Origin: an uncultured Eubacteriales bacterium
GTDB lineage: Bacteria; Bacillota; Clostridia; Christensenellales; Aristaeellaceae
Reading direction: 5' to 3'
Assembly (NCBI GenBank): GCA_902761825.1
Contig: CACWLY010000017.1
Coordinates: forward strand, 1 to 64,000
DNA length: 64,000 bases
The translations under genes were made by a program, and so were the position numbers. Positions 1 through 64,000 of this stretch are shown here, piece after piece. The notes below the pieces were generated by a model. That model had not been told where the DNA came from and made no database searches. It worked only from the letters and a program-made list of their open reading frames with translations. The stretch's first letter is position 1. Each line of letters opens with the position of its first letter.

Positions 1-109
1 TTTGCTATGCCCTGAAATCATTGTCCTATATCTTTTTCTTTGGCAAATGAAGAGGGGCCACCTCTTATGATCTGTTAGATCATTTTGAGACAGCCCCATG
101 CGCGGGGCC

Positions 110-526
110 TTATGCTCTTATGAGCTGGCTCCCTAGCCGAAGCGATACGGCGTCAATGGCTTCCGGCAGGTGATCGGAGAGGTGCTTTGCGAGGATCTCC
201 GCCTCGATCTGCGGGATGCCGTCAATATCCGGGCCGTCATCCGTGTCCACCCGCTGCATGATCAGGCAGTTGCCGCAGATGGGGCTCCCGTGCTTATGGG
301 CTTCATAGAGCCATGACGCCACGAAGTTGATTACCGGTCGCTCCTTCAATCGGGCCTCCTCGTCCACCACCATCATGTACGGCGCTTTCAGCCCCCTGGG
401 GTACACGTTCTCGATCCAATCGCAGCCGATCTGCTGGCTGAACCAGCGCCAGTCCCGGCCCTGGATGGCCGGAGTATCGATCAGCTTGATGCTGCCGTCA
501 ACGCCCAAATAGATGCCTTTATTCAT
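110..526 (-). CDS. DUF3846-like hypothetical protein
   Basis: A 138-residue protein of unknown function. It matches my memory of the DUF3846 family: an N-terminal YLGV stretch, then IDTPAIQGRDWRWF, the segment PRGLKAPYMMVVDEEARLK and a HGSPICGNCLIMQ segment near residue 85. DUF3846 proteins are typical passengers of Firmicute conjugative elements and plasmids. The ATG at 526 follows a clear AGGAGGAGAACGGA ribosome site. It is the last gene of the minus-strand series that starts near 2.95 kb. No catalytic motif is apparent; the family call is from pattern memory, not a search. Confidence 0.75.
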   Translation of the reverse strand: MNKGIYLGVDGSIKLIDTPAIQGRDWRWFSQQIGCDWIENVYPRGLKAPYMMVVDEEARLKERPVINFVASWLYEAHKHGSPICGNCLIMQRVDTDDGPDIDGIPQIEAEILAKHLSDHLPEAIDAVSLRLGSQLIRA

Positions 527-540
527 TCCGTTCTCCTCCT

Positions 541-750
541 TTAATAGATCCCGTCGTCGTCGATCAGATTGACCTTCTCCCGGATCAGCCGGATCGCGTC
601 ATCGTAGGAGCCTTTATGCACCTGCTCCCACAAATCGTTGTACTCGGTGATCCGTCGTTGCTTCTGCATCTCCCGGCGCACAAGGCCCAGGAGGACGAAG
701 ATATTCCCGCTTTCGTGCCGACTGCGGAAATGGATCGTTGCTTTCTCCAT
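541..750 (-). CDS. Small hypothetical protein
   Basis: A 69-residue, highly charged protein with no recognised domain. Residues 20-35 are basic (RREMQKQRR) and the C-terminus is acidic (LIDDDGIY). Its ATG overlaps the TGA of the upstream cyclotransferase-like gene, so the two are probably translationally coupled. The role is unknown; the tight packing with the DUF3846 and cyclotransferase-like genes suggests an accessory island function. Confidence 0.6.
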   Translation of the reverse strand: MEKATIHFRSRHESGNIFVLLGLVRREMQKQRRITEYNDLWEQVHKGSYDDAIRLIREKVNLIDDDGIY

Positions 751-1166
751 CAGGCTCCCTCCACCGAAGCGGCCACGATCAGCGGGTGCTGATCCAGGCC
801 GAAGTCATCGTACCCCAGCATAATGGTCATCAGGTAGTCGATGCGGGGCATGGACTTGGGGATGCCAGGCTCCATGACGTAGGCCATGGCGCTGACCGTC
901 TTCCCGTCCACCGTCACCCAAAAGTCCTCTTTGCGGTACACCCTGGGAAAGCCCTCATATCTGTCCAGGCTCAGTTCGTCTTTGTCGGAGATTTGCCACA
1001 CGGCGGCCTGGACAGAGGCGTCGGGCTTCGGTTCGATGGTCGCCACGTTGCGGAAAACCAGCTCATAGCCCCGGACGGTGCAGGCGCCAACCGGCACCGC
1101 ATCCGGGCAACGGCGTTTCATCTGCCGCTTGTTGAGGTTCGATCCATAGGCAAGGTAGTATTTCAT
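750..1166 (-). CDS. Gamma-glutamylcyclotransferase-like (AIG2/GGCT fold) protein
   Basis: A 138-residue protein beginning MKYYLAYGSNLNKRQM, the hallmark YGSN nucleotide-like loop of the GGCT/AIG2 fold. Later segments fit the fold: LDRYEGFPRVYRKEDFWV carries the conserved YEG with the catalytic glutamate, followed by AMAYVME. The family cleaves gamma-glutamyl-amine bonds with release of 5-oxoproline. I chose the ATG at 1166, just before YLAYGSN, over an upstream extension that lacks family residues. It shares the island with an amidoligase at 2979-3917, and such pairs have been predicted to make and break gamma-glutamyl or peptide amide tags. The substrate is unknown. Confidence 0.85.
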   Translation of the reverse strand: MKYYLAYGSNLNKRQMKRRCPDAVPVGACTVRGYELVFRNVATIEPKPDASVQAAVWQISDKDELSLDRYEGFPRVYRKEDFWVTVDGKTVSAMAYVMEPGIPKSMPRIDYLMTIMLGYDDFGLDQHPLIVAASVEGA

Positions 1167-1204
1167 AGGTTCATCCTTTCTGCCCTCTCCGGGGCGGGTA
1201 GTTC

Positions 1205-1576
1205 TCATTCCGTTGTCAGTCGGATAAAGCTGCCGGCATATTCCTCGATACGGGAAGGATGCAGGCCGTCGTCGATGATTGCTCTGCTTATCCCACTCGG
1301 CGGCCTGTTCGTCCAGCATTCAAGTACCGCGTTTGCCCAGCAGACGCTTTGAAACGATAGCCTGTCATAGCGACGAACGATTGTAGCGGCCACACACACC
1401 GCAATCGCCGCCCTGGGATGACGCTGAAAACACTGGTCGAAATTTCGTATCACATCAGGCGTGGAGCATTCCTTTACCACCGCGTCGATGTGGGCCAGGA
1501 AAAGGAATCTGGCATTGCGGCCGCCATCTCCATTGGCCGCCTTGATCTCACGGGCAAGTTCCTTATCCAATTTCAT
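1205..1576 (-). CDS. Hypothetical island protein
   Basis: A 123-residue protein beginning MKLDKELAREIKAANGDGG, with a ribosome site GGAAGGAGATCAG directly before the ATG at 1576. The middle is mildly hydrophobic (HPRAAIAVCVAATIVRRY), more like a buried helix than a membrane span. The C-terminal part (PSGISRAIIDDGLHPSRIEEYAGSF, split here only as description) has no domain that I recognise. It lies between the cyclotransferase-like gene and a 95-residue gene on the same strand. No function is proposed. Confidence 0.65.
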   Translation of the reverse strand: MKLDKELAREIKAANGDGGRNARFLFLAHIDAVVKECSTPDVIRNFDQCFQRHPRAAIAVCVAATIVRRYDRLSFQSVCWANAVLECWTNRPPSGISRAIIDDGLHPSRIEEYAGSFIRLTTE

Positions 1577-1621
1577 TCTGATCTCCTTCCTGCGTACAAG
1601 GCCCATGGGCGGGCGCTCGAT

Positions 1622-1909
1622 TTACTTGAACCGCCTGATAATGCCATCCATCATTTCCCGTTCTTCTGCGACCTTTTTATTGATCGCAACGCACACCCAG
1701 GCGCACGGATTATCCGGCATACTGTCAATAGCTTCATAAACCTGCTCGTAGGTATTGATAAAAACACGACGATCATCATGAACAGACGGAACAGCGTTGC
1801 GCCATTCTTCTGCCTTTGCTTCGTAGTCATGCGCCCATCTCCACAATTTCAGATGTTTCCAATCGTCGCGCTCACAAAAAATGCGATCCAATTCTTTTTC
1901 CGTAAGCAT
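1622..1909 (-). CDS. Hypothetical island protein
   Basis: A 95-residue soluble protein rich in Trp, Asp and Glu (WKHLKLWRWAHDYEAKAEEW near the N-terminus), with no recognised domain. It starts at the ATG at 1909, preceded by GAAAGAGAGGAAAAAG. It continues the same-strand run of small island genes. It could be a small regulatory or anti-defence protein, but nothing in the sequence supports a specific call. Confidence 0.6.
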   Translation of the reverse strand: MLTEKELDRIFCERDDWKHLKLWRWAHDYEAKAEEWRNAVPSVHDDRRVFINTYEQVYEAIDSMPDNPCAWVCVAINKKVAEEREMMDGIIRRFK

Positions 1910-1965
1910 TTCTTTTTCCTCTCTTTCTGCCGGGGATTGAGGGCTCCCCGGCCGGCCCGCGTCCG

Positions 1966-2571
1966 TTATGCCCAGTACTGCTGGAGCTCACCGTTATGCA
2001 TCTCGTAACCGTGGGTGACGTTTCCACGGACGTTGAAGACGATGTAATTCCAATCCCAGGCTTCAAAGAGGGCTTTGCGGGGGATCATCCCCACCGCGCG
2101 GCAGCGGCGGTGCCTGTTGATTTCGAATTTCTTGACTTCATGGACTATCACGATCTTGGACCGGTCAAAGCCGAACTCATCTGCGATCATATCGGTGGCT
2201 TCCTCGTCGGACAGCTCCCGGGCGCCAGCCTTCTCCAGCTTTTCGTACTCCGCCTGGCTGACGTTGTGCTCATCTTCGAAAGGCTGCCATTCCTGCTCTT
2301 TTTCCAGATCCGCTTCCAGGCGGGCAATCCTGGCATCCTTTTCTTTGAGGTACTGCATCAGATTCTTTTCAACTTCCATCTGCTCGGAGCGCAGGCGCTC
2401 GATGGTTTCCAGGCGTTTGTCATACACTTTCTGAACGCCGCCGTTCCGGACAAAGTGGCTGCAAAAGGCTTTCTTATCGCCGTCGAAGGCGTAGTACTGC
2501 GCTTCGATCTCGGCGTATTCCTCAACGGACGGCTCGAAACCGGTCAGATCGGTGAATTCGTGAAGCATCAT
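1966..2571 (-). CDS. Hypothetical protein with central coiled coil
   Basis: A 201-residue protein. Residues about 53-95 form a charged heptad-like stretch (RLETIERLRSEQMEVEKNL, then EKDARIARLEADLEKEQEW) likely to be a coiled coil. The C-terminal third contains HRRCRAVGMIPRKALFEAW and no known catalytic motif. The ATG at 2571 follows AAGGAGGAATTTGAAAA. Similar unannotated proteins are common in gut Firmicute conjugative elements, in my recollection. The bases between it and the next gene (2572-2699) hold an 8-bp-stem hairpin CCTTACTC/GAGTAAGG. Confidence 0.65.
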   Translation of the reverse strand: MMLHEFTDLTGFEPSVEEYAEIEAQYYAFDGDKKAFCSHFVRNGGVQKVYDKRLETIERLRSEQMEVEKNLMQYLKEKDARIARLEADLEKEQEWQPFEDEHNVSQAEYEKLEKAGARELSDEEATDMIADEFGFDRSKIVIVHEVKKFEINRHRRCRAVGMIPRKALFEAWDWNYIVFNVRGNVTHGYEMHNGELQQYWA

Positions 2572-2699
2572 TTTTCAAATTCCTCCTTGATTTTTTTGCC
2601 TTACTCTGTTACCATCAAGGAGGCGGGAGTAAGGCTTCCCGCTCTCCTGGTTCTTCAGGAATTGGTCGGTGGCTTTCTCAGGGCTTCACCGGCCTTTTC

Positions 2700-2825
2700 T
2701 TACGCTTCGACCTTGCTGTCTCGCACGATCTGGGCGGCTTCCTGAGCTGCTTCCTTGTCCTTGAGTGTCGCTTCGATCAGTTTTGCGATGTTCTCAAGGA
2801 ACTTGTTCAGCTCCTGGGCTGTCAT
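2700..2825 (-). CDS. Short acidic/helical protein downstream of a coupled leader
   Basis: A 41-residue helical protein (MTAQELNKFLENIAKLIEAT at the N-terminus, ending VRDSKVEA). A longer open frame exists upstream, but it runs through the promoter and ribosome site, so I reject it as coding. A 38-bp exact tandem duplication (2798-2835 and 2836-2873) covers the start. The first copy has the good ribosome site (GGAGGGAGGA), but its ATG at 2863 opens a 13-codon frame whose TGA overlaps this gene's ATG (ATGA). Translation is therefore probably by coupling, or the duplication has damaged the gene. Confidence 0.45.
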   Translation of the reverse strand: MTAQELNKFLENIAKLIEATLKDKEAAQEAAQIVRDSKVEA

Positions 2826-2873
2826 CTCGTCCACTGGAACTTGTTCAGCTCCTGGGCTGTCATCTCGTCCACT
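2798..2873. repeat. 38-bp exact tandem duplication
   Basis: Two back-to-back identical 38-bp copies begin GGAACTTGTTCAGC and end TCGTCCACT. The unit length is not a multiple of three, so the duplication shifts the frame between the ribosome-site-proximal start and the body of the gene at 2700-2825. Confidence 0.95.
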
Positions 2874-2922
2874 GTCCTCCCTCCTTCCGTAAGAGCCTTG
2901 GTAGCTCTGCCTTACGTCTATT

Positions 2923-2967
2923 ATATTACACCCGATTCGGGTGTTTGTCAACACTTTTTTCGGGTGT
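2923..2967 (-). promoter_or_regulatory. Island promoter P1 with two 17-bp operators
   Basis: On the minus strand TTGACA (2946-2951) and TAATAT (2923-2928) are spaced by 17 bp. The spacer is filled by the operator ACACCC-GATTC-GGGTGT (2928-2944). A second copy, ACACTT-TTTTC-GGGTGT, lies just upstream at 2951-2967. The design is the same as promoter P2 at 4623-4651, so one repressor probably controls both operons. Confidence 0.75.
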
Positions 2968-2978
2968 AATACAATTTT

Positions 2979-3917
2979 TTATGCGGCAATTTGCTCTGCG
3001 AACGCTGCGGTCAGATGGAGTCTGGCCGTTTTGAATTCCGGGCCCCGCATGTGAAGCCGATTCTTCAGGACAGCCAGCATAAGCTTCCCGCGCTGTTCCT
3101 TGCTTTCATAGTGGGCGCTCTTCATGAAGTACAGGTTGTCCTTGGCGTTGATAGCCCATGCGCTCATGGCCAGGCAGAACTGGACGTACGCCTTGATCTT
3201 GCCAGCGTGGGTCGTTCCGTTGAACAGCCGGAACTCTACGGTGCCCTTGGTGAAGAAAGCATGGAGGTTCACGCCGTGATACCTGGAGCTGTCATAGTGG
3301 GCGTGGCTGATCCCGCCGATATGGCCGTCATTGATGGAGCTGTACCAGATGCGCTCCATGGATTCGCGGGAGCGAACGCTGTCATGCTTCATGGCTTTCA
3401 GCAGATTGGCGTTGATCTTTTTGCACCAGCGGTTTTCCCGGTCACCGATCTCCAGCGCTTCGTAGAACAGATCCTGACGGCCGACGGCGAAGTTGATCAG
3501 CCTGGTTAGGGAATCAGGCGTGTGGTTCGCGCCGTCCACATGAACGTGGATTCCGCAGCTGCTGTTGGCGATTGCTCCTGCCTCCCTGAGCTTCCGAATG
3601 ATTTCCTGCAGAGCTTCCAGATCCTCGTACTGGAGGATCGGCGTCACCACTTCGCAGCGATGGTCATCGGAGGACCGGCCTTCGCTGACAGAACGGCGAT
3701 GTCCGCGGACATTGATTTCCGGACTGATGGAGATATCCCGCATGCACTTCCAGGTGCGGCCTTTGTTGTCCTTGGCCGTCCGAGTATCGTATCCGTCGCT
3801 CAGACGCCCGGTGGCGGTCCCACCGAAGTATCCCGAGATAACCTGCGCGGCCTTCTCACGGGTGATGCCGGTCAGTTCGATCTCTACGCCGAAGTTCTGA
3901 TTCTGAATGGTGATCAT
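2979..3917 (-). CDS. Amidoligase family protein (COOH-NH2 ligase)
   Basis: A 312-residue protein matching the putative amidoligase family (Pfam Amidoligase_2). It has an N-terminal NFGVEIELTGI strand with the metal-binding glutamates, CEVVTPIL near residue 90, a CGIHVHVDG motif near residue 120, and VEFRLFNGT near residue 230, which supplies the conserved E-x-R. The family is predicted from fold analysis to form amide bonds using ATP, in the glutamine-synthetase/carboxylate-amine-ligase superfamily. The ATG at 3917 has an AAAGGAG site. It lies 32 bp downstream of the gene at 3950-4573, in the operon driven by P2. Its partner may be the cyclotransferase-like protein at 750-1166. The substrate is unknown. 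Confidence 0.85.
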   Translation of the reverse strand: MITIQNQNFGVEIELTGITREKAAQVISGYFGGTATGRLSDGYDTRTAKDNKGRTWKCMRDISISPEINVRGHRRSVSEGRSSDDHRCEVVTPILQYEDLEALQEIIRKLREAGAIANSSCGIHVHVDGANHTPDSLTRLINFAVGRQDLFYEALEIGDRENRWCKKINANLLKAMKHDSVRSRESMERIWYSSINDGHIGGISHAHYDSSRYHGVNLHAFFTKGTVEFRLFNGTTHAGKIKAYVQFCLAMSAWAINAKDNLYFMKSAHYESKEQRGKLMLAVLKNRLHMRGPEFKTARLHLTAAFAEQIAA

Positions 3918-3949
3918 GGTGGTATCTCCTTTCAATCCTGCCAGGCTGT

Positions 3950-4573
3950 TTAGTGAAGCACTACGCGGTTCTTGCCGACAGTGATCACGGTGTATTCAAA
4001 GCGGTTGTCGTTCCAGCTGCGGGTGACCTTGGCAATGCGGTTCATCTTCATGTTCGGTTTTCCCATATGGCGGCGGACAGCGGGGAGAAGGACCTTCCTG
4101 ACCTCATCAGAAGTGATGTCCTTTGTGCGGATCCTGGCTTCTTCTACACGTTCCAGATCGTATTTTGCGCGGAGGCGGCTGTAATACTTTTCCATGGCCG
4201 CTTCGCCTTCTTCGCCTTCCAGGTACCAGTCTGCGTCACGACGGCTGCCGATTTTGAAGAAGATGCGCTTCTCGATGACATCCAAGCGTTCGTTCCAGAT
4301 GATGGCGTCCCGGCCAAAGCCGCGGGCGTTGATCACCCGTTCGTCATCACACCGGCCGACGGTAAGAACGATTGCTTCGGCGGTCCTGAAGTTCTCGCCC
4401 CAGATCGTTTCCTGGTGGAGCATTACCCGGATCACTTCGTTGCCCTTCCGAAAATCAATCTTAGCGATTTCTCCCTGGGAGCCGTTCATCGTGTTGGTGT
4501 TGATCTGATAACCGGCGTTCAGGAACTCGGAGATCTTGGCGGCGTAGATGGCGTTGATTTCTGTGGACTTCAT
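3950..4573 (-). CDS. Hypothetical island protein, first gene of the P2 operon
   Basis: A 207-residue soluble protein with no recognised domain. The N-terminal part (AAKISEFLNAGYQINTNTM, then GSQGEIAKIDFRKGNEVIRV) looks like an alpha-beta fold; the C-terminal part is basic (PNMKMNRIAKVTRSWNDNRF). It starts at the ATG at 4573 behind GAAGGGAGAAAACACC and is the first gene after the operator-controlled promoter at 4623-4651. Proteins of this kind recur in conjugative elements in my recollection, but the function is unknown. Confidence 0.65.
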   Translation of the reverse strand: MKSTEINAIYAAKISEFLNAGYQINTNTMNGSQGEIAKIDFRKGNEVIRVMLHQETIWGENFRTAEAIVLTVGRCDDERVINARGFGRDAIIWNERLDVIEKRIFFKIGSRRDADWYLEGEEGEAAMEKYYSRLRAKYDLERVEEARIRTKDITSDEVRKVLLPAVRRHMGKPNMKMNRIAKVTRSWNDNRFEYTVITVGKNRVVLH

Positions 4574-4622
4574 GGTGTTTTCTCCCTTCGTTGATGTCTT
4601 AGTTGGTATCGCTTACAACCAT

Positions 4623-4651
4623 ATATTACACCCAAAACGGGTGTATGTCAA
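4623..4651 (-). promoter_or_regulatory. Island promoter P2 with embedded operator
   Basis: On the minus strand TTGACA (4646-4651) and TAATAT (4623-4628) are spaced by exactly 17 bp. The operator ACACCC-AAAAC-GGGTGT (4628-4644) fills the spacer, in the same register as in P1. It drives the hypothetical gene at 3950-4573 and the amidoligase. Confidence 0.75.
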
Positions 4652-4660
4652 GAGGCAATT

Positions 4661-4715
4661 ACACTTTTTTTCAGTGTTTTTTACACTTGACACGGGTGCA
4701 CGTTTGCGGTAGTAT
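4661..4715 (+). promoter_or_regulatory. Island promoter P3 with two operator-like sites
   Basis: TTGACA (4687-4692) and TAGTAT (4710-4715) are spaced by 17 bp and lead to the GTG-started regulator at 4738. Operator variants ACACTT-TTTTT-CAGTGT (4661-4677) and ACACTT-GACAC-GGGTGC (4683-4699) sit upstream of and across the -35 box. This suggests autoregulation of the divergent P2/P3 pair. Confidence 0.65.
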
Positions 4716-4737
4716 AAGAGGCGAAGGAGGTGAGACT

Positions 4738-4983
4738 GTGACAAAGTATTCACGGCTCCGCTATAAGATGAACGTGCTGTCCGCTCTCAAAGAGGCTGGA
4801 TACACAACCGGCCGGATCCGCAGTGAGAAGATTATGGGCGAACAAATGCTGCAGAAAATCCGGAAGGGTGAAGAAATGCCATCATGGGGAACAATCGAGA
4901 CGATATGCAGAATTCTCAATTGCCAGCCCGGCGATATTGTCGAATATGTTCCCAGAAACGAAGGAGCCGATGACGATGCGTAA
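4738..4983 (+). CDS. XRE/Cro-type transcriptional regulator
   Basis: An 81-residue DNA-binding protein with the helix-turn-helix pattern of the XRE (HTH_26) family. A short N-terminal helix is followed by SEKIMGEQMLQKIRKGEEMP as turn and recognition helix, then ETICRILNCQPGDIVEYVP, the typical LxCxxGDIVE ending. The start is a GTG at 4738 behind the strong site AAGGAGGTGAGACT; an upstream ATG frame runs through the promoter. It is the best candidate for the repressor that reads the five ACACCC-N5-GGGTGT sites around P1, P2 and P3. It overlaps the next gene by 8 bp. Confidence 0.8.
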   Translation: MTKYSRLRYKMNVLSALKEAGYTTGRIRSEKIMGEQMLQKIRKGEEMPSWGTIETICRILNCQPGDIVEYVPRNEGADDDA

Positions 4984-5350
4984 TCTTGGAACGACTTACC
5001 GTATTGGCGGAGTTTTCATGGTTGAAAATATGACAAACGGGAAGATGCTCATAGGTTCTTCGTTTGACGTTGAAGGGTACAGAAAGCGTCTTCGAAAACA
5101 GCTTGAGGCCGGGCAGCATCCGAATCTGGAATTGCAGAAAGACTACAGCAATCATAATCGGTTCCGCTTTAATCTTCTGCATGTCGGCATTTATCCAAAG
5201 TATCAGGATTATAGCAATGAGCGCCGGAAGTTGTATGATCTCGAAAGAAAATACGAAAAAAAGTATGGTGTGCTAGAGGGTGGTTACAATCGCCCTGTAG
5301 GAAAAAAGAAAGAAGCCCCGGATGCGTCAACATCCGAGGCCGGGGAGTGA
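4976..5350 (+). CDS. GIY-YIG-like nuclease domain protein
   Basis: A 124-residue protein whose first 70 residues follow the GIY-YIG pattern in diverged form: GGVFMVENMTNGKMLIGSS replaces the usual GIYxIxNxxNGKxYIGxS. It is followed by FDVEGYRKRLRKQLEAGQHP and LELQKDYSNHNRFRF, matching the conserved R, H/N and LQ positions. The first Tyr pair is changed (GVF, LIG), so cleavage activity is uncertain. The C-terminal 40 residues are charged (YDLERKYEKKYGV). The ATG at 4976 is 9 bp after AAGGAG; 4970 is an alternative. It is co-transcribed with the XRE gene. A partial or regulatory homing-type domain is also possible. Confidence 0.6.
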   Translation: MRNLGTTYRIGGVFMVENMTNGKMLIGSSFDVEGYRKRLRKQLEAGQHPNLELQKDYSNHNRFRFNLLHVGIYPKYQDYSNERRKLYDLERKYEKKYGVLEGGYNRPVGKKKEAPDASTSEAGE

Positions 5351-5353
5351 GGA

Positions 5354-5605
5354 TTACAGCTTCTTGGGATTGCCTGCAAAGTCGTGCGTGACTTTGGGTT
5401 CCTTATTGGGCACTCTCACGATAATATCTGATATATCACAGTCCAGTGCTTCACAGATCAGATCGAGATGCTCAAAGCTGATCCTTTCAGCAAACTCATT
5501 GTAGAGTTCGCTGATCGTGGTGGGACGGATACCGGTGGCTCTTGCCAGGTCCGCCTGATTACGCCGGAGTTCGCCAAGCTTCCGGGAGAGAACGATCTTA
5601 ATCAT
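5354..5605 (-). CDS. XRE-family transcriptional regulator (HTH_26)
   Basis: An 83-residue regulator with a clear helix-turn-helix: SRKLGELRRNQADLARATG, IRPTTISELYNEF as turn and recognition helix, then DLICEALDCDISDIIVRVP, the standard HTH_26 ending. I start at the ATG at 5605 (MIKIVL); an ATG at 5614 and a TTG at 5608 are alternatives near the AAGGAG site. It converges on the GIY-YIG-like gene with a 3-bp gap. An inverted repeat GTTATCA-N14-TGATAAC at 5665-5692 lies upstream and could be its own operator. Confidence 0.8.
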   Translation of the reverse strand: MIKIVLSRKLGELRRNQADLARATGIRPTTISELYNEFAERISFEHLDLICEALDCDISDIIVRVPNKEPKVTHDFAGNPKKL

Positions 5606-5664
5606 CAACACCATGCTCCTTCGTGTGAGATTCTAACATCCTTTTGCAGATTTCGCTTGAATTT

Positions 5665-5692
5665 GTTATCATTTCACGCAATGGGTGATAAC
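5665..5692. promoter_or_regulatory. Inverted repeat upstream of the XRE gene
   Basis: GTTATCA (5665-5671) and TGATAAC (5686-5692) form a perfect 7-bp inverted repeat about 60 bp upstream of the minus-strand XRE gene. Its sequence differs from the ACACCC-type operators, so it probably belongs to a different regulator. Confidence 0.4.
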
Positions 5693-5730
5693 ATATCGGA
5701 TTATGTTAGAAAGGGAGGAGCACGGGGTTG

Positions 5731-5775
5731 AAAAAAGGGCCTACGCTTCATTCGAGAAGCATAAACCCTTTTTTA
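5731..5775 (-). terminator. Rho-independent terminator downstream of ssrA
   Basis: AAAAAAGGG and CCCTTTTTT flank an inner stem GCTTC/GAAGC. Read on the minus strand it ends in a T run and lies about 100 bp beyond the CCA end of the tmRNA gene. Confidence 0.6.
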
Positions 5776-5782
5776 CTGCCGG

Positions 5783-5842
5783 TCACTCAAGATCGGCGAT
5801 TGAGATTTCGAGGACGAACAGGCCGTTGACCATGTAAATCAT
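5783..5842 (-). CDS. Doubtful 19-codon ORF beside the tmRNA end
   Basis: A short frame (MIYMVNGLFVLEISIADLE) starts 3 bp after CAGGAG. In the same frame it reads back without a stop into the 3' end of the tmRNA gene, so it may be the 3' remnant of a gene that once crossed the attachment site. No homologue is recognised, and it may not be expressed. Confidence 0.2.
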   Translation of the reverse strand: MIYMVNGLFVLEISIADLE

Positions 5843-5870
5843 GGGCTCCTGAGTTCGTCCAGCGAAACTA

Positions 5871-6220
5871 TGGTGGAGGTGAGGAGAATCGAACTCCTGT
5901 CCGAAGACCAAAGTACGGCATTTTCTCCGAGCGCAGTTTACATTTTGGATTTCCCGCATCCGAACGCCTGTAAACGGGCTTTCGGGTTTGGTAGCTTCAT
6001 TTTACCGGCCTTGCCGCAAAGCTTAGGCGGGCCTGTTCCTCACATCGATGACGCCGCTTGCTGAAGCCGTGAGCGCTTCAGGGCGACGGCCGCCAATCAG
6101 GCAGCGAAAGCGTAACTGTTAGTGTCAGTTATTTTTTATAGTTCCCCGTTTTTACGAGGCCAGGGTCCTCGGCTCGCTTATCCCGTCCTTCGCAATCCCC
6201 GTCGAAACCAGTACACCCCC
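5871..6220 (-). ncRNA. ssrA: Transfer-messenger RNA (tmRNA)
   Basis: The minus strand opens GGGGGTGTACTGGTTTCGAC and closes GGAGTTCGATTCTCCTCACC then TCCACCA, which are the tRNA-like ends of tmRNA with a T-arm and encoded CCA. The tag frame at 6126-6097, after the conserved AACT, reads DTNSYAFAA and stops with TGA, giving an (A)DTNSYAFAA degradation tag; the phase follows the Bacillus AACTGGC arrangement. The length is about 350 nt, normal for Firmicutes. smpB is directly upstream on the same strand, 13 bp away. The 3' end marks the boundary of the island at 1-5870. Confidence 0.96.
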
Positions 6221-6233
6221 ATGCTGACGGCGG

Positions 6234-6704
6234 TCAATCCGCCGACTGATGCCGCACCGCCCGCGCGGCCTGCATTTTCATATCCCGCTCCGCGGCGGCG
6301 TCGCGCTTGTCGTGCAGGTGCTTGCCCATGCACACGCCCAGTTCGAGCTTCACCCGGCCGTCCTTCAGGTACAGCTGCAAAGGGATCAGCGTATAGCCCT
6401 TCCGCTGCACCTGCTGCAGGAGCTTGCGGATCTCGGCCTTGTGCAGCAGCAGCTTTTTGGGCCGCATCGGGTCGGTATTGAAGATATTGCCCTGTTCGTA
6501 AGGGCTGATGTGCATGCCCTCCACGAAGGCTTCGCCGTCCTTGACGCGGGCGAAGCTTTCCTTCAGGCTCACATGCCCCTGGCGGATGGACTTGACCTCC
6601 GTGCCGTGCAGGGCAAGGCCGCATTCGTAGGTCTCCTCCACGAAGTAGTCGTGCCGCGCGCGGCGATTGCTGGCGACCGGCTTAACGCCTTTCTGCCTGG
6701 CCAT
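6234..6704 (-). CDS. smpB: SsrA-binding protein
   Basis: A 156-residue RNA-binding protein that loads tmRNA onto stalled ribosomes. It has the full family pattern: [20 protein letters not shown] near residue 15, [20 protein letters not shown], then [18 protein letters not shown], and a C-terminal basic tail ([18 protein letters not shown]). I chose the ATG at 6704 behind AAAGGAGGTGCTGCGC; a GTG three codons upstream lies inside that ribosome site. Adjacent to ssrA in the usual order, it probably shares the promoter at 6734-6762. Confidence 0.97.
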
Positions 6705-6733
6705 GCGCAGCACCTCCTTTCGCGGTAGGGCTT

Positions 6734-6762
6734 ATTATAGCATATCCGTTCGGTTTACGCAA
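6734..6762 (-). promoter_or_regulatory. smpB-ssrA promoter
   Basis: Minus-strand TTGCGT (6757-6762) and TATAAT (6734-6739) are spaced by 17 bp, about 30 bp before the smpB start. Confidence 0.65.
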
Positions 6763-6791
6763 TATACGGAAAACCGCGCGCGGCCCCCGGC

Positions 6792-8405
6792 TTACCGCCT
6801 GCGCGCCTGCTTGTCGGCGTACATGATCTTGTCGGCCCGGCGCAGGGTGTCGATCACGCAGCGATCGGATTTGGGATCGTACACGGCGACGCCCTTCGCG
6901 ATATGCACCTGATTCCACTGGTTTTCGTTATCCGCGTTGATCTCTTCGCTTTCCTTTTCAAGCTGGCGGATAAGCTGTTTCCTGTTCTCGTAATCCCGGT
7001 TTTTCAGAATGACGGAAAACTCGTCGCCGCCGATGCGGAACACGGGGCTGTGCGAAAAGACCCGGCAGATCGTCTGGCAGGCCGTTTTCAGATAAACGTC
7101 GCCATTTTCGTGGCCGTAACGGTCGTTGACCGTTTTCAGGTCGTCGCAGTCGAATACGCCGATCGCGTACTGCATCTGCCCGTCGCCGCCGTCCATCTGG
7201 TTTTGCAGCTCCTCGATGGCGCTGCTGAACGCGCCCTTATTCTTTACCGAGGTCAGCGCGTCCACGTACACGCGCTTGTTCAGGTCCGTGATATGCTCCC
7301 GCATATGGTCGGCCAGACGCCTGAACGTGCTTGTCAGCCGTCCAACCTCGTCATTTCCGCTGTACAGCAGCGTAAAATCGTAATCGCCGCGGTTCACCTG
7401 CTCGGCGGCCTGGGTCAATTCCTCGAGCGGCCTGGTGATGCGCCGCGTATACAGCATGGTAAAAGCGCTCATGGCCAGCAGCACGCCGCCGGAAAAGACA
7501 AGGATCATGCGCACCACCCGCTGCCAGCCCGCGTCGGTCTCGGAGATGGGCACGGTCACGTTCAGGCGCATCCCGTTGCTCAGCGGCAGCCACGCCCCCT
7601 GCTTTTCCACGCCTTCAAAGGTATAGCGGAAGAAGGTGGCGCTGCCGACCGCGCCTTCGGGAACGGCGGGCATCCGGTCGTCCGTCAGCGCCGACACGTC
7701 GATATGCGGATGGAAGAAAAGCGCGCCCGACGCGTCGCTCAGATACGCGTAGCCGCTGCTGTACAGGCGGATGCTCTCCACCTGCTCGGCCATGGTGGAA
7801 TAGTCGATCTCGATGCCCACCACGCCGACGAAGCGCCCCCGGTAATAAATGGGGACGTTGTAGGAGATCACGCGCACGTCCAGATTGTCCGTAATATAGG
7901 GCGGGAGCCAGATCGGTTTCCCGTCGTGCTTGGGAACGGTGAACCAGACCAGCCGGGAGGTATCCTGCGTGTCGTAAAGCGTGATATCGGTCACCTCATG
8001 CTCGGTGAACCCTTTTCCGTCCAGGTTCGTGTACCAGAAGCCCTTCACCGTGTCGGAGATTTCGGGATCGATCCGGTAATAATAGGTCAGCACGCCGTTG
8101 GTTCTGTACACCATCTCGTCAAAGAATTTGCGCACGCGAAGCATGTGGCCTTCCAGCTGCGCGGTATCCAGGCCGTTCAGATCGTCCTCCACGAAGGAGA
8201 CGACCTTACCGACCGAGTTCTTCACGCCGTCGAAATAATAATTCAGGTTATGCTCGCCTGTTTCGCACATCAGCAAAAGCAGCTGCTCCGTTTCGCGGCG
8301 CTCGTTTTTCCGGATGAATATCTCGCTGGAGATCGTGACGACAGCCAGCGTAACGACAACGGTCAATACCGTCAGCAGCGTAATCCTCGTGCGCAAAGAA
8401 CGCAT
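6792..8405 (-). CDS. Membrane diguanylate cyclase (Cache-HAMP-GGDEF)
   Basis: A 537-residue enzyme making c-di-GMP from two GTP. Residues 8-30 are a membrane anchor, followed by an extracellular Cache-type sensor of about 260 residues, a second membrane span (VFSGGVLLAMSAFTMLY), a HAMP linker (RRITRPLEELTQAAEQVNRG) and a GGDEF domain. The active-site loop RIGGDEFSVIL is intact, and the metal Asp is in FDCDDLKTVNDRYGHENGD. No RxxD inhibitory site precedes the loop (SHSP instead), so product inhibition may be weak. Its start is 38 bp downstream of the 984-residue c-di-GMP gene, so the two form an operon. Confidence 0.92.
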   Translation of the reverse strand: MRSLRTRITLLTVLTVVVTLAVVTISSEIFIRKNERRETEQLLLLMCETGEHNLNYYFDGVKNSVGKVVSFVEDDLNGLDTAQLEGHMLRVRKFFDEMVYRTNGVLTYYYRIDPEISDTVKGFWYTNLDGKGFTEHEVTDITLYDTQDTSRLVWFTVPKHDGKPIWLPPYITDNLDVRVISYNVPIYYRGRFVGVVGIEIDYSTMAEQVESIRLYSSGYAYLSDASGALFFHPHIDVSALTDDRMPAVPEGAVGSATFFRYTFEGVEKQGAWLPLSNGMRLNVTVPISETDAGWQRVVRMILVFSGGVLLAMSAFTMLYTRRITRPLEELTQAAEQVNRGDYDFTLLYSGNDEVGRLTSTFRRLADHMREHITDLNKRVYVDALTSVKNKGAFSSAIEELQNQMDGGDGQMQYAIGVFDCDDLKTVNDRYGHENGDVYLKTACQTICRVFSHSPVFRIGGDEFSVILKNRDYENRKQLIRQLEKESEEINADNENQWNQVHIAKGVAVYDPKSDRCVIDTLRRADKIMYADKQARRR

Positions 8406-8443
8406 AGACGCCTCTCCTTTTCCCGCTTCTTCTGCATGATCGG

Positions 8444-11398
8444 TCAGGCTTTTTCCTTGTCTTCCGGCCGCTCGTCGCTTCCGGGCTTCATATCCCGCGT
8501 AAGCAGGCTTTCAAAATCGGCAGCGTGCATCGGACGGGAGAAATAATATCCCTGAACCAGCGTGCAGCCGAGTTTTTTCAGCAGCCTGACCTGCTCCTCC
8601 GTTTCCACACCCTCGGCGACGACGGATACCCTGAGGCTTTTCGCTATGCCGAGGATCAGCGCGACCAGCTGAACGCCCTTTTCGTCGTGATCGATGTTCT
8701 TTATGAACGCCCTGTCCATTTTCAGCACGTCGATCGGCATGGCAGAAAGCATGCTCAGCGAGGAATAGCCCGTTCCGAAATCGTCCATTTCCACCCGGTA
8801 GCCCTTGGCGCGCAGGCTTTCCACCACCTGGATCAGCTGATTCGCGTTTTCCATATAAGCGGTCTCGGTCACTTCCAGCTTGAACGCGTCCCGGCTGAGG
8901 CCGCTGTAATTGAGTACGCCGTCCAGCGTTTCCTCCAGCTTCGGATCAAACACGTCCACCCGGGAAAGATTGACCGAAACCGGGATCGTGATCCCGTACT
9001 GCTCGCGCCAGTGCGTCACCTGCCGGGCCGCTTCCTCCCATACATAGCGATCCACTTCGCAGACCTGGCCGTTGCGCTCGAACAGCGGGATAAAATCATC
9101 CGGGGCGATCATTCCCAGCTCGGGATGGTGCCAGCGCACCAGCGCTTCCGCGCCTATCAGCTTCGGCGTCTCGTAACGGATATCGTACTGGGGCTGATAA
9201 TACACCTCAAATTCAAATTCGCTCACCGCGCGGCGCAGGTCGCTAAGCAATCGCTGCTCCAGCATCTCGCGATTGCGCACTTTCTCGTCAAACACGACCA
9301 GGTGCTCCTTGTAGTCTCCGCGCGCCATCGCGCAGGCCGTGCGCGCGCGGTCAAAGAGCTGCTCCGGCTCCAGCCTGGCCTGCCCGGGCATGACGCCCAT
9401 GCGCAGCCGCAGGTTGGCGTTTGGCGTAAGCGCGTCCATTTTGTCCTGGAGGCGGTCGAAGATGGCCCGGTAATCCTTGGTATGCCCGAGGTAGATATCA
9501 AACCGGTCGGCTTCAAACCGGCCCGCGATCCCGCCTCCCCGGGCGGAAATATCCCGGATCTCGTTGCCCAGCGTGCGCAGCACTTCATCGCCGAAGGCAC
9601 GCCCGTTGAGCGCGTTTACCGAATGGAACTGATCGATGTTCAGCACGATCGCGTCCATCGGCGTCTCGGGATGCTCTCGGAACATCCGGTTGGCGTACTG
9701 GAAGAAGAAGTTGCGGTTGTACAGGCCGGTCAGCTTGTCATTTTCCGTAGCGGCTATCAGCTCTTTGGCCTTCCTTGCCGCCCGCATGTTCTGCACCAGC
9801 AGCACGATAATGACCAGCAGAACGAGGCCGACGCCGATAATCACCTCGACCAGATGATTGATGATGAAATCGGTAAGCGTGATCCGGGCGTCCTCGGCGA
9901 TATAATAGGACAGCGCGCCGTTGACGGTGGAATCGGGAACCAGGCCGACGGTCTTGGTCATAATGGAATACACTTCGGTATCCGTTTCGCCCACCGCGAA
10001 GCAGAAGTCGATATCAATGCCGGTCGTCAGCGTGGTCAGGCGGTAGCGTTCGCATTCCCGCGCAATGTTGTTGTAGCGGTAATTGCTGATCAGCACGCAG
10101 TCGGCCACGCCGTCCGACACGGCCTTGAGGCATTCATGCGTGTTCGCGAAATACACTTTCCGCCAGTTGGGAAAATGATCCATCAGCGTGCCATCATAGT
10201 TCGGGTTGCCCTCGTTGACGGCCACGATCACGTGCTCCTTCTGCAAAAAATACTTCCGTTCCGACTGGCGCACGACCGCGTACACGTCCGTGCTGACCAG
10301 CGAGGGCGACAGCATCAGGCCCAGCTTCTCGCCGTCGTAAACGCTCAGGTTGGCCGGGAACACGCAATCGACCTCGTCTTTTGCCAGGGCTTCCATCGCG
10401 GCCGCCGACGTCGGGTAGGCGACGGGCTCGAAATCGATATGCGTATTGGCCAGGCAGTCCGCGGCATAGGTCAGATAATCCTTGAGGATGCCGGTCAGCT
10501 CGCCCGTTTTTTTATCCGCGGCGCAGAACGCGAGGTAGTCGTCCTGATATCCCACGCGGATCGTTCCGTGACGGGCCAGCCAATCCACCTCGTTCGTGGA
10601 AAGGAAGGCGTTCGCGCCGGCGCGCTTGATATGCTTTTCAAACATCCGCTGGTTATAGTAGCGGTCTTCGTCCTGTATCCGGTTCAGCGCGTCGTTCAGC
10701 GCGCTGAGCAGATCGGGTCGCTTTTGGCTGACGGCGAAATAGAAATCGGACGCGCCCACCTTGCAGACGGGGACGGCGCGGTCGGCCTTCACGAAAGCGT
10801 CCACGGTGACGTAAGCGTCCAGATCGCCGCGCTCGACCATCGAGAGCGATTCGTCTTCCGAGCAGGTCAGCTCGACAAGCTCGGCCTGAACGTCGTTCTG
10901 CGCGGCCCACTTAAGGTAAAAATCCGCCTGGATGCTGTCCTTGTTCACGCCTATCCTTTTCCCGTTCAGCGTGGAATAATCCGAAGGCATGATCTCCCGG
11001 TTTTTTTGCGAGATGAACAGATAGTATTCCTCCGTGCCCATCGGCATGGAAGTGTAGAGGATCTTCTCCGCGCGTTCCGGCGTATAGGAAACGTCGCTGA
11101 GCAGGTCGATCTCTCCGTTCATCAGCATATCCATGAGGACCGACCAGCTTCCGCTGATGTATTCATATTTCCAGCCGGAATAGGAAGCGACCTTCATCTG
11201 GTATTCGTAGCCGTATCCCGAACGGCGTCCATGCCGGTCGGTGTAATTGAATGTGGATTCATACCAGCCCACGCGCACGGTCTCCCCCGGGCTTTGCGCC
11301 TGCGCGAAAACCGGCAAGACCAGCGCGGCGATCAGGAACAGGCATAAAGCGAACGCGGTTTTTCTCCCTGTCCGCAGGATTCTTGCACGGTGGTTCAT
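8444..11398 (-). CDS. Twin periplasmic-binding sensor with degenerate GGDEF and intact EAL
   Basis: A 984-residue membrane signalling protein. A signal/anchor segment (TAFALCLFLIAALVLPVFA) is followed by two tandem solute-binding (SBP_bac_3) domains, about residues 40-270 and 275-510, and a membrane span (VEVIIGVGLVLLVIIVLLV). The GGDEF domain has EADRF in place of GGDEF and is probably inactive. The EAL domain has all expected residues: EALVRW, NLSR, EVTET, MDDFGTGYSSL, LKMDRAF, EGVETEEQ. It should therefore hydrolyse c-di-GMP in response to an extracellular ligand, perhaps an amino acid. The ATG at 11398 follows GGAGATTTAT. It precedes the diguanylate cyclase. Confidence 0.92.
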   Translation of the reverse strand: MNHRARILRTGRKTAFALCLFLIAALVLPVFAQAQSPGETVRVGWYESTFNYTDRHGRRSGYGYEYQMKVASYSGWKYEYISGSWSVLMDMLMNGEIDLLSDVSYTPERAEKILYTSMPMGTEEYYLFISQKNREIMPSDYSTLNGKRIGVNKDSIQADFYLKWAAQNDVQAELVELTCSEDESLSMVERGDLDAYVTVDAFVKADRAVPVCKVGASDFYFAVSQKRPDLLSALNDALNRIQDEDRYYNQRMFEKHIKRAGANAFLSTNEVDWLARHGTIRVGYQDDYLAFCAADKKTGELTGILKDYLTYAADCLANTHIDFEPVAYPTSAAAMEALAKDEVDCVFPANLSVYDGEKLGLMLSPSLVSTDVYAVVRQSERKYFLQKEHVIVAVNEGNPNYDGTLMDHFPNWRKVYFANTHECLKAVSDGVADCVLISNYRYNNIARECERYRLTTLTTGIDIDFCFAVGETDTEVYSIMTKTVGLVPDSTVNGALSYYIAEDARITLTDFIINHLVEVIIGVGLVLLVIIVLLVQNMRAARKAKELIAATENDKLTGLYNRNFFFQYANRMFREHPETPMDAIVLNIDQFHSVNALNGRAFGDEVLRTLGNEIRDISARGGGIAGRFEADRFDIYLGHTKDYRAIFDRLQDKMDALTPNANLRLRMGVMPGQARLEPEQLFDRARTACAMARGDYKEHLVVFDEKVRNREMLEQRLLSDLRRAVSEFEFEVYYQPQYDIRYETPKLIGAEALVRWHHPELGMIAPDDFIPLFERNGQVCEVDRYVWEEAARQVTHWREQYGITIPVSVNLSRVDVFDPKLEETLDGVLNYSGLSRDAFKLEVTETAYMENANQLIQVVESLRAKGYRVEMDDFGTGYSSLSMLSAMPIDVLKMDRAFIKNIDHDEKGVQLVALILGIAKSLRVSVVAEGVETEEQVRLLKKLGCTLVQGYYFSRPMHAADFESLLTRDMKPGSDERPEDKEKA

Positions 11399-11528
11399 AT
11401 AAATCTCCATGTTTATTCTCAAGTTTGATCGAAAACTGTTATATCGCAATTATAAAAAGCATATCGGCTTTGTTATATTACCACACGCGGAGCGCTTTGT
11501 CTACCCGGCCGCGGTCCGCCGCGCAATA

Positions 11529-11557
11529 TTGACAAGTTTTTCGCTTTTCTGTACAAT
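11529..11557 (+). promoter_or_regulatory. Promoter of the phosphosugar mutase gene
   Basis: TTGACA (11529-11534) and TACAAT (11552-11557) are spaced by 17 bp, 40 bp before the ATG at 11598. Confidence 0.75.
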
Positions 11558-11597
11558 TGGAAACGGTTATCATGGCGCATGCCGGAAGGAGATAATA

Positions 11598-13265
11598 ATG
11601 GATTATCAGGCTGAATATAAAAGATGGCGCGATTCCGTTACGGAAAAAGACCTGAAGGCCGAGCTGGAAACGATGGACGGCGCGGCGGTCGAGGACGCGT
11701 TCTACCGCGATCTGGCCTTTGGCACGGGCGGCCTGCGCGGCGTTCTCGGCGCGGGCACCAACCGCATGAACGTTTATGTGGTCGCCAAAGCGAGCCAGGG
11801 GCTGGCCGATTATCTGCGCTCGGCCTCCGGCGCGCCGTCCGTGGTGATCGGCTACGACAGCCGGATCAAGAGCGACGTGTTCGCCCGGACTGCCGCGGGC
11901 GTTTTCGCCGCCAACGGCGTCCGGGTGCATATCTGGCCGGAGCTTTTGCCCGTTCCGACGGTTTCATATGCGGTGCGCGCGCTCGGCGCTTCCGCCGGGG
12001 TCATGATCACCGCGTCCCATAATCCGTCCAAATACAACGGCTATAAGGTTTACGGCCCCGACGGCTGCCAGATCACCACCGAAGCGGCGGCCGCGATCCT
12101 GGCGGAAATCGAAAAGCTGGACGTTTTTCAGGACGTGAAGACCTCCGACTTCGAGGAGGGCAGGAAAAACGGGCTGATCGGGTACATCGGCGGCGATGTG
12201 CTGACCGCGTTCATCGAAGAGGTGAAAAAGCAGTCGGTGCTGTTCGGCGATCCGGTGGATCGGGACGTGGCGATCGTGTACAGCCCGCTGAACGGAACGG
12301 GGCTGAAGCCGGTCACAAGGGCCCTGCGCGAATCGGGCTTCACCAATATCACGGTGGTCGGGGAGCAGCGCGATCCCGACGGGCGTTTTCCCACCTGCCC
12401 GTATCCGAATCCCGAGATCCGGGAAGCGATGGAATTGGGGCTGCGGTACTGCGAAAGGACGGGCGCGGACCTGCTGCTGGCGACCGATCCGGACTGCGAC
12501 CGCTGCGGCATCGCCGTGCGCACGGCTTCCGGGGAGTATCAGCTGCTGAGCGGCAACGAAGTCGGCCTGCTGCTGCTGGATTACGTCTGCGGCCAGCGGA
12601 TCCGGCACGGCCGCATGCCGCGGCAGCCGGTATTCGTCAAGACGATCGTGACCATCGATCTGGCCGAAAAGATCGCCGCGCATTACGGCGTGCAGACCGT
12701 CAACGTGCTGACCGGTTTCAAGTTTATCGGCGAGGTGATCGGACGGCTGGAAAAGCAGGGAAGGGCCTCCGATTATATCTGCGGCTTCGAGGAATCCTAC
12801 GGCTACCTGACCGGTTCCTATGTCCGCGACAAGGACGGCGTGAACGCAGCCTATATGATCTGCGAGATGTTCGCCTTCTATAAGTCGCGCCATATCTCCC
12901 TCACGGAACAGCTGCGCCGGATCTATGAAACGTACGGCTATTGCCTGAACACGCTGCATTCCTATGAATTCGGCGGCTCCGCGGGCATGGCGAAGATGCG
13001 GGAGATCATGCAGGGCTTCCGTCAGGGCGTAAACGAAATCGCCGGGGAAAAGGTGGAGAAAACCGAGGATTACAGCCTCGGCCTGAACGGACTGCCGAAA
13101 TCCGACGTGCTCAAGTATTACACCGCCTCGGGCTCCGTGGTGATCCGGCCTTCCGGCACCGAGCCCAAGCTGAAAACCTACATCAGCGTGACCGCGCCCG
13201 ATCAGGCCGCCGCCGCGGAAAAAGAAAAGCGGATCAACGCCGAGCTCGCGGAGCATATGAAATAA
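11598..13265 (+). CDS. pgcA: Phosphoglucomutase/phosphomannomutase
   Basis: A 555-residue alpha-D-phosphohexomutase that moves phosphate between C1 and C6 of glucose or a related sugar, feeding UDP-glucose and cell-envelope precursors. All four family loops are visible: the catalytic phosphoserine loop MITASHNPSKYNGYK (Ser140), the metal loop ATDPDCDRCG, the sugar loop CGFEESYGYLTG, and the phosphate loop RPSGTEPKLK near the C-terminus. The length fits the PgcA class of Firmicutes. An upstream in-frame extension crosses the promoter, so I start at the ATG at 11598 behind AGGAGATAATA. The preferred substrate is not visible from sequence. Confidence 0.93.
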   Translation: MDYQAEYKRWRDSVTEKDLKAELETMDGAAVEDAFYRDLAFGTGGLRGVLGAGTNRMNVYVVAKASQGLADYLRSASGAPSVVIGYDSRIKSDVFARTAAGVFAANGVRVHIWPELLPVPTVSYAVRALGASAGVMITASHNPSKYNGYKVYGPDGCQITTEAAAAILAEIEKLDVFQDVKTSDFEEGRKNGLIGYIGGDVLTAFIEEVKKQSVLFGDPVDRDVAIVYSPLNGTGLKPVTRALRESGFTNITVVGEQRDPDGRFPTCPYPNPEIREAMELGLRYCERTGADLLLATDPDCDRCGIAVRTASGEYQLLSGNEVGLLLLDYVCGQRIRHGRMPRQPVFVKTIVTIDLAEKIAAHYGVQTVNVLTGFKFIGEVIGRLEKQGRASDYICGFEESYGYLTGSYVRDKDGVNAAYMICEMFAFYKSRHISLTEQLRRIYETYGYCLNTLHSYEFGGSAGMAKMREIMQGFRQGVNEIAGEKVEKTEDYSLGLNGLPKSDVLKYYTASGSVVIRPSGTEPKLKTYISVTAPDQAAAAEKEKRINAELAEHMK

Positions 13266-13273
13266 GCCCGGTA

Positions 13274-13326
13274 CCAAAAGAGGAGAACGTTTCAGAGCAA
13301 CCCGCTCCCGAACGTTCTCCTCTTTC
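13274..13326. terminator. Bidirectional terminator
   Basis: AAAAGAGGAGAACGTT and AACGTTCTCCTCTTT form a long hairpin between the convergent mutase and carboxypeptidase genes, with A/T runs on both sides. Confidence 0.85.
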
Positions 13327-13366
13327 AACAGAACCCGATTATTCACATATTCCGGCTTTCGCCCGG

Positions 13367-14686
13367 TCAGGGCGTTCCCTGCCGCATCAGCAGATCCAGA
13401 TATTCCTCCAGGCAGAGGTTGCGGTCGCGCATCACGGCGCTGTGCTCCTTGCCCACGTAGCGGATATGCCAGGCTTCGGCCAGGAAGCCGGTGATATCCT
13501 CCTTATCCTTCTGGTAACGCACCACAAAGCCGTAATCCCAGCAATGCCGGTGCAGCCATTTGCACTGTTCGGTGCTGATAAAGGAGCTGGTGTTGGGCAC
13601 GGTGATATCGAAGGCCAGGCCGGTATGATGCTCGCTTGTGCCGGGATCGGCCACGGTCTTGCGCGTGGCGCTGACGGCTTTCGCACGGCTCAAGCCGTTT
13701 TTATCCATATAATCCTGTACCTTGGCATCGAAAATGCTCTGCTGGTCCTTTATGCTGCGGTAAGCGGCGCTGACCTGCCAATTGGTCACGCCGTCGTCCT
13801 TCGCGGCCTGCAGCATTTCCATCAGCATGTCCACGGCCTCGCGCACGCCCATGGTGTCCTTGTATTTGATTTTGACCAGCGAGCTGTCGCAGTAATCGGA
13901 CATGTTCACCAGATCGGCCGGCGCGAAGCCGTCGTCGAGGGGATACTGCCTGTTGACCAGCAGGGGAAGGCTGCCGCTGAGCACCTGAATGGCCTCGGGC
14001 GTGGGCGTGACCTCGACGGGCTTCGCCTGATCGGAGTACAGCACGGCCTGCGTCTTTTCGCCCGCGATGCCGTCCGCGTCCAGGCCGTGCTGGCGCTGGA
14101 AAAGGATTACGGCGTTCCTTGTGCCCTTGCCGTAATCGCCGTCGATCTTGCCCGAATAGAAGCCCAGCTCCTGCAGCCGCTGCTGCAGGCGAACGACCTT
14201 TTCCCCCTGGTCTCCGGTGGAGAGCAGCTTGCTTTCGGGCGTCGCGGTCGGCGCGGGCGTCTCCCGGAAGGCCTGCGCGCTCTGCGCGTACAGCAGGGTC
14301 AGCGTGCTTTCCCCCGCCACGCCGTCGGCGTCCAGGCCGTGCAGCGCCTGAAAGCTTTCCACCGCGGCCTTTGTGCCCGCGCCGTACTCGCCGTCCGTTT
14401 CGCCGGAATAATAGCCCAGCGCCTTCAGGCGCTCCTGCAGCTGTTTTATTTCAATGCCCACGGAACCGCTCTGGAACAGCCGCGGCGTAGGCGTCGAGGT
14501 GGGCCGGGCGGGATCCTCGGTGATGCGCACCGTGCGCGGCGTGATGGAAGGCGTGGGCGTAACGGCCGCTTCCCGCAAATATGCCTGGCGACTTGCCCAG
14601 AGCGACACGCAAACAAAGGCAATGGCGCCCGTCAATGCCGTGATCACGATCCATCCCAGAAGCGAGACCCCGCCCTTTTTTCTCAT
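13367..14686 (-). CDS. D-alanyl-D-alanine carboxypeptidase, VanY type, with two peptidoglycan-binding domains
   Basis: A 439-residue membrane-anchored cell-wall enzyme. A span at residues 9-29 is followed by a Thr/Pro-rich linker, two PG_binding_1 repeats (LGYYSGETDGEYGAGTKAAV and LGFYSGKIDGDYGKGTRNAV), and a C-terminal VanY metallopeptidase domain. The zinc motif SEHHTGLAFDI and the later AEAWHIRYVG supply the His, Asp, Glu and His ligands. The family trims the terminal D-Ala of stem peptides. The ATG at 14686 has a GGGAGGTACG site. It may act in vegetative wall turnover or spore cortex work; sequence alone does not decide. Confidence 0.92.
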   Translation of the reverse strand: MRKKGGVSLLGWIVITALTGAIAFVCVSLWASRQAYLREAAVTPTPSITPRTVRITEDPARPTSTPTPRLFQSGSVGIEIKQLQERLKALGYYSGETDGEYGAGTKAAVESFQALHGLDADGVAGESTLTLLYAQSAQAFRETPAPTATPESKLLSTGDQGEKVVRLQQRLQELGFYSGKIDGDYGKGTRNAVILFQRQHGLDADGIAGEKTQAVLYSDQAKPVEVTPTPEAIQVLSGSLPLLVNRQYPLDDGFAPADLVNMSDYCDSSLVKIKYKDTMGVREAVDMLMEMLQAAKDDGVTNWQVSAAYRSIKDQQSIFDAKVQDYMDKNGLSRAKAVSATRKTVADPGTSEHHTGLAFDITVPNTSSFISTEQCKWLHRHCWDYGFVVRYQKDKEDITGFLAEAWHIRYVGKEHSAVMRDRNLCLEEYLDLLMRQGTP

Positions 14687-14746
14687 GCAGAACGTACCTC
14701 CCGCGCCGCCGCGCTATCGGCAGTATACCCCCTCCCCGGTTTTATG

Positions 14747-15283
14747 TCAACTTTCCAGCGTTTCCAGCCAGCTTTCGATCTCGTCCGCGCTTTTGAAGGG
14801 CATTCCCAGGTGCACCGTTTCGCGCACGTTTTCCGGCAGATCGCTGACGGGGATATCAAGCTGCGCGCGCAGCGCGTAGCCGTCGCCGTACTTGTTTTCA
14901 TACACGCCCAGCACGCCCGCGCCGTCGGGCAGCACCACCAGATGATCCGGGCAGTAGATCTGCAGCGTCCGGCTCATTTCGATCTCCGCGGGCGAAAAGC
15001 TCGTGATATCCCATTCGGAAAAGGCTTCCTGCATCTGCTGCAGCGTGCAGCCCTTGTATTCCTTATCGGCCGTAATACGCCGCACCACCTCGTGCCCGCA
15101 GCGGGCGTAGCGCAGCGTCTGGATCAGGCGGCAGTCGTCCTCCACGGTCCCGCGGCTGCGGCTCACGGCGCTGACGCCCGTACCCCAGGACAGGACCAAT
15201 GCCAGCACGACGGCCGAAAAAACAAGGAACGCCCCGACCTGAAGCCGCACGCGGCGGGATTTATCCTTCTGGTTCGTTTCCAT
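14747..15283 (-). CDS. Membrane-anchored BofC C-terminal-domain-like protein
   Basis: A 178-residue protein with one N-terminal membrane span (VGAFLVFSAVVLALVLSWG) and an extracytoplasmic domain. The C-terminal half (VLGVYENKYGDGYALRAQLD, then IPVSDLPENVRETVHLGMPF) resembles the BofC C-terminal domain, as found in BofC (bypass of forespore C) and in many unassigned clostridial wall proteins. In Bacillus, BofC restrains SpoIVB protease. The family call is from pattern memory and a direct BofC role is uncertain. It lies 60 bp upstream of the VanY gene on the same strand. Confidence 0.6.
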   Translation of the reverse strand: METNQKDKSRRVRLQVGAFLVFSAVVLALVLSWGTGVSAVSRSRGTVEDDCRLIQTLRYARCGHEVVRRITADKEYKGCTLQQMQEAFSEWDITSFSPAEIEMSRTLQIYCPDHLVVLPDGAGVLGVYENKYGDGYALRAQLDIPVSDLPENVRETVHLGMPFKSADEIESWLETLES

Positions 15284-15321
15284 ATCGCAACACCTCCGCA
15301 GGAAGTATGCGCCGTTTTTCC

Positions 15322-15350
15322 TTGCTTCATGCGGGCCGATATGGTAAAAT
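15322..15350 (+). promoter_or_regulatory. Promoter of the phosphatase gene
   Basis: TTGCTT (15322-15327) and TAAAAT (15345-15350) are spaced by 17 bp, 20 bp before the ATG at 15371. Confidence 0.6.
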
Positions 15351-15370
15351 CAGGCCGAGAGGTGAAAACA

Positions 15371-16027
15371 ATGACCGAGAAAAAAGCCGTTTTGTTCGAT
15401 CTGGACGGCACGCTGATCGATTCGCTGCCCGACGTTTCCCATTGCATGAACAGCGTGCTCGCGGCGCACGGCCTCCCCGTTCATCCCGTCAAAGCCTACT
15501 GCTATTTCACGGGAGACGGGGCGATCAATCTGACCAAGCGCGCCGTCGGCGAAGCGCATCAGGATATGGTGGAAGCCGTGTTCAACGATTACCGCGCCAT
15601 GTACGCCGAGCACTGCAACGATACGTCCCATGTGTATGACGGCGTTGCGCAGCTGATTTCCGATCTCAAACGGGCCGGGCTGCGGCTGGCCGTGCTCAGC
15701 AACAAGGACGACGCCGACGTCGCCAGCGTGATCGCGCATTATTTCGGAGAAAACGTCTTTGAGATCACGCGCGGAAGGCGGCCCGGCGTGCCCATCAAGC
15801 CCGATCCCGCCCCGGCGCTGAACATCGCCGCCGAGATGGGGCTGACGCCCGATGATTTCTGGTATCTGGGCGACACGCCCACCGATATCCGCACCTGCCG
15901 CGGCGCCGGCATGCACCTGGTCGCAGCCGGCTGGGGCTTCCGTCCCGAAAACGAGCTGCGCGAAGCCGGAGCGGAGAAGATCGCCCCGACGCCGCAGGAC
16001 GCCGCGCGGATCATGCTGGAAGAATAA
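15371..16027 (+). CDS. Phosphoglycolate phosphatase-like HAD hydrolase
   Basis: A 218-residue HAD-superfamily phosphatase. Motif I is VLFDLDGTLIDSLPD with the nucleophilic Asp near residue 10; motif II is LAVLSNKDD; motif III is the Lys in GVPIKPDPAPAL; motif IV is YLGDTPTDIRTC. The domain order and the alpha-helical cap between motifs I and II match Gph/PGPase proteins, which remove phosphate from 2-phosphoglycolate, but related enzymes use other small phosphates. The ATG at 15371 has a GAGGTG site. The gene ends 14 bp before decayed repeat sequence and about 75 bp before repeat copy A. Confidence 0.85.
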   Translation: MTEKKAVLFDLDGTLIDSLPDVSHCMNSVLAAHGLPVHPVKAYCYFTGDGAINLTKRAVGEAHQDMVEAVFNDYRAMYAEHCNDTSHVYDGVAQLISDLKRAGLRLAVLSNKDDADVASVIAHYFGENVFEITRGRRPGVPIKPDPAPALNIAAEMGLTPDDFWYLGDTPTDIRTCRGAGMHLVAAGWGFRPENELREAGAEKIAPTPQDAARIMLEE

Positions 16028-16080
16028 TACTGTCCGCGTTCTCAGAGCCAATTCACGAAGGGTGAGTTAGGAGCAGGAAA
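16026..16080 (+). repeat. Solo remnant of the hairpin-rich element end
   Basis: 16042-16076 matches the 35-bp right inverted repeat of the element at 62806-63273 at 30 of 35 positions. The 15 bases starting at 16027 (ATACTGTCCGCGTTC) resemble the flank ATACTATTCGCATTC at 62791. It appears to be a decayed end left beside repeat copy A. Confidence 0.6.
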
Positions 16081-16102
16081 GTGTCTTCATTCAAAACATT
16101 TT

Positions 16103-16197
16103 ATACTATTCTCAGTATAAAAGATTATCAGATTTGGGATGGATTTTTCGCCCTGGCTAAGCTGAATGGAGGGAGGCGTAGCAGCGCTACGTTGACC
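16103..16197 (+). repeat. Interspersed repeat copy A (right part missing)
   Basis: The 95-bp core runs from ATACTATTCTCAG to GCGCTACGTTGACC. The right terminal repeat is absent: from 16198 the sequence is the coding 3' part of the small minus-strand gene. On the minus strand the core supplies that gene's last codons and stop. Confidence 0.95.
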
Positions 16198-16331
16198 TGC
16201 CAGCGTTTCAGCTGGGCTTCGTCCAGGCGGACGCTGATCTGGATCGCTTCCCGCAGCATAGCGTTTTCGTACAGCAGTTCCAGCAGGATCCGGGCGTTCC
16301 CGCAGGGATCGAAGCGCGCGTTTTCGTTCAT
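16128..16331 (-). CDS. Small Spo0E-like protein with repeat-encoded C-terminal tail
   Basis: A 67-residue protein. Residues 1-46 form a predicted helical hairpin, ending EAIQISVRLDEAQLKRWQ. The SxxLD pattern (SVRLD) and the surrounding helix resemble Spo0E-like aspartyl-phosphate phosphatases, which dephosphorylate Spo0A~P; this is a tentative reading. The last 21 residues (ending [18 protein letters not shown]) are encoded by repeat copy A and are shared with GdhA and an acetyltransferase. The start is the ATG at 16331 behind GGGGGAATGCTCC. A Spo0A-box-like TGTCGAA lies at 16410-16416 upstream, which would fit a sporulation gene. Confidence 0.5.
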   Translation of the reverse strand: MNENARFDPCGNARILLELLYENAMLREAIQISVRLDEAQLKRWQVNVALLRLPPFSLARAKNPSQI

Positions 16332-16528
16332 GGAGCATTCCCCCGCTTTCCTCAAAAAGATTGTGAGCAAAGCGTATAACACAAATGAAAGAAATACAAT
16401 GACAGCTTTTGTCGAATAAAAACGGAAAGCGGGAAAAATATCAAAATTTCACGGGATCTTCACACAAAAAACGCATACTTGCCATAAAGCCGTGACGGGA
16501 TGCCTTAAAAAGAAGCATCCCGTTCATA
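16332..16528. promoter_or_regulatory. Upstream region of the small gene with a 0A-box-like site
   Basis: TGTCGAA at 16410-16416 matches the Spo0A box. A 9-bp-stem hairpin (ACGGGATGC/GCATCCCGT, 16495-16523) sits just beyond the stop of the LytM-like gene but lacks a clear T run. No other gene is seen here. Confidence 0.4.
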
Positions 16529-17041
16529 TTACGGAACAAGACTTTGGGGATCGATATAGGTTTCCCCGCGCAGCGCGCACACTTCCAAGCGCCCGTTCGC
16601 GGTGCCAAGCGCCTGCCCGGCGGCAACGCGCTCGCCCGTATGCACGAGCAGCCCCTGCAGTCCCCTGTACCGGGTCTCGACGCCGCCGTCGTGGAGCAGG
16701 CGCACTTCATCGGCCTCCGCGAAGGTCACCTCGCCCGCCTGCATGGCGCACACGCGCTGCCCATAGGAAACGGCGCAGCCGATCCAGGGGGAAAACCGCC
16801 ATAAGCCGCCCGCGCTCCGTTCCGCTCCGGCGTAGGCCGTCTCGGGCGGCTGCGGAACGGGCATCCGCCAGGGCGCGGGCGTGCGCGCGTCTTCCAGCCG
16901 CTGATCCAGGCTTTCGGCTGCGCTGCGCGCGGCCAGGCGGCGCAGATCGTCCTGCCGCGTGTACAGGGCGGCGAAAACGATCGCGAGCACGCAGAGCGCG
17001 GCCAGGGCGGCTTCGCTCCATTTTTTTACAACGCTGCGCAA
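16529..17041 (-). CDS. Membrane-anchored degenerate M23 (LytM-like) protein
   Basis: A 170-residue protein with an N-terminal membrane span (ALAALCVLAIVFAALY) and a small C-terminal lysostaphin-like fold (SYGQRVCAMQAGEVTFAEAD, then GLLVHTGERVAAGQALG). The metal-binding HxH of active M23 peptidases (HLHFE) reads GRLEVCA here, so it is probably not a peptidase. Degenerate LytM proteins include activators of amidases and SpoIIQ of the sporulation channel; either role is possible. Translation starts at a TTG at 17041 behind GGAGGTG. It is divergent from polA. Confidence 0.75.
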   Translation of the reverse strand: MRSVVKKWSEAALAALCVLAIVFAALYTRQDDLRRLAARSAAESLDQRLEDARTPAPWRMPVPQPPETAYAGAERSAGGLWRFSPWIGCAVSYGQRVCAMQAGEVTFAEADEVRLLHDGGVETRYRGLQGLLVHTGERVAAGQALGTANGRLEVCALRGETYIDPQSLVP

Positions 17042-17081
17042 TTTATTTACACCTCCGCCCGTATTATGGAACAGGTTTACT

Positions 17082-17110
17082 TTGTATATTCGGGCGAACT
17101 GTGTTACAAT
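17082..17110 (+). promoter_or_regulatory. polA promoter
   Basis: TTGTAT (17082-17087) and TACAAT (17105-17110) are spaced by 17 bp, 20 bp before the polA ATG at 17131. Confidence 0.6.
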
Positions 17111-17130
17111 ACGGTACGGAGGTGCGACAT

Positions 17131-19665
17131 ATGCGAGATACCTTTCTGATCGTGGACGGCAACAGCCTGATGCACCGGGCGTTTCACGCCCTGCCGCTGA
17201 TGGATTACAACGGCGTATACACCAACGCCCTGCACGGTTTTCTGGGCATGCTGCTGCGCTGCATCAAGGAGCGGTCTCCGCGCTGGTGCGCGGTCGCCTT
17301 CGACGAGCACGCGCCCACCTTCCGTCACACCGAATACGCGGAATACAAGGCCGGGCGCGCGCGCACGCCGGACGAGCTGCGCCCGCAGTTTGATTCCATC
17401 AAGGAAATACTGACCGCCATGGGGCTGGGCGTGCTGAGCCTGACGGGCTACGAGGCCGACGACATCCTGGGCACGCTGTCGACGCAGTGCCGGGAAAAGG
17501 GCGTGGACGCGCTGCTGCTCACCGGCGACCGCGACGCGCTGCAACTGGTGGACGACGAAGTCACCCTGCTGCTGACCCGCAAGGGCATCAGCGAGGTGGA
17601 GGAATGCACGCCCGCGCGGGTCAGGGAGCTCTTCGGCGTCACGCCCGGTCAGATCACCGATCTCAAGGGCCTGATGGGCGACAGCAGCGACAACATTCCC
17701 GGCGTGCCCGGCGTGGGCGAAAAGACGGCGGTCAAGCTGCTGGACCAGTACGAAACGCTGGAAAACGTGCTGGCCCACGGGGATGAAATCAAAGGCAAGC
17801 TGGGCGAAAAGATCCGGGACAACGCGGACAAGGCGCGCTTCTCGAAATGGCTGGCCACGATCCGGCGGGATATCCCGCTGACCGTGCGCTACGACGCCTG
17901 CGAGGCCCATCATTTAGCGGCGGGCATCCCCGCGCTGAAAAAATACGGCCTTTCGACCATCGCCTCGCGCATCCCCCAGGAACAGGGCGGCGACGCCCCG
18001 GCGGAGGCGGAGGAAAACACGGCCTTCGGCGAATGGCGGGAGCTGACGCGGGAAAGCGCGGCGGCGCTGTGCCGGGACAATAAAGACATCGCCGTTTTCG
18101 CGGGCGAGGAGGAGCTTTCCCTCTGCTCGGGCGAAACCCGGCTGCGCGCCTCGCTGGGCGGGCAGACGAGCCTGTTCGACGCCGCGGACGCGGGCGGCGC
18201 TTCCCTGCGGGACGCCGGGCCGGTCTGGCGCGGATCGGTGATCACGCACGACGGAAAGCGTTTGCTGCACGCGCTGGCCGGGCAGGAACAGCCGCTGCCG
18301 GAGATCGCCTTCGACACCATGCTCGCGGCCTACGTGCTGAACCCCCAGGAAAAAAGCTATCATCTGTCGTCCTTCGGCGACGCCGACGCCTCGGGCGTAT
18401 GGACGCTTTGGCGGCGGCAGCAGAAGCAAATGCAGGCGCAGGGCGTGGATCGCCTGTACCGGGAGATCGAGCTTCCCCTGCTGAACGTGCTGTTCGATAT
18501 GGAGCGCGCGGGCTTCCGCGTGGATACCGACGTGCTGCGGGAGATCGGAAGCCGCCTGTCCCAGCGCGAAGACGAGCTTCGCCGGAGCATTTTCGAGCGC
18601 TGCGGCGTGGGCGAGTTCAACATCAACAGCCCCAAGCAGCTGGGCGACGTGCTGTTCAACAAGCTGGGGCTGCAGGCCGGCCGCAAAACCAGCAAGGGCT
18701 TTTCCACGGACGCCGAAACGCTGGAAAGCCTGCGCGACGCGCATCCCGCCGTCGGCGATATCCTGGAATACCGGCAGGTCAGCAAGCTGCACGGCACCTA
18801 TATCGACGCGCTGATCCGCAAGGTGGACGATGAAGGCCGCATCCATACCTTCTTCGACCAGACCGGAACGGCGACCGGGCGCATATCCAGCGCCGAGCCC
18901 AACCTGCAGAACATCCCCGTGCGCACCGATATGGGCCGCGAGATCCGCCGCGCGTTCGTTGCTTCCCCGGGCCATGTGCTGATCGACGCCGATTACAGCC
19001 AGATCGAGCTACGCATCCTGGCGCATTTTTCGGGCGACGCCGCGATGGTGGACGCCTTCCGGCAGGGACAGGATATCCACGCCCGCACGGCGGCCGAGGT
19101 GGCGGGCATCGGCATCGGCGACGTGACGCCGCAGATGCGCTCCCACGCGAAGGCCGTCAATTTCGGCCTGGTATACGGCATCAGCGATTTCGGCCTGGCC
19201 CGGAACACCGGCATGACGCGCAAGGAATCCGCCGCCTTCATCGAGCGGTATTTCGCCGCCTATCCCGGCGTGAAAGCCTTTATGGAGCAGAAGAAGGCGG
19301 AGGGCTACGCGCAGGGAGAGGTGCGCACGCTCTTCGGCCGGGTGCGCATGCTGCCCGAGCTCAAATCCTCCAATTACAACACGCGCGCGTTCGGCGAGCG
19401 CGCCGCCATGAACACGCCCGTGCAGGGCACCGCGGCCGATATCATCAAGCTGGCCATGGTCCGGGTGCACGAAGCGCTGAAGAAGGGCGGCTATCAGAGC
19501 AAGCTGATCTTGCAGGTACACGACGAACTGATCATCGAGTCGCCGGAAGGCGAAGCGGAAGCGGCGGCCCGCCTGCTGAAGGACTGCATGGAAAACGTCT
19601 GCTCGCTGTCCGTGCCGCTGGTGGCCGAGGTCAAGACGGGACACAGCTGGTATGAAACCAAATAA
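17131..19665 (+). CDS. polA: DNA polymerase I
   Basis: An 844-residue repair and Okazaki-fragment polymerase. Residues 1-270 are the 5'-3' exonuclease (LIVDGNSLMHRAFHALP, AVAFDEHAPTFRH, YEADDILGTL, LTGDRDALQLV, LKGLMGDSSDNIPGVPGVGEKT). The middle 3'-5' exonuclease-like part lacks the DxE motif, so proofreading is probably lost, as in other Firmicutes. The polymerase motifs are intact: DYSQIELRILAHFS (A), RSHAKAVNFGLVYGIS (B), LQVHDELIIE (C). The ATG at 17131 follows CGGAGGTGCGACAT; the long upstream frame is not coding. It is the first gene of a run with coaE, a transglycosylase and a solute-binding protein. Confidence 0.97.
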   Translation: MRDTFLIVDGNSLMHRAFHALPLMDYNGVYTNALHGFLGMLLRCIKERSPRWCAVAFDEHAPTFRHTEYAEYKAGRARTPDELRPQFDSIKEILTAMGLGVLSLTGYEADDILGTLSTQCREKGVDALLLTGDRDALQLVDDEVTLLLTRKGISEVEECTPARVRELFGVTPGQITDLKGLMGDSSDNIPGVPGVGEKTAVKLLDQYETLENVLAHGDEIKGKLGEKIRDNADKARFSKWLATIRRDIPLTVRYDACEAHHLAAGIPALKKYGLSTIASRIPQEQGGDAPAEAEENTAFGEWRELTRESAAALCRDNKDIAVFAGEEELSLCSGETRLRASLGGQTSLFDAADAGGASLRDAGPVWRGSVITHDGKRLLHALAGQEQPLPEIAFDTMLAAYVLNPQEKSYHLSSFGDADASGVWTLWRRQQKQMQAQGVDRLYREIELPLLNVLFDMERAGFRVDTDVLREIGSRLSQREDELRRSIFERCGVGEFNINSPKQLGDVLFNKLGLQAGRKTSKGFSTDAETLESLRDAHPAVGDILEYRQVSKLHGTYIDALIRKVDDEGRIHTFFDQTGTATGRISSAEPNLQNIPVRTDMGREIRRAFVASPGHVLIDADYSQIELRILAHFSGDAAMVDAFRQGQDIHARTAAEVAGIGIGDVTPQMRSHAKAVNFGLVYGISDFGLARNTGMTRKESAAFIERYFAAYPGVKAFMEQKKAEGYAQGEVRTLFGRVRMLPELKSSNYNTRAFGERAAMNTPVQGTAADIIKLAMVRVHEALKKGGYQSKLILQVHDELIIESPEGEAEAAARLLKDCMENVCSLSVPLVAEVKTGHSWYETK

Positions 19666-20263
19666 GCCTTTTGTATTGGGGCTCACGGGCGGCATCGCCT
19701 GCGGAAAGAGCCACGTGGCGCAGGAGCTGCGCAATCTGGGCGTGCCGGTGCTGGACGCGGACGCTATCTCGCGCGCCGTAACGGCAAAGGGCGGGGAAGC
19801 GCTGCCCGCCATCCGCGCGCGCTTCGGCGACGGCGTATTCGACGGGGAGGAGCTGAACCGCCGCGCGCTCGGCGCGCTCGTTTTTTCGGATGCGCGGAAG
19901 CGCCGCGCGCTGGAAGAGATCATCCATCCCCTTGTGACGGCCCGCATGCTGCGCGAGACCGAGGCGGCGCAGGCCGATATCGTGGGCTGGGACGTGCCGC
20001 TGCTGTACGAGACCGGCATGGACGCGCACTGCGACGAGGTCTGGTGCGTGTATATCACGCTCCAGGAGCAATTGCGCCGGGTCATGCGCCGGGACCGTCT
20101 GGACCGCGCGGCGGCCCAGGCGCGCATAGACAGCCAGCTTTCGCTGGCCGAAAAAAAACTGCGCGCCCAGCACCGCATCAGCACGATGGGCAGCCGGGCG
20201 GACACGCGGCGGCGCGTGCGCGCGCTGCTGCGCGACCTGCGAAGGAGGCTGCGCCATGAGTGA
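19652..20263 (+). CDS. coaE: Dephospho-CoA kinase
   Basis: A 203-residue enzyme that phosphorylates dephospho-CoA to coenzyme A, the last step of CoA synthesis. The P-loop is LTGGIACGKSHVAQEL at residues 10-25, followed by VLDADAISRAV with the catalytic Asp. The CoA-binding segment IIHPLVTARM and the lid region RRDRLDRAAAQARIDSQLSL are present. Its start overlaps polA by 14 bp, and its end overlaps the transglycosylase by 8 bp. polA-coaE linkage is common in Firmicutes. Confidence 0.96.
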   Translation: MKPNKPFVLGLTGGIACGKSHVAQELRNLGVPVLDADAISRAVTAKGGEALPAIRARFGDGVFDGEELNRRALGALVFSDARKRRALEEIIHPLVTARMLRETEAAQADIVGWDVPLLYETGMDAHCDEVWCVYITLQEQLRRVMRRDRLDRAAAQARIDSQLSLAEKKLRAQHRISTMGSRADTRRRVRALLRDLRRRLRHE

Positions 20264-21032
20264 TTTCCGTCCCGTGCCGCGCAACCGCCGCAGCGATCGG
20301 CAGGCAGCCGGAAAGCAGAGCGGCTGGCAGCGGCCCCGCGCGCGCAGCTATGCGCCCAGGCCTTCGCCCGCCGCGCCGCCGGAGCAGCCCACGCGCCGGG
20401 AAAAAACCGCCGCGCGCTTTCCCCTGCGCACGGCGACCGTGCTCGCCCTGCTGCTGATCGCCGCGGTGCTTGCGCTGCGCTCGGTGCAGGCCAAGCGGGA
20501 CGCGCTCACCCGCGAGCGAGAGGAGGCCGCGGCGGCCTACGACCTGCTCGTTTCCCGGCATACCGTGAACGGAACCCGGCCCTGGATCGAAAAATACGCG
20601 CTGCAAAACGGCATCGAGCCCGCCTTTGCTGCGGCGGTCATCCTGCGGGAAAGCAGCTATGATCCAAACGCCACCAGCAGCGTCGGCGCGCGCGGGCTGA
20701 TGCAGGTGATGGAAGACACCTTCGATTTCATCCGCCGCAATCTGAACGAGCAGACTTCGTTCCGGGATATGTACGATCCCGAAACCAACATCCGCTACGG
20801 CTGCTGGTATCTGGGATATCTGAGCCGCATTTTCGGCGGCGATCCCATCGAAATCGCCTGCGCTTATCACGCGGGGCCCAACAACGTGAAGCGATGGATC
20901 ATGAATTACGCCGCGGATCAGCAGCGTCTGCGGCTGGAGGAGATCCCCATGGAGGATACGCGCTATTACGCGGGAAAGGTTTATGATGCATATTCCATTT
21001 ATTTCCAGCATTTCTATCCCGACCCGGCTTAA
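20256..21032 (+). CDS. Membrane-anchored lytic transglycosylase (SLT domain)
   Basis: A 258-residue wall-cleaving protein. The cytoplasmic N-terminus is Arg/Pro-rich, a single span lies at about residues 60-75 (TATVLALLLIAAVLALRS), and an SLT goose-lysozyme-like domain follows. The catalytic Glu is in AAVILRESSYDPNATSSVGA, then RGLMQVMEDT and YGCWYLGYL. ACAYHAGPNNVKRW is the conserved AYNAG-type motif. The family cuts the glycan chain, forming 1,6-anhydro ends. It overlaps coaE by 8 bp and the next gene by 50 bp. Confidence 0.92.
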   Translation: MSDFRPVPRNRRSDRQAAGKQSGWQRPRARSYAPRPSPAAPPEQPTRREKTAARFPLRTATVLALLLIAAVLALRSVQAKRDALTREREEAAAAYDLLVSRHTVNGTRPWIEKYALQNGIEPAFAAAVILRESSYDPNATSSVGARGLMQVMEDTFDFIRRNLNEQTSFRDMYDPETNIRYGCWYLGYLSRIFGGDPIEIACAYHAGPNNVKRWIMNYAADQQRLRLEEIPMEDTRYYAGKVYDAYSIYFQHFYPDPA

Positions 21033-22575
21033 ACGCCTCGCGGCCTGCCTGCTGGCATCGGCGCTGCTGCTAAGCGGCGCGGCGGCCGAAATGATGACCG
21101 ACACGGGCGTGCATATGGGCATCATTTCGGTATCCAGCACCCAGGTCAACCCGCTCACGCCGGTGGAGCGCGAATTCATGTCGGTGACCAGCCTGATGTA
21201 CGAGGGGCTGATGCGCCTGGACGACGACTACCAGCCCCAGCCCTGCCTTGCCGAGCGCTACAGCACCAGCACCGACGGCAAGACCTGGTTCTTCTACCTG
21301 CGGGACGGCGTCAGCTTCCACGACGGCACCGCGCTGACGGCGTACGACGTGGCGGCGACGGCGTCCGAGATCCTGCGGCTGGCCGAAGAAGGCCAGGGGC
21401 GCTACCAGACGCTCAAATATTTCGTCGCCTCCATCGAAGCCAGCGACAGCCGCACGGTGGTCGTGCGCACCAACCGCGCCAATTACGGCTTTTTGTTCGC
21501 CATGACCTTTCCCGTGCTCAAGGCGAGCGAAGTGCAGTCGCCCAATCCCGTGGGCACGGGCGCGTATTTCCTGGATATGTTCGAGCCCGGCGTGTACATG
21601 CTGCTGTCGGCCTATACCGGCTGGTGGCAGAACCTGCCCGAGAACCGCCAGGTGCTGGTCAACTTTTTCACCACCAACCGCGAATTGATATCGGCCTATG
21701 AATACAGCAACGTGGACGCCATCCTGACGCGGGCCATCACGGCGGCGCAGTACCGCAGCGGCGTGAGCAGCTACAACATCGATTACCGCACGACCCAGCT
21801 GGAAACGCTGCTGATGAACAACCACGCGCCCGAGCTGGCCGACGTGCAGGTGCGCCAGGCGATCCGCTACATGATCGATATGGACGATATCGTGAACAAC
21901 GTGTATTACGGCATGGTCACGCGCACCGATACCCCGCTGATTCCCGGCACCTGGACCTACTGGAACGGCGAGCATCACCAGGAATACAACAAGCAGCGCG
22001 CGATGGAGCTGCTGGACGCCGCCGGATGGGACCGCTTTACGATCAGCGACGCCGGCAACGAGGTGCGCATCCGCATCACGGACGGGAAGCAGGCGAACCT
22101 GCATCTGCGCTTTTACGTGTACGAGGAGCAGGACAACAGCGTGCGCGTGGAGGTTGCCAACCGCATCGCCGACCGGCTGCTCGAAGTGGGCATAGAATGC
22201 TCGGTGAACACGATCACCTACAAGGAAGCGGCCGAAAAGCTGAAGGCCGGGTCCTACGACCTGTGCCTGGCCGCGTATAACATCGATTTCACCCCCGATC
22301 CGGGGTATCTGCTGATATCCGGGAACACCGGCAATTACATGCGCTACAAATCCGGCGAAATGGACGCGCTGATCCAGACCCGGCTGCGCGGTGCGATGGA
22401 TTACGCCGAATACAGGCAGGCGCTGATGGAAATACAGAATCAGTTCTGGCAGGACTGCCCTTTGGTGTGCCTGTATTACCGCAACGGCGCGATCCTGACC
22501 CGGCGCATGTTTACGGACGCCCGCGACGTGCGCGAGCCCGAGGTGCTGCGCGGGATCGAAACCTTCAGAAAATAG
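20983..22575 (+). CDS. Peptide/nickel-type ABC transporter substrate-binding protein (SBP_bac_5)
   Basis: A 530-residue exported binding protein. The N-terminus RLKRLAACLLASALLLSGAA is a signal peptide without a lipobox Cys. Family 5 signatures follow: LMYEGLMRLDDDYQPQPCLA, WFFYLRDGVSFHDGTALTAY, and RQAIRYMIDMDDIV. No permease or ATPase gene is adjacent, so the transporter partner is elsewhere or the protein has a scavenging or signalling role. The start overlaps the transglycosylase by 50 bp and has a GGGAAAGGTTT site. The likely ligand is an oligopeptide, but that is not decided by sequence. Confidence 0.9.
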   Translation: MMHIPFISSISIPTRLKRLAACLLASALLLSGAAAEMMTDTGVHMGIISVSSTQVNPLTPVEREFMSVTSLMYEGLMRLDDDYQPQPCLAERYSTSTDGKTWFFYLRDGVSFHDGTALTAYDVAATASEILRLAEEGQGRYQTLKYFVASIEASDSRTVVVRTNRANYGFLFAMTFPVLKASEVQSPNPVGTGAYFLDMFEPGVYMLLSAYTGWWQNLPENRQVLVNFFTTNRELISAYEYSNVDAILTRAITAAQYRSGVSSYNIDYRTTQLETLLMNNHAPELADVQVRQAIRYMIDMDDIVNNVYYGMVTRTDTPLIPGTWTYWNGEHHQEYNKQRAMELLDAAGWDRFTISDAGNEVRIRITDGKQANLHLRFYVYEEQDNSVRVEVANRIADRLLEVGIECSVNTITYKEAAEKLKAGSYDLCLAAYNIDFTPDPGYLLISGNTGNYMRYKSGEMDALIQTRLRGAMDYAEYRQALMEIQNQFWQDCPLVCLYYRNGAILTRRMFTDARDVREPEVLRGIETFRK

Positions 22576-22872
22576 CGGGAAAGCCCCAGAAAACAGCAAG
22601 AAAAACTTGCCATTCGGCCTTTTTTTCTGTATAATATACGGATATTCCATTTCCCCGCGGAACAGACGGCACACGCGACAGACCGGGGCCCGCTTATACA
22701 ACCGACAATATGACGACCGGAAACAGACAAACAGACAGAGAATGATCCGCCCGCTTGTCCGTTTTTTCGTTATTCCCTCGGGAGACGCGGCATCCCGCCT
22801 TTATCCATAATGACTGAAAGAATATAAAAACAGCCCAACGGACCCAACGAAAAAGAAAGCTGCGGTGAGGCT
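22576..22872 (+). promoter_or_regulatory. Promoter and long leader of the PAS-GGDEF-EAL gene
   Basis: TTGCCA (22607-22612) and TATAAT (22630-22635) are spaced by 17 bp, giving a leader of about 230 nt before the ATG at 22873. I looked for a c-di-GMP riboswitch pattern in the leader and did not find one. The rest shows no gene. Confidence 0.65.
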
Positions 22873-25872
22873 ATGGAACGATACGTCTTTACGGCGGAAA
22901 AAAAGGCTGCGCTGGAAGGCCTGCGTCAGCCGTTCGCCATTTATCAGTTTATCAACAAACGCGTCGTCACCCTCGTCCTTTCGGAGGGTTTCTGCGAGCT
23001 GTTCGGCTATACCGACCGCGAGCAGGCGTATTACGACATGGATCACGACATGTACAAGGATACGCATCCCGACGACAAGGCCCGGATCGCCAACGCCGCC
23101 ATCGTCTTCGCCACCGAGGGCGGAAGGTACGAGGTGATCTACCGGACGCGGAGAAAGGAAACCGCCGATTACGTCGTCGTGCACGCTATAGGCGAGCACG
23201 TGTATACGGAAGACGGGGTCAGGCTGGCGCACGTATGGTATACCGACGAAGGCACCTATGTGGAGGATTCCGCGGAAACGAGGTTTGAAATAACCCATAC
23301 GCTCAGCAACGCGCTTCACGAGCAGAGCATGATCAAGGCCAGCCGGTACGATTTTCTGACCGGCCTGCCGAGCATGACCTATTTCTTCGAGCTGGCCGAG
23401 GCGGAAAAAGATAAAATACTGAAATCGGGCGGCGAACCCGCGCTGCTCTACATCGATTTCAGCGGCATGAAATTCTTTAACAACAAGCATGGCTTCGCCG
23501 TCGGCAATCAGATGCTCCAGGCGTTCGCGCAGCTGCTGTCCGCGGCGTTCAGCAACGAAAACTGCTGCCGCATCGGCTCCGACCATTTCGCGGTGATTTC
23601 ACCCGAATCGGGGCTGGAAGAAAAGCTGAACGACATTTTCGCCGCGTTCGGCAAGCTGTACGACGGAAAGACGCCGCCCGTGCACGTCGGCATCTATCCG
23701 CATCGCATAGAGGACGTGCCCGCAAGCTCGGCGTGCGACAGAGCGAAGATGGCCTGCGGCGTGCTGAAGGGCTCGTACGCCTCCGGGTTCAGCTATTACA
23801 CCGCCGAGCTGCGGGAAAACGCAGTAAACAGGCACTATTTCATCGAGAACATCGATACCGCCATCCGCGAAGGATGGATCAAGGTTTATCTCCAGCCGAT
23901 CATCCGCGCCGTCAACGGCAGGGTCTGCGACGTGGAAGCGCTGTCGAGATGGATCGATCCCGAAAAGGGCATGTTCTCCCCCGCCAGCTATATCCCGGTG
24001 CTGGAGGAAGCGCGGCTGATCTACAAGCTCGATCTGTATGTCATCGACCAGGTGCTGGAAGCCATCAAAACGCAGAAGGACGAAGGCTTCCATATCCTCC
24101 CGCACTCCATCAACCTCTCGCGCGACGATTTCGACGCCTGCGACATCGTGGAGGAGATACGCAAACGCGTCGACGCCGCCGGGATCGACCGCGACCGGAT
24201 CACGATCGAAATAACGGAGAGCATGATCGGCCGCGATTTCGAGTTCATAAAGGCGCAGGTGAAGCGCTTCCGGGAGCTCGGCTTCCCGGTATGGATGGAC
24301 GACTTCGGCAGCGGGTATTCGTCGCTGGACGTTCTGCACAGCATCCAGTTTGACCTCGTCAAATTCGACATGAGCTTCATGCGCATGCTCAAGGAAGGCG
24401 GGGACGGAAAAGTCATCCTGACCGAGCTGATGCGGCTCGCCACCTCCCTGGGGCTGGATACGGTCTGCGAGGGCGTGGAAACCGAATCGCAGAGCAGATT
24501 TTTGCAGGAGATCGGCTGCTCCAAGCTGCAGGGGTATTATTACTGCAAGCCGCTCCCCTTTGATACGATCCGCGATATGTACAGCAGCAAATCGCTGATC
24601 GAAAACGAGGATCCGGAAGAATCCGGCTATTACGAGAGCATAGGAAAGGTCAGCCTTTACGATCTGGGCATCATCGCCGGCGACTCGGAGAACGGCTTCC
24701 ACAACTATTTCGATACGATCCCGATCAGCATCCTCGAGGTATGGAACGGCGGCGCCAGATACGTGCGAAGCAACCGTTCCTACCGCGAACTGGTCAAACG
24801 CCTTTTCCATGTCGACGTCATGTCCGACATGGCGGATTTCATTTCCTCCTCCGGCGAAGTCGGCGACGCGTTCGTATCCGCGATCAAGCAATCCCTGAGC
24901 ACCGGAAACCGCGTGTTCTTTGATCAGAAGCTGCCCGACGGCTCGATCGCGCATTCCCTTGTGCGCCGCGTAAGCGTCAACCCGGTCACGGGAGCCGCCG
25001 CGATCGCGATCGCCGTCCTCTCCGTTACCGATCCGGACGAAAGCACGACCTTCGCGGATATCGCCCGGGCGCTCGCGGCCGACTATTACAACCTGTATGT
25101 AATCGATCTGGATACCGATCAGTACATCGAATACTCCTCTCAGATCGGCCGCGAGGAGCTGTTCATAGAGCGCCACGGCAAAGGCTTTTTCGAATCGGCG
25201 AGGATCGATGCCATGACCCGCATCTACGAGGAGGACCGCGAGCCGTTCCTCAAATGGTTCTCCAGGGAAAACGTGCTGCACGAGCTGAATACGCAGGGCG
25301 TTTTCACGACCACGTACCGCCTGATCGATACCGGAACGCCGATGTACGTCAACATGAAGATCACCCGCATGCGCGGTGGCAACCGCCTCATCCTGGGCGT
25401 CAGCAATATCGACGCGCACATGAAGCAGAAGAAGCGGTACGAGGAATTGCAGAAGGAGCGCAACATGCTCGTGCCGGTCATGGCGCTCTCCGACGGCTAT
25501 CTCACCATGTATACCGTCGATCTTGAAACGGGCAGCTATGTGGTATGCAGCTCTTCCGACGACTTTGAAAGCCTCGGCGCGTCGAAGGGCGGCGAAGATT
25601 TCTTCGGGCAGGCTTATATCGACGTGGATACGTACTGCTATCCCGAAGACAGAAAGCGGTTCCGCGAGCAGGTGACCCGCGAAAACGTGCTGCGCGAAAT
25701 CAAGCTGCACGGCAGCTTCAGCATCGATTACCGGCTCATGATAAAGGGCGTTCCCAGGCCGGTCACGCTCAAGGCCGCCCTGTTCAGGGACGGCGACGAG
25801 GAAAAGCTGGTCGTCGGCCTGCGCGAAGGCAAAAACGCGCCGGGAACCGACGCACAGAAAAAAATCCGCTGA
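22873..25872 (+). CDS. PAS / degenerate GGDEF / EAL c-di-GMP phosphodiesterase with C-terminal PAS-like repeats
   Basis: A 999-residue soluble signalling protein. It opens with a PAS-like sensor (FCELFGYTDREQAYYDMDHD), followed by a GGDEF domain altered to GSDHF (RIGSDHFAVIS) and likely inactive. The EAL domain is complete: EALSRW, NLSRDDF, EITES, MDDFGSGYSSL, KFDMSF, EGVETESQ. After residue about 600 come three more PAS-like modules; two resemble each other (IDLDTDQYIEYSS and VDLETGSYVVCSS). It probably hydrolyses c-di-GMP under control of several internal sensors. The ATG at 22873 follows GGTGAGGCT. Confidence 0.9.
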   Translation: MERYVFTAEKKAALEGLRQPFAIYQFINKRVVTLVLSEGFCELFGYTDREQAYYDMDHDMYKDTHPDDKARIANAAIVFATEGGRYEVIYRTRRKETADYVVVHAIGEHVYTEDGVRLAHVWYTDEGTYVEDSAETRFEITHTLSNALHEQSMIKASRYDFLTGLPSMTYFFELAEAEKDKILKSGGEPALLYIDFSGMKFFNNKHGFAVGNQMLQAFAQLLSAAFSNENCCRIGSDHFAVISPESGLEEKLNDIFAAFGKLYDGKTPPVHVGIYPHRIEDVPASSACDRAKMACGVLKGSYASGFSYYTAELRENAVNRHYFIENIDTAIREGWIKVYLQPIIRAVNGRVCDVEALSRWIDPEKGMFSPASYIPVLEEARLIYKLDLYVIDQVLEAIKTQKDEGFHILPHSINLSRDDFDACDIVEEIRKRVDAAGIDRDRITIEITESMIGRDFEFIKAQVKRFRELGFPVWMDDFGSGYSSLDVLHSIQFDLVKFDMSFMRMLKEGGDGKVILTELMRLATSLGLDTVCEGVETESQSRFLQEIGCSKLQGYYYCKPLPFDTIRDMYSSKSLIENEDPEESGYYESIGKVSLYDLGIIAGDSENGFHNYFDTIPISILEVWNGGARYVRSNRSYRELVKRLFHVDVMSDMADFISSSGEVGDAFVSAIKQSLSTGNRVFFDQKLPDGSIAHSLVRRVSVNPVTGAAAIAIAVLSVTDPDESTTFADIARALAADYYNLYVIDLDTDQYIEYSSQIGREELFIERHGKGFFESARIDAMTRIYEEDREPFLKWFSRENVLHELNTQGVFTTTYRLIDTGTPMYVNMKITRMRGGNRLILGVSNIDAHMKQKKRYEELQKERNMLVPVMALSDGYLTMYTVDLETGSYVVCSSSDDFESLGASKGGEDFFGQAYIDVDTYCYPEDRKRFREQVTRENVLREIKLHGSFSIDYRLMIKGVPRPVTLKAALFRDGDEEKLVVGLREGKNAPGTDAQKKIR

Positions 25873-25935
25873 TCCGTTCGGCGCTCGCCGAAGGCAGCGG
25901 ATATACCGGTATTTTCAGAAAAGCTGGGTCTGCCG

Positions 25936-27273
25936 TTACTGCGGCAGGCTCTTTTGTTCCTCTCCGCGCGGGAAGATCAGCTGAATCTGCGTGCCCACGC
26001 CGGGCTCGCTGCTGAGCTCCACCCGCGCGCCGTGATACTGGGCGCCGTGCTTGACGATGGACAGGCCCAGGCCGGTGCCGCCGATCTCCTTGGAGTGGCT
26101 CTTGTCCACCCGGTAGAAGCGCTCGAACACGCGCTTCTGGTGCTCGGGCGGGATGCCGATGCCGGTATCCGTGACGCTCAGACGGGTTTCGTTTTCCAGG
26201 ACGGATACGTTTACAGTCACGCTTCCGCAGGGGCGGTTGTACTTGATTGCGTTGTCGCAGAGGTTGTAAACCATTTCGCTCAGCAGCTGGGGCGCGCCCG
26301 ATATCACCGCGGGCCCGCCGGTCAGCTCCAGGCTGATCCCCTGTTTTTCCGCCACGGGGCGCAGGCTTTCCAGCACCCTGGCGGACAGCTCATGCAGATC
26401 GACGGGCTCCATTTCGGGCTCCGCCGCTTCCTCGTCCAGCCTGGAGAGCTTGATGATATCGTCGATCAGCGTCATCAGCCGCTGGGATTCCTTGTGAATA
26501 TCCCTGGCAAACTCCTGCACCTTGCCTTCTTCCACGACGCCTTCCGCCATCAGCTCCGCGAAGCCGGAAATCGAGGTCAGTGGCGTTTTCAGCTCGTGGG
26601 ACACGTTGGCGGAGAACTCCCGGCGCAGGGTTTCGCGCTGCGCCACCTCTTCCTGGATGGTGAGCTTCTGCTCCTGGATCTTGCCGATCAGCGGCGCAAG
26701 CTCGGGATAAATGTTGGGATCGGGATGGTCCAGGTCCAGATCGTTGATGGGCTTTACGATCTTTTTGGACATGCGGAAGGCCAGCACGCCGGATATCAGC
26801 AGCACGAGCACCAGCACCCACAGCACCGGGCTGACCGCCACCAGCGCGTACTGCACGGTGCTGAGCGGACGGCTCAGGCGCAGCACCGTGCCGTCCTCGC
26901 AGCGCCTGGCGTAGAACATGGTGGATTCGCCGCCGATCTCGGAGGCCCTGACGCCCTGGCCTTCGCCCTCTGTCAGCGCGGCGAGCACCTCGGCGTATTC
27001 CTTCTGATTGGCGGCGGGCAGCGGTATTTCGGCGTCGTACAGCACGTCGCCGTTTTCGTCGATCCAGGTGACACGGTTCGCGCGGTCCAGCGATTGCAGG
27101 TATTCGATTCCGTTCAAAAGCAGGCCGCGCTCGGCGTACACCGCCTCCTGCCGCAGCTCGTTATAGGTCTCCTCGCGGCTCTGGCTGTACTGCACGCCGA
27201 AAAACAGGATGCCGCACAGGATCAGCACCGACAGGCCGACCAGAAAGGTATTGCGGAAAATCGTCTTCGTCAT
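25936..27273 (-). CDS. phoR: Phosphate-type sensor histidine kinase
   Basis: A 445-residue two-span kinase. N-terminal spans at residues 10-28 and about 145-165 flank an extracellular sensor, followed by a cytoplasmic linker. The dimerisation helix carries the phospho-His (ANVSHELKTPLTSISGF), and the ATPase boxes are present: N box NLCDNAIKYN, G1 DTGIGIP, F box FERFYRVD, G2 GGTGLGLSIVKH. It overlaps phoP by 4 bp (ATGA). The Pho assignment rests on the linked response regulator, the divergent Na/Pi transporter and the TTAACA boxes between them. A CTGCCG/CGGCAG hairpin overlaps its 3' end and may terminate transcription. Confidence 0.9.
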   Translation of the reverse strand: MTKTIFRNTFLVGLSVLILCGILFFGVQYSQSREETYNELRQEAVYAERGLLLNGIEYLQSLDRANRVTWIDENGDVLYDAEIPLPAANQKEYAEVLAALTEGEGQGVRASEIGGESTMFYARRCEDGTVLRLSRPLSTVQYALVAVSPVLWVLVLVLLISGVLAFRMSKKIVKPINDLDLDHPDPNIYPELAPLIGKIQEQKLTIQEEVAQRETLRREFSANVSHELKTPLTSISGFAELMAEGVVEEGKVQEFARDIHKESQRLMTLIDDIIKLSRLDEEAAEPEMEPVDLHELSARVLESLRPVAEKQGISLELTGGPAVISGAPQLLSEMVYNLCDNAIKYNRPCGSVTVNVSVLENETRLSVTDTGIGIPPEHQKRVFERFYRVDKSHSKEIGGTGLGLSIVKHGAQYHGARVELSSEPGVGTQIQLIFPRGEEQKSLPQ

Positions 27274-27947
27274 GTCGTTTCCTCCGTCATCCGGTAGCCA
27301 ACGCCCCGTACCGTCTGTATGTATCCGCCCGCCGCGCCCAGCTTGGCCCGCAATGTGCGGATATGCACGTCCAGCGTGCGGTTTTCCCTGTCCGCGCCGC
27401 AGCCCCAGATCCGGTCCAGCAGGACCTCCCGGGTAAGCACCATTCCGCGGTTTTCCACGAGCAGCCGAAGCAGCATAAATTCCTTATGCGTCAGGGCGAC
27501 CGGCGCGCCGTCCACCCGCGCCTCATGCCGCTCCGGGCATATATAAAGGGGACCGAAGCGGTAATCGGACGCGCGCGCTTCCTGCGCGGACCGCCGCAGC
27601 ACCGCGCGCACGCGCGCCACCATCTCCATCATGCCGAAGGGCTTCGAGATATAATCGTCGGCGCCCGCGTCCAGCCCTTCCACCCGGTCGAACTCGGTAT
27701 TCTTCGCCGTCAGCATGATGACGGGCAGGCGCGCCGTGGCGGTCTTGCCGCGCAGGCGCTTCAATATGGAAATACCGTCCTCTTCCGGCAGCATGATGTC
27801 CAGGAGAACGAGCGCGGGGAGCTTCCGCTCCATGGCCGCCCGGAACTGCGCCGGCGTTTCAAAGCCCTGCGCTTCAAAACCCTGGCTTTCCAGCGCGTAA
27901 ACCACCAGCTTGCGAATGCTCTCGTCGTCCTCGAGCAGATAGATCAA
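27270..27947 (-). CDS. phoP: OmpR-family response regulator
   Basis: A 225-residue regulator. The receiver domain (residues 1-120) has the acidic pair in LLEDDES, the phospho-acceptor Asp in LVLLDIMLPEEDG, and Lys in DYISKPFG. The winged-helix OmpR DNA-binding domain follows (LTHKEFMLLRLLVENRG, DVHIRTLRAKLG). I place the start at the TTG at 27947, 7 bp after GGAGGT; the longer GTG start overlaps that ribosome site. With phoR it should bind the TTAACA repeats at 28009-28048. Confidence 0.92.
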   Translation of the reverse strand: MIYLLEDDESIRKLVVYALESQGFEAQGFETPAQFRAAMERKLPALVLLDIMLPEEDGISILKRLRGKTATARLPVIMLTAKNTEFDRVEGLDAGADDYISKPFGMMEMVARVRAVLRRSAQEARASDYRFGPLYICPERHEARVDGAPVALTHKEFMLLRLLVENRGMVLTREVLLDRIWGCGADRENRTLDVHIRTLRAKLGAAGGYIQTVRGVGYRMTEETT

Positions 27948-28008
27948 CGCGATCACCTCCCGTTTATCGTAACATAGTTTCTCCTCCCTGAACAGCGGTT
28001 TTGATAAT

Positions 28009-28048
28009 TTAACACAGATTTAACACAAACCGGTCGGCGGATTTAACA
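28009..28048 (+). promoter_or_regulatory. PHO-box direct repeats
   Basis: TTAACA occurs at 28009-28014, 28020-28025 and 28043-28048. The first two are 11 bp apart and the third is 23 bp further on. This matches the Bacillus PhoP box, TT(A/T/C)ACA repeated every 11 bp. The boxes lie 37-76 bp upstream of the Na/Pi transporter start. Confidence 0.75.
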
Positions 28049-28084
28049 TGCGCGCAATAACATGAACGCGAAGGAAGTGATTGA

Positions 28085-29836
28085 ATGGGTATTTCCGCGA
28101 TTATCAGCCTGTTTTCCGGCGTGGCGCTGTTTCTCTTCGGCATGAGCCTGATGGGCGACGGACTGAAGCGCGTATCGGGAAACAAACTGGAACCGATCCT
28201 GTTCCGCCTGTCCGGCACGCCGATCCGCGGCATGGCGCTGGGCGCGGGCGTTACGGCGGTGATCCAGTCCTCCTCGGCCACCTCCGTCATGGTCGTGGGC
28301 TTCGTGAACTCCGGCATGATGAAAATACGGCAGGCGATCTCCGTGATCCTGGGCGCGATTCTCGGCACCAGCATCACCGGCTGGGTAATCTGCCTGAGCT
28401 ATATCGAAGGCGCTTCGGGCCTGAGCAGTCTTTTGTCCACCTCGACGCTGACGGGCGCGATCGCCGTGGCGGGCATTATCCTGCGGATGTTCAGCCACCA
28501 GCAGACCCGCCGCCACATCGGCGACATCCTGCTGGGCTTTGCCGTGCTGATGACCGGCATGAGCACCATGAGCGGCGCGGTCAGCGGTCTGGGCCGGCAG
28601 CCCTGGTTCACCGGCCTGCTGACCACCATGACCCAGCCTCTGCTCGGCATCCTGGCCGGCCTGGCCTTCTCGGCGATGCTGCAGTCCGCGTCCGCCGCCG
28701 TAGGCATCGTGCAGGCTTTGAGCGTAACCGGCGCCATGACCCTCGGTTCGGCGCTTCCGCTGCTCATGGGCATCACCATCGGCGCGTCCGTGCCCGTGCT
28801 GCTTTCGGCGCTGGGCGCGAACACCGACGGCAAGCGCACCGCGGTGAGCTATCTGGTGGCCTCCTTTATGGGCGTGATGGCCTGCGCCTCGGTGTTCTAT
28901 ATCGCGGACGCGATCTTCCGCTTTCAGTTCCTGTCGATGACCATGAATCCCTTCTCCCTGGCTTTCGTCAACACCGTGCTCCGCCTGGTCATCCTGTGCG
29001 TGCTCGCGCCCTTTGCCGACGTGCTGGAGGCCGTGGGCTCGCTGATCGTGCCGGCCAAGCGCTCGGAAGCCGATCCCGCCCTGCGGCTGGAGGAGCGCTT
29101 CCTGGGGCATCCCGCCCTGGCCATCGAGCAGAGCCGCCTGACGATCTGCGATATGGCGAAGCAGACCCAGCAGGCCATCGATGCCTCCATCCAGATGCTG
29201 ATCAGCTACAACGAGAACGGATTGCGTTACGTGGAAGAGCTCGAAGCGGCGGGCGACCGTTTCGAGGACGCGCTGGGATCCTATCTGGTCAAGCTGACCG
29301 GCCGCGAGCTTACGGAGCATCAGAGCCGCTTGGTATCGGTCTTTCTCCATACGCTGACGGACTTTGAGCGCATCTCAGACCACGCGCTCAATATCGCGCA
29401 CAGCGCCAGCGAAATGCACGACAAGCAGATGGTCTTCTCCGAGGAAGCCATGCAGGAGCTTACCGTCATGAGCGGCGCGATCAAGGAAATCATCCGCACC
29501 ACGGTGGAAGCCTTCCTTTCCCAGAACCTGACGCTGGCCGGAAAGGTGGAACCGCTGGAAGAGGTCGTTGACGATCTGTGCAGCGAGCTGAAGCTGCGGC
29601 ACGTGGACCGCCTGCAGAAAGGCCTCTGTACCATTCCCCTGGGGTTCGTGCTCAACGACCTGCTTTCCAATTTTGAAAGGGTCTCCGATCAGTGCTCCAA
29701 TATCGCCGTGGCGCTGATCGAGCTGAGCGGCGGCTCCTTCGATACCCATGAATACCTGGGCAAGGTCAAGGAAAAGCGTTCTCCCAGCTACGAGCGGGAT
29801 TTCCAGGATTACAAGGCGAAATTCACGCTGAACTGA
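28085..29836 (+). CDS. Na+/phosphate cotransporter family protein with PhoU domain
   Basis: A 583-residue NptA/PNaS-type protein. The first half holds two inverted Na_Pi_cotrans repeats with the family signatures TAVIQSSSATSVMVVGF and AMLQSASAAVGIVQAL. The C-terminal 230 residues form a PhoU-like helical domain. It should take up phosphate with sodium at the membrane. It is divergent from phoPR and carries PHO boxes upstream, so it is likely induced by phosphate starvation. A terminator at 29888-29917 ends the gene, and repeat copy B starts directly after it. Confidence 0.92.
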   Translation: MGISAIISLFSGVALFLFGMSLMGDGLKRVSGNKLEPILFRLSGTPIRGMALGAGVTAVIQSSSATSVMVVGFVNSGMMKIRQAISVILGAILGTSITGWVICLSYIEGASGLSSLLSTSTLTGAIAVAGIILRMFSHQQTRRHIGDILLGFAVLMTGMSTMSGAVSGLGRQPWFTGLLTTMTQPLLGILAGLAFSAMLQSASAAVGIVQALSVTGAMTLGSALPLLMGITIGASVPVLLSALGANTDGKRTAVSYLVASFMGVMACASVFYIADAIFRFQFLSMTMNPFSLAFVNTVLRLVILCVLAPFADVLEAVGSLIVPAKRSEADPALRLEERFLGHPALAIEQSRLTICDMAKQTQQAIDASIQMLISYNENGLRYVEELEAAGDRFEDALGSYLVKLTGRELTEHQSRLVSVFLHTLTDFERISDHALNIAHSASEMHDKQMVFSEEAMQELTVMSGAIKEIIRTTVEAFLSQNLTLAGKVEPLEEVVDDLCSELKLRHVDRLQKGLCTIPLGFVLNDLLSNFERVSDQCSNIAVALIELSGGSFDTHEYLGKVKEKRSPSYERDFQDYKAKFTLN

Positions 29837-29887
29837 GGCGCGGACGAAAAACTTTGATAGAAATGGCATAATAAAACAGCAGGAAAA

Positions 29888-29917
29888 ACGGCGAGGGCAG
29901 CCCTCGTCGTTCTTCTT
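29888..29917 (+). terminator. Terminator of the Na/Pi transporter gene
   Basis: CGGCGAGGG and CCCTCGTCG form a stem followed by TTCTTCTTT. The T-rich tail runs straight into ATACTATTCTC of repeat copy B. Confidence 0.8.
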
Positions 29918-29918
29918 T

Positions 29919-30080
29919 ATACTATTCTCAGTATAAAAGATTATCAGATTTTGGATGGATTTTTCGCCCTGGCTAAGCTGAATGGAGGGAGGCGTAGCAG
30001 TGCTACGTTGACCGGAATGAAGCAACGCCAAGACGGAAAAGACACCCAAAGATGATAAGATTTTAGATTGAGAATAGTAT
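29919..30080 (+). repeat. Interspersed repeat copy B (full length, MITE-like)
   Basis: A 162-bp copy with both ends. The left end ATACTATTCTCAGTATAAAA and the right end TTTTAGATTGAGAATAGTAT are inverted repeats, matching at 24 of 28 positions. It lies between convergent genes. The interior beyond GTTGACC (GGAATGAAGCAACGCC, then CACCCAAAGATG) is shared with copy F. Confidence 0.95.
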
Positions 30081-30124
30081 TATTCAGTTTCCTTGGTTTG
30101 CGCAGAAACCGTCAGTCCGCCCAC

Positions 30125-31054
30125 TCAATCGGCAAACATCGGAGTGGAAAGGTACCGCTCGCCGGTATCCGGCAGCAGGGCGACGATCAGCTTGCCCTTG
30201 TTTTCGGGGCGTTTGGCCAGCTGGATGGCAGCGAACACGGCCGCGCCGCTGGAAATGCCCACCAGCACGCCTTCCGTGCGGCCGATCGCCTTTCCGGTCC
30301 GGAAGGCGTCCTCGTTTTCGACGGTGATGATTTCGTCGTAGATCCCGGTATTCAGGGTGTCGGGGACGAAGCCCGCGCCGATGCCCTGGATCTTATGCGG
30401 GCCGGGGGTGCCTTTGCTGAGCACGGGCGAAGAGGCAGGCTCGACCGCGACGATTTTCACGTTGGGGTTCTGCGATTTCAGGTATTCGCCCACGCCGGTC
30501 AGCGTGCCGCCGGTGCCGACGCCCGCGACGAAGATATCAACCTTGCCGTCGGTATCCCGCCAGATCTCGGGGCCGGTGGTCGCGCGGTGGATCGCCGGGT
30601 TCGCGGGGTTCACGAACTGTCCGGGAATAAAGCTGCCGGGCGTCGCGGCAGCCAGTTCGTTGGCCTTTTCGATCGCGCCCTTCATCCCCTTCGCGCCGTC
30701 CGTCAGTACGATCTGCGCGCCGTACGCCTTCAGCAGGTTGCGGCGTTCCACGCTCATGGTTTCGGGCATGGTCAGAATGATCTTGTAGCCCCGCGAAGCG
30801 GCCACCGCGGCCAGGCCGATGCCGGTATTGCCGCTGGTAGGCTCGATAATGGTCGCGCCGGGCTTGAGCAGGCCCTTGGCCTCGGCGTCGTCGATCATCG
30901 CGCGGCCGATCCTGTCCTTTACGCTGCCGGCGGGATTGAAGTACTCCAGCTTGGCGACGACGGTCGCCTCCAGCGCGTTCGCCGCCTCCAGGTTTTTCAG
31001 CTCCAGCAAGGGCGTGTTTCCGATCAGATCGGTAATCTTTTCAAAAATCCTCAT
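30125..31054 (-). CDS. cysK: Cysteine synthase (O-acetylserine sulfhydrylase)
   Basis: A 309-residue PLP enzyme that makes L-cysteine from O-acetylserine and sulfide. The N-terminus [17 protein letters not shown] and the PLP lysine in [11 protein letters not shown] (about residue 46) are typical. [22 protein letters not shown] for phosphate binding, and GISSGAAV near the C-terminus follow. The ATG at 31054 is chosen behind GGAGGATGGAAAG. A possible sulfur-type operator lies at 31079-31101. It converges on the phosphate transporter, with repeat copy B between. Confidence 0.96.
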
Positions 31055-31078
31055 CTTTCCATCCTCCATCTACTTAAT

Positions 31079-31101
31079 ACCTATCGGAATTGTGGGTATA
31101 A
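31079..31101. promoter_or_regulatory. Possible Rrf2/CymR-like operator before cysK
   Basis: ATACC and GGTAT frame an inverted repeat with an inner ATCGGAATT, in the cysK promoter region. It is reminiscent of Rrf2-family (CymR/IscR) sites, but the match is from memory and loose. Confidence 0.3.
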
Positions 31102-31142
31102 TAGCATAAAAAAACGTCGCTGTCAATAAGCGGCCTGTTTTT

Positions 31143-31775
31143 TTAATGTACGACCACGGCAAGCGCCAGCAGGAACTGGCCGAGGTAATACGCGCCGAGG
31201 CTGATATAATCCAGCGCCATATGGTTCCTGTCCACCATCAGATAGCCCAGCAGCGCGTCGGAAAAAGCGAACAGCAGCGCGCCCGCAAAGTACGTCGGCG
31301 CCTGCGCGGCGGCCAGCGACACCATGAGGCTGAGCACGGTGGCATAGGCGTAAAAGAAAGGCGCGCGCCGGCCGATGCGCTGCCTGAAGCGCGCGAACGC
31401 CGCCGTGGCGAAGCCTATCAGCGCGAGCAGCAGGATCACGCTGCGCATATCCGGCCTGTTCATCATGCAGAACGAAACCATATACAGGATATGCCCCAGG
31501 CCGAAGACCGCTCCGCCCGCCAGAAAGCGCACGGTCAGCACGCCGTCCGCGACAGTGCAGGCGACGAGCCCGGCCAGCAGCACCCAATGCGCGGCGGTGC
31601 CGTTGCGCAGGCAGCCCAGCAGCGCCACCAGCACCGCCATGGCCGTGGCGGCGCACTTCACGGCGATCCCCAAGGCGCGGTTATGCCCGGGAACGACCTT
31701 GATCTTCTGATACAGAAGATAGAAGCAAGCCATCAGGACAAAAGCGGCGCAGACTGCGTACGTCATTCTCTTCAC
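31143..31775 (-). CDS. YhhN-family membrane protein (lysoplasmalogenase-like)
   Basis: A 210-residue protein with about eight membrane spans. Family features visible are ACTVADGVLTV with a conserved Asp, GLGHILYMVSF, and LLFAFSDALLGYLMV. Eukaryotic members (TMEM86) hydrolyse lysoplasmalogen; some bacterial members do the same, and many are untested. It is the last gene of a minus-strand cluster from 36254 and ends 72 bp before cysK's control region. The family call is firm; the activity is inferred. Confidence 0.8.
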   Translation of the reverse strand: MKRMTYAVCAAFVLMACFYLLYQKIKVVPGHNRALGIAVKCAATAMAVLVALLGCLRNGTAAHWVLLAGLVACTVADGVLTVRFLAGGAVFGLGHILYMVSFCMMNRPDMRSVILLLALIGFATAAFARFRQRIGRRAPFFYAYATVLSLMVSLAAAQAPTYFAGALLFAFSDALLGYLMVDRNHMALDYISLGAYYLGQFLLALAVVVH

Positions 31776-31808
31776 CTCACGGTTATTCGTCCGGGCGGCC
31801 CGCCGCCG

Positions 31809-32270
31809 TTATTTAAAGAACAGCAGACGCAGGTAAGAATCCGCGATCACCAGCGCGGCGTCGCCGATCAGCCAGATCACGCCGTAGCGCATCAGGCTGC
31901 TTGCGCCGGTTTCGTTCGCGTCGTCGCTTGTAATATGAAAATGCGTCGGATCGAGCGCGTCATACATCACGTCGACCGACTGGCCGACGATTATTTTGTC
32001 CTTTTCTCTCACGCCGTTTTCGTTTTCCAGCCGGTATACCTGACCGTTCGCGGTAAACTCGACGAGCGGAACGTAAAATCGCACCGATCTGCTCCTTGGC
32101 GCTTTGTTTATCTTCTCGACGGCATCGACGATCGTTCCGGAGACAAGCTCGCGCTCGTTCTCCTCTTTTTTCCGCTGGTAGCGTTTCACATACAGCGAGA
32201 CTCCGATCATGACAAAGCCCATGATCGACAGCAGGCCAAACGCAAGAAATCCGGTCGCGATATCAGACAT
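31809..32270 (-). CDS. DUF3592-like membrane protein
   Basis: A 153-residue protein with spans at about residues 8-28 and 125-145. A central domain (VSGTIVDAVEKINKAPRSRS, then VRFYVPLVEFTANGQVYRL and VGQSVDVMYDALDPTHFHI) matches the DUF3592 pattern of VxYxPxxxFxxxG and VxYxPxxPxxF. The function is unknown. It lies in the minus-strand cluster, 19 bp downstream of the deacylase and 33 bp upstream of the YhhN gene. Confidence 0.75.
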   Translation of the reverse strand: MSDIATGFLAFGLLSIMGFVMIGVSLYVKRYQRKKEENERELVSGTIVDAVEKINKAPRSRSVRFYVPLVEFTANGQVYRLENENGVREKDKIIVGQSVDVMYDALDPTHFHITSDDANETGASSLMRYGVIWLIGDAALVIADSYLRLLFFK

Positions 32271-32289
32271 GGCGATCCCTCCTTTTCCG

Positions 32290-33885
32290 TCAGACGCGCA
32301 GGGCCATGCCGGTGGTCTTCAGCGCCTGCTCGTCCAGAACGCCGTTCTCCAGCACGGGAACGCCGTTGATGAACAGCATTTTGATCCCGAAGGGTTTTTC
32401 CTGATCGGGCTGCGCGTTTCTGATCTCTTCCTCGTCGAACACGGTCAGATCAGCGTAATACCCGTCCCGCAGATATCCGCGGTCGCGCAGCATGAAACGG
32501 TCGGCGGTCGCGCCGGTCATGCGGCGGACGGTGGCCTCCACGGTATCGCCCGTTCCGCGCAGCGCGTCCCGCAGGAACTTGGGGAAACAGTCGTATATCG
32601 CGGGGTTCTGCACGCCGTGCTCCTCCAGCCACGCGTCGGTCATGAACAGGCAGTTCGGGTTATGCTCAAACTCCGAGATCACCTCGGGCGTCGAATACGG
32701 CCCCATATTGACGCGGCCGATAAAGCGGCTGATCTCGCACAGCTTGAGATACGCCTTGAGGTCGCTGGTGCCCTCCTCGCGGGCGATCTGACGCACCGAT
32801 TTTCCCTCGTATTTTTCGTATCCCGGGCCGATATAGGCGACCTGGATATCGGGGAAGCCGAAGCCCAGCAGCAGGCTGGACGCCTTGACCAGCGCGGCCA
32901 GCTTCAACCGCGTCAGCGGCTTTTTCCGCTGCTCGGGCGTCATGCCCTGATACCACACGGGCAGGATCACCGTGATCACCGATACGCCCAGGCATTCGTT
33001 GTAGATATCGAACATCACGTCCACGCCCTCGGCGCGCAGCTGATCCATCATGCGCATCAGCTCTTCCTTCGCGCCGAAGGAATTGCGGCCGACGAAAATG
33101 GCATGGGAATATTGCAATTTGAGCCCTGTCCCGCGCGCGATCTCCACCAGCTCGTCGAACGCGCGCAGCAGATGCGACCTGCCGAAAAGCTGGGGATACG
33201 CCATGGAAACCTTGGATTCCGCCCGCGGATGCACGGTGAACGGCTTGTTGTATTTGACGCACAGCGCCGCCACCTTTTTCAGCTCCTCTACGTCGGCGTA
33301 CAGCCCGGGCTCGTACATCAGCCCCAGGGACAGCCCGGCCGCGCCCTCCCGCAGCGCCTTTTCGAGGATATCCAGCATGCCCTTTTCCTCTTCCGGCGTC
33401 AGGCGGCGGTTTTCATACCCGCCCACGGCGGCGCGGGCGGTGCAGTGGCCGGCCAGCATCGCCATATTGCAGGGCATATGCCGGTCCAGGGCGTCGCAGT
33501 ATTCCGCTATGCTGCCGTATTTTCCGGTCGTATCCTGATAGTTGAACAGCCCGCCGCCCACCTTCTCCATAAAAGCGCAGTCCGGCTCGAAGCCCACGGC
33601 GGATATGCCGCAGTTGCCGGTCACGAAGGTCGTGATGCCCTGCAGCAGGAACGGGCGGAAATAGCGCAATTGATCGGTCTTGAGCGCAAACCAGTCGTTA
33701 TGCGAATGCGCGTCGATAAACCCCGGGGCCAGCGCTTTTCCCGCAAGGTCGATCACCCGGTCCGCCGGGCCGTCGATCTGCGGCGCGACCCGCAGTATCC
33801 TTTCCCCCGCCGTCAGCACGTCGCCGGTAAACGGCGCGCCGCCGGTGCCGTCATAAATCTTCGCGTTCTTCAGCAGCAGCTTCAT
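32290..33885 (-). CDS. N-acyl-D-amino-acid deacylase/D-aminoacylase-type amidohydrolase
   Basis: A 531-residue metal-dependent hydrolase. It opens with the amidohydrolase beta-strand domain (MKLLLKNAKIYDGTGGAPF). The metal site APGFIDAHSHND, TTFVTGNCGIS with the D-aminoacylase Cys, and SLGLMYEPGLYA follow. The metal Lys/His positions appear in HPRAESK and LQYSHAIF, and a C-terminal GYYADLTVFD segment is typical of the family. It removes acyl groups from D-amino acids or related amides. The start is 6 bp downstream of the polymerase-like membrane gene. Confidence 0.87.
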   Translation of the reverse strand: MKLLLKNAKIYDGTGGAPFTGDVLTAGERILRVAPQIDGPADRVIDLAGKALAPGFIDAHSHNDWFALKTDQLRYFRPFLLQGITTFVTGNCGISAVGFEPDCAFMEKVGGGLFNYQDTTGKYGSIAEYCDALDRHMPCNMAMLAGHCTARAAVGGYENRRLTPEEEKGMLDILEKALREGAAGLSLGLMYEPGLYADVEELKKVAALCVKYNKPFTVHPRAESKVSMAYPQLFGRSHLLRAFDELVEIARGTGLKLQYSHAIFVGRNSFGAKEELMRMMDQLRAEGVDVMFDIYNECLGVSVITVILPVWYQGMTPEQRKKPLTRLKLAALVKASSLLLGFGFPDIQVAYIGPGYEKYEGKSVRQIAREEGTSDLKAYLKLCEISRFIGRVNMGPYSTPEVISEFEHNPNCLFMTDAWLEEHGVQNPAIYDCFPKFLRDALRGTGDTVEATVRRMTGATADRFMLRDRGYLRDGYYADLTVFDEEEIRNAQPDQEKPFGIKMLFINGVPVLENGVLDEQALKTTGMALRV

Positions 33886-33891
33886 AATCCC

Positions 33892-35079
33892 TCATCCTTT
33901 CCGTCCATACGGCAATCCATCATGTATCTGCTCAGGCGTGTTCCGGCTTATCAGCCGTTTCGCCTTCTTTTCCCGCGGCGCGAGCGCGAGCATGGGCACA
34001 AAGAAATAGATCGGATACGCCGCTGCGTTCTCCATCAGGCCATAGAACACGAACAGCACCGCCACGGCGAAAAGCGGGACGCGCCGGGAAACGGCCAGGC
34101 GGTCCAGCATATACCCGTACAGGATCAGCGAGCAAAGCGTTGGAACGGCGCCGCAGTAGACCAGCAGCCAGATATACATATTATCCAGGATGCCGTCCGT
34201 GACCGGCGTATAACCGAACAGCGAAAGGCCGCTCTGCTTCAGGACGCTGATATCCGAAAAGCGCATCCAGAACGCGCCGTCCGAATAATACCGGCTGAGC
34301 CTGGAGAGCAGCAGGCCCATGGCGAGCGTCACCGCGAGCGCGGAAAAAGGCAGCGCGGTGGCGGCGCGCAGGCAGCCCGGATGCCGGGTACGGCTGAGCG
34401 CAAGCGTCAGATAATACAGCGCCGGAAAGAGGATCATAAGCGCCATGGCCGTGCGGCTCAGCGTCAGCGCGCCGACGGCAACGCCGCCCACCAGATAATA
34501 CAGCACCGTGCCCCACCACCGTTTTGGCAGAAAAAGCACCCAGAGCATCATCCAGGTGGACATGAAAAACACGGCGAACGAATTGGGATGTCCCATGCCG
34601 AAGGAATGTCCCGTCCTGAATATCCACAGCGATTTGGTATGATAGGTCGGCACGTCCTGCACGCTGCCCGTTAGCAGCAGCGCGGCCATCAGCAGCACAT
34701 AGAGCCCGTGCGAAGCCAGCCAGCAGCGAGCGTTGCTCTTTTCGGTTCCCAGATCGCTGAGCACGGCAAGCAGCAGGGTGTTCAGCAGCATCCCGCTTTG
34801 CCATACCATCGCGCCGAACACCCGCATGCAAAGCAGCAGCGCGGCGAACAGCGCCCGCCGCCAACCGCGCGGCGCCTCCAGCAATACGCAAACCGCGCAG
34901 AGCAGGGAAACGGCGGCGCTCACGGGGCCCTGCAGGCGGCCCGTGATCCGGATCATCGGCAGGGTCTGATTGGTGAAGCCGGAAAAAACAAGCGAATACA
35001 GAACCGTCGATATCAGCAGCACGCCATATAAAGCCTTCCCGGCCGGTTTAATCAACGGATGCCTCAAAATCTTGTTCAT
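33892..35079 (-). CDS. O-antigen ligase/Wzy-like polytopic membrane protein
   Basis: A 395-residue protein with about ten membrane spans. GHSFGMGHPNSFAVFFMSTW and GALTLSRTAMALMIL resemble the periplasmic loop and conserved Arg region of polysaccharide polymerases and ligases (Wzy/WaaL). It probably assembles a surface glycan, though no glycosyltransferases are adjacent. The start is the ATG at 35079 (MNKILRH), with a weak GGAG; the upstream extension is not convincing. It sits between the radical-SAM gene and the deacylase. Confidence 0.7.
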   Translation of the reverse strand: MNKILRHPLIKPAGKALYGVLLISTVLYSLVFSGFTNQTLPMIRITGRLQGPVSAAVSLLCAVCVLLEAPRGWRRALFAALLLCMRVFGAMVWQSGMLLNTLLLAVLSDLGTEKSNARCWLASHGLYVLLMAALLLTGSVQDVPTYHTKSLWIFRTGHSFGMGHPNSFAVFFMSTWMMLWVLFLPKRWWGTVLYYLVGGVAVGALTLSRTAMALMILFPALYYLTLALSRTRHPGCLRAATALPFSALAVTLAMGLLLSRLSRYYSDGAFWMRFSDISVLKQSGLSLFGYTPVTDGILDNMYIWLLVYCGAVPTLCSLILYGYMLDRLAVSRRVPLFAVAVLFVFYGLMENAAAYPIYFFVPMLALAPREKKAKRLISRNTPEQIHDGLPYGRKG

Positions 35080-35138
35080 GGAATAACGCTCCGATCTTCT
35101 CGCTGCGTAAAATATTGTACCACGCCGCCGGCGCAATT

Positions 35139-36254
35139 TCAATCGCGATCCGCGCCCGCTTTCGGCCCGCCGGCCGCGGCCGCCAGCCTGCGCATTCTCT
35201 CGTAGCGTGCTTCAAAGAAGCGCGTATAGCTTTCGCAGAATCGGTTTATCCCCCCGGCGTTTTCGCGGTCCCGACGGCATCCGCCGCGGCACAGAAAGGC
35301 CCACCGGCACTGCCGGCAGATCGCGGGTTTATCCAGGGACGCGCCGCGAAAGCTCCGCGCGGCGTCGCTTTGCGCCATGCGGAGCAGCGACGATTGGCGG
35401 ATGTCGCCCATCCTCCAGGCATCCAGCGCATAGAAATCGCAGGGGTATATGCCGCCGTCCGCCTCGGCCACGAAATACTGCCCGCAAACGCCGCTCATGC
35501 CGCACTGTTCGGGCTCGCGCCCCAGCAGGATGCCGATATAATTGTCAAACCGCCGCTCGCTGACGGGATTCCCCGCGTAAACCGCCTTTTCATAGCAATC
35601 GAAGGTGTCGGTCAGGAAGCGCCCATAGTCCGCGGCGGACAGCGAATCGACGCCGGGCGGTCCCGAAAAGCCGTCAATGCAGGGAATAAACTGGAGGTAT
35701 CGGTGCTCCTTCAGGCTGTCCCAGCATTCCTTTCCCCGGGAGGCAATTTCCGGAGTCACGACGCACAGGATGTTGTACGCTATGCCCCGCGCGCGGATGC
35801 GTTCTATGTTTTTCCTGACGCGATCATAGGTGCCGCCGCCCTGATGATCCCTGCGGCAGGCGTCGTGCGTTTTCCGCGTTCCGTCCAGGGAAACGCCCAG
35901 GAGAAAGCGCTGCTCCGCGAAGAAATCCAGCAGCGCGTCGTCCAGCTCGCAGCCGTTAGTCTGCAGCGCGCAGGTAACGGGCAGGTTCCGGCTGTTATAC
36001 CGGCGCACGGCGCGGAGGAAGGCCTCGTAAAAGGGCAGCCCGGCCAGCGTCGGCTCGCCGCCCTGAAAGGAGAACGCAACGCTCTGATCGGCGTAAAGGA
36101 AGGCCTTGCGCACCAGCTCGCGAAGGACAGCCTCGTCCATCACGCCGTAATCCGCCGTCTCCCGGCGCGACGCCACATCCGCATAAAAGCAGTACCTGCA
36201 ATGCATGTTGCAGGCGGAGGACACGGGCTTGATCATCATGCTGACTGGCGGCAT
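35139..36254 (-). CDS. Radical SAM/SPASM protein of the anaerobic sulfatase-maturase family
   Basis: A 371-residue iron-sulfur enzyme. The radical-SAM cluster motif is CNMHCRYC at residues 14-21, followed by FSFQGGEPTLAGLPF, LQTNGCELDD and GVSLDGTRKTHD. The SPASM cysteines appear at CGMSGVCGQYF, CDFYALD, CRQCRWAFLCRGGCRRD and FCESY. Known members oxidise a Cys or Ser to formylglycine in sulfatases, or modify RiPP peptides. No sulfatase or peptide precursor is nearby, so the substrate is unknown. It is the first gene of the minus-strand cluster. Confidence 0.9.
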   Translation of the reverse strand: MPPVSMMIKPVSSACNMHCRYCFYADVASRRETADYGVMDEAVLRELVRKAFLYADQSVAFSFQGGEPTLAGLPFYEAFLRAVRRYNSRNLPVTCALQTNGCELDDALLDFFAEQRFLLGVSLDGTRKTHDACRRDHQGGGTYDRVRKNIERIRARGIAYNILCVVTPEIASRGKECWDSLKEHRYLQFIPCIDGFSGPPGVDSLSAADYGRFLTDTFDCYEKAVYAGNPVSERRFDNYIGILLGREPEQCGMSGVCGQYFVAEADGGIYPCDFYALDAWRMGDIRQSSLLRMAQSDAARSFRGASLDKPAICRQCRWAFLCRGGCRRDRENAGGINRFCESYTRFFEARYERMRRLAAAAGGPKAGADRD

Positions 36255-36371
36255 AGCGTCTCCTTCCGGCTGTCCGGCAGCGTTTTATCGGTCTGTGAGG
36301 CTATTATACAGCATCCCGCCGGCAAATGACAACAATCACCGCCCGGGCGCGGCGCTTCGGGACGGTTTTTG

Positions 36372-36400
36372 TTGCAAAACGGAATAAAACGGGGTAAAAT
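36372..36400 (+). promoter_or_regulatory. Promoter of the MFS gene
   Basis: TTGCAA (36372-36377) and TAAAAT (36395-36400) are spaced by 17 bp, 35 bp before the ATG at 36435. Confidence 0.65.
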
Positions 36401-36434
36401 AGAACCCATAAAACGGCACAGGGAGGTTCCATCC

Positions 36435-37976
36435 ATGAAGCTGTCCTATAAACGCACGCTGCTGGTCGGCTTTGCCTTTTTCCTGATCTGCGCTTTCTGG
36501 CAGGCGTATGACAACCTGATCCCCAAGATCCTGACCGATAAGTTCGGCATGAACCAGGCGAACAGCGGCATCATCATGGCGCTGGACAATATCCTGGCGC
36601 TGTTCATGCTGCCCCTGTTCGGCGCGATTTCCGACAAGTGCCGCGGCAGGCTGGGCAAGCGCACGCCCTTCATCCTTTTCGGCACGCTGGCCGCAGCCGC
36701 GCTGCTGCTCGCGCTGAGCTGGGCCGACGGCCTGCAGCTGAAAAACCTGAGCGCCGTGCAGGGGATGGATACCCCCGAAGCGCTGACCACGCTGTATGAT
36801 TTTGAATACGACGCTCCGCTGATGACCCCGGAGGGCGAAAAATACGTCCTTTCCGATACGCCGCAGGAGGGCCTGACGCAGATCAGCCGCGAGCGGTTTA
36901 TGGGCATGACGCTGGATAACCCGGATTATACCGTGTATGTCGCGCCCGCGCGCCAGGCATACGCGCACGCGCAGACGGCGGCGAACCGCACGCCGCTGAT
37001 CCTGTTCATCGGCATTCTCCTGCTGCTGCTCATCGCCATGTCCACCTTCCGCAGTCCCGCCGTGGCGCTCATGCCCGACGTGACCATGAAGCCGCTGCGC
37101 AGCAAAGCCAACGCGATCATCAACCTGATGGGCAGCGCGGGCGGCATCATCATCCTCGGGCTGGGCATGGTCTTCGCCACAGGCGCGGCCAAAAACGCGC
37201 TGATGGCTTACGGTTCCTTCTTCGCCATCGTCGCCGGGCTGATGCTGATTTCCCTGGGCATCTTTACGCTCACCGTGCGCGAAAAAAAGTGGGCGAAGGA
37301 GATGCGCGAGGAAAGCGCCAGATACGGCATTATCGAAGAGGACGAGACCGCGGACAAGGGCAGCCGCAAGCTCGGCGCCGCAGAAAAGCGCAGCCTGATC
37401 TTCATCCTGCTTTCCATCGTGCTGTGGTTCATGGGCTATAACGCCGTCACAAGCAAGTACAGCGTGTACGCGGGCAAGGTGCTGAGCCGCGACTTCAATA
37501 TGACCCTGATCATCGCCCAGGCGGCGGCGATCGTCAGCTATCTGCCCGTGGGCATCATCGCCAGCCGCGTCGGCCGCAAAAAAACCATTCTGGCAGGCGT
37601 GACGATGCTGACCACGGCCTTCCTGGTGGCTTCCTTCCTGCGCGCGGACAGCAGCCCGCTTTTGATGAACGCCATGTTCGCCCTGGCAGGCATCGCCTGG
37701 GCGACCATCAACGTCAACAGCTTCCCCATGGTGGTCGAAATGTGCCGGGGCGGCGATATCGGCCGCTATACCGGATATTACTATACCGCCAGCATGGCCG
37801 CCCAGACCGTAACGCCTTACCTGAGCGGCATGCTGATGGACAAAGCCGGCATGACCACCCTGTTCCCATACGCCACGGTGTTTGTGGCGCTCGCCTTCAT
37901 CACCATGCTGTTCGTCCGCCACGGCGACAGCAAGCCCGAAGCGCGCAAGGGCCTGGAAGCGCTGGACAACGACTGA
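36435..37976 (+). CDS. MFS transporter (sugar/cation symporter-like)
   Basis: A 513-residue permease with twelve predicted spans and an unusual extracytoplasmic insert of about 75 residues after span 3. Motifs include FWQAYDNLIPKILTDKFGMN at the N-terminus, the A-loop-like SDKCRGRLGKRTPFI, and SRVGRKKTILAGV at the second half. The GRLGKRTPFI loop recalls the GPH/SUT (sucrose-proton) group, so a glycoside is a plausible substrate. The start is the ATG at 36435 behind AGGGAGG. No terminator hairpin follows; repeat copy C starts 11 bp after the stop. Confidence 0.85.
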   Translation: MKLSYKRTLLVGFAFFLICAFWQAYDNLIPKILTDKFGMNQANSGIIMALDNILALFMLPLFGAISDKCRGRLGKRTPFILFGTLAAAALLLALSWADGLQLKNLSAVQGMDTPEALTTLYDFEYDAPLMTPEGEKYVLSDTPQEGLTQISRERFMGMTLDNPDYTVYVAPARQAYAHAQTAANRTPLILFIGILLLLLIAMSTFRSPAVALMPDVTMKPLRSKANAIINLMGSAGGIIILGLGMVFATGAAKNALMAYGSFFAIVAGLMLISLGIFTLTVREKKWAKEMREESARYGIIEEDETADKGSRKLGAAEKRSLIFILLSIVLWFMGYNAVTSKYSVYAGKVLSRDFNMTLIIAQAAAIVSYLPVGIIASRVGRKKTILAGVTMLTTAFLVASFLRADSSPLLMNAMFALAGIAWATINVNSFPMVVEMCRGGDIGRYTGYYYTASMAAQTVTPYLSGMLMDKAGMTTLFPYATVFVALAFITMLFVRHGDSKPEARKGLEALDND

Positions 37977-37987
37977 TCCCGCCCGTA

Positions 37988-38113
37988 ATACTATTCTCAG
38001 TATAAAAGATTATCAGATTTGGGATGGATTTTTCGCCCTGGCTAAGCTGAATGGAGGGAGGCGTAGCAGCGCTACGTTGACCAGATGATAAGATTTTAGA
38101 TTGAGAATAGTAT
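37988..38113 (+). repeat. Interspersed repeat copy C (internally deleted, both ends present)
   Basis: A 126-bp copy beginning ATACTATTCTCAG and ending TGAGAATAGTAT. It lacks the 36 bp that follow GTTGACC in copy B: GTTGACC is joined directly to AGATGATAAG. It lies between convergent genes. Confidence 0.95.
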
Positions 38114-38151
38114 AAACCCCGGCATTGTCTTCAGGCAAAAACCGTATAAAA

Positions 38152-38184
38152 GAAAAGCGGCAGGCGCGAAACCTGCCGCTTTCT
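38152..38184. terminator. Terminator of the exported repeat protein gene
   Basis: AAGCGGCAGG and CCTGCCGCTT with loop CGCGAAA, with A/T-rich flanks on both sides. It serves the minus-strand gene at 38212-40035 and perhaps the MFS gene. Confidence 0.75.
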
Positions 38185-38211
38185 TCTGCGTTGCATTAGA
38201 TTTGACGTTTG

Positions 38212-40035
38212 TTATTTCTCCCAGGTGTACCACGCGTTCACCATGGCGTCATGAGCGGCCTGCATCAGCTCGCCCTGAGCAAGCAGTGCCTGCGTCTGAT
38301 CGTTGGAAAGATCGACGGAAAGGTTCACGTAGCTCCGTTCAAAGCTGAAAGAGCCCAGGCACTCGGTGAGGATGGACGCCAGATCCTGCATTTCGCCCTT
38401 CGGCGCGGTCACGCCCATGAACTGATATACGGTATAGAACCAGCCGTCCACGCCGAAGAAGTCATACTCCATGCTGTCGGTGGGCTGGGCGGTGACGATG
38501 CCTTCGCAGGGCTGGCCCAGGAAGTCGTTGTAGCTGACGTACGCGATGGAGTTATCCGGGCAGGAAGGGTTGCAGGGGATGCTGCTCGCGCAGGTATCCA
38601 GAACGCTAACGTCGGCCATATTGGGGATCAGCGACGGATTGGCCGCCAGCCCGACTTCGTTGTATTTATCGCAGAAATTGTACAGATCGGGCATGGTTTT
38701 CAGGAAGGCGGGCAGCGTCAGCCATTCAAGCACGGGCGCGTCGGCGAAATAGGTATAGGTTCCGCCGAATTGCCGGGCGACCTCCTGATACTTGGCTTTC
38801 GCGGCCTGGCTCTTGAGGAAGGGCTCGAGCTTCAATGTCATGAAGATCGTGCGGTTGGGGTTGGCGGGATCCCACGCCTTGAAGCCGAAATCCATGTAGT
38901 CGCCGAAGGTTTTGATCTGCCAGCCGGTGGGCACCTTCATGGAGAAGCGGCTGTCGCTGTAATTCCTTGTGCCCGTAACGATGCTGGAAACCTGCGCGGG
39001 CTTGGCGGCAGGCGCCGGCGCGGCGGCCTGCTCGCCGTCCGGGCGGTAATTGCGCACGACGGCGTCCAGCGCGGCCAGGGTGGATTCGCGCTCGGAATTC
39101 AGGTAGCGGGCGGTATACTCGACGTCGCGGTCGGCGCGCACCTCCACCAGGAACAGCTGGTTGATGTTCGCGCCGCTGGCCGCCTTGTAGACATAGGCAG
39201 CGCCCAGCAGCTGTTTCCCGCCGATTTCATACTGTTCATACTGCGTGGTCGCCTTGAGGTTGTCGCCGAAGGTTTCCTTCATGAAATTGGTGTACACGTT
39301 GCGCACGTAATTTTCGGGGTTGTTGAGCTTTTTGGTCCTGCGCACCACATACACGTTGGGCACATAGCCCTCATCCTTCAGCCAGACGTAGAAAATGCCG
39401 TCGTCCTCGACCCGCGCAACGGCGTCTTCGGGGATCTTGGTGGAGAAGCCGTCCTTTTCGCAGTGCACGGTCTTCAGTCCGTCGGCCGCCGGCGCGCCGT
39501 CATCGGCGTTCGCGCTTCCGGTCTGATAGTAGCGCACGGCGGTTTCGGCCACGGCCATGGCTTCGTCGCCCTTGCCCTCCACGTACTTCACATGGTATTC
39601 CACGTCGCCGTCGTCGCGGACCTCGATCATCAGCGTCAGGCAGAGCTTGTTGCCCTTGACCTCGTAATGATAGTTGGCGGAATACAGCTGTTTGCCGCCG
39701 ATTTCCTTTGTCTTGCACGGATTGGTGCCTACTTTGTTATCGTAGGATTCTTCCATGTACTCGCGATAGATATTGTTCAGGTAATTGACGGGGTTCTTGA
39801 ATTTGTCCGCCGACGCGCGGCGATAAACGGTCACATAGGGCACATAGCCGGGCTTGCCCACGGAAATGCGAAGGCCCGTGCCCTCTTCCCACGCCGCGGT
39901 TTTATCCGCGGGGATCTTGGTGGAAAAATCCTGCTCGGCGCAGTATACGTCCTGCAGGTCTTCGGCCTGGGCCATCATCGGCAGGCAGCCGCACAGCAGC
40001 AGCGCCGCCAGCACAAGGGAAACAATACGCTTCAT
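38212..40035 (-). CDS. Exported protein with two tandem homologous domains
   Basis: A 607-residue secreted or lipid-anchored protein. The signal peptide is MKRIVSLVLAALLLCGCLPM; LCGC is a poor lipobox, so anchoring is uncertain. Residues about 30-170 and 180-320 are diverged copies of one domain (FSTKIPADKTAAWEEGTGLR versus FSTKIPEDAVARVEDDGIFY, and EIGGKQLYSANYHYEV versus EIGGKQLLGAAYVYK). The C-terminal half has FSMKVPTGWQIKTFGDYMDF, a related strand pattern, and several Cys (CASSIPCNPSCPD). The function is unknown. The start is the ATG at 40035 behind AAAGGAGG. Confidence 0.8.
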   Translation of the reverse strand: MKRIVSLVLAALLLCGCLPMMAQAEDLQDVYCAEQDFSTKIPADKTAAWEEGTGLRISVGKPGYVPYVTVYRRASADKFKNPVNYLNNIYREYMEESYDNKVGTNPCKTKEIGGKQLYSANYHYEVKGNKLCLTLMIEVRDDGDVEYHVKYVEGKGDEAMAVAETAVRYYQTGSANADDGAPAADGLKTVHCEKDGFSTKIPEDAVARVEDDGIFYVWLKDEGYVPNVYVVRRTKKLNNPENYVRNVYTNFMKETFGDNLKATTQYEQYEIGGKQLLGAAYVYKAASGANINQLFLVEVRADRDVEYTARYLNSERESTLAALDAVVRNYRPDGEQAAAPAPAAKPAQVSSIVTGTRNYSDSRFSMKVPTGWQIKTFGDYMDFGFKAWDPANPNRTIFMTLKLEPFLKSQAAKAKYQEVARQFGGTYTYFADAPVLEWLTLPAFLKTMPDLYNFCDKYNEVGLAANPSLIPNMADVSVLDTCASSIPCNPSCPDNSIAYVSYNDFLGQPCEGIVTAQPTDSMEYDFFGVDGWFYTVYQFMGVTAPKGEMQDLASILTECLGSFSFERSYVNLSVDLSNDQTQALLAQGELMQAAHDAMVNAWYTWEK

Positions 40036-40087
40036 ACCTATACCCTCCTTTTGTTCAACGAATGTCTGTATCTGATTCTTTATCTCT

Positions 40088-40116
40088 ATTATATGGGTTC
40101 TTTCCGAATGTTGCAA
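40088..40116 (-). promoter_or_regulatory. Promoter of the exported repeat protein
   Basis: Minus-strand TTGCAA (40111-40116) and TATAAT (40088-40093) are spaced by 17 bp. Confidence 0.7.
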
Positions 40117-40182
40117 TGGGTAATTTCAGCATATGGGAATGAATGGGCGCTTTTTTTTGATCGGAAAGGCGTCTTTCCGCGG

Positions 40183-40211
40183 TTGACTTTCCCCCGCAGA
40201 TATGGTATAGT
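40183..40211 (+). promoter_or_regulatory. Promoter of the preQ1 riboswitch-queT unit
   Basis: TTGACT (40183-40188) and TATAGT (40206-40211) are spaced by 17 bp, about 16 bp before the aptamer. Confidence 0.75.
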
Positions 40212-40227
40212 ACGCAGGCCGTATGGC

Positions 40228-40321
40228 AGACAGTTCGAAACCATCCTGTCTTTAAACAAAACTAGGGACGAAAACAGAAGATGCTTCTGTTGGGCGCGCC
40301 TGGGAATGGTGCGCCTTTTTT
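40228..40321 (+). promoter_or_regulatory. PreQ1-I riboswitch with intrinsic terminator
   Basis: The aptamer stem AGACAG/CTGTCT (40228-40233 and 40246-40251) encloses loop TTCGAAACCATC and is followed by the A-rich tail TTAAACAAAACTAG. This is the compact class-I preQ1 fold, which forms an H-type pseudoknot. A terminator hairpin GGCGCGCC/GGTGCGCC with TTTTTT follows at about 40292-40321. Binding of preQ1 should stop transcription of the downstream transporter gene. Confidence 0.88.
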
Positions 40322-40342
40322 GCTCCCCGAAAGGAAAAAAAC

Positions 40343-40825
40343 ATGAAAAAACTGCTGACCACCCGCTCCATCTGCCTCTCCGCCGTCATCGCCGCACTGT
40401 ACGCCGCGCTGACGCTGCTGCTCGCGCCCATCTCCTACGGCGACTGGCAATGCCGCGTATCCGAAGCGCTTACCATGCTGCCCATGCTGATGCCGCAGGC
40501 CATTCCCGGGCTGTTCGTCGGCTGCGTGCTCGCAAACCTGCTCGGGCCCTCCGCCGGGATCACCGATATCGTGTTCGGCTCCCTGGCCACGCTGATCGCC
40601 GCCGTCGGCACCTGGTATTTCCGCAAGAACAAGTGGCTCGCCGCCGCCTGTCCTGTGGTCTCCAACGGCATCATCGTGGGCCTTGTGCTCTCCGTCTGCT
40701 TCAATCTGCCTTTCTTCCTAACCGCCCTGCAGGTGGCCGCCGGCGAAGCCCTCGCCGTCATGGTCGGCCTGATCCTGGTCAAAGCCCTCCAAAAAGTCGA
40801 TCTGGACCGCTTTCTCGACCGCTGA
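40343..40825 (+). CDS. queT: QueT-type ECF transporter substrate-binding subunit
   Basis: A 160-residue membrane S-component with about five spans. SAVIAALYAALTLLLAPISY, the conserved QCRVSEALTMLP, and PGLFVGCVLANLLGP match the QueT (DUF988) family, which captures queuosine precursors such as preQ1 for the shared ECF energy module. The preQ1-I riboswitch directly upstream supports this strongly. The ECF ATPases and T subunit are not in the window. A strong terminator follows at 40867-40896. Confidence 0.93.
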   Translation: MKKLLTTRSICLSAVIAALYAALTLLLAPISYGDWQCRVSEALTMLPMLMPQAIPGLFVGCVLANLLGPSAGITDIVFGSLATLIAAVGTWYFRKNKWLAAACPVVSNGIIVGLVLSVCFNLPFFLTALQVAAGEALAVMVGLILVKALQKVDLDRFLDR

Positions 40826-40866
40826 AATCAAACGACCATGCCCCCAAAGCATGGTCGATGAATAAA

Positions 40867-40896
40867 AGGGGCTGTCTGCGCGACAGCCCCTTTTTT
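40867..40896. terminator. queT terminator
   Basis: GGGGCTGTC and GACAGCCCC around loop TGCGC, followed by TTTTTT. The flanking A run makes it usable from the gdhA side too. Confidence 0.9.
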
Positions 40897-40915
40897 CTAT
40901 GTTCTTTTGTCTGTC

Positions 40916-42664
<1,749 letters not shown>

Positions 42665-43447
42665 ATGGATCGCGTTCAGGTACTGATTACCGATGACAAC
42701 GATGAAATACGGGCCGCGCTGCGCGGCTATCTGGAAAGCCAGGAGGATATGACGGTCGTCGCGGAGGCCGCCAACGGCATGGAGGCGATACGCCTGCTGA
42801 ACGAAAAGCACGTGGACGTCATGCTGCTGGATATCATCATGCCCCAGCTGGACGGATACGGCGTGCTGGAGCAAATGCAGCTGCTCCCGGCCGAAAACCG
42901 CCCGCGGGTCATCGCGCTCACCGCCCTGAGCCGCGAGGATTTCATCCATCGCGCGCTGCGGCTGGGCGTGGATTACTATATGGTCAAGCCCGCCGACATG
43001 CAGGCGATCGCCGCCCGCATCCGCGACGCCGCCCGGCAGCAGGATATCGTCAGCACCGATCCCGTTCCCTTCCCGGTGGCGTCGCGCTCGATCGACGACC
43101 GGCTCAGCAATATCTTCCTCAGCCTGGGCATTCCCGCGCATATCAAGGGCTATCAGTTCCTGCGCGAGGCCGTAAAGCTGGTGCTCGACAATCCCGACAG
43201 CATCAACCGCATCACCAAGGAACTGTATCCCACGATCGCCCGGCGCTTCGGCACCAGCGCGAGCAAGGTGGAGCGCGCCATCCGCCACGCGATCGAGGTC
43301 GGCTGGAGCCGCGGGCGGGTGGAAAGCCTGAACCGCGCCTTCGGCTGCCGGGTCGCCACGCCCGAAGACAAGCCCACCAACGGCGAATTCATCGCGCTGA
43401 TCGCGGATAAGCTGGCGTTGGAGGAGCAGCAGCGGAACGCGCTGTGA
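42665..43447 (+). CDS. spo0A: Sporulation master regulator Spo0A
   Basis: A 260-residue response regulator. The receiver domain (1-125) has the acidic pair ITDDNDEI, the phospho-acceptor in VMLLDIIMPQLDGYGVLE, and YYMVKP. The Spo0A_C domain (about 150-255) carries LGIPAHIKGYQFLREAV, RRFGTSASKVERAIRHAIEV and the recognition segment WSRGRVESLNRAFG. When phosphorylated it switches on sporulation genes by binding TGTCGAA boxes. One such box lies in its own upstream region. The ATG has an AAAGGAGG site. Confidence 0.97.
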   Translation: MDRVQVLITDDNDEIRAALRGYLESQEDMTVVAEAANGMEAIRLLNEKHVDVMLLDIIMPQLDGYGVLEQMQLLPAENRPRVIALTALSREDFIHRALRLGVDYYMVKPADMQAIAARIRDAARQQDIVSTDPVPFPVASRSIDDRLSNIFLSLGIPAHIKGYQFLREAVKLVLDNPDSINRITKELYPTIARRFGTSASKVERAIRHAIEVGWSRGRVESLNRAFGCRVATPEDKPTNGEFIALIADKLALEEQQRNAL

Positions 43448-43490
43448 TGCCGAATCGGATCATTGAAGTCTGGCAGGAGATGATTTCAAT

Positions 43491-43967
43491 ATGAAAAAAA
43501 CGCCCTGGAAAGCGACGCTATTCTGGATCGCGTTCACCGAAGCCGTGGGCTTTGCCGCGGGGTTTCTGACCCGGCAAGGCGCGCAGATATACAACGACGC
43601 CGTAGCGAAGCCGACGCTCTCCCCGCCGCCGGTCGTATTCCCGATCGTCTGGGGCATCCTGTACGCCCTGATGGGCGTCAGCGCCGCGCGGGTCTATCTC
43701 AAAAGCGAAAATCCCTGGAAAAGCGCCGGGATCAGGCTCTATCTGGCGCAGCTGCTGTTCAATTTCTGCTGGTGTTTTCTGTTCTTCAATTTCCGGGCCT
43801 TCGCGCTTGCCTTCGTCTGGCTGCTGGCCCTGCTCGCGCTGGTGCTGTTTATGAACGCCGCGTTCCGCAAAACCGACCGGCTCGCCGCCGCGCTGCAGAT
43901 CCCCTATATCCTGTGGCTGATCTTCGCGGCGTACCTGAACCTCAGCGTCTGGATGCTGAACCGCTGA
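43491..43967 (+). CDS. TspO/MBR family protein
   Basis: A 158-residue membrane protein with five spans. The family pattern is present: EAVGFAAGFLTRQGAQIYND in the first helix region, KPTLSPPPVVFPIVWGILYA with the conserved P-x-W-x-x-Y core, LFNFCWCFLFFNFRAF, and a C-terminal LWLIFAAYLNLSVWMLNR. Members bind porphyrins and related hydrophobic ligands. It follows spo0A by 43 bp and may be co-transcribed. A terminator at 44002-44031 ends it directly against repeat copy E. Confidence 0.93.
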   Translation: MKKTPWKATLFWIAFTEAVGFAAGFLTRQGAQIYNDAVAKPTLSPPPVVFPIVWGILYALMGVSAARVYLKSENPWKSAGIRLYLAQLLFNFCWCFLFFNFRAFALAFVWLLALLALVLFMNAAFRKTDRLAAALQIPYILWLIFAAYLNLSVWMLNR

Positions 43968-44001
43968 CCGGCCAAATGCCGGCGCGGCATGGAAAACAAA
44001 A

Positions 44002-44031
44002 CGCCCGGAAAGACCGTTCCGGGCGCGTTTT
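44002..44031 (+). terminator. tspO terminator
   Basis: CGCCCGGAA and TTCCGGGCG form the stem, followed by CGTTTT; the T run merges with the ATACTATTCTC start of repeat copy E. Confidence 0.85.
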
Positions 44032-44122
44032 ATACTATTCTCAGTATAAAAGATTATCAGATTTGGGATGGATTTTTCGCCCTGGCTAAGCTGAATGGAG
44101 GGAGGCGTAGCAGCGCTACGTT
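44032..44122 (+). repeat. Interspersed repeat copy E (fused to an acetyltransferase gene)
   Basis: Core sequence from ATACTATTCTCAG to GCGCTACGTT; identity stops four or five bases earlier than in copies A, D and G. The minus strand encodes the C-terminal tail and stop of the acetyltransferase at 44057-44584. Confidence 0.95.
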
Positions 44123-44584
44123 TTCGGGCTCGCCGTCTCCCTGCGCCATGCACAGGAATTCCCAGCCGCAGCGCTCATAGAAGCCGGTGTGATCGGTCAC
44201 CAGATACAGCGGCGAAACGCCCTTGGCGCGCATATCCCGGACGGTCAGGTCCAGCAGCCGCCGGGCGATTCCCCGTCCCCTGTACGCTTCCTCGGTATAG
44301 ACCGCGCAGACGTTCGGCGCAAGGTCCTTCCGGTCGTGAAAGTCGTTTTCGATGACGCCCAGCCCGCCGACGATGCGCTCGCCGTCCAGGCACAGATACC
44401 AGCCGTTTCCGGTTTTCCCCGTCAGATAATCCGACATGCATTCCAGGTAGGCTTCCTTCGGCACGCCCCATTTTTCATGGAACCACGCCGCCGCGCCGTC
44501 CGCCAGATCGGGCTTCTCGCGCAGGGTGATAAAGGCATAGTCCCCGGGGATTTTCGGCGCGTCCGCTCCGTTATGCTTGTTCAT
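44057..44584 (-). CDS. GNAT acetyltransferase with repeat-encoded tail
   Basis: A 175-residue N-acetyltransferase. The acetyl-CoA loop is VYTEEAYRGRGIARRLLDL, followed by SPLYLVTDHTGFYERCGWEF, the usual strand 5 to helix 4 region. The family fold is nearly complete, but after FLCMAQGDGEPE the protein switches to the repeat-derived sequence ending [18 protein letters not shown], so a few native residues seem to be replaced. The substrate is unknown. It is the last gene of a minus-strand group with DUF998, another GNAT and the XRE fusion. Confidence 0.88.
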   Translation of the reverse strand: MNKHNGADAPKIPGDYAFITLREKPDLADGAAAWFHEKWGVPKEAYLECMSDYLTGKTGNGWYLCLDGERIVGGLGVIENDFHDRKDLAPNVCAVYTEEAYRGRGIARRLLDLTVRDMRAKGVSPLYLVTDHTGFYERCGWEFLCMAQGDGEPENVALLRLPPFSLARAKNPSQI

Positions 44585-44602
44585 ATTTTCCTCCGTATCG
44601 TC

Positions 44603-45250
44603 CTATTGCTCTTCCCGCACGCCGAACCCGGCAAACAGGCGCAATCCGAGCACGGCGTTGAAGCCGACGGTGGCGAAAACGCTGAAGCGCTCCACGACGC
44701 CGAAGTACCGCGGCGGCACCGCGCTCTGCCCGAGAGCCCCGACCAGCATCATCGCCAGCGCGACCGCCGCGCAGACGCCGACGCCTCTGTTCCCGCCCTT
44801 TCTGAGCCCGGCGACGATCAGGCATGTCAGCGAAACGATCGACAGCAGCACCACGAGCGCCGTGACGGCGATATGCATTATTTCCTGAAGCGAGGCGATC
44901 TCTTTCCCGCCGTCGGCAAGCGGAAACATGGCGTAGCCGACGGCCGAGATCCAGTTCATGACCGCGAACAGATGGATCCCGGCGCGGAAAAACAGCGAGC
45001 CGACCCTTCTTTCGGATACGAACAGGGAAACGCAGGTCGCGCATACCACGCCGCAGATATTGTACGGCGCGGCCAGCCGGTTCCACAGCGCCCGGGAAGG
45101 CGCGCTCTCCGCCGACAGATCGCTGACCGCCTGCTCCATCCAGCGATAGCCGGGATACGCCGACGGCGCGAAGATCACGGCGGCGGCGTAGGAGACAAGC
45201 GCTATGATCCCCGTAAGGCCCAGCCAATGGATCAGTTTTTTCTTTTTCAT
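44603..45250 (-). CDS. DUF998 family membrane protein
   Basis: A 215-residue protein with six predicted spans. YRWMEQAVSDLSAESAPSRA followed by LWNRLAAPYNICG is the DUF998 signature (SDLSAxxSPS), and the C-terminal VVERFSVFATVGFNAVLG is typical of the family. The function is unknown. Its start overlaps the end of the upstream GNAT gene by 4 bp, so it is in the operon. Confidence 0.82.
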   Translation of the reverse strand: MKKKKLIHWLGLTGIIALVSYAAAVIFAPSAYPGYRWMEQAVSDLSAESAPSRALWNRLAAPYNICGVVCATCVSLFVSERRVGSLFFRAGIHLFAVMNWISAVGYAMFPLADGGKEIASLQEIMHIAVTALVVLLSIVSLTCLIVAGLRKGGNRGVGVCAAVALAMMLVGALGQSAVPPRYFGVVERFSVFATVGFNAVLGLRLFAGFGVREEQ

Positions 45251-45765
45251 TTTTCCGTTTCCTCCCGCGTCAGTTCAAGCTCCAGGCAGTTCCATTCCTC
45301 GTTCCCGATACGGAAAAGCTCGGGCTCCGGCAATTCCAAGTCCCGGAATCCGACCGCTTTGTAGCACCGGTACGCGGGCGCGTTGTTCTCAAACACGCCC
45401 AGCGTGATCCTTTCGGCCTTCAGGATGTCAAAAGCGTACCGGATCGCAAGCTCCAGCATGCCTTTGCCGTAGCCTTTCCCCCGTTTACTGCTGTCGACGA
45501 TCACGAAGCCGAACCGCACAATCCTTTTGTCCGCGTCAGTGAAACGCATGATCATATGGCCGGTCACGCCGGTCTCGTCGAAGGCCGTAAACTCGTAAAA
45601 GCTGTCCGACGCGGCCATCGCGTCGTAATGCCGGTTCAGATCGTCCGCCGATATGGGATAAGCGCCGAAGCGGTCGGCGCTCCACTTGCGGAAAGCGGTC
45701 TCGTCCCCGATCCAGGATACGATCGTCTGCGCGTCGCAGGCCTTGTACGGTCTCAGTCTCAGCAT
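45247..45765 (-). CDS. GNAT acetyltransferase
   Basis: A 172-residue N-acetyltransferase resembling ribosomal-protein (RimJ/RimL-like) and amino-group acetylases. LRLRPYKACDAQTIVSWIGD forms the N-terminal strand and helix, VDSSKRGKGYGKGMLELAIR is the acetyl-CoA loop, and LGVFENNAPAYRCYKAVGF is the last motif. The start is the ATG at 45765 behind GTGGGGGACGAC; longer upstream frames are rejected. It is 20 bp downstream of the XRE fusion gene, and overlaps DUF998. Confidence 0.9.
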   Translation of the reverse strand: MLRLRPYKACDAQTIVSWIGDETAFRKWSADRFGAYPISADDLNRHYDAMAASDSFYEFTAFDETGVTGHMIMRFTDADKRIVRFGFVIVDSSKRGKGYGKGMLELAIRYAFDILKAERITLGVFENNAPAYRCYKAVGFRDLELPEPELFRIGNEEWNCLELELTREETEK

Positions 45766-45785
45766 GTCGTCCCCCACGGTTTCGT

Positions 45786-46376
45786 TTATTTTCGTACGCT
45801 CAGCCGGAACAGCCCGTGACGGTTGCAGTACGCGTACAGATCCTTCACGCGGCTGATTTTGAACCTGGCTTCGGCGTTTCCCTCCGGGTACAGCCTGACG
45901 AACTGCACGCCCTGATCGGATACTGCCATAAGAAAGGAAATATAATGCTCCCTGGTCATGGGATGGCGCATCGAAACCCAGTATTCGTCCTCCGAGACTT
46001 CGACCCGCATGCCGTGGTCTTCGTCCGCGTCCTCGGCTTCCTGCGGCGGAAGCGCGATGCCGCAGCAGCTGACCACCGCCTCGCCCGTCGCGCAAATCGC
46101 GTTGCCGCAGACCGGGCAGACATAGATCCTGCTGCGGAGCATATTGCCCGCCCTGTTCCCGTTGCGCACCGCCGTTCCGGACAGCAGCTCGGTCACCGAG
46201 ATATCCAGCGCCCCCGCCAGCGGCTCCAGCAGGCTGATATCGGGAAAGCCCCTGCCGGTTTCCCATTTGCTCACCGCCTTCGCGCTCACGTGGATGCGCG
46301 CGGCCAGTTCTTCCTGCGTCAGCTTCTTGTTTTCGCGCTGCCTGCGGATGGCGGCGCCGGTCACATAATTATCCAT
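45786..46376 (-). CDS. XRE regulator fused to a desulfoferrodoxin-type superoxide reductase domain
   Basis: A 196-residue fusion. Residues 1-65 are an XRE helix-turn-helix (LTQEELAARIHVSAKAVSKW). From residue about 85 the protein has the desulfoferrodoxin pattern: a rubredoxin-like centre CPVCGN then VVSCCG, and a catalytic-iron site with His in DHGMRVEV, MRHPMTREHYISF (two His) and YCNRHGLF (Cys and His). All metal ligands appear intact. It may sense superoxide or iron through the C-terminal domain, or act as a reductase. The start is the ATG at 46376. It heads an operon with two GNATs and DUF998. Confidence 0.85.
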   Translation of the reverse strand: MDNYVTGAAIRRQRENKKLTQEELAARIHVSAKAVSKWETGRGFPDISLLEPLAGALDISVTELLSGTAVRNGNRAGNMLRSRIYVCPVCGNAICATGEAVVSCCGIALPPQEAEDADEDHGMRVEVSEDEYWVSMRHPMTREHYISFLMAVSDQGVQFVRLYPEGNAEARFKISRVKDLYAYCNRHGLFRLSVRK

Positions 46377-46463
46377 CGCTTTCGCCTCCTTACGGCGCGA
46401 GTATAGCACGCGGAAGGAACGAAAGCTACCTACGCGCCGTAGAGTCGGGCGCTGGCTCATCGC

Positions 46464-47375
46464 TTATTCCGTTTTGTCCGCGCCGCGGATCAGCGCGGCG
46501 ACCTCCTCCGGCGTGGGCGGGTACAGCGGCAGGGGGAAGCGTGATATGGCGACGGCCGAGCAGGCGGCGGAAAAGCGCACCAGTTCTTCGTCGTCCATGC
46601 CGCGCAGCACGCCGTATACGCACCCGGCCTTGAAGGTATCCCCCGCGCCGAGCGTGCTTCTGACGGGAACGCGGAAGGGCTTCATGCGGCGGATCGGCCC
46701 GCCCTTTCTCGCGTACAGCATATCGCCGCCGCCCTGCGTCAGGATCGTAAGGCCGTCCGTTTCCCGCTGCATCAGCGCCATGATCGCCTCGGGCGTCATT
46801 CCGGCGTAATGCTGCGAAACGCACTCCCCGGACACGACGTTGACCGCCGCGCCGCGATGCAGGGGGGAATCATGCGGGCAGTCGATCGTCACGTAGGGAA
46901 CGCCGAATCGCCCGCACAGCCCGGCGGCCAGCAGCGAATCCTCCCCGAAAAACGGGTCGACGGCCGCGGCCCGGCAGCCCGCGATATCCTGTTCCCGCGG
47001 CGTGTTCCACCATTTTTCGCCGGACGAAAACAGCGCCTGGAACCTGCCCATCGGCGAGCGGACCAGCCCCGCGATCACCACGTAATCCATCACGCCCGGA
47101 TCGTCCGTCCTGAAACGCAGCGGGGAGAGATCGACCTTTTTCCCGGCGTAGAAGGCCCGCAGCATGGGCGCGACCTCACAGCCGATCCAGGTGCCGTCCA
47201 TGCGGACCGTCACGCCCAGGGAATCCAGCACCGTCGCGGCCGTTCCCGTTTCGCCGCCGGGCAGGAAATACTGCGCGCTGATTTCCGCGTATTCATCCGG
47301 CTTCAGGAATCCGTCCCGCAGCAAAAAGGAATGGGTGCCAAGCACCTGGCCGAAAAGATAAACCTCGGGACTCAT
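46464..47375 (-). CDS. PfkB-family carbohydrate kinase
   Basis: A 303-residue ribokinase-like enzyme. The N-terminus has YFLPGGETGTAATVLDSLGV, corresponding to the GG-N substrate site; the ATP/anion-hole signature STLGAGDTFKAGCVYGVLRG near residue 245 contains the catalytic Asp. GLTILTQGGGDMLY precedes it. The substrate is probably a sugar or nucleoside, but it is not determined. It lies 41 bp downstream of the histidine phosphatase gene, so the two may work on one phosphorylated compound. Confidence 0.88.
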   Translation of the reverse strand: MSPEVYLFGQVLGTHSFLLRDGFLKPDEYAEISAQYFLPGGETGTAATVLDSLGVTVRMDGTWIGCEVAPMLRAFYAGKKVDLSPLRFRTDDPGVMDYVVIAGLVRSPMGRFQALFSSGEKWWNTPREQDIAGCRAAAVDPFFGEDSLLAAGLCGRFGVPYVTIDCPHDSPLHRGAAVNVVSGECVSQHYAGMTPEAIMALMQRETDGLTILTQGGGDMLYARKGGPIRRMKPFRVPVRSTLGAGDTFKAGCVYGVLRGMDDEELVRFSAACSAVAISRFPLPLYPPTPEEVAALIRGADKTE

Positions 47376-47416
47376 GCATGCTTTCCTCCTCTGCGGACTG
47401 TCCGGACGCGCTTCCG

Positions 47417-47977
47417 TCAGCGGTAATCCTCAAAGCGCATCAGCTTGCAGTTTTCGATGCCGCACGTCCAGAACTGATCGATCGGCAGGCCCCTGATCTG
47501 ACAGACGATGCTGGAATTCATGGCCCCGTGGCCGACGATAAGCACGTCTTTTCCCTGCGCGAGAAGCGGCTTTACGATATCGTTCAGGAACGCGCCGGTC
47601 CTGCGGAACAGCTCGGCGAAGGTTTCCGCCCCGCCGACCGAAGCCGTGTAGTGCGCGGGATCCAGAAAGAGCGGCCGGAGCGGGCATTCCGGCTTGTCGA
47701 ATATATTGGTGATTCCCTCGTATTCGCCGAAGCACATTTCCATGAGCCGGGCGTCCTCTGTGATCGGGACGTCCCGTCCGCGCAGCAGTATTTCCGCGGT
47801 CTCCCGCGCGCGGATCAGCGGCGAGGTATAGCACACGTCAAAATGAACGTTCAGGCACGCGTCGTGCGCCCGGCGGGCCATTTCCCTTCCCGCTTCGCTC
47901 AGCGGCACGTCCGTCCTTCCCTGCAGCCTGTGCAGTTCGTTCCATTCCGTCTTTCCATGCCTGATCAGATACAGCAT
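47417..47977 (-). CDS. Histidine phosphatase family protein
   Basis: A 186-residue phosphatase of the phosphoglycerate-mutase-like branch. LIRHGKTEWNELHRLQGRTD holds the catalytic His at residue 7 and the RHG motif. SEAGREMARRAHD, the Arg in CYTSPLIRARETAEI, the Glu in MCFGEYEG and the second His in VLIVGHGAMNSS complete the active site. Members act on sugar phosphates, adenosylcobalamin precursors or proteins; the substrate here is unknown. It lies downstream of the strong promoter at 48210-48238. Confidence 0.9.
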   Translation of the reverse strand: MLYLIRHGKTEWNELHRLQGRTDVPLSEAGREMARRAHDACLNVHFDVCYTSPLIRARETAEILLRGRDVPITEDARLMEMCFGEYEGITNIFDKPECPLRPLFLDPAHYTASVGGAETFAELFRRTGAFLNDIVKPLLAQGKDVLIVGHGAMNSSIVCQIRGLPIDQFWTCGIENCKLMRFEDYR

Positions 47978-48003
47978 CGCTTATTCCTCCACGGTTCTGT
48001 TCA

Positions 48004-48210
48004 GCGGCTCATTCCGAATGCCCGGATAAAATGCCTGATGAACGCTTCGATCCGCCCGAGCGCCTCCGGTTTCTTTTCCGGTTCCCGTTCGCACAGGCGG
48101 ATCAGCGCCGATATGGGCGCGGTATCAGAAAATGCCGGGCAGCAAGCGCTGAAACGAGCATCCTCTTCCCGGTATCCTGCAAACGCAAGCGACCGATCGT
48201 TCGCTTCATA
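48004..48210 (-). pseudogene. Possible remnant of a regulator gene, no start codon
   Basis: An open stretch of 69 codons between an in-frame TAA (48211-48213) and TGA (48001-48003). It ends IEAFIRHFIRAFGMSR and has no usable start codon. It sits directly behind a perfect promoter-operator, where a TetR-like autorepressor would be expected. It could be the 3' part of such a gene after a deletion, or chance. No family is recognised. The remaining bases around it (47978-48254) hold no other gene. Confidence 0.25.
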
Positions 48211-48238
48211 TTATAGCGAACGGTCGGTCGCATGTCAA
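48189..48238 (-). promoter_or_regulatory. Consensus promoter overlapped by a 16-bp inverted repeat
   Basis: Minus-strand TTGACA (48233-48238) and TATAAT (48210-48215) are spaced by 17 bp. The inverted repeat arms at 48189-48204 and 48216-48231 (GCGACCGATCGTTCGC and its complement with one mismatch) cover the spacer and the start site. This is a repressor-type operator on a strong promoter for the phosphatase-kinase pair. Confidence 0.75.
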
Positions 48239-48254
48239 CAGCTTTCGCCGGGCA

Positions 48255-48872
48255 TCACGCCTGCGGCTTGTTCAGCTCGTCGCGCAGGTAGCCCGCCAGG
48301 ATCTCCACGATGCGGGCGTTCCTGCCGCCCCGGGTGACGATCACGTCGGCGTCGTTGACATAATTGCGGATATATTTCTGATACATGGGCTTGACGGTGG
48401 TCAGGTACTGCTCGGTAATGTTTTCGATCTGCCGTCCGCGCTCCAGGATATCGCGGTTGATGCGCCGCAGCAGGCAGATATCGGGTTCCACGTTGATGTA
48501 CAGCTTCAGGAACATGAGATCGGTCAGCCGCTCGTCAAAAAAGGCGTGAATGCCCTCCAGGATCAGCACGTCGGCGGGATGGATGATCTCATGGCTTTCG
48601 GCCCGGCGGTGCTGGGAAAAGTCATACGCCTTGCGCGTCACTTCCTGTCCGGCCATCAGCAGGCGCACGTCGTTGTACAGCAGGTCGTGATCGAAGATAT
48701 ACGGCTCGTCGTAGTTGAGCTTCGTGCGTTCCTCGAAGGTCAGATTGGGATGATCCAGATAGTACGCGTCCTGATTGATCAGCGCGCTGCTTGCGCCGAT
48801 CGCGCTGCAAAGCTCGTTGGCCAGCGTGGTCTTTCCCGAACCGCTGGCGCCGCAAATGCCGATAAATACCAT
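48255..48872 (-). CDS. udk: Uridine kinase-like protein
   Basis: A 205-residue nucleoside kinase that phosphorylates uridine or cytidine for pyrimidine salvage. The P-loop is GICGASGSGKTTLANEL at residues 5-21. NQDAYYLDHPNLTFEERTKL and NYDEPYIFDHDLL match the Udk base-binding region, followed by VLILEGIHAFFDERLTDLM and RRINRDILERGR. The ATG at 48872 follows AAGGGGGAAGACGAT; an upstream extension is not typical of the family. It is divergent from the HD-GYP gene. Confidence 0.92.
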   Translation of the reverse strand: MVFIGICGASGSGKTTLANELCSAIGASSALINQDAYYLDHPNLTFEERTKLNYDEPYIFDHDLLYNDVRLLMAGQEVTRKAYDFSQHRRAESHEIIHPADVLILEGIHAFFDERLTDLMFLKLYINVEPDICLLRRINRDILERGRQIENITEQYLTTVKPMYQKYIRNYVNDADVIVTRGGRNARIVEILAGYLRDELNKPQA

Positions 48873-48946
48873 ATCGTCTTCCCCCTTCTTGCCTTTAGCA
48901 TAACGCAGAAGGCCGAACGCTGTCAACAGCCCGCGCGCGGGCGCGC

Positions 48947-48975
48947 TTGCTTCCGGGCCGGGAATATGGTATATT
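48947..48975 (+). promoter_or_regulatory. Promoter of the HD-GYP gene
   Basis: TTGCTT (48947-48952) and TATATT (48970-48975) are spaced by 17 bp, 35 bp before the ATG at 49011. Confidence 0.6.
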
Positions 48976-49010
48976 GTACGCGAACGACAGTGTTATGCGG
49001 AGGCCGCCGT

Positions 49011-51149
49011 ATGGAAATGAAACGCGAAGCGCGCCGGCCCGCGGCGCTGAAATGGCTGCTGCGGATATTGCTGTGCGCCGTCTGTATCGGCATCAACCTG
49101 CTGGGCGTCAGGCTGGTATCCCTTTTTCATCTGCCCCTGTACCTGGACTGCGTGGGCATCATCCTGGCATCCGCCGTGGGCGGGTATATCCCGGGCCTGA
49201 TCGTCGGCTTTTTCTCCAATATCATCAACGGTCTTTCCGACAATATAACGATCTATTACTGCTTTGTCAGCGTGCTGATCGCCATCCTCGCGTCCTATTT
49301 TTCGGACAAGGGGTATTTCAGGAAATTCCCCCTGCTCCTGATCCCCATCTGCGGCTTCGCGCTGATCGGCGGGGGGCTGGGGTCCGCGCTTTCCTGGGAG
49401 CTGAACGGCGGCATGAGCGACGGCTTTTCCGCGCCGCTTGCCCGGGCCATTTATCAGAGCGGCGCGCTGAGCGGCTTTCTGTCCCAGATGACCGCCGATT
49501 TTGCGTTTGACCTTCTCGACAAAACGGTGGAGGTGCTGATCGCGGCGCTCGCGCTTCGGTTTATTCCCGAAACCTTCCGGAAAAGCGTGGCGGTCGAAAA
49601 CGGCGGCGTCCTCGCGCAGACGGCGCAGACGTTCGGCGGCGCGAAGCGCGTTTCCCTCAGGGTCAAGCTCCTGTCCTTTATCGCCTTGGTGGCGGTCGTC
49701 ATCACCGCGGGCCTGGCGGGCATCAGCCTGCTGCTTTACCACCGCTCCACACTGGAATCGGAATCCAAAATGGCTTTCGGCGTGGCGCGCACGGCGGCGG
49801 CCGCGTTTGATCCCGAGCGCGTGGACGAATACCTTGCGCTCGGCGAGCAGGCCGAAGGCTATGTGAAGACGGACCGGCAATTGGCCGCCATCGCGGCAAG
49901 CTCGGAGGATATCGCCTACGTTTACGTATACCGCATCCTGCCGGACGGCTGCCATGTGGTATTCGATCCCGATACCGAAGAGGGAGAGGGCTCCGACCCC
50001 GGCACGGTGATCGGCTTTGACAACGCTTTCATGCAATACGTCCCGGCGCTGCTGGCGGGCGAGCAGATCGATCCCATCATCTCCAACGAGACCTATGGCT
50101 GGCTGCTCACGGTCTATCTGCCGGTATACGGTCAGGACGGAACCTGCCAGTGCTACGTGGGCGTAGATATCCTGATGCGGCAGCTCGCGGCCAACGAGCG
50201 CGTTTTCCTGGTGAAGGTGCTCTCGCTGTTCCTGGGCTTCTTTATCATGATGCTGGGCTTCGGCGCGTGGGCGGCGGACCGCGGCATCATCAGCCCGATC
50301 AACCGCATGGCCGCGACGACCGGCGCTTTCGCCTACAACACCGAGGAAGCCCGCGGGGACAGCCTGGCCCGCATCCAGCAGATGCATATATCGACGGGTG
50401 ACGAGATCGAAAACCTGTACCACGCCATTCAGAGCACGACGGAAGAAACGGTGCAGTGCATCGTCGACATCCAGGAAAAAAGCCGTCAGATCGCGGCCCT
50501 GCAGAGCAGCCTGATCCTGGTGCTTGCCGATCTGGTGGAAAGCCGCGACAAGTGCACCGGGCATCATGTGCGCCACACCGCCGTCTATGTGCGGCTGATC
50601 ATGGAGCAGATGCGAAAGATGGGGCTGCACGCCGACGAGCTGACCGACGAATACATCGAGGACGTATGCAGCAGCGCGCCGCTGCACGACATCGGCAAAA
50701 TACAGATTTCCGATACGCTGCTCAACAAGGAAGGCCGGCTGACCGACGAGGAATACAGCCGCATGAAGCAGCACACCACCATGGGCGGGCAGATCATCGA
50801 CCGGGCCCTCGCCATGATGCCACGGCAGTCCGCCGGATACCTGGCCGAAGCCCGGAACCTGACGGAATACCACCATGAACGCTGGGACGGTACAGGCTAT
50901 CCGCACGGCCTCAAGGGCGAGCAGATCCCGCTGTCGGCCCGCATCATGGCGGTCGCCGACGTATTCGACGCGCTGGTGGCGCGCCGCAGCTACAAAGCGC
51001 CCTTCCCCTTTGACAAAGCGCTCGACATCATCCGGGAGGAATCGGGCACCCATTTCGATCCCGACGTGGTGAACGCGTTTGTCGCCTGCAGGGAGCAAGC
51101 GTTCAGGGTCGCCGAGGAAGCGAACCGGCAGAACGATCAGGCGTACTGA
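49011..51149 (+). CDS. Membrane HD-GYP c-di-GMP phosphodiesterase
   Basis: A 712-residue signalling enzyme. Residues 15-195 form an ECF-S-component-like membrane sensor (LPLYLDCVGIILASAVGGYI, PGLIVGFFSNIINGLSDN), followed by a span, an extracytoplasmic Cache-like domain (about 245-395), a span with a HAMP-like linker, and the HD-GYP domain. Active-site residues are visible: HHVRHTAVYV, APLHDIGKIQI (HD), EYHHERWDGTGYPHGLKG (the GYP loop) and MAVADVFDAL. It should linearise and hydrolyse c-di-GMP. The start at 49011 has a GCGGAGG site; a longer frame upstream is not coding. Confidence 0.92.
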   Translation: MEMKREARRPAALKWLLRILLCAVCIGINLLGVRLVSLFHLPLYLDCVGIILASAVGGYIPGLIVGFFSNIINGLSDNITIYYCFVSVLIAILASYFSDKGYFRKFPLLLIPICGFALIGGGLGSALSWELNGGMSDGFSAPLARAIYQSGALSGFLSQMTADFAFDLLDKTVEVLIAALALRFIPETFRKSVAVENGGVLAQTAQTFGGAKRVSLRVKLLSFIALVAVVITAGLAGISLLLYHRSTLESESKMAFGVARTAAAAFDPERVDEYLALGEQAEGYVKTDRQLAAIAASSEDIAYVYVYRILPDGCHVVFDPDTEEGEGSDPGTVIGFDNAFMQYVPALLAGEQIDPIISNETYGWLLTVYLPVYGQDGTCQCYVGVDILMRQLAANERVFLVKVLSLFLGFFIMMLGFGAWAADRGIISPINRMAATTGAFAYNTEEARGDSLARIQQMHISTGDEIENLYHAIQSTTEETVQCIVDIQEKSRQIAALQSSLILVLADLVESRDKCTGHHVRHTAVYVRLIMEQMRKMGLHADELTDEYIEDVCSSAPLHDIGKIQISDTLLNKEGRLTDEEYSRMKQHTTMGGQIIDRALAMMPRQSAGYLAEARNLTEYHHERWDGTGYPHGLKGEQIPLSARIMAVADVFDALVARRSYKAPFPFDKALDIIREESGTHFDPDVVNAFVACREQAFRVAEEANRQNDQAY

Positions 51150-51187
51150 TCGCACGCCGCGGCGTCGGTTCCATGCGTCCCCTCCGC

Positions 51188-51217
51188 TTGCATCTTTTCA
51201 GGGCTTCGTTCTATAAT
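51188..51217 (+). promoter_or_regulatory. murI promoter
   Basis: TTGCAT (51188-51193) and TATAAT (51212-51217) are spaced by 18 bp, 24 bp before the ATG at 51241. Confidence 0.6.
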
Positions 51218-51240
51218 AGGGATGCACGGAGGTTTTTTTC

Positions 51241-52032
51241 ATGGAAAGCGCTTCTTCTCCCATCGGGATTTTCGACAGCGGGCTGGGCGGGCTGAGCGTA
51301 CTGCGCACCGCGCTGCGGATGCTGCCTGACGAACGGTTTATTTATTACGGCGATATCGCCAACGCGCCCTACGGCACCAAAACCGAGGACGAGGTATACG
51401 CCTGCGCCCGGAAGGTGACCGGCGTCCTGATGGACAGGGGCATCAAGGCGCTCGTCATCGCCTGCAATACGGCCACCTGCGCCGCCGCCGCCCAACTGCG
51501 GGCGGAATTCGGCGGTTTTATCATCGTGGGCATGGAGCCCGCGCTGAAGCTCGCCCACGATCAGTGCCCCGAGGGCCGGATCCTGGTGCTGGCCACGCCC
51601 GTGAGCCTGGCCTCTGAAAAATACCGCAGGCTTTACGAAAACTACGGCGAGCGCGCCGTTTCACTGCCCTGTCCCGGGCTGATGGAGTTTGTCGAGCGCG
51701 GGGACACCGACAGCGACGCGCTGAAAGCGTACCTGACCGATAAATTCGCGCCCTACCTGGAAAAAGGGCAGCCGCCGCTGGCTGCCGTGGTGCTGGGCTG
51801 CACGCATTACGTATTCCTCAAAAAGACCGCGCAGTCGCTGCTGCCCGCCTCAGTCCGCGTGCTGGACGGCAACGAGGGCACCGTGCGGCAGCTGGGCCGG
51901 CGGCTGATGCAGGAAGGGCTGCTCTCCCCCGCGCCGCGGGAGGGCGAGCGCTGCGAACTGCATCTGAACCTGGCCGGCGCGGACACGGGCGCCTATGACC
52001 GGGCGCAGGCGCTTCTGCGTCTGCCCGAATAG
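51241..52032 (+). CDS. murI: Glutamate racemase
   Basis: A 263-residue enzyme that makes D-glutamate for peptidoglycan. IGIFDSGLGGLSVL, YYGDIANAPYGTKT, the first catalytic Cys in VIACNTATCAAA (about residue 81), and the second in VVLGCTHYVFLK (about residue 192) are all present. The length is normal. The start is the ATG at 51241, behind ACGGAGG. Confidence 0.96.
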   Translation: MESASSPIGIFDSGLGGLSVLRTALRMLPDERFIYYGDIANAPYGTKTEDEVYACARKVTGVLMDRGIKALVIACNTATCAAAAQLRAEFGGFIIVGMEPALKLAHDQCPEGRILVLATPVSLASEKYRRLYENYGERAVSLPCPGLMEFVERGDTDSDALKAYLTDKFAPYLEKGQPPLAAVVLGCTHYVFLKKTAQSLLPASVRVLDGNEGTVRQLGRRLMQEGLLSPAPREGERCELHLNLAGADTGAYDRAQALLRLPE

Positions 52033-52270
52033 CTTTTCCGCGAAAAGCTTCAAAATTCAGCCGTATCCCGTATGAGTCGGCGCCTTATACGGCTGCGCCG
52101 TCCGCGGGACGCGTGCAAATAGATGAGAATGTCATTTTTTCGGCGGCAAGCTATTGCTATTCCCGCTTTTTTCTGATAGAATAAACGATGTATGTGACGT
52201 GAAATCCCACCAAGAAACCAAGCGTTCATTATACAAATCTTATAGATGATTCATAGGGGGAACGACGACA
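52033..52270 (+). promoter_or_regulatory. Promoter region of the EF-G-like gene
   Basis: TTGCTA (52154-52159) and TAGAAT (52177-52182) are spaced by 17 bp. Upstream, an AGCTTTTC/GAAAAGCT hairpin overlaps the murI stop (52031-52049), and a GCCGTAT/ATACGGC hairpin follows; together they may end murI transcription. No gene is seen. Confidence 0.6.
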
Positions 52271-54346
52271 ATGGCTGATTACAAAACCAAAGACATCCGC
52301 AACATCGCCTTGCTTGGTCACGGCAGCGAGGGTAAAACCACGCTGACCGAAGCAATGCTCTTCACCGCCGGCATGATCGACCGCCAGGGCAAAGTGGAAT
52401 CCGGCAACACCGTGACCGACTTTGATCCCGAAGAAAACAAGCGCGCCATTTCCATCAGCGCCGCCACCGCGCCCGTGGAATGGAAGGGCACCAAGATCAA
52501 CGTGATCGACGTTCCCGGCTATTTTGATTTTATCGGCGAAATGATGGGTCCCCTGCGCGTGGTGGAAACCGCCGCGATCGTGGTGGGCGCCGTTTCCGGC
52601 CTGACCGTAGGCGCGGAAAAAGCCTGGGCCTACGCCAAGAAGAACAACGTTGCCCGCATGTTCATCGTCAACCGCATGGACGCTGAAAACGCCAACTACG
52701 AGCGCGCCATCGAGCAGCTGCGCGAAAAGTTCGGCTCCAGCGTCGTTCCCGTGCTGCTGCCCATCGGCGAGGGCGCGGGCTTCAAGGGCGTGGTCAACGT
52801 GCTGGAGAACAAGGCTTACACCGGCAAGGGCAAGGACCTGAAGGAAGTGCCCGTGCCCGCCGATATGCAGTCCGCCATCGAAAGCGCCACCGCCGAGATC
52901 ACCGAAGCCGCCGCGGAAGCCGTGGACGAGCTGCTTGAAAAGTATTTCGAGGAAGGCGAACTGAGCCACGAGGAGATCCTGCAGGGCTTCGGCGCCGGCA
53001 TGAAGAGCGGCACCATCGTGCCCGTCGTGCCCGTATCCGCCGTCACCGGCGTGGGCGTGCCCAACCTGCTCAACATCATGAGCAAGTACCTGCACAGCCC
53101 CGAGCACACCGAGTACGCCGGCGTCAACCCCAAGACCGGCGACGCCGTCACCCGCAAGGCCGCCGATCCCTTCAGCGCCTTCGTATTCAAGACCATCGCC
53201 GACCCCTTCGTGGGCAAGCTGAGCCTGCTCAAGGTGTGCAGCGGCACGCTGACCAGCGGCACCGCCCTGTACAACGCCAACGCCGAGAAGGCTGAAAAGG
53301 CCGGCGGCCTGTTCCTGATGCGCGGCAAGAGCCAGGTGAATATCGCCCAGGTCAACGCCGGCGATATCGCCGCCCTGAGCAAGCTGCAGATCACCAACAC
53401 CGGCGACACCCTGTGCGACGCCGCCAATCCCGTCCGCTACGAGCAGATCGAGTTCCCCGAACCCTGCGTGCAGAAGGCCGTGTTCGCCGCCAAGCAGGGC
53501 GAAGAAGACAAGGTGTTCGGCGGCCTGGCCCGTCTGCAGGAGGAAGATCCTTCCATCCGCCTGGAAAAGAACGCCGAGACCACCGAGACCATCCTGTGGG
53601 GCCAGGGCGAACTGCACCTGGACGTGATCCGCAACAAGCTGCAGAGCAAGTTCGGTGCGAACGCCGTGCTGCAGGATCCGCGCATCCCCTACCGTGAAAC
53701 CATCCGCAAGACCGTATCCTGCCAGGGCCGCCACAAGAAGCAGTCCGGCGGTCACGGCCAGTTCGGCGACGTGTGGATCGAGTTCCGCCCGATCGGCGAT
53801 ACCAATATCGACTTTGAGTTTGAAGACGCGGTCGTCGGCGGCGTGGTGCCCCGCAACTTCATCCCCAGCGTGGAAAAGGGCCTGCGCGAGAACATCAAGA
53901 AGGGCGTCCTGGCCGGCTATCCCATGGTGGGCCTGCACGCCAAGCTGTACGACGGCTCCTACCATCCGGTAGACTCCTCCGAAATGGCCTTCAAGACCGC
54001 CGCCCGCATCGCTTACAAGAAGGGCTGCATGGACGCTTCCCCCGTGCTGCTGGAGCCCATCATGCACGTTGAAGTGCTGGTTCCCGACGAGTACATGGGC
54101 GACGTCATGGGCGATATGAACAAGCGCCGCGGCCGCATCATGGGCATGAACCAGGTGGACGGCCTGCAGCAGGTTGTCGCCGAAGCGCCCCTGGCCGAAA
54201 TGTTCAAGTACGCCACCGACCTGCGCAGCATGACCCAGGCGCGCGGCAGCTTCAGCATGAAGTTTGAGCGCTACGAGGAAGTGCCTGCCGACGTGGCCAA
54301 GAAGATCATCGAATCCGCCCAGAAGGACGAGGACGAGGACGAGTAA
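52271..54346 (+). CDS. Elongation factor G-like translational GTPase (EF-G paralogue)
   Basis: A 691-residue EF-G paralogue of the EF-G-2 type. The P-loop is LLGHGSEGKTTLTEAM. G3 reads DVPGYFDF where canonical EF-G has DTPGHVDF, so the catalytic His is replaced by Tyr. G4 reads VNRMDAEN. Domains II-V follow (GELHLDVI, SGGHGQFGDVWIEF, and a C-terminal RGRIMGMNQVDGLQQVVAEA). GTP hydrolysis is probably slow or different. It is a single gene with its own promoter and terminator, not in the str operon. The role may be ribosome rescue or recycling; this is unknown. Confidence 0.88.
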   Translation: MADYKTKDIRNIALLGHGSEGKTTLTEAMLFTAGMIDRQGKVESGNTVTDFDPEENKRAISISAATAPVEWKGTKINVIDVPGYFDFIGEMMGPLRVVETAAIVVGAVSGLTVGAEKAWAYAKKNNVARMFIVNRMDAENANYERAIEQLREKFGSSVVPVLLPIGEGAGFKGVVNVLENKAYTGKGKDLKEVPVPADMQSAIESATAEITEAAAEAVDELLEKYFEEGELSHEEILQGFGAGMKSGTIVPVVPVSAVTGVGVPNLLNIMSKYLHSPEHTEYAGVNPKTGDAVTRKAADPFSAFVFKTIADPFVGKLSLLKVCSGTLTSGTALYNANAEKAEKAGGLFLMRGKSQVNIAQVNAGDIAALSKLQITNTGDTLCDAANPVRYEQIEFPEPCVQKAVFAAKQGEEDKVFGGLARLQEEDPSIRLEKNAETTETILWGQGELHLDVIRNKLQSKFGANAVLQDPRIPYRETIRKTVSCQGRHKKQSGGHGQFGDVWIEFRPIGDTNIDFEFEDAVVGGVVPRNFIPSVEKGLRENIKKGVLAGYPMVGLHAKLYDGSYHPVDSSEMAFKTAARIAYKKGCMDASPVLLEPIMHVEVLVPDEYMGDVMGDMNKRRGRIMGMNQVDGLQQVVAEAPLAEMFKYATDLRSMTQARGSFSMKFERYEEVPADVAKKIIESAQKDEDEDE

Positions 54347-54368
54347 TCCTGTTTCCCCCTTCATTTCC

Positions 54369-54394
54369 CGCCCTGCGGCCGCAGGGCGGTTTTT
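54369..54394 (+). terminator. Terminator of the EF-G-like gene
   Basis: CGCCCTGCGG and CCGCAGGGCG form a perfect stem followed by GTTTTTA. Confidence 0.85.
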
Positions 54395-54469
54395 ATTTGC
54401 CATTTCCTGGGAAGAAATCCCCGGACTGCCGCGTTTATATAGATGAACCAAAGCTGAGGGGGAAAAAGC

Positions 54470-56245
54470 ATGATCCGCAGAACGCTCGCGCTGTTTATGA
54501 TCCTTGCGCTGCTGTGCCCGGCATGGGCGCAGGCCGGAGCGCCCGAATCGCATCTGTATCATTTCACCCGTCTGGACGAAGCGCCCGGGGCCATTGCCGA
54601 CGCGCTCGCGAAGGCTCTGGGCGAGGGCTTTACCGTGCTGGACGGCTATGCCACGCTCCGCGAAAACCGCTGGCGCTACGGTCAGGCGGTCGTCCGGGAC
54701 GCGGAAGGCTATGCGCTGTGCGCCCTGGATTATCTGGCGGACGCATGGCAGATAACCGTCTCTCACGCCGCGCTGCGTCAGGATCAGCCGCCGCAGCTGC
54801 TGCCCGAAGCGGCGGAATACGGCTACACCGATGAGGAAGTCGACCAGATGGACGGCTGCGGCTCCTTCAAGATCGTGTATTCCGACGCGACTTATCGGTG
54901 GTTTGCCGGCAGCGACGGCTGGAACATGATCGCAATATCCGTCGGAACGGCCTCGATCAGCGTATACAGGGACAGCGTCAGCCGCTGGGATGAAGCGGCT
55001 GAAACGAACGAATTCCTGTACAACACGCTGCCGGTCGATCTGGAGCATTTCAGTATCGCCGCGTTCCCCACCGACTGGGAAGCATTCAAAGCGCTGTCCG
55101 AATCCTCGGAGTATGCCGACGATACCAAGGGGCTGACCGACGCGCCCTCCGATCTTCCCGACATAGCGCTCCTGCCCGATCCGGCATCCGGGGACTGCAG
55201 CTTTTATCTGTACGGCAACGTCGCCGTGACGGTGAGCGAAGAAAAGGATGGTTTTGTCCATGTAACCGCGGGCCCGCTGGACGGCTGGATCGCCCGGGAT
55301 CAGCTGCTGATCGGCACGGAACGCGCCCGGGGCGACAGCTGGAGAAACGGCGTAACCGCGGAGGTGTACGGCTGGGGCGCGAAGGAAGCGCAGCCCGTTT
55401 ACGCCCGGCGGGACCGGCAGTCCGACGCGCTGGCCCTGCTGCCGCCGGGCGCAAGGATCAGCGTGCTGGCCGTCAGCGCCCGGGATGATTATCAGTGGTT
55501 CTTCGTGGAAACGCCGGACGGCATCCTCGGCTTTATGGCCTGCGATACCGTGTGCGCCGCCGACAACATGCGCGACGCCTGGATATACAGCGACGACCCC
55601 TCCCGACGGCTGAACCTGCGCGAAGCGCCCGACCGCGGCGCAAAATCCCTGGGCAAATATTACAGCGGCGTACGCGTTTCCCAGCAGCCGCCGCTTACCG
55701 TGAAGGACGGATGGATCAAAGTGCTGATCGAAGGCGCGGCAGGCTACGTGGACGCCGATTATCTGGATTTCAGCGACGATTACAGCGGCCGCGAATGGCT
55801 TCCGCCTCTGGGGATCGTGCAGGACGTGAACAGCAAGGGGCTGAACCTGCGCCGGTCGCCCTCCGCGGACAGCGCGATCGTCGCCGTCTGCCCCAAGGGT
55901 GAAAAAGTCGAGATATTGGGGATCGTGGACGGCGTTTGGGCGCACGTGAGGCTGCGGGACGGCAGCAGCGGCTATATGATGCACCGATACCTGGGCGGCG
56001 AGCCCGCGAAGGCCGTCGGCAACAGCTTCAGGCCCGCCGTCAGCGGCGCAAAGCAGTACGCCGTGCATGCGGGCGCGGACGGCGAATGGGTCTATGCCGA
56101 AAACGGCGCGTATCCGCAGGGGGTGAGCGTTCGCGTCGCGGAACGCCCCGCGCAGGACAGGGATCAGTACCTGTTCGCGCGGGATGCAAAGGATTCAGAT
56201 CATACGCTGTGGATCAAGGCCGACGAATTTGATTTCTGGCAATAA
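54470..56245 (+). CDS. Secreted SH3-repeat protein
   Basis: A 591-residue exported protein with an N-terminal signal peptide (TLALFMILALLCPAWAQA). The second half contains bacterial SH3-type (SH3_3) repeats that usually bind cell wall: one near residue 380 with LNLREAPDRGAKSLGKYYSG, and one near residue 460 with LNLRRSPSADSAIVAVCPKG. Two weaker copies lie before and after. The first 200 residues (DGYATLRENRWRYGQAVVRD) have no recognised domain and no catalytic motif. A role in wall attachment or sensing is inferred. Confidence 0.85.
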   Translation: MIRRTLALFMILALLCPAWAQAGAPESHLYHFTRLDEAPGAIADALAKALGEGFTVLDGYATLRENRWRYGQAVVRDAEGYALCALDYLADAWQITVSHAALRQDQPPQLLPEAAEYGYTDEEVDQMDGCGSFKIVYSDATYRWFAGSDGWNMIAISVGTASISVYRDSVSRWDEAAETNEFLYNTLPVDLEHFSIAAFPTDWEAFKALSESSEYADDTKGLTDAPSDLPDIALLPDPASGDCSFYLYGNVAVTVSEEKDGFVHVTAGPLDGWIARDQLLIGTERARGDSWRNGVTAEVYGWGAKEAQPVYARRDRQSDALALLPPGARISVLAVSARDDYQWFFVETPDGILGFMACDTVCAADNMRDAWIYSDDPSRRLNLREAPDRGAKSLGKYYSGVRVSQQPPLTVKDGWIKVLIEGAAGYVDADYLDFSDDYSGREWLPPLGIVQDVNSKGLNLRRSPSADSAIVAVCPKGEKVEILGIVDGVWAHVRLRDGSSGYMMHRYLGGEPAKAVGNSFRPAVSGAKQYAVHAGADGEWVYAENGAYPQGVSVRVAERPAQDRDQYLFARDAKDSDHTLWIKADEFDFWQ

Positions 56246-56273
56246 TTCTCCCGTTTTCACCCTGCGTCACAGC

Positions 56274-56303
56274 TTGACAGGCGCGCGATTTATGTTATAT
56301 AAT
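56274..56303 (+). promoter_or_regulatory. Promoter of the YegP-like gene
   Basis: TTGACA (56274-56279) and TATAAT (56298-56303) are spaced by 18 bp. Confidence 0.75.
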
Positions 56304-56331
56304 TAAAAAAAAATTGAAGAGGTGCGTTGTC

Positions 56332-56703
56332 ATGGGATATTTTGTGTTTAAGAAGACCAACACCGGCGTGAAGTTTGATCTGGTTGCCGGCAATCACGAA
56401 GTAATCGCCACCAGTGAAGTATACAAATCCGATTCTTCCTGCAAGAAGGGCATCGCCAGCGTGCGCCGCAACGCCCCCATCGCCAACGTGGAAGATAAAA
56501 CCGTGGAGCCCGTGGTGACCGCCCGCTGCCCCAAGTTTGAAATCTATACCGATAAGGCCGGCGAGTTCCGCTTCCGCCTGAAGGCCACCAACGGCCAGAT
56601 CATCGCCGTCAGCGAAGGCTATACTGCCAAGCCCAGCTGCCTGAACGGCATCGAGAGCGTGCGCAAGAACGCCGCGGACGCCGACATCAAGGTAAAAGAG
56701 TAA
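56332..56703 (+). CDS. YegP-family (DUF1508) protein, two repeats
   Basis: A 123-residue protein made of two DUF1508 units: FKKTNTGVKFDLVAGNHEVI ending in the SSCKKGIASVRRNAP helix, and EIYTDKAGEFRFRLKATNGQ ending in PSCLNGIESVRKNAA. The repeated Cys-x-x-GI-x-SV-x-x-NA pattern defines the family. The biological role is unclear. The start is the ATG at 56332 behind GAAGAGGTG. It has its own promoter and terminator. Confidence 0.92.
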   Translation: MGYFVFKKTNTGVKFDLVAGNHEVIATSEVYKSDSSCKKGIASVRRNAPIANVEDKTVEPVVTARCPKFEIYTDKAGEFRFRLKATNGQIIAVSEGYTAKPSCLNGIESVRKNAADADIKVKE

Positions 56704-56720
56704 CCGATCCGACAATACAT

Positions 56721-56757
56721 CTCCGCCGGGACGAACGCGTTTCCGGCGGAGTTTTTT
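56721..56757 (+). terminator. Terminator of the YegP-like gene
   Basis: CTCCGCCGG and CCGGCGGAG followed by TTTTTT. Confidence 0.88.
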
Positions 56758-56788
56758 ATGCTTTCCGTAATGCAGGAGCCGTGATACG

Positions 56789-56825
56789 CAAAAACCCGCC
56801 GGCATCGCGTCGTATGCCGGCGGGG
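56789..56825 (-). terminator. guaB terminator
   Basis: On the minus strand CCCGCCGGCAT and ATGCCGGCGGG are followed by TTTTTGCG, directly after the guaB stop. Confidence 0.88.
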
Positions 56826-56833
56826 AGAATGGT

Positions 56834-59453
<2,620 letters not shown>

Positions 59454-59457
<4 letters not shown>

Positions 59458-60110
59458 TCTCTTTTTTCCTCCCTGGGCAGTTTTACGCGCCTCCCGTCCG
59501 GGCCGACGCCCCGTGCGCGGGCGAAGCGTTCCATGGTTTCTCCCGCAAGCTCGCACAGCAGCACGGCCAGGATGCCGCTGATCACCGCGGTATCGAACAG
59601 CCCCGCGCCGCCCAGCGCCAGCTGCTGCCTGATCCCCGAGAGCCGGAGGACCACGGCGTTGACTATATCGGCCAGCAGCACGCCCAATACGCCGCAGATG
59701 AACGCGCCGCGGCGGGAGCGCCCCAGCAGCCAGCCGATCACGCCGCCCGCGATCCCGCATACATAGACGGGATCGAGCGCGATCTTTTCCGGCTCCGCGG
59801 GCATGATCCGCCCCAGGGCGTACACGGCGGCAGAGGTCAGCACCGCGCCGACAAGGCCGCGCACGCGCTCCGCTCTTTCATCGGCCGTAACGAGCAGATA
59901 TATGCAGATTCCAAGGGGAACAAGCGCTCCGCCGATATTGACGCGCACCATGCCCAGGTCGATATCGGGAATCAGACCGCCGAGGAACATGAGCAGGATC
60001 AGCGCAAGCGCGCTGCGGTCGGACAGGCGCATCTTGTCCAGCACGCGCTGGCCCACGCCAAGCAGCACCAGCACCGCCAGCGCGGAAAGCACAAAGGAAC
60101 CAAACGTCAT
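59454..60110 (-). CDS. DUF1614 family membrane protein
   Basis: A 218-residue polytopic protein with about seven spans. GGLIPDIDLGMVRVNIGGAL, GVLGVLLADIVNAVVLRLSG and LALGGAGLFDTAVISGILAV match the DUF1614 family, which I know only as an uncharacterised membrane family of Firmicutes and archaea. Overlap with spoIIP (ATGA) makes a sporulation-linked role plausible. The ATG at 60110 has a GGAGGCTTTGCT site. Confidence 0.82.
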
Positions 60111-60298
60111 AGCAAAGCCTCCACTTTATTCGCTTGCCTTTAGCGTGTCCCGACGCTTGCGGATTATACGCAGAACAGACGACGCGCGTCGTTCTTGTAA
60201 CACTTGCCGCAATTCCTCTTTTATTTTTTCCGGTTTTGTGATATCATGTTATGTAAGTTTCGCGTATGCTGCCGATGCAAAGGAAAGGAGCTTGTGCC

Positions 60299-61351
60299 AT
60301 GGATCAACAGCTGTTGGTCAGGATCGGTCAAACCTTTGAGCAATTGAACAGTCGGCTTTCGCTGCTGGACGAAAACGGGCTGAGCCTCGTGCCGCAGGGA
60401 GATACGCCGCTTCCCCTTCCCCATAACCTGAAGGAAGGCGTCATCACCGCGATGTACGATTCGCATTATCTGCCTATCCCGGGCAAGCGCTGCACGCTGC
60501 TGGCGCCGGAGGGCACGCCCGACGACGTGCTGCGCATCGGCGCGCAGCTGGTGGAAGCGCTGATTCAGCTGGGCAGCGCGAGCGGCGGCATATCGGGCGC
60601 GTATCAGCGGATGCTGCAGAACGACCTGAGCGTGGCCGAGCTGGACGCGGTGATCAGCGAGTATCACATTCCCGACGAAATGCCGCGCTGCGTCATGCTG
60701 CTGCACATGATGCAGGTGCAGGGGAACACCGCCCGGGATATCCTGAACGAGGTGCTGCCCATGTCGGTCAACGACGTGCTGATCTCCATGGACAACCATT
60801 CCACGGCCCTGATCAAATGCACGACCGGCATGGAGGATATAGAAGACCTGCACCAGCTGGCCAACGCCATGCAGGAAACCGTGCTCAGCGAGACCGGGCT
60901 GCCGGTGACCATCGGCATCGGCCAGACCACGCGGCGCGCGGGCGAACTGCATCAGAGCTACCGGCAGGCGCGGCGCGCCATCGAAATCGGCAGGATCTAC
61001 CGGCAGAACGAAACGGTGCATATCTATTCCTCGCTGCTGCTGGAACGTTTTCTTTCGGATATTCCGCCCGAAACCGCCGAACACTATCACAGCCTGCTCT
61101 TCAACCGCAGCACATCCAGACTGTTCAGCGAGGAGATCCTTTCCACGGTGGAAATGTTCTTCCGCAAGGACCTGAACCTGAGCGACACCGCCCGCCAGCT
61201 GTACATCCACCGCAACACCCTGGTCTACCGTCTGGACAAGGTGCAGCGGCAGATCGGCCTGGACCTTCGTAAATTCGACGACGCCGTCACGTTTAAAATG
61301 CTGATGGAAATGAAAAAGTGCAGCGCAAACAAAACAAAAATCACGCTGTAA
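60299..61351 (+). CDS. CdaR/PucR-type transcriptional regulator
   Basis: A 350-residue regulator. An N-terminal sensory region (first 130 residues) is followed by a GGDEF-like middle domain typical of CdaR (VTIGIGQTTRRAGELHQSYR, QARRAIEIGRIYRQNE). The C-terminal PucR helix-turn-helix is DLNLSDTARQLYIHRNTLVY then RLDKVQRQIGLDLRKFDDAV. The ligand is unknown. The start is the ATG at 60299, behind AAAGGAGCTTGTGCC. It lies 22 bp upstream of the protease gene, so the two are probably one transcript. The 188 bp upstream show no clear promoter. Confidence 0.9.
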   Translation: MDQQLLVRIGQTFEQLNSRLSLLDENGLSLVPQGDTPLPLPHNLKEGVITAMYDSHYLPIPGKRCTLLAPEGTPDDVLRIGAQLVEALIQLGSASGGISGAYQRMLQNDLSVAELDAVISEYHIPDEMPRCVMLLHMMQVQGNTARDILNEVLPMSVNDVLISMDNHSTALIKCTTGMEDIEDLHQLANAMQETVLSETGLPVTIGIGQTTRRAGELHQSYRQARRAIEIGRIYRQNETVHIYSSLLLERFLSDIPPETAEHYHSLLFNRSTSRLFSEEILSTVEMFFRKDLNLSDTARQLYIHRNTLVYRLDKVQRQIGLDLRKFDDAVTFKMLMEMKKCSANKTKITL

Positions 61352-61373
61352 CGCTCCCGGAGGATAATTTGTT

Positions 61374-62576
61374 ATGAAGAAACGCTTTTTGCTCATGCTG
61401 CTGGCCGCGCTCCTGCTGACCAGCGCGATCTTCGCCTATTCCGCCGTCGGCGAAACCCGCCGCTCCACGATCACCATCGACCGCGAAGAGTATGACCGCC
61501 TGCAGAAATATCAGAAGCTCGACGAGGTCATGCAGTATATCAAGGCATACTATTACAAAGAGCCCGACGCCGACAAGATGCTGGATTACGCCGTGCAGGG
61601 CATGCTCGCCGCGCTCGGCGATCCCTATACGTTCTATTACGACGCCAAGAGCTGGTCCGATATGTGGGCCGAGGAAGAGGGCGAGTATACCGGCATCGGC
61701 ATTCAGCTGCTGGGCAACTATACGGACCAGACGGTAAAGATCACCCGCGTTTTCCGGGATACGCCGGCTGAAGCCGTCGGCATGCGCAAAAACGATATCC
61801 TGATCCGCGTGGACGATATTGAAGTCACCACCGAAACCATGGACGCCGCCGTCAATACCATGCGCGGCGAAGTGGGCGGCACTGTGCAGGTGGAGGTGCT
61901 CCGCGGCGAGGAGCACGTCACCTTCGATATCACGCGCTCCGCTATCCATATCAACAATGTGGATTACCTGATGATGGAGAACAACGTGGGCTATGTGGTG
62001 CTGTACCAGTTCTCCACCGATACGCTGGTCAACGACTTCAACGCCGCCATGAACGCGCTGGAAAAGCAGGGCGCAACCAGCATCATCCTGGATCTGCGCG
62101 ATAATCCCGGCGGCTGGGTAGACGACGCCGTCAAGGTCGCCGACCGCTTCCTGGACAGCAAGCTCGTGGTATATTCCAAGATGCGCTTCAGCTCCGAGAC
62201 CGATCCCCAGTACACCAGGAGCGGCTCGGACAATATTCCGCTGGTGGTGCTCGTCAACGAAAACTCCGCCTCCTCCAGCGAGATCCTGACCGGCGCGCTT
62301 CAGGATCACAACCGCGCGACCATCATCGGCACGCAGACCTTCGGCAAGGGCATCATGCAGTATGTGCTGGGGCTCAGCGACAACAAGACCGGCATCCAGC
62401 TGACGTACTGCGAATACTTCACGCCCAAGGGCCGGCAGGTGCACGAGGTCGGCATCACGCCCGATATCGTGGTTGAAATGCCCGAGGACATGAATTACGC
62501 CACGCTGGAGCTGGGCGATATGAACGATCCCCAGCTGCGCGCTGCATGGGACGAGGCCGTGAAACTGACGAAGTGA
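61374..62576 (+). CDS. Carboxy-terminal processing protease (S41, PDZ)
   Basis: A 400-residue exported protease. A signal or anchor segment (FLLMLLAALLLTSAIFAYSA) is followed by a helical N-terminal part, a PDZ domain (TRVFRDTPAEAVGMRKNDIL), and the S41 catalytic domain: ILDLRDNPGGWVDDAVKVAD, the Ser in VNENSASSSEILTGALQD, and the Lys in GTQTFGKGIMQ. The Ser-Lys dyad is intact. Family members cut proteins from their C-termini and include sporulation CtpB. The substrate is unknown. A terminator follows at 62605-62646. Confidence 0.94.
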   Translation: MKKRFLLMLLAALLLTSAIFAYSAVGETRRSTITIDREEYDRLQKYQKLDEVMQYIKAYYYKEPDADKMLDYAVQGMLAALGDPYTFYYDAKSWSDMWAEEEGEYTGIGIQLLGNYTDQTVKITRVFRDTPAEAVGMRKNDILIRVDDIEVTTETMDAAVNTMRGEVGGTVQVEVLRGEEHVTFDITRSAIHINNVDYLMMENNVGYVVLYQFSTDTLVNDFNAAMNALEKQGATSIILDLRDNPGGWVDDAVKVADRFLDSKLVVYSKMRFSSETDPQYTRSGSDNIPLVVLVNENSASSSEILTGALQDHNRATIIGTQTFGKGIMQYVLGLSDNKTGIQLTYCEYFTPKGRQVHEVGITPDIVVEMPEDMNYATLELGDMNDPQLRAAWDEAVKLTK

Positions 62577-62604
62577 CCGGCGCGCCCGGGCACGGCATAT
62601 AAGC

Positions 62605-62646
62605 AAAAAGGATCTTCCGCGTTCCTTCGCGGGAGATCCTTTTTCG
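62605..62646 (+). terminator. Protease gene terminator
   Basis: AAAAAGGATCTTCCGCG and CGCGGGAGATCCTTTTT form the hairpin with a T run. Confidence 0.85.
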
Positions 62647-62790
62647 CGCGGCGTGAAACGCGCCGGAAGGGCGGGCTTCAGTTGACGGAAAATCGATTTT
62701 ATTGTATAATCTGTGCGTAAAATCGTCGCAGTTTCGCCATGGCGCGGCCGTTCCGAAAGCGCCCAGCAAAGCGGCGGCGATCCACCCATC

Positions 62791-63406
62791 ATACTATTCG
62801 CATTCTAAGAGCCAAGATGCAAATGGTCAAATAAGACAAGAAGCGCCGTGTTTCCGCGAAACAGGGAGGGAAAACGCGCTTTCTTTGGGAAAAGAAAGCT
62901 GAGCAAAGAAACCTGCGTTTGTGGTCGCTTCTGCTGCAACGCTTTCCGCCAACTGGCTTATATGCCAGCAGCCGTTCCCGGGCGACCGGCTTCGCCGGTC
63001 ATGCGGCGCGAAGCGCCGCGGAAATCAAACGGACAGACCTGAAAATGAATGCATTCATTTTCAGGCTGGGCCTTTTGATTTCCCCTTGCCCGGGAACTCA
63101 CTTGGCCCCATAAACCAAACAGGCGGAAGCATGTCTGGTTTATGCTCCGCGCTTCAACGCCGGAATGGGTGTCCAGAGGGCCCAAGCGGGCCCTTTGGCG
63201 CAGGTCTTAGGGCTGCGTAGGCCCTAACGTTTCCTTCCCTGCTCTTATTTCACCCTTTGTGAATTGGCTCTTAAAATCTTAACAGATTTGGGATGGATTT
63301 CTTGTTCTGGCAAAGCGGAACGAAGGAAGGCGTAGCAGCGCTGCGTTGACCGAAGTAACGCGCAAAAAGACGCCCAAAGATGTAAGGTTTTGAAGAAGAA
63401 TAGTAT
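62791..63406 (+). repeat. Interspersed repeat copy F, diverged and interrupted
   Basis: The left end ATACTATTCGCATTC is split from the rest of the repeat by the hairpin-rich element (62806-63273). The core resumes at AAAATCTTAACAGATTTGGG, reaches GTTGACC, keeps the interior seen in copy B (GACGCCCAAAGATG) and ends GAAGAATAGTAT. It is the oldest-looking copy. Confidence 0.85.
62806..63273. mobile_element. Hairpin-rich inserted element with 35-bp inverted ends
   Basis: The ends 62806-62840 and 63239-63273 are inverted repeats matching at 27 of 35 positions (TAAGAGCCAA...). Inside are several perfect hairpins: GACCGGC/GCCGGTC, GCGGCGC/GCGCCGC, a 26-bp palindrome centred on 63051 (CTGAAAATGAATG and its complement) and AGGGCCC/GGGCCCT. 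No gene is supportable; short frames here are not convincing. It looks like a non-autonomous element inserted in repeat copy F. Confidence 0.75.
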
Positions 63407-63425
63407 TAGGCGCCGGAAGGTCCTT

Positions 63426-63519
63426 ATACTATTCTCAGTATAAAAGATTATCAGATTTGGGATGGATTTTCGCCCTGGCTAAGCTGAATGGAGGGAGGCG
63501 TAGCAGCGCTACGTTGACC
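63426..63519 (+). repeat. Interspersed repeat copy G
   Basis: Core from ATACTATTCTCAG to ACGTTGACC, with one T fewer in the GGATTTT run; the right end is missing. It lies 20 bp after copy F and 32 bp before the ATG of the sugar transferase gene. It is the only copy placed upstream of a gene. Confidence 0.95.
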
Positions 63520-63551
63520 GGAGATATAAACCGACGGAAAGAAGAGAACCA

Positions 63552-64000
63552 ATGCAAATCAAGGGAAAATACTCCTGGATGAAGCACGTCGATTTCATGC
63601 TGGTCGATCTGATCGCCCTGGTGCTGGCGTTCCTGATCTCCTACCGGATGAAATTCGGCAGCGCTTTCTGGTCAAGCCCGGAATGGATCCGGTATATCCT
63701 GCTGGTTTCGGCGCTGAACGTGCTGATTTCATTCTTTGTCAATCCGTACAGCGGCATCCTGCGCAGGCCTTTCTATATGGAAATACTGCGCGCGGGGCAG
63801 ATGGCGGCCTACAACCTCGCCATCACCAGCGTGCTCTTTTACTCCTTCAAGATCGGCGATTCCTACTCCCGCGTGCTCTCCTTCACCATGTTCGGGTTCT
63901 ACTTCGTCTTTTCCCTGCTGATGAAGTACACCTGGAAAAAGCTGCTGGTCAGCGGGAAAATCGTGGTCATGACCACAAAGCGCATCCCGCTGTTTGTGAT
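63552..64000 (+). CDS. Exopolysaccharide sugar transferase, N-terminal part (runs off the window)
   Basis: The first 149 residues of a membrane protein that continues beyond 64000. It has four or five spans (FMLVDLIALVLAFLISYRMK, YILLVSALNVLISFFVNPY, VLSFTMFGFYFVFSLLMKYT) followed by a cytoplasmic start VSGKIVVMTTKRIP. This is the layout of the N-terminal membrane domain of undecaprenyl-phosphate glycosyl-1-phosphate transferases and related polysaccharide enzymes. The catalytic domain is not in view, so the call is tentative. The ATG at 63552 has only a GAAGAG-type site. Confidence 0.65.
   Translation, partial: MQIKGKYSWMKHVDFMLVDLIALVLAFLISYRMKFGSAFWSSPEWIRYILLVSALNVLISFFVNPYSGILRRPFYMEILRAGQMAAYNLAITSVLFYSFKIGDSYSRVLSFTMFGFYFVFSLLMKYTWKKLLVSGKIVVMTTKRIPLFV

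Follow-up and report, generated by a model that had tools for sequence, protein, structure and literature searches.

Several described systems place a small HTH repressor at the promoters of a mobile element. In TP901-1, divergent promoters are combined with three operators (PMC4941734). For Aca proteins, inverted repeats are found in the core promoter, and these promoters are repressed in reporter assays (PMC9410906). The prophages of C. clostridioforme LM41 carry divergent CI/Cro-like regulators as well as amidoligase and GGCT accessory genes (PMC11318856).

The module described here belongs with these known small repressors, which are CI/Cro-, Aca- or CylR2-like. It shares with lambda OR and with the CI system of TP901-1 (OR, OL and OD) a small HTH regulator, divergent promoters and three operators, one of which is located on the regulator promoter. 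It differs from them in that neither a CI-type C-terminal domain nor a second repressor is seen, that it sits over cargo genes at what is most likely a prophage end, that its operator abuts the -10 box in a near-fixed register, and that an extra promoter, P1, was apparently copied from the promoter P2. As for Aca, the regulator, XRE1, is a small HTH protein of a mobile element, and an inverted repeat lies within the core promoter that drives an accessory operon; however, aca lies in the same operon as the acr genes whereas XRE1 is transcribed divergently from its cargo. Beside XRE1 no anti-CRISPR gene was recognised, and the adjacent genes match amidoligase, GGCT and unknown families. The structural neighbours of the XRE1 model are CylR2, VanUg and the SaPI2 Stl DNA-binding domain (1utx, 3tyr and 8q86), which share its small HTH fold. 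In sequence, too, VanUg is the top match in the PDB, but similarity to these proteins is weak (16–28% identity) and the Foldseek E-values are above 0.001. The LM41 elements resemble the module in being clostridial prophages with divergent regulators and amidoligase and GGCT accessory genes, but operators are not described there (the word "operator" is absent from the main text, PMC11318856). In the open literature, which leaves out most subscription journals, we found no description of this HTH_26 module.

The window, by which we mean the whole stretch of 64,000 nucleotides that was analysed, has its base 1 at the contig start; as the contig is cut at this point, the window contains no phage structural genes. 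In the 5.9 kb ahead of the tmRNA gene ssrA (5871–6220, minus strand) there are leftward genes encoding DUF3846, gamma-glutamyl cyclotransferase and amidoligase domains (Pfam, PHROG), a divergent HTH_26 regulator gene overlapped at its end by a GIY-YIG gene, and a convergent gene for another HTH_26 protein. In a family member, G053, the homologous stretch (contig 5, L256) comes after long tail-type ORFs, a PF06605 prophage tail endopeptidase and a PF04531 holin, and stops at the same ssrA boundary. Because of these tail and holin genes on one side and the ssrA boundary on the other, what the first-pass annotation had called an island most likely represents, judging from this homology, the right-hand end of a gut-type Clostridia prophage, and we have corrected the label. 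The ssrA gene is the probable attachment site. A second att copy (tmRNA end) marking the other prophage edge was not found in the organism's own assembly, which is 2.87 Mb and 87% complete and in which the contig begins at window position 1.

The control region consists of three promoters and five operators, the latter scored as matches to ACACCC-N5-GGGTGT out of 12. Promoter P1 (2923–2951, minus strand; TTGACA 2951–2946, 17-bp spacer, TAATAT 2928–2923) reads into a small gene starting at 2700, the 2700 gene; operator P1-O1 (2928–2944, ACACCCGATTCGGGTGT, 12/12) fills its spacer and P1-O2 (2951–2967, ACACTTTTTTCGGGTGT, 10/12) is located 23 bp from P1-O1. Promoter P2 (4623–4651, minus strand; TTGACA 4651–4646, 17-bp spacer, TAATAT 4628–4623), whose equivalent in relatives is the divergent promoter, reads into the genes for a 207-aa protein and an amidoligase, and its spacer is filled by O1 (4628–4644, ACACCCAAAACGGGTGT, 12/12). 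P1-O1 and O1 occupy the same register in their spacers, abutting the -10 box. O2 (4661–4677, ACACTTTTTTTCAGTGT, 8/12) lies at +33 from O1 (32–36 in relatives), and O3 (4683–4699, ACACTTGACACGGGTGC, 9/12) covers, likewise in relatives, the -35 box of the regulator's own promoter P3 (4687–4715, plus strand; TTGACA 4687–4692, 17 bp, TAGTAT 4710–4715). The window thus shows a divergent three-operator layout, with one operator over the regulator promoter and O2 and O3 as weak copies. The first-pass annotation had proposed the five sites at 2928, 2951, 4628, 4661 and 4683, the filling of both 17-bp TTGACA/TAATAT spacers in one register and the overlap of the 4683 site with the -35 box ahead of the XRE gene at 4738, and all of these agree with our reading of the sequence. 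Its assignment of the amidoligase and the 2700 gene as targets stands insofar as the promoters read into both operons, but the P2 operon opens with the gene for the 207-aa protein and the amidoligase comes second.

Two perfect 17-bp palindromes occur in the window compared to none in 40 dinucleotide shuffles, which is significant. Their position is significant as well: the 64 kb contain 20 strong promoter-like sites, of which just P1 and P2 have a spacer that is palindromic throughout, where the shuffles give an expectation of 0.000. Matches to the degenerate pattern ACACYYNNNNNRRGTGT in the 2.87-Mb assembly are confined to three of the five sites, while its backwards control has 0 matches. 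A plain count of sites with two or fewer mismatches was discarded as evidence (3 seen in the window, 1.6 expected; not significant). The 4661 and 4683 sites are weak alone and draw their support from sites in the corresponding positions of relatives. The operator sites are confirmed as real.

The regulator XRE1 (81 aa; 4738–4983, plus strand) has a GTG start with GGAGG upstream and a PF13443 score of 42 bits against a curated Pfam cutoff of 22, which makes it a member of the HTH_26 (Cro/C1-type DNA-binding) family. The GIY-YIG homing-endonuclease-like gene (4970–5350, plus strand; phrog_7168, E=3e-7; TIGR01453, weak) overlaps the regulator stop codon and is probably on the same transcript; the order regulator then GIY-YIG also occurs in locus L168. 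The P2 operon comprises the 207-aa phage protein (3950–4573, minus strand; phrog_38037), which has an 85% identical copy in G053, and the Amidoligase_2 protein (2979–3920, minus strand; PF12224, E=9e-64; phrog_2443). This pair (2979–4573) is kept together in many family members, often without an adjoining divergent regulator. The 2700 gene (2700–2872, minus strand) has its start split by a 38-bp tandem duplication at 2801–2874, which shifts the frame and creates a 16-codon leader ORF (GTG 2872); the main ORF starts at GTG 2834 in the feature list, and the leader TGA overlaps its ATG (ATGA). The second HTH_26 protein, XRE2 (86 aa; 5354–5614, minus strand; Pfam), is the convergent neighbour of XRE1 and the GIY-YIG gene. 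Within the stretch 5614–5740 upstream of XRE2 there is a 28-bp inverted repeat, GTTATCA...TGATAAC, flanked by TCTAACAT/ATGTTAGA; these repeats are largely conserved in G053 and are probably XRE2's own operators. Between the convergent genes, in the 3' end of the GIY-YIG gene, there is a GC-rich hairpin (5313–5345) that is conserved in G053 and is a possible terminator and recombination boundary.

Relatives were gathered in searches that used the regulator and an alignment of five sequences as queries, which yielded about 100 usable cases from Clostridia genomes and viral contigs. Many XRE1 relatives are on phage contigs, and the phage records include Faecalibacterium phage Aster, a phage recovered in induction experiments (PMC11792537). 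A divergent promoter with a palindromic spacer is present in 46 of 75 core relatives; among the 1081 other promoter-like sites of these loci, 15.5% have such a spacer. A second site lies near +34 from the first (at 32–36 bp in 35 of 50 loci) and a third near +69, where it overlaps the -35 box of the regulator. The remaining operator spacings keep the usual 10.5-bp phase (R=0.59, n=15, p=0.006); the O1–O3 pair of the window, a layout variant with a distance of 55, is among the 15. In the 63 loci passing a geometric filter, 12.5–14 bp separate the operator centre from the start of the -10 box, a range that the filter itself partly imposes. The first-pass annotation had named the lack of site conservation in related elements as a refuting outcome, and its proposal passed this check, for the architecture is conserved; the half-site sequence, in contrast, differs per element (ACACCC, ACACTA, ACACGA, GCACCG, TCACTA, ACTCCAG, GACCTA, AATCGA and TCGCTT). 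Its interpretation is thus partly supported: with sites well placed in three promoters and this architecture conserved in related elements, one phage-type control region is supported.

No family is common to most of the divergent operons, the largest cluster having 9 members, and a conserved target operon was thus not found. Relatives seldom have orphan promoters of the P1 kind; 48 loci contained 20 extra sites, with 13.5 expected from foreign operators. Extra operators as a general regulon feature of the relatives were rejected, since they hardly exceed this foreign-operator control, and P1 is therefore the exception and not the rule. On viral contigs, a looser pattern of operator plus TGTCAA matched 44 places, none adjoining an HTH_26 relative and several having shorter palindromes (N3) or other regulators nearby; similar sites therefore serve other regulators too. 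On the viral contigs L290, L299, L273 and L301, palindromes such as ATACACCC-N3-GGGTGTAT lie beside a TGTCAA box with no HTH_26 neighbour.

Comparison of the window with the closely related G053 prophage revealed flanks that are 84–89% identical around a segment, 4630–5299, containing the operators, the regulator and the GIY-YIG gene, that is unaligned and replaced in G053, with homology breaking at the operator edge. The region 2571–2977, with the 2700 gene and P1, also has no alignment to G053. The G053 prophage module retains none of the ACACCC-type sites. Its two operons are each accompanied by a separate divergent gene whose product is HTH-like but of a different type, without a match to a Pfam HTH family, and a different palindrome, GTACAACATTTTGTAGTAC, lies in the spacer of the amidoligase-operon promoter. 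In genome G094 (L257, ~7400–7770), a homologue of the 207-aa protein is found with a different HTH-like regulator, and a GTAAC...GTTAC palindrome fills the divergent promoter spacer, the same architecture with an apparently unrelated regulator. The P1 region has no regulator gene beside it and aligns with the P2 region over ~80 bp including the leader, with a score of 65.5 against a maximum of 43.5 in mononucleotide shuffles, the shared operator and promoter boxes making up part of the similarity; ~10 bp, about one helical turn, is missing between its two sites. The alignment is most simply read as P1 having been copied from the P2 control region, which would put P1 under the same protein. We think it improbable that the regulator and operators form a mobile cassette in which the GIY-YIG endonuclease, made from the same transcript, cleaves rival cassettes at the edge of the promoter and so leads to specificity replacement; if true, such homing would explain both the homology break at the operator boundary and the varied operators on a fixed promoter scaffold.

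To ask which protein reads the sites, the half-sites were compared with the regulators. Half-site divergence tracks HTH residues 24, 35, 36 and 39 given the rest of the protein, with a partial r of 0.485 (0 of 2000 permutations) for columns picked from the same data and sequences that are related and not independent; for the rest of the protein given these residues, the value is only 0.07. In a 9-residue window scan, which uses no pre-chosen columns, the signal is highest over residues 20–43 and near zero or negative over 46–74. The AlphaFold model of XRE1 (pLDDT 77, moderate confidence) has helices at 24–29 and 35–43, the latter being the recognition helix. Operator divergence thus appears to be accounted for by residues in the recognition helix and helix 2, with little contribution from the remaining residues, and this covariation is indirect support for XRE1 binding the operators and controlling both promoters. 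Because the operators covary with its HTH residues and XRE2 is kept where the operators are absent, XRE1 is the better candidate reader, and we propose it for all five sites. A different protein, such as the adjacent XRE2, which is also an HTH_26 member, is a most unlikely reader: XRE2 is retained in the G053 prophage where the ACACCC-type sites are gone, its own upstream region bears the different GTTATCA...TGATAAC repeat, and the residues with which the operators covary are those of the XRE1 family.

The sites, promoter geometry, conservation, covariation, cassette exchange and P1/P2 similarity are established, and we consider it likely that they reflect a prophage cargo-control module in which an XRE1 dimer represses P2, limits P3 and controls the copied P1. 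The dimer would bind the palindromes, perhaps cooperatively. At O1 it would fill the 17-bp P2 spacer, block RNA polymerase and so repress the 207-aa/amidoligase operon; repression by polymerase exclusion, as for Aca, is suggested because the operators fill the spacers of near-consensus promoters. Bound at O2 and O3, XRE1 would limit its own promoter P3, and such autoregulation is predicted because O3 covers the -35 box of the regulator. P1, with duplicated O1, O2, -35/-10 boxes and 5' leader and about one helical turn shorter, would place the 2700-gene operon under XRE1. That XRE1 instead activates P1 and P2 is highly improbable, as O1 lies within the core promoter, flanked by -35 and -10 boxes close to consensus, and a protein bound there normally excludes RNA polymerase, and as Aca repressors with inverted repeats in the core promoter repress in reporter assays (PMC9410906). 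The module could also be the main lysis-lysogeny (immunity) switch, with XRE1 CI- or Cro-like and the divergent operon early lytic. This would fit the three operators between divergent promoters, as in TP901-1 (PMC4941734), the early-type-looking ORFs (SSB, Gp157, ArdC-like; by eye) that open the divergent operons of other elements, and the position of the gene near the integrase in Faecalibacterium phage Aster and Flavonifractor phage Chenonceau. We nevertheless judge it unlikely, since in the window and in G053 the module is found at the cargo end by ssrA, beyond the holin and tail genes, over amidoligase/GGCT-type genes and with no early or integrase genes nearby, and since XRE1 is a bare HTH protein without a cleavable or oligomerising domain. 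In these two prophages the module lies over cargo genes at the prophage end rather than over an early lytic operon or integrase, which some relatives may control. Given its location at the prophage cargo end beside the probable attachment site, the window module looks more like an accessory-operon repressor than a lysis-lysogeny switch.

Taken across the family of about 100 related phages and prophages, most well-aligned members share this layout, with a site "password" that differs between them and is matched to the protein. Dozens of related repressors, each with its own operators at one near-fixed promoter position, constitute a natural library, and the recognition rules of the HTH family are therefore directly readable and testable. 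The library could supply orthogonal repressor-promoter parts for gut Clostridia. Our comparison also suggests how prophage cargo may be rewired, either by the swap of a whole control cassette, as in G053, or by the copying of a promoter and operator to a second operon, as in P1.
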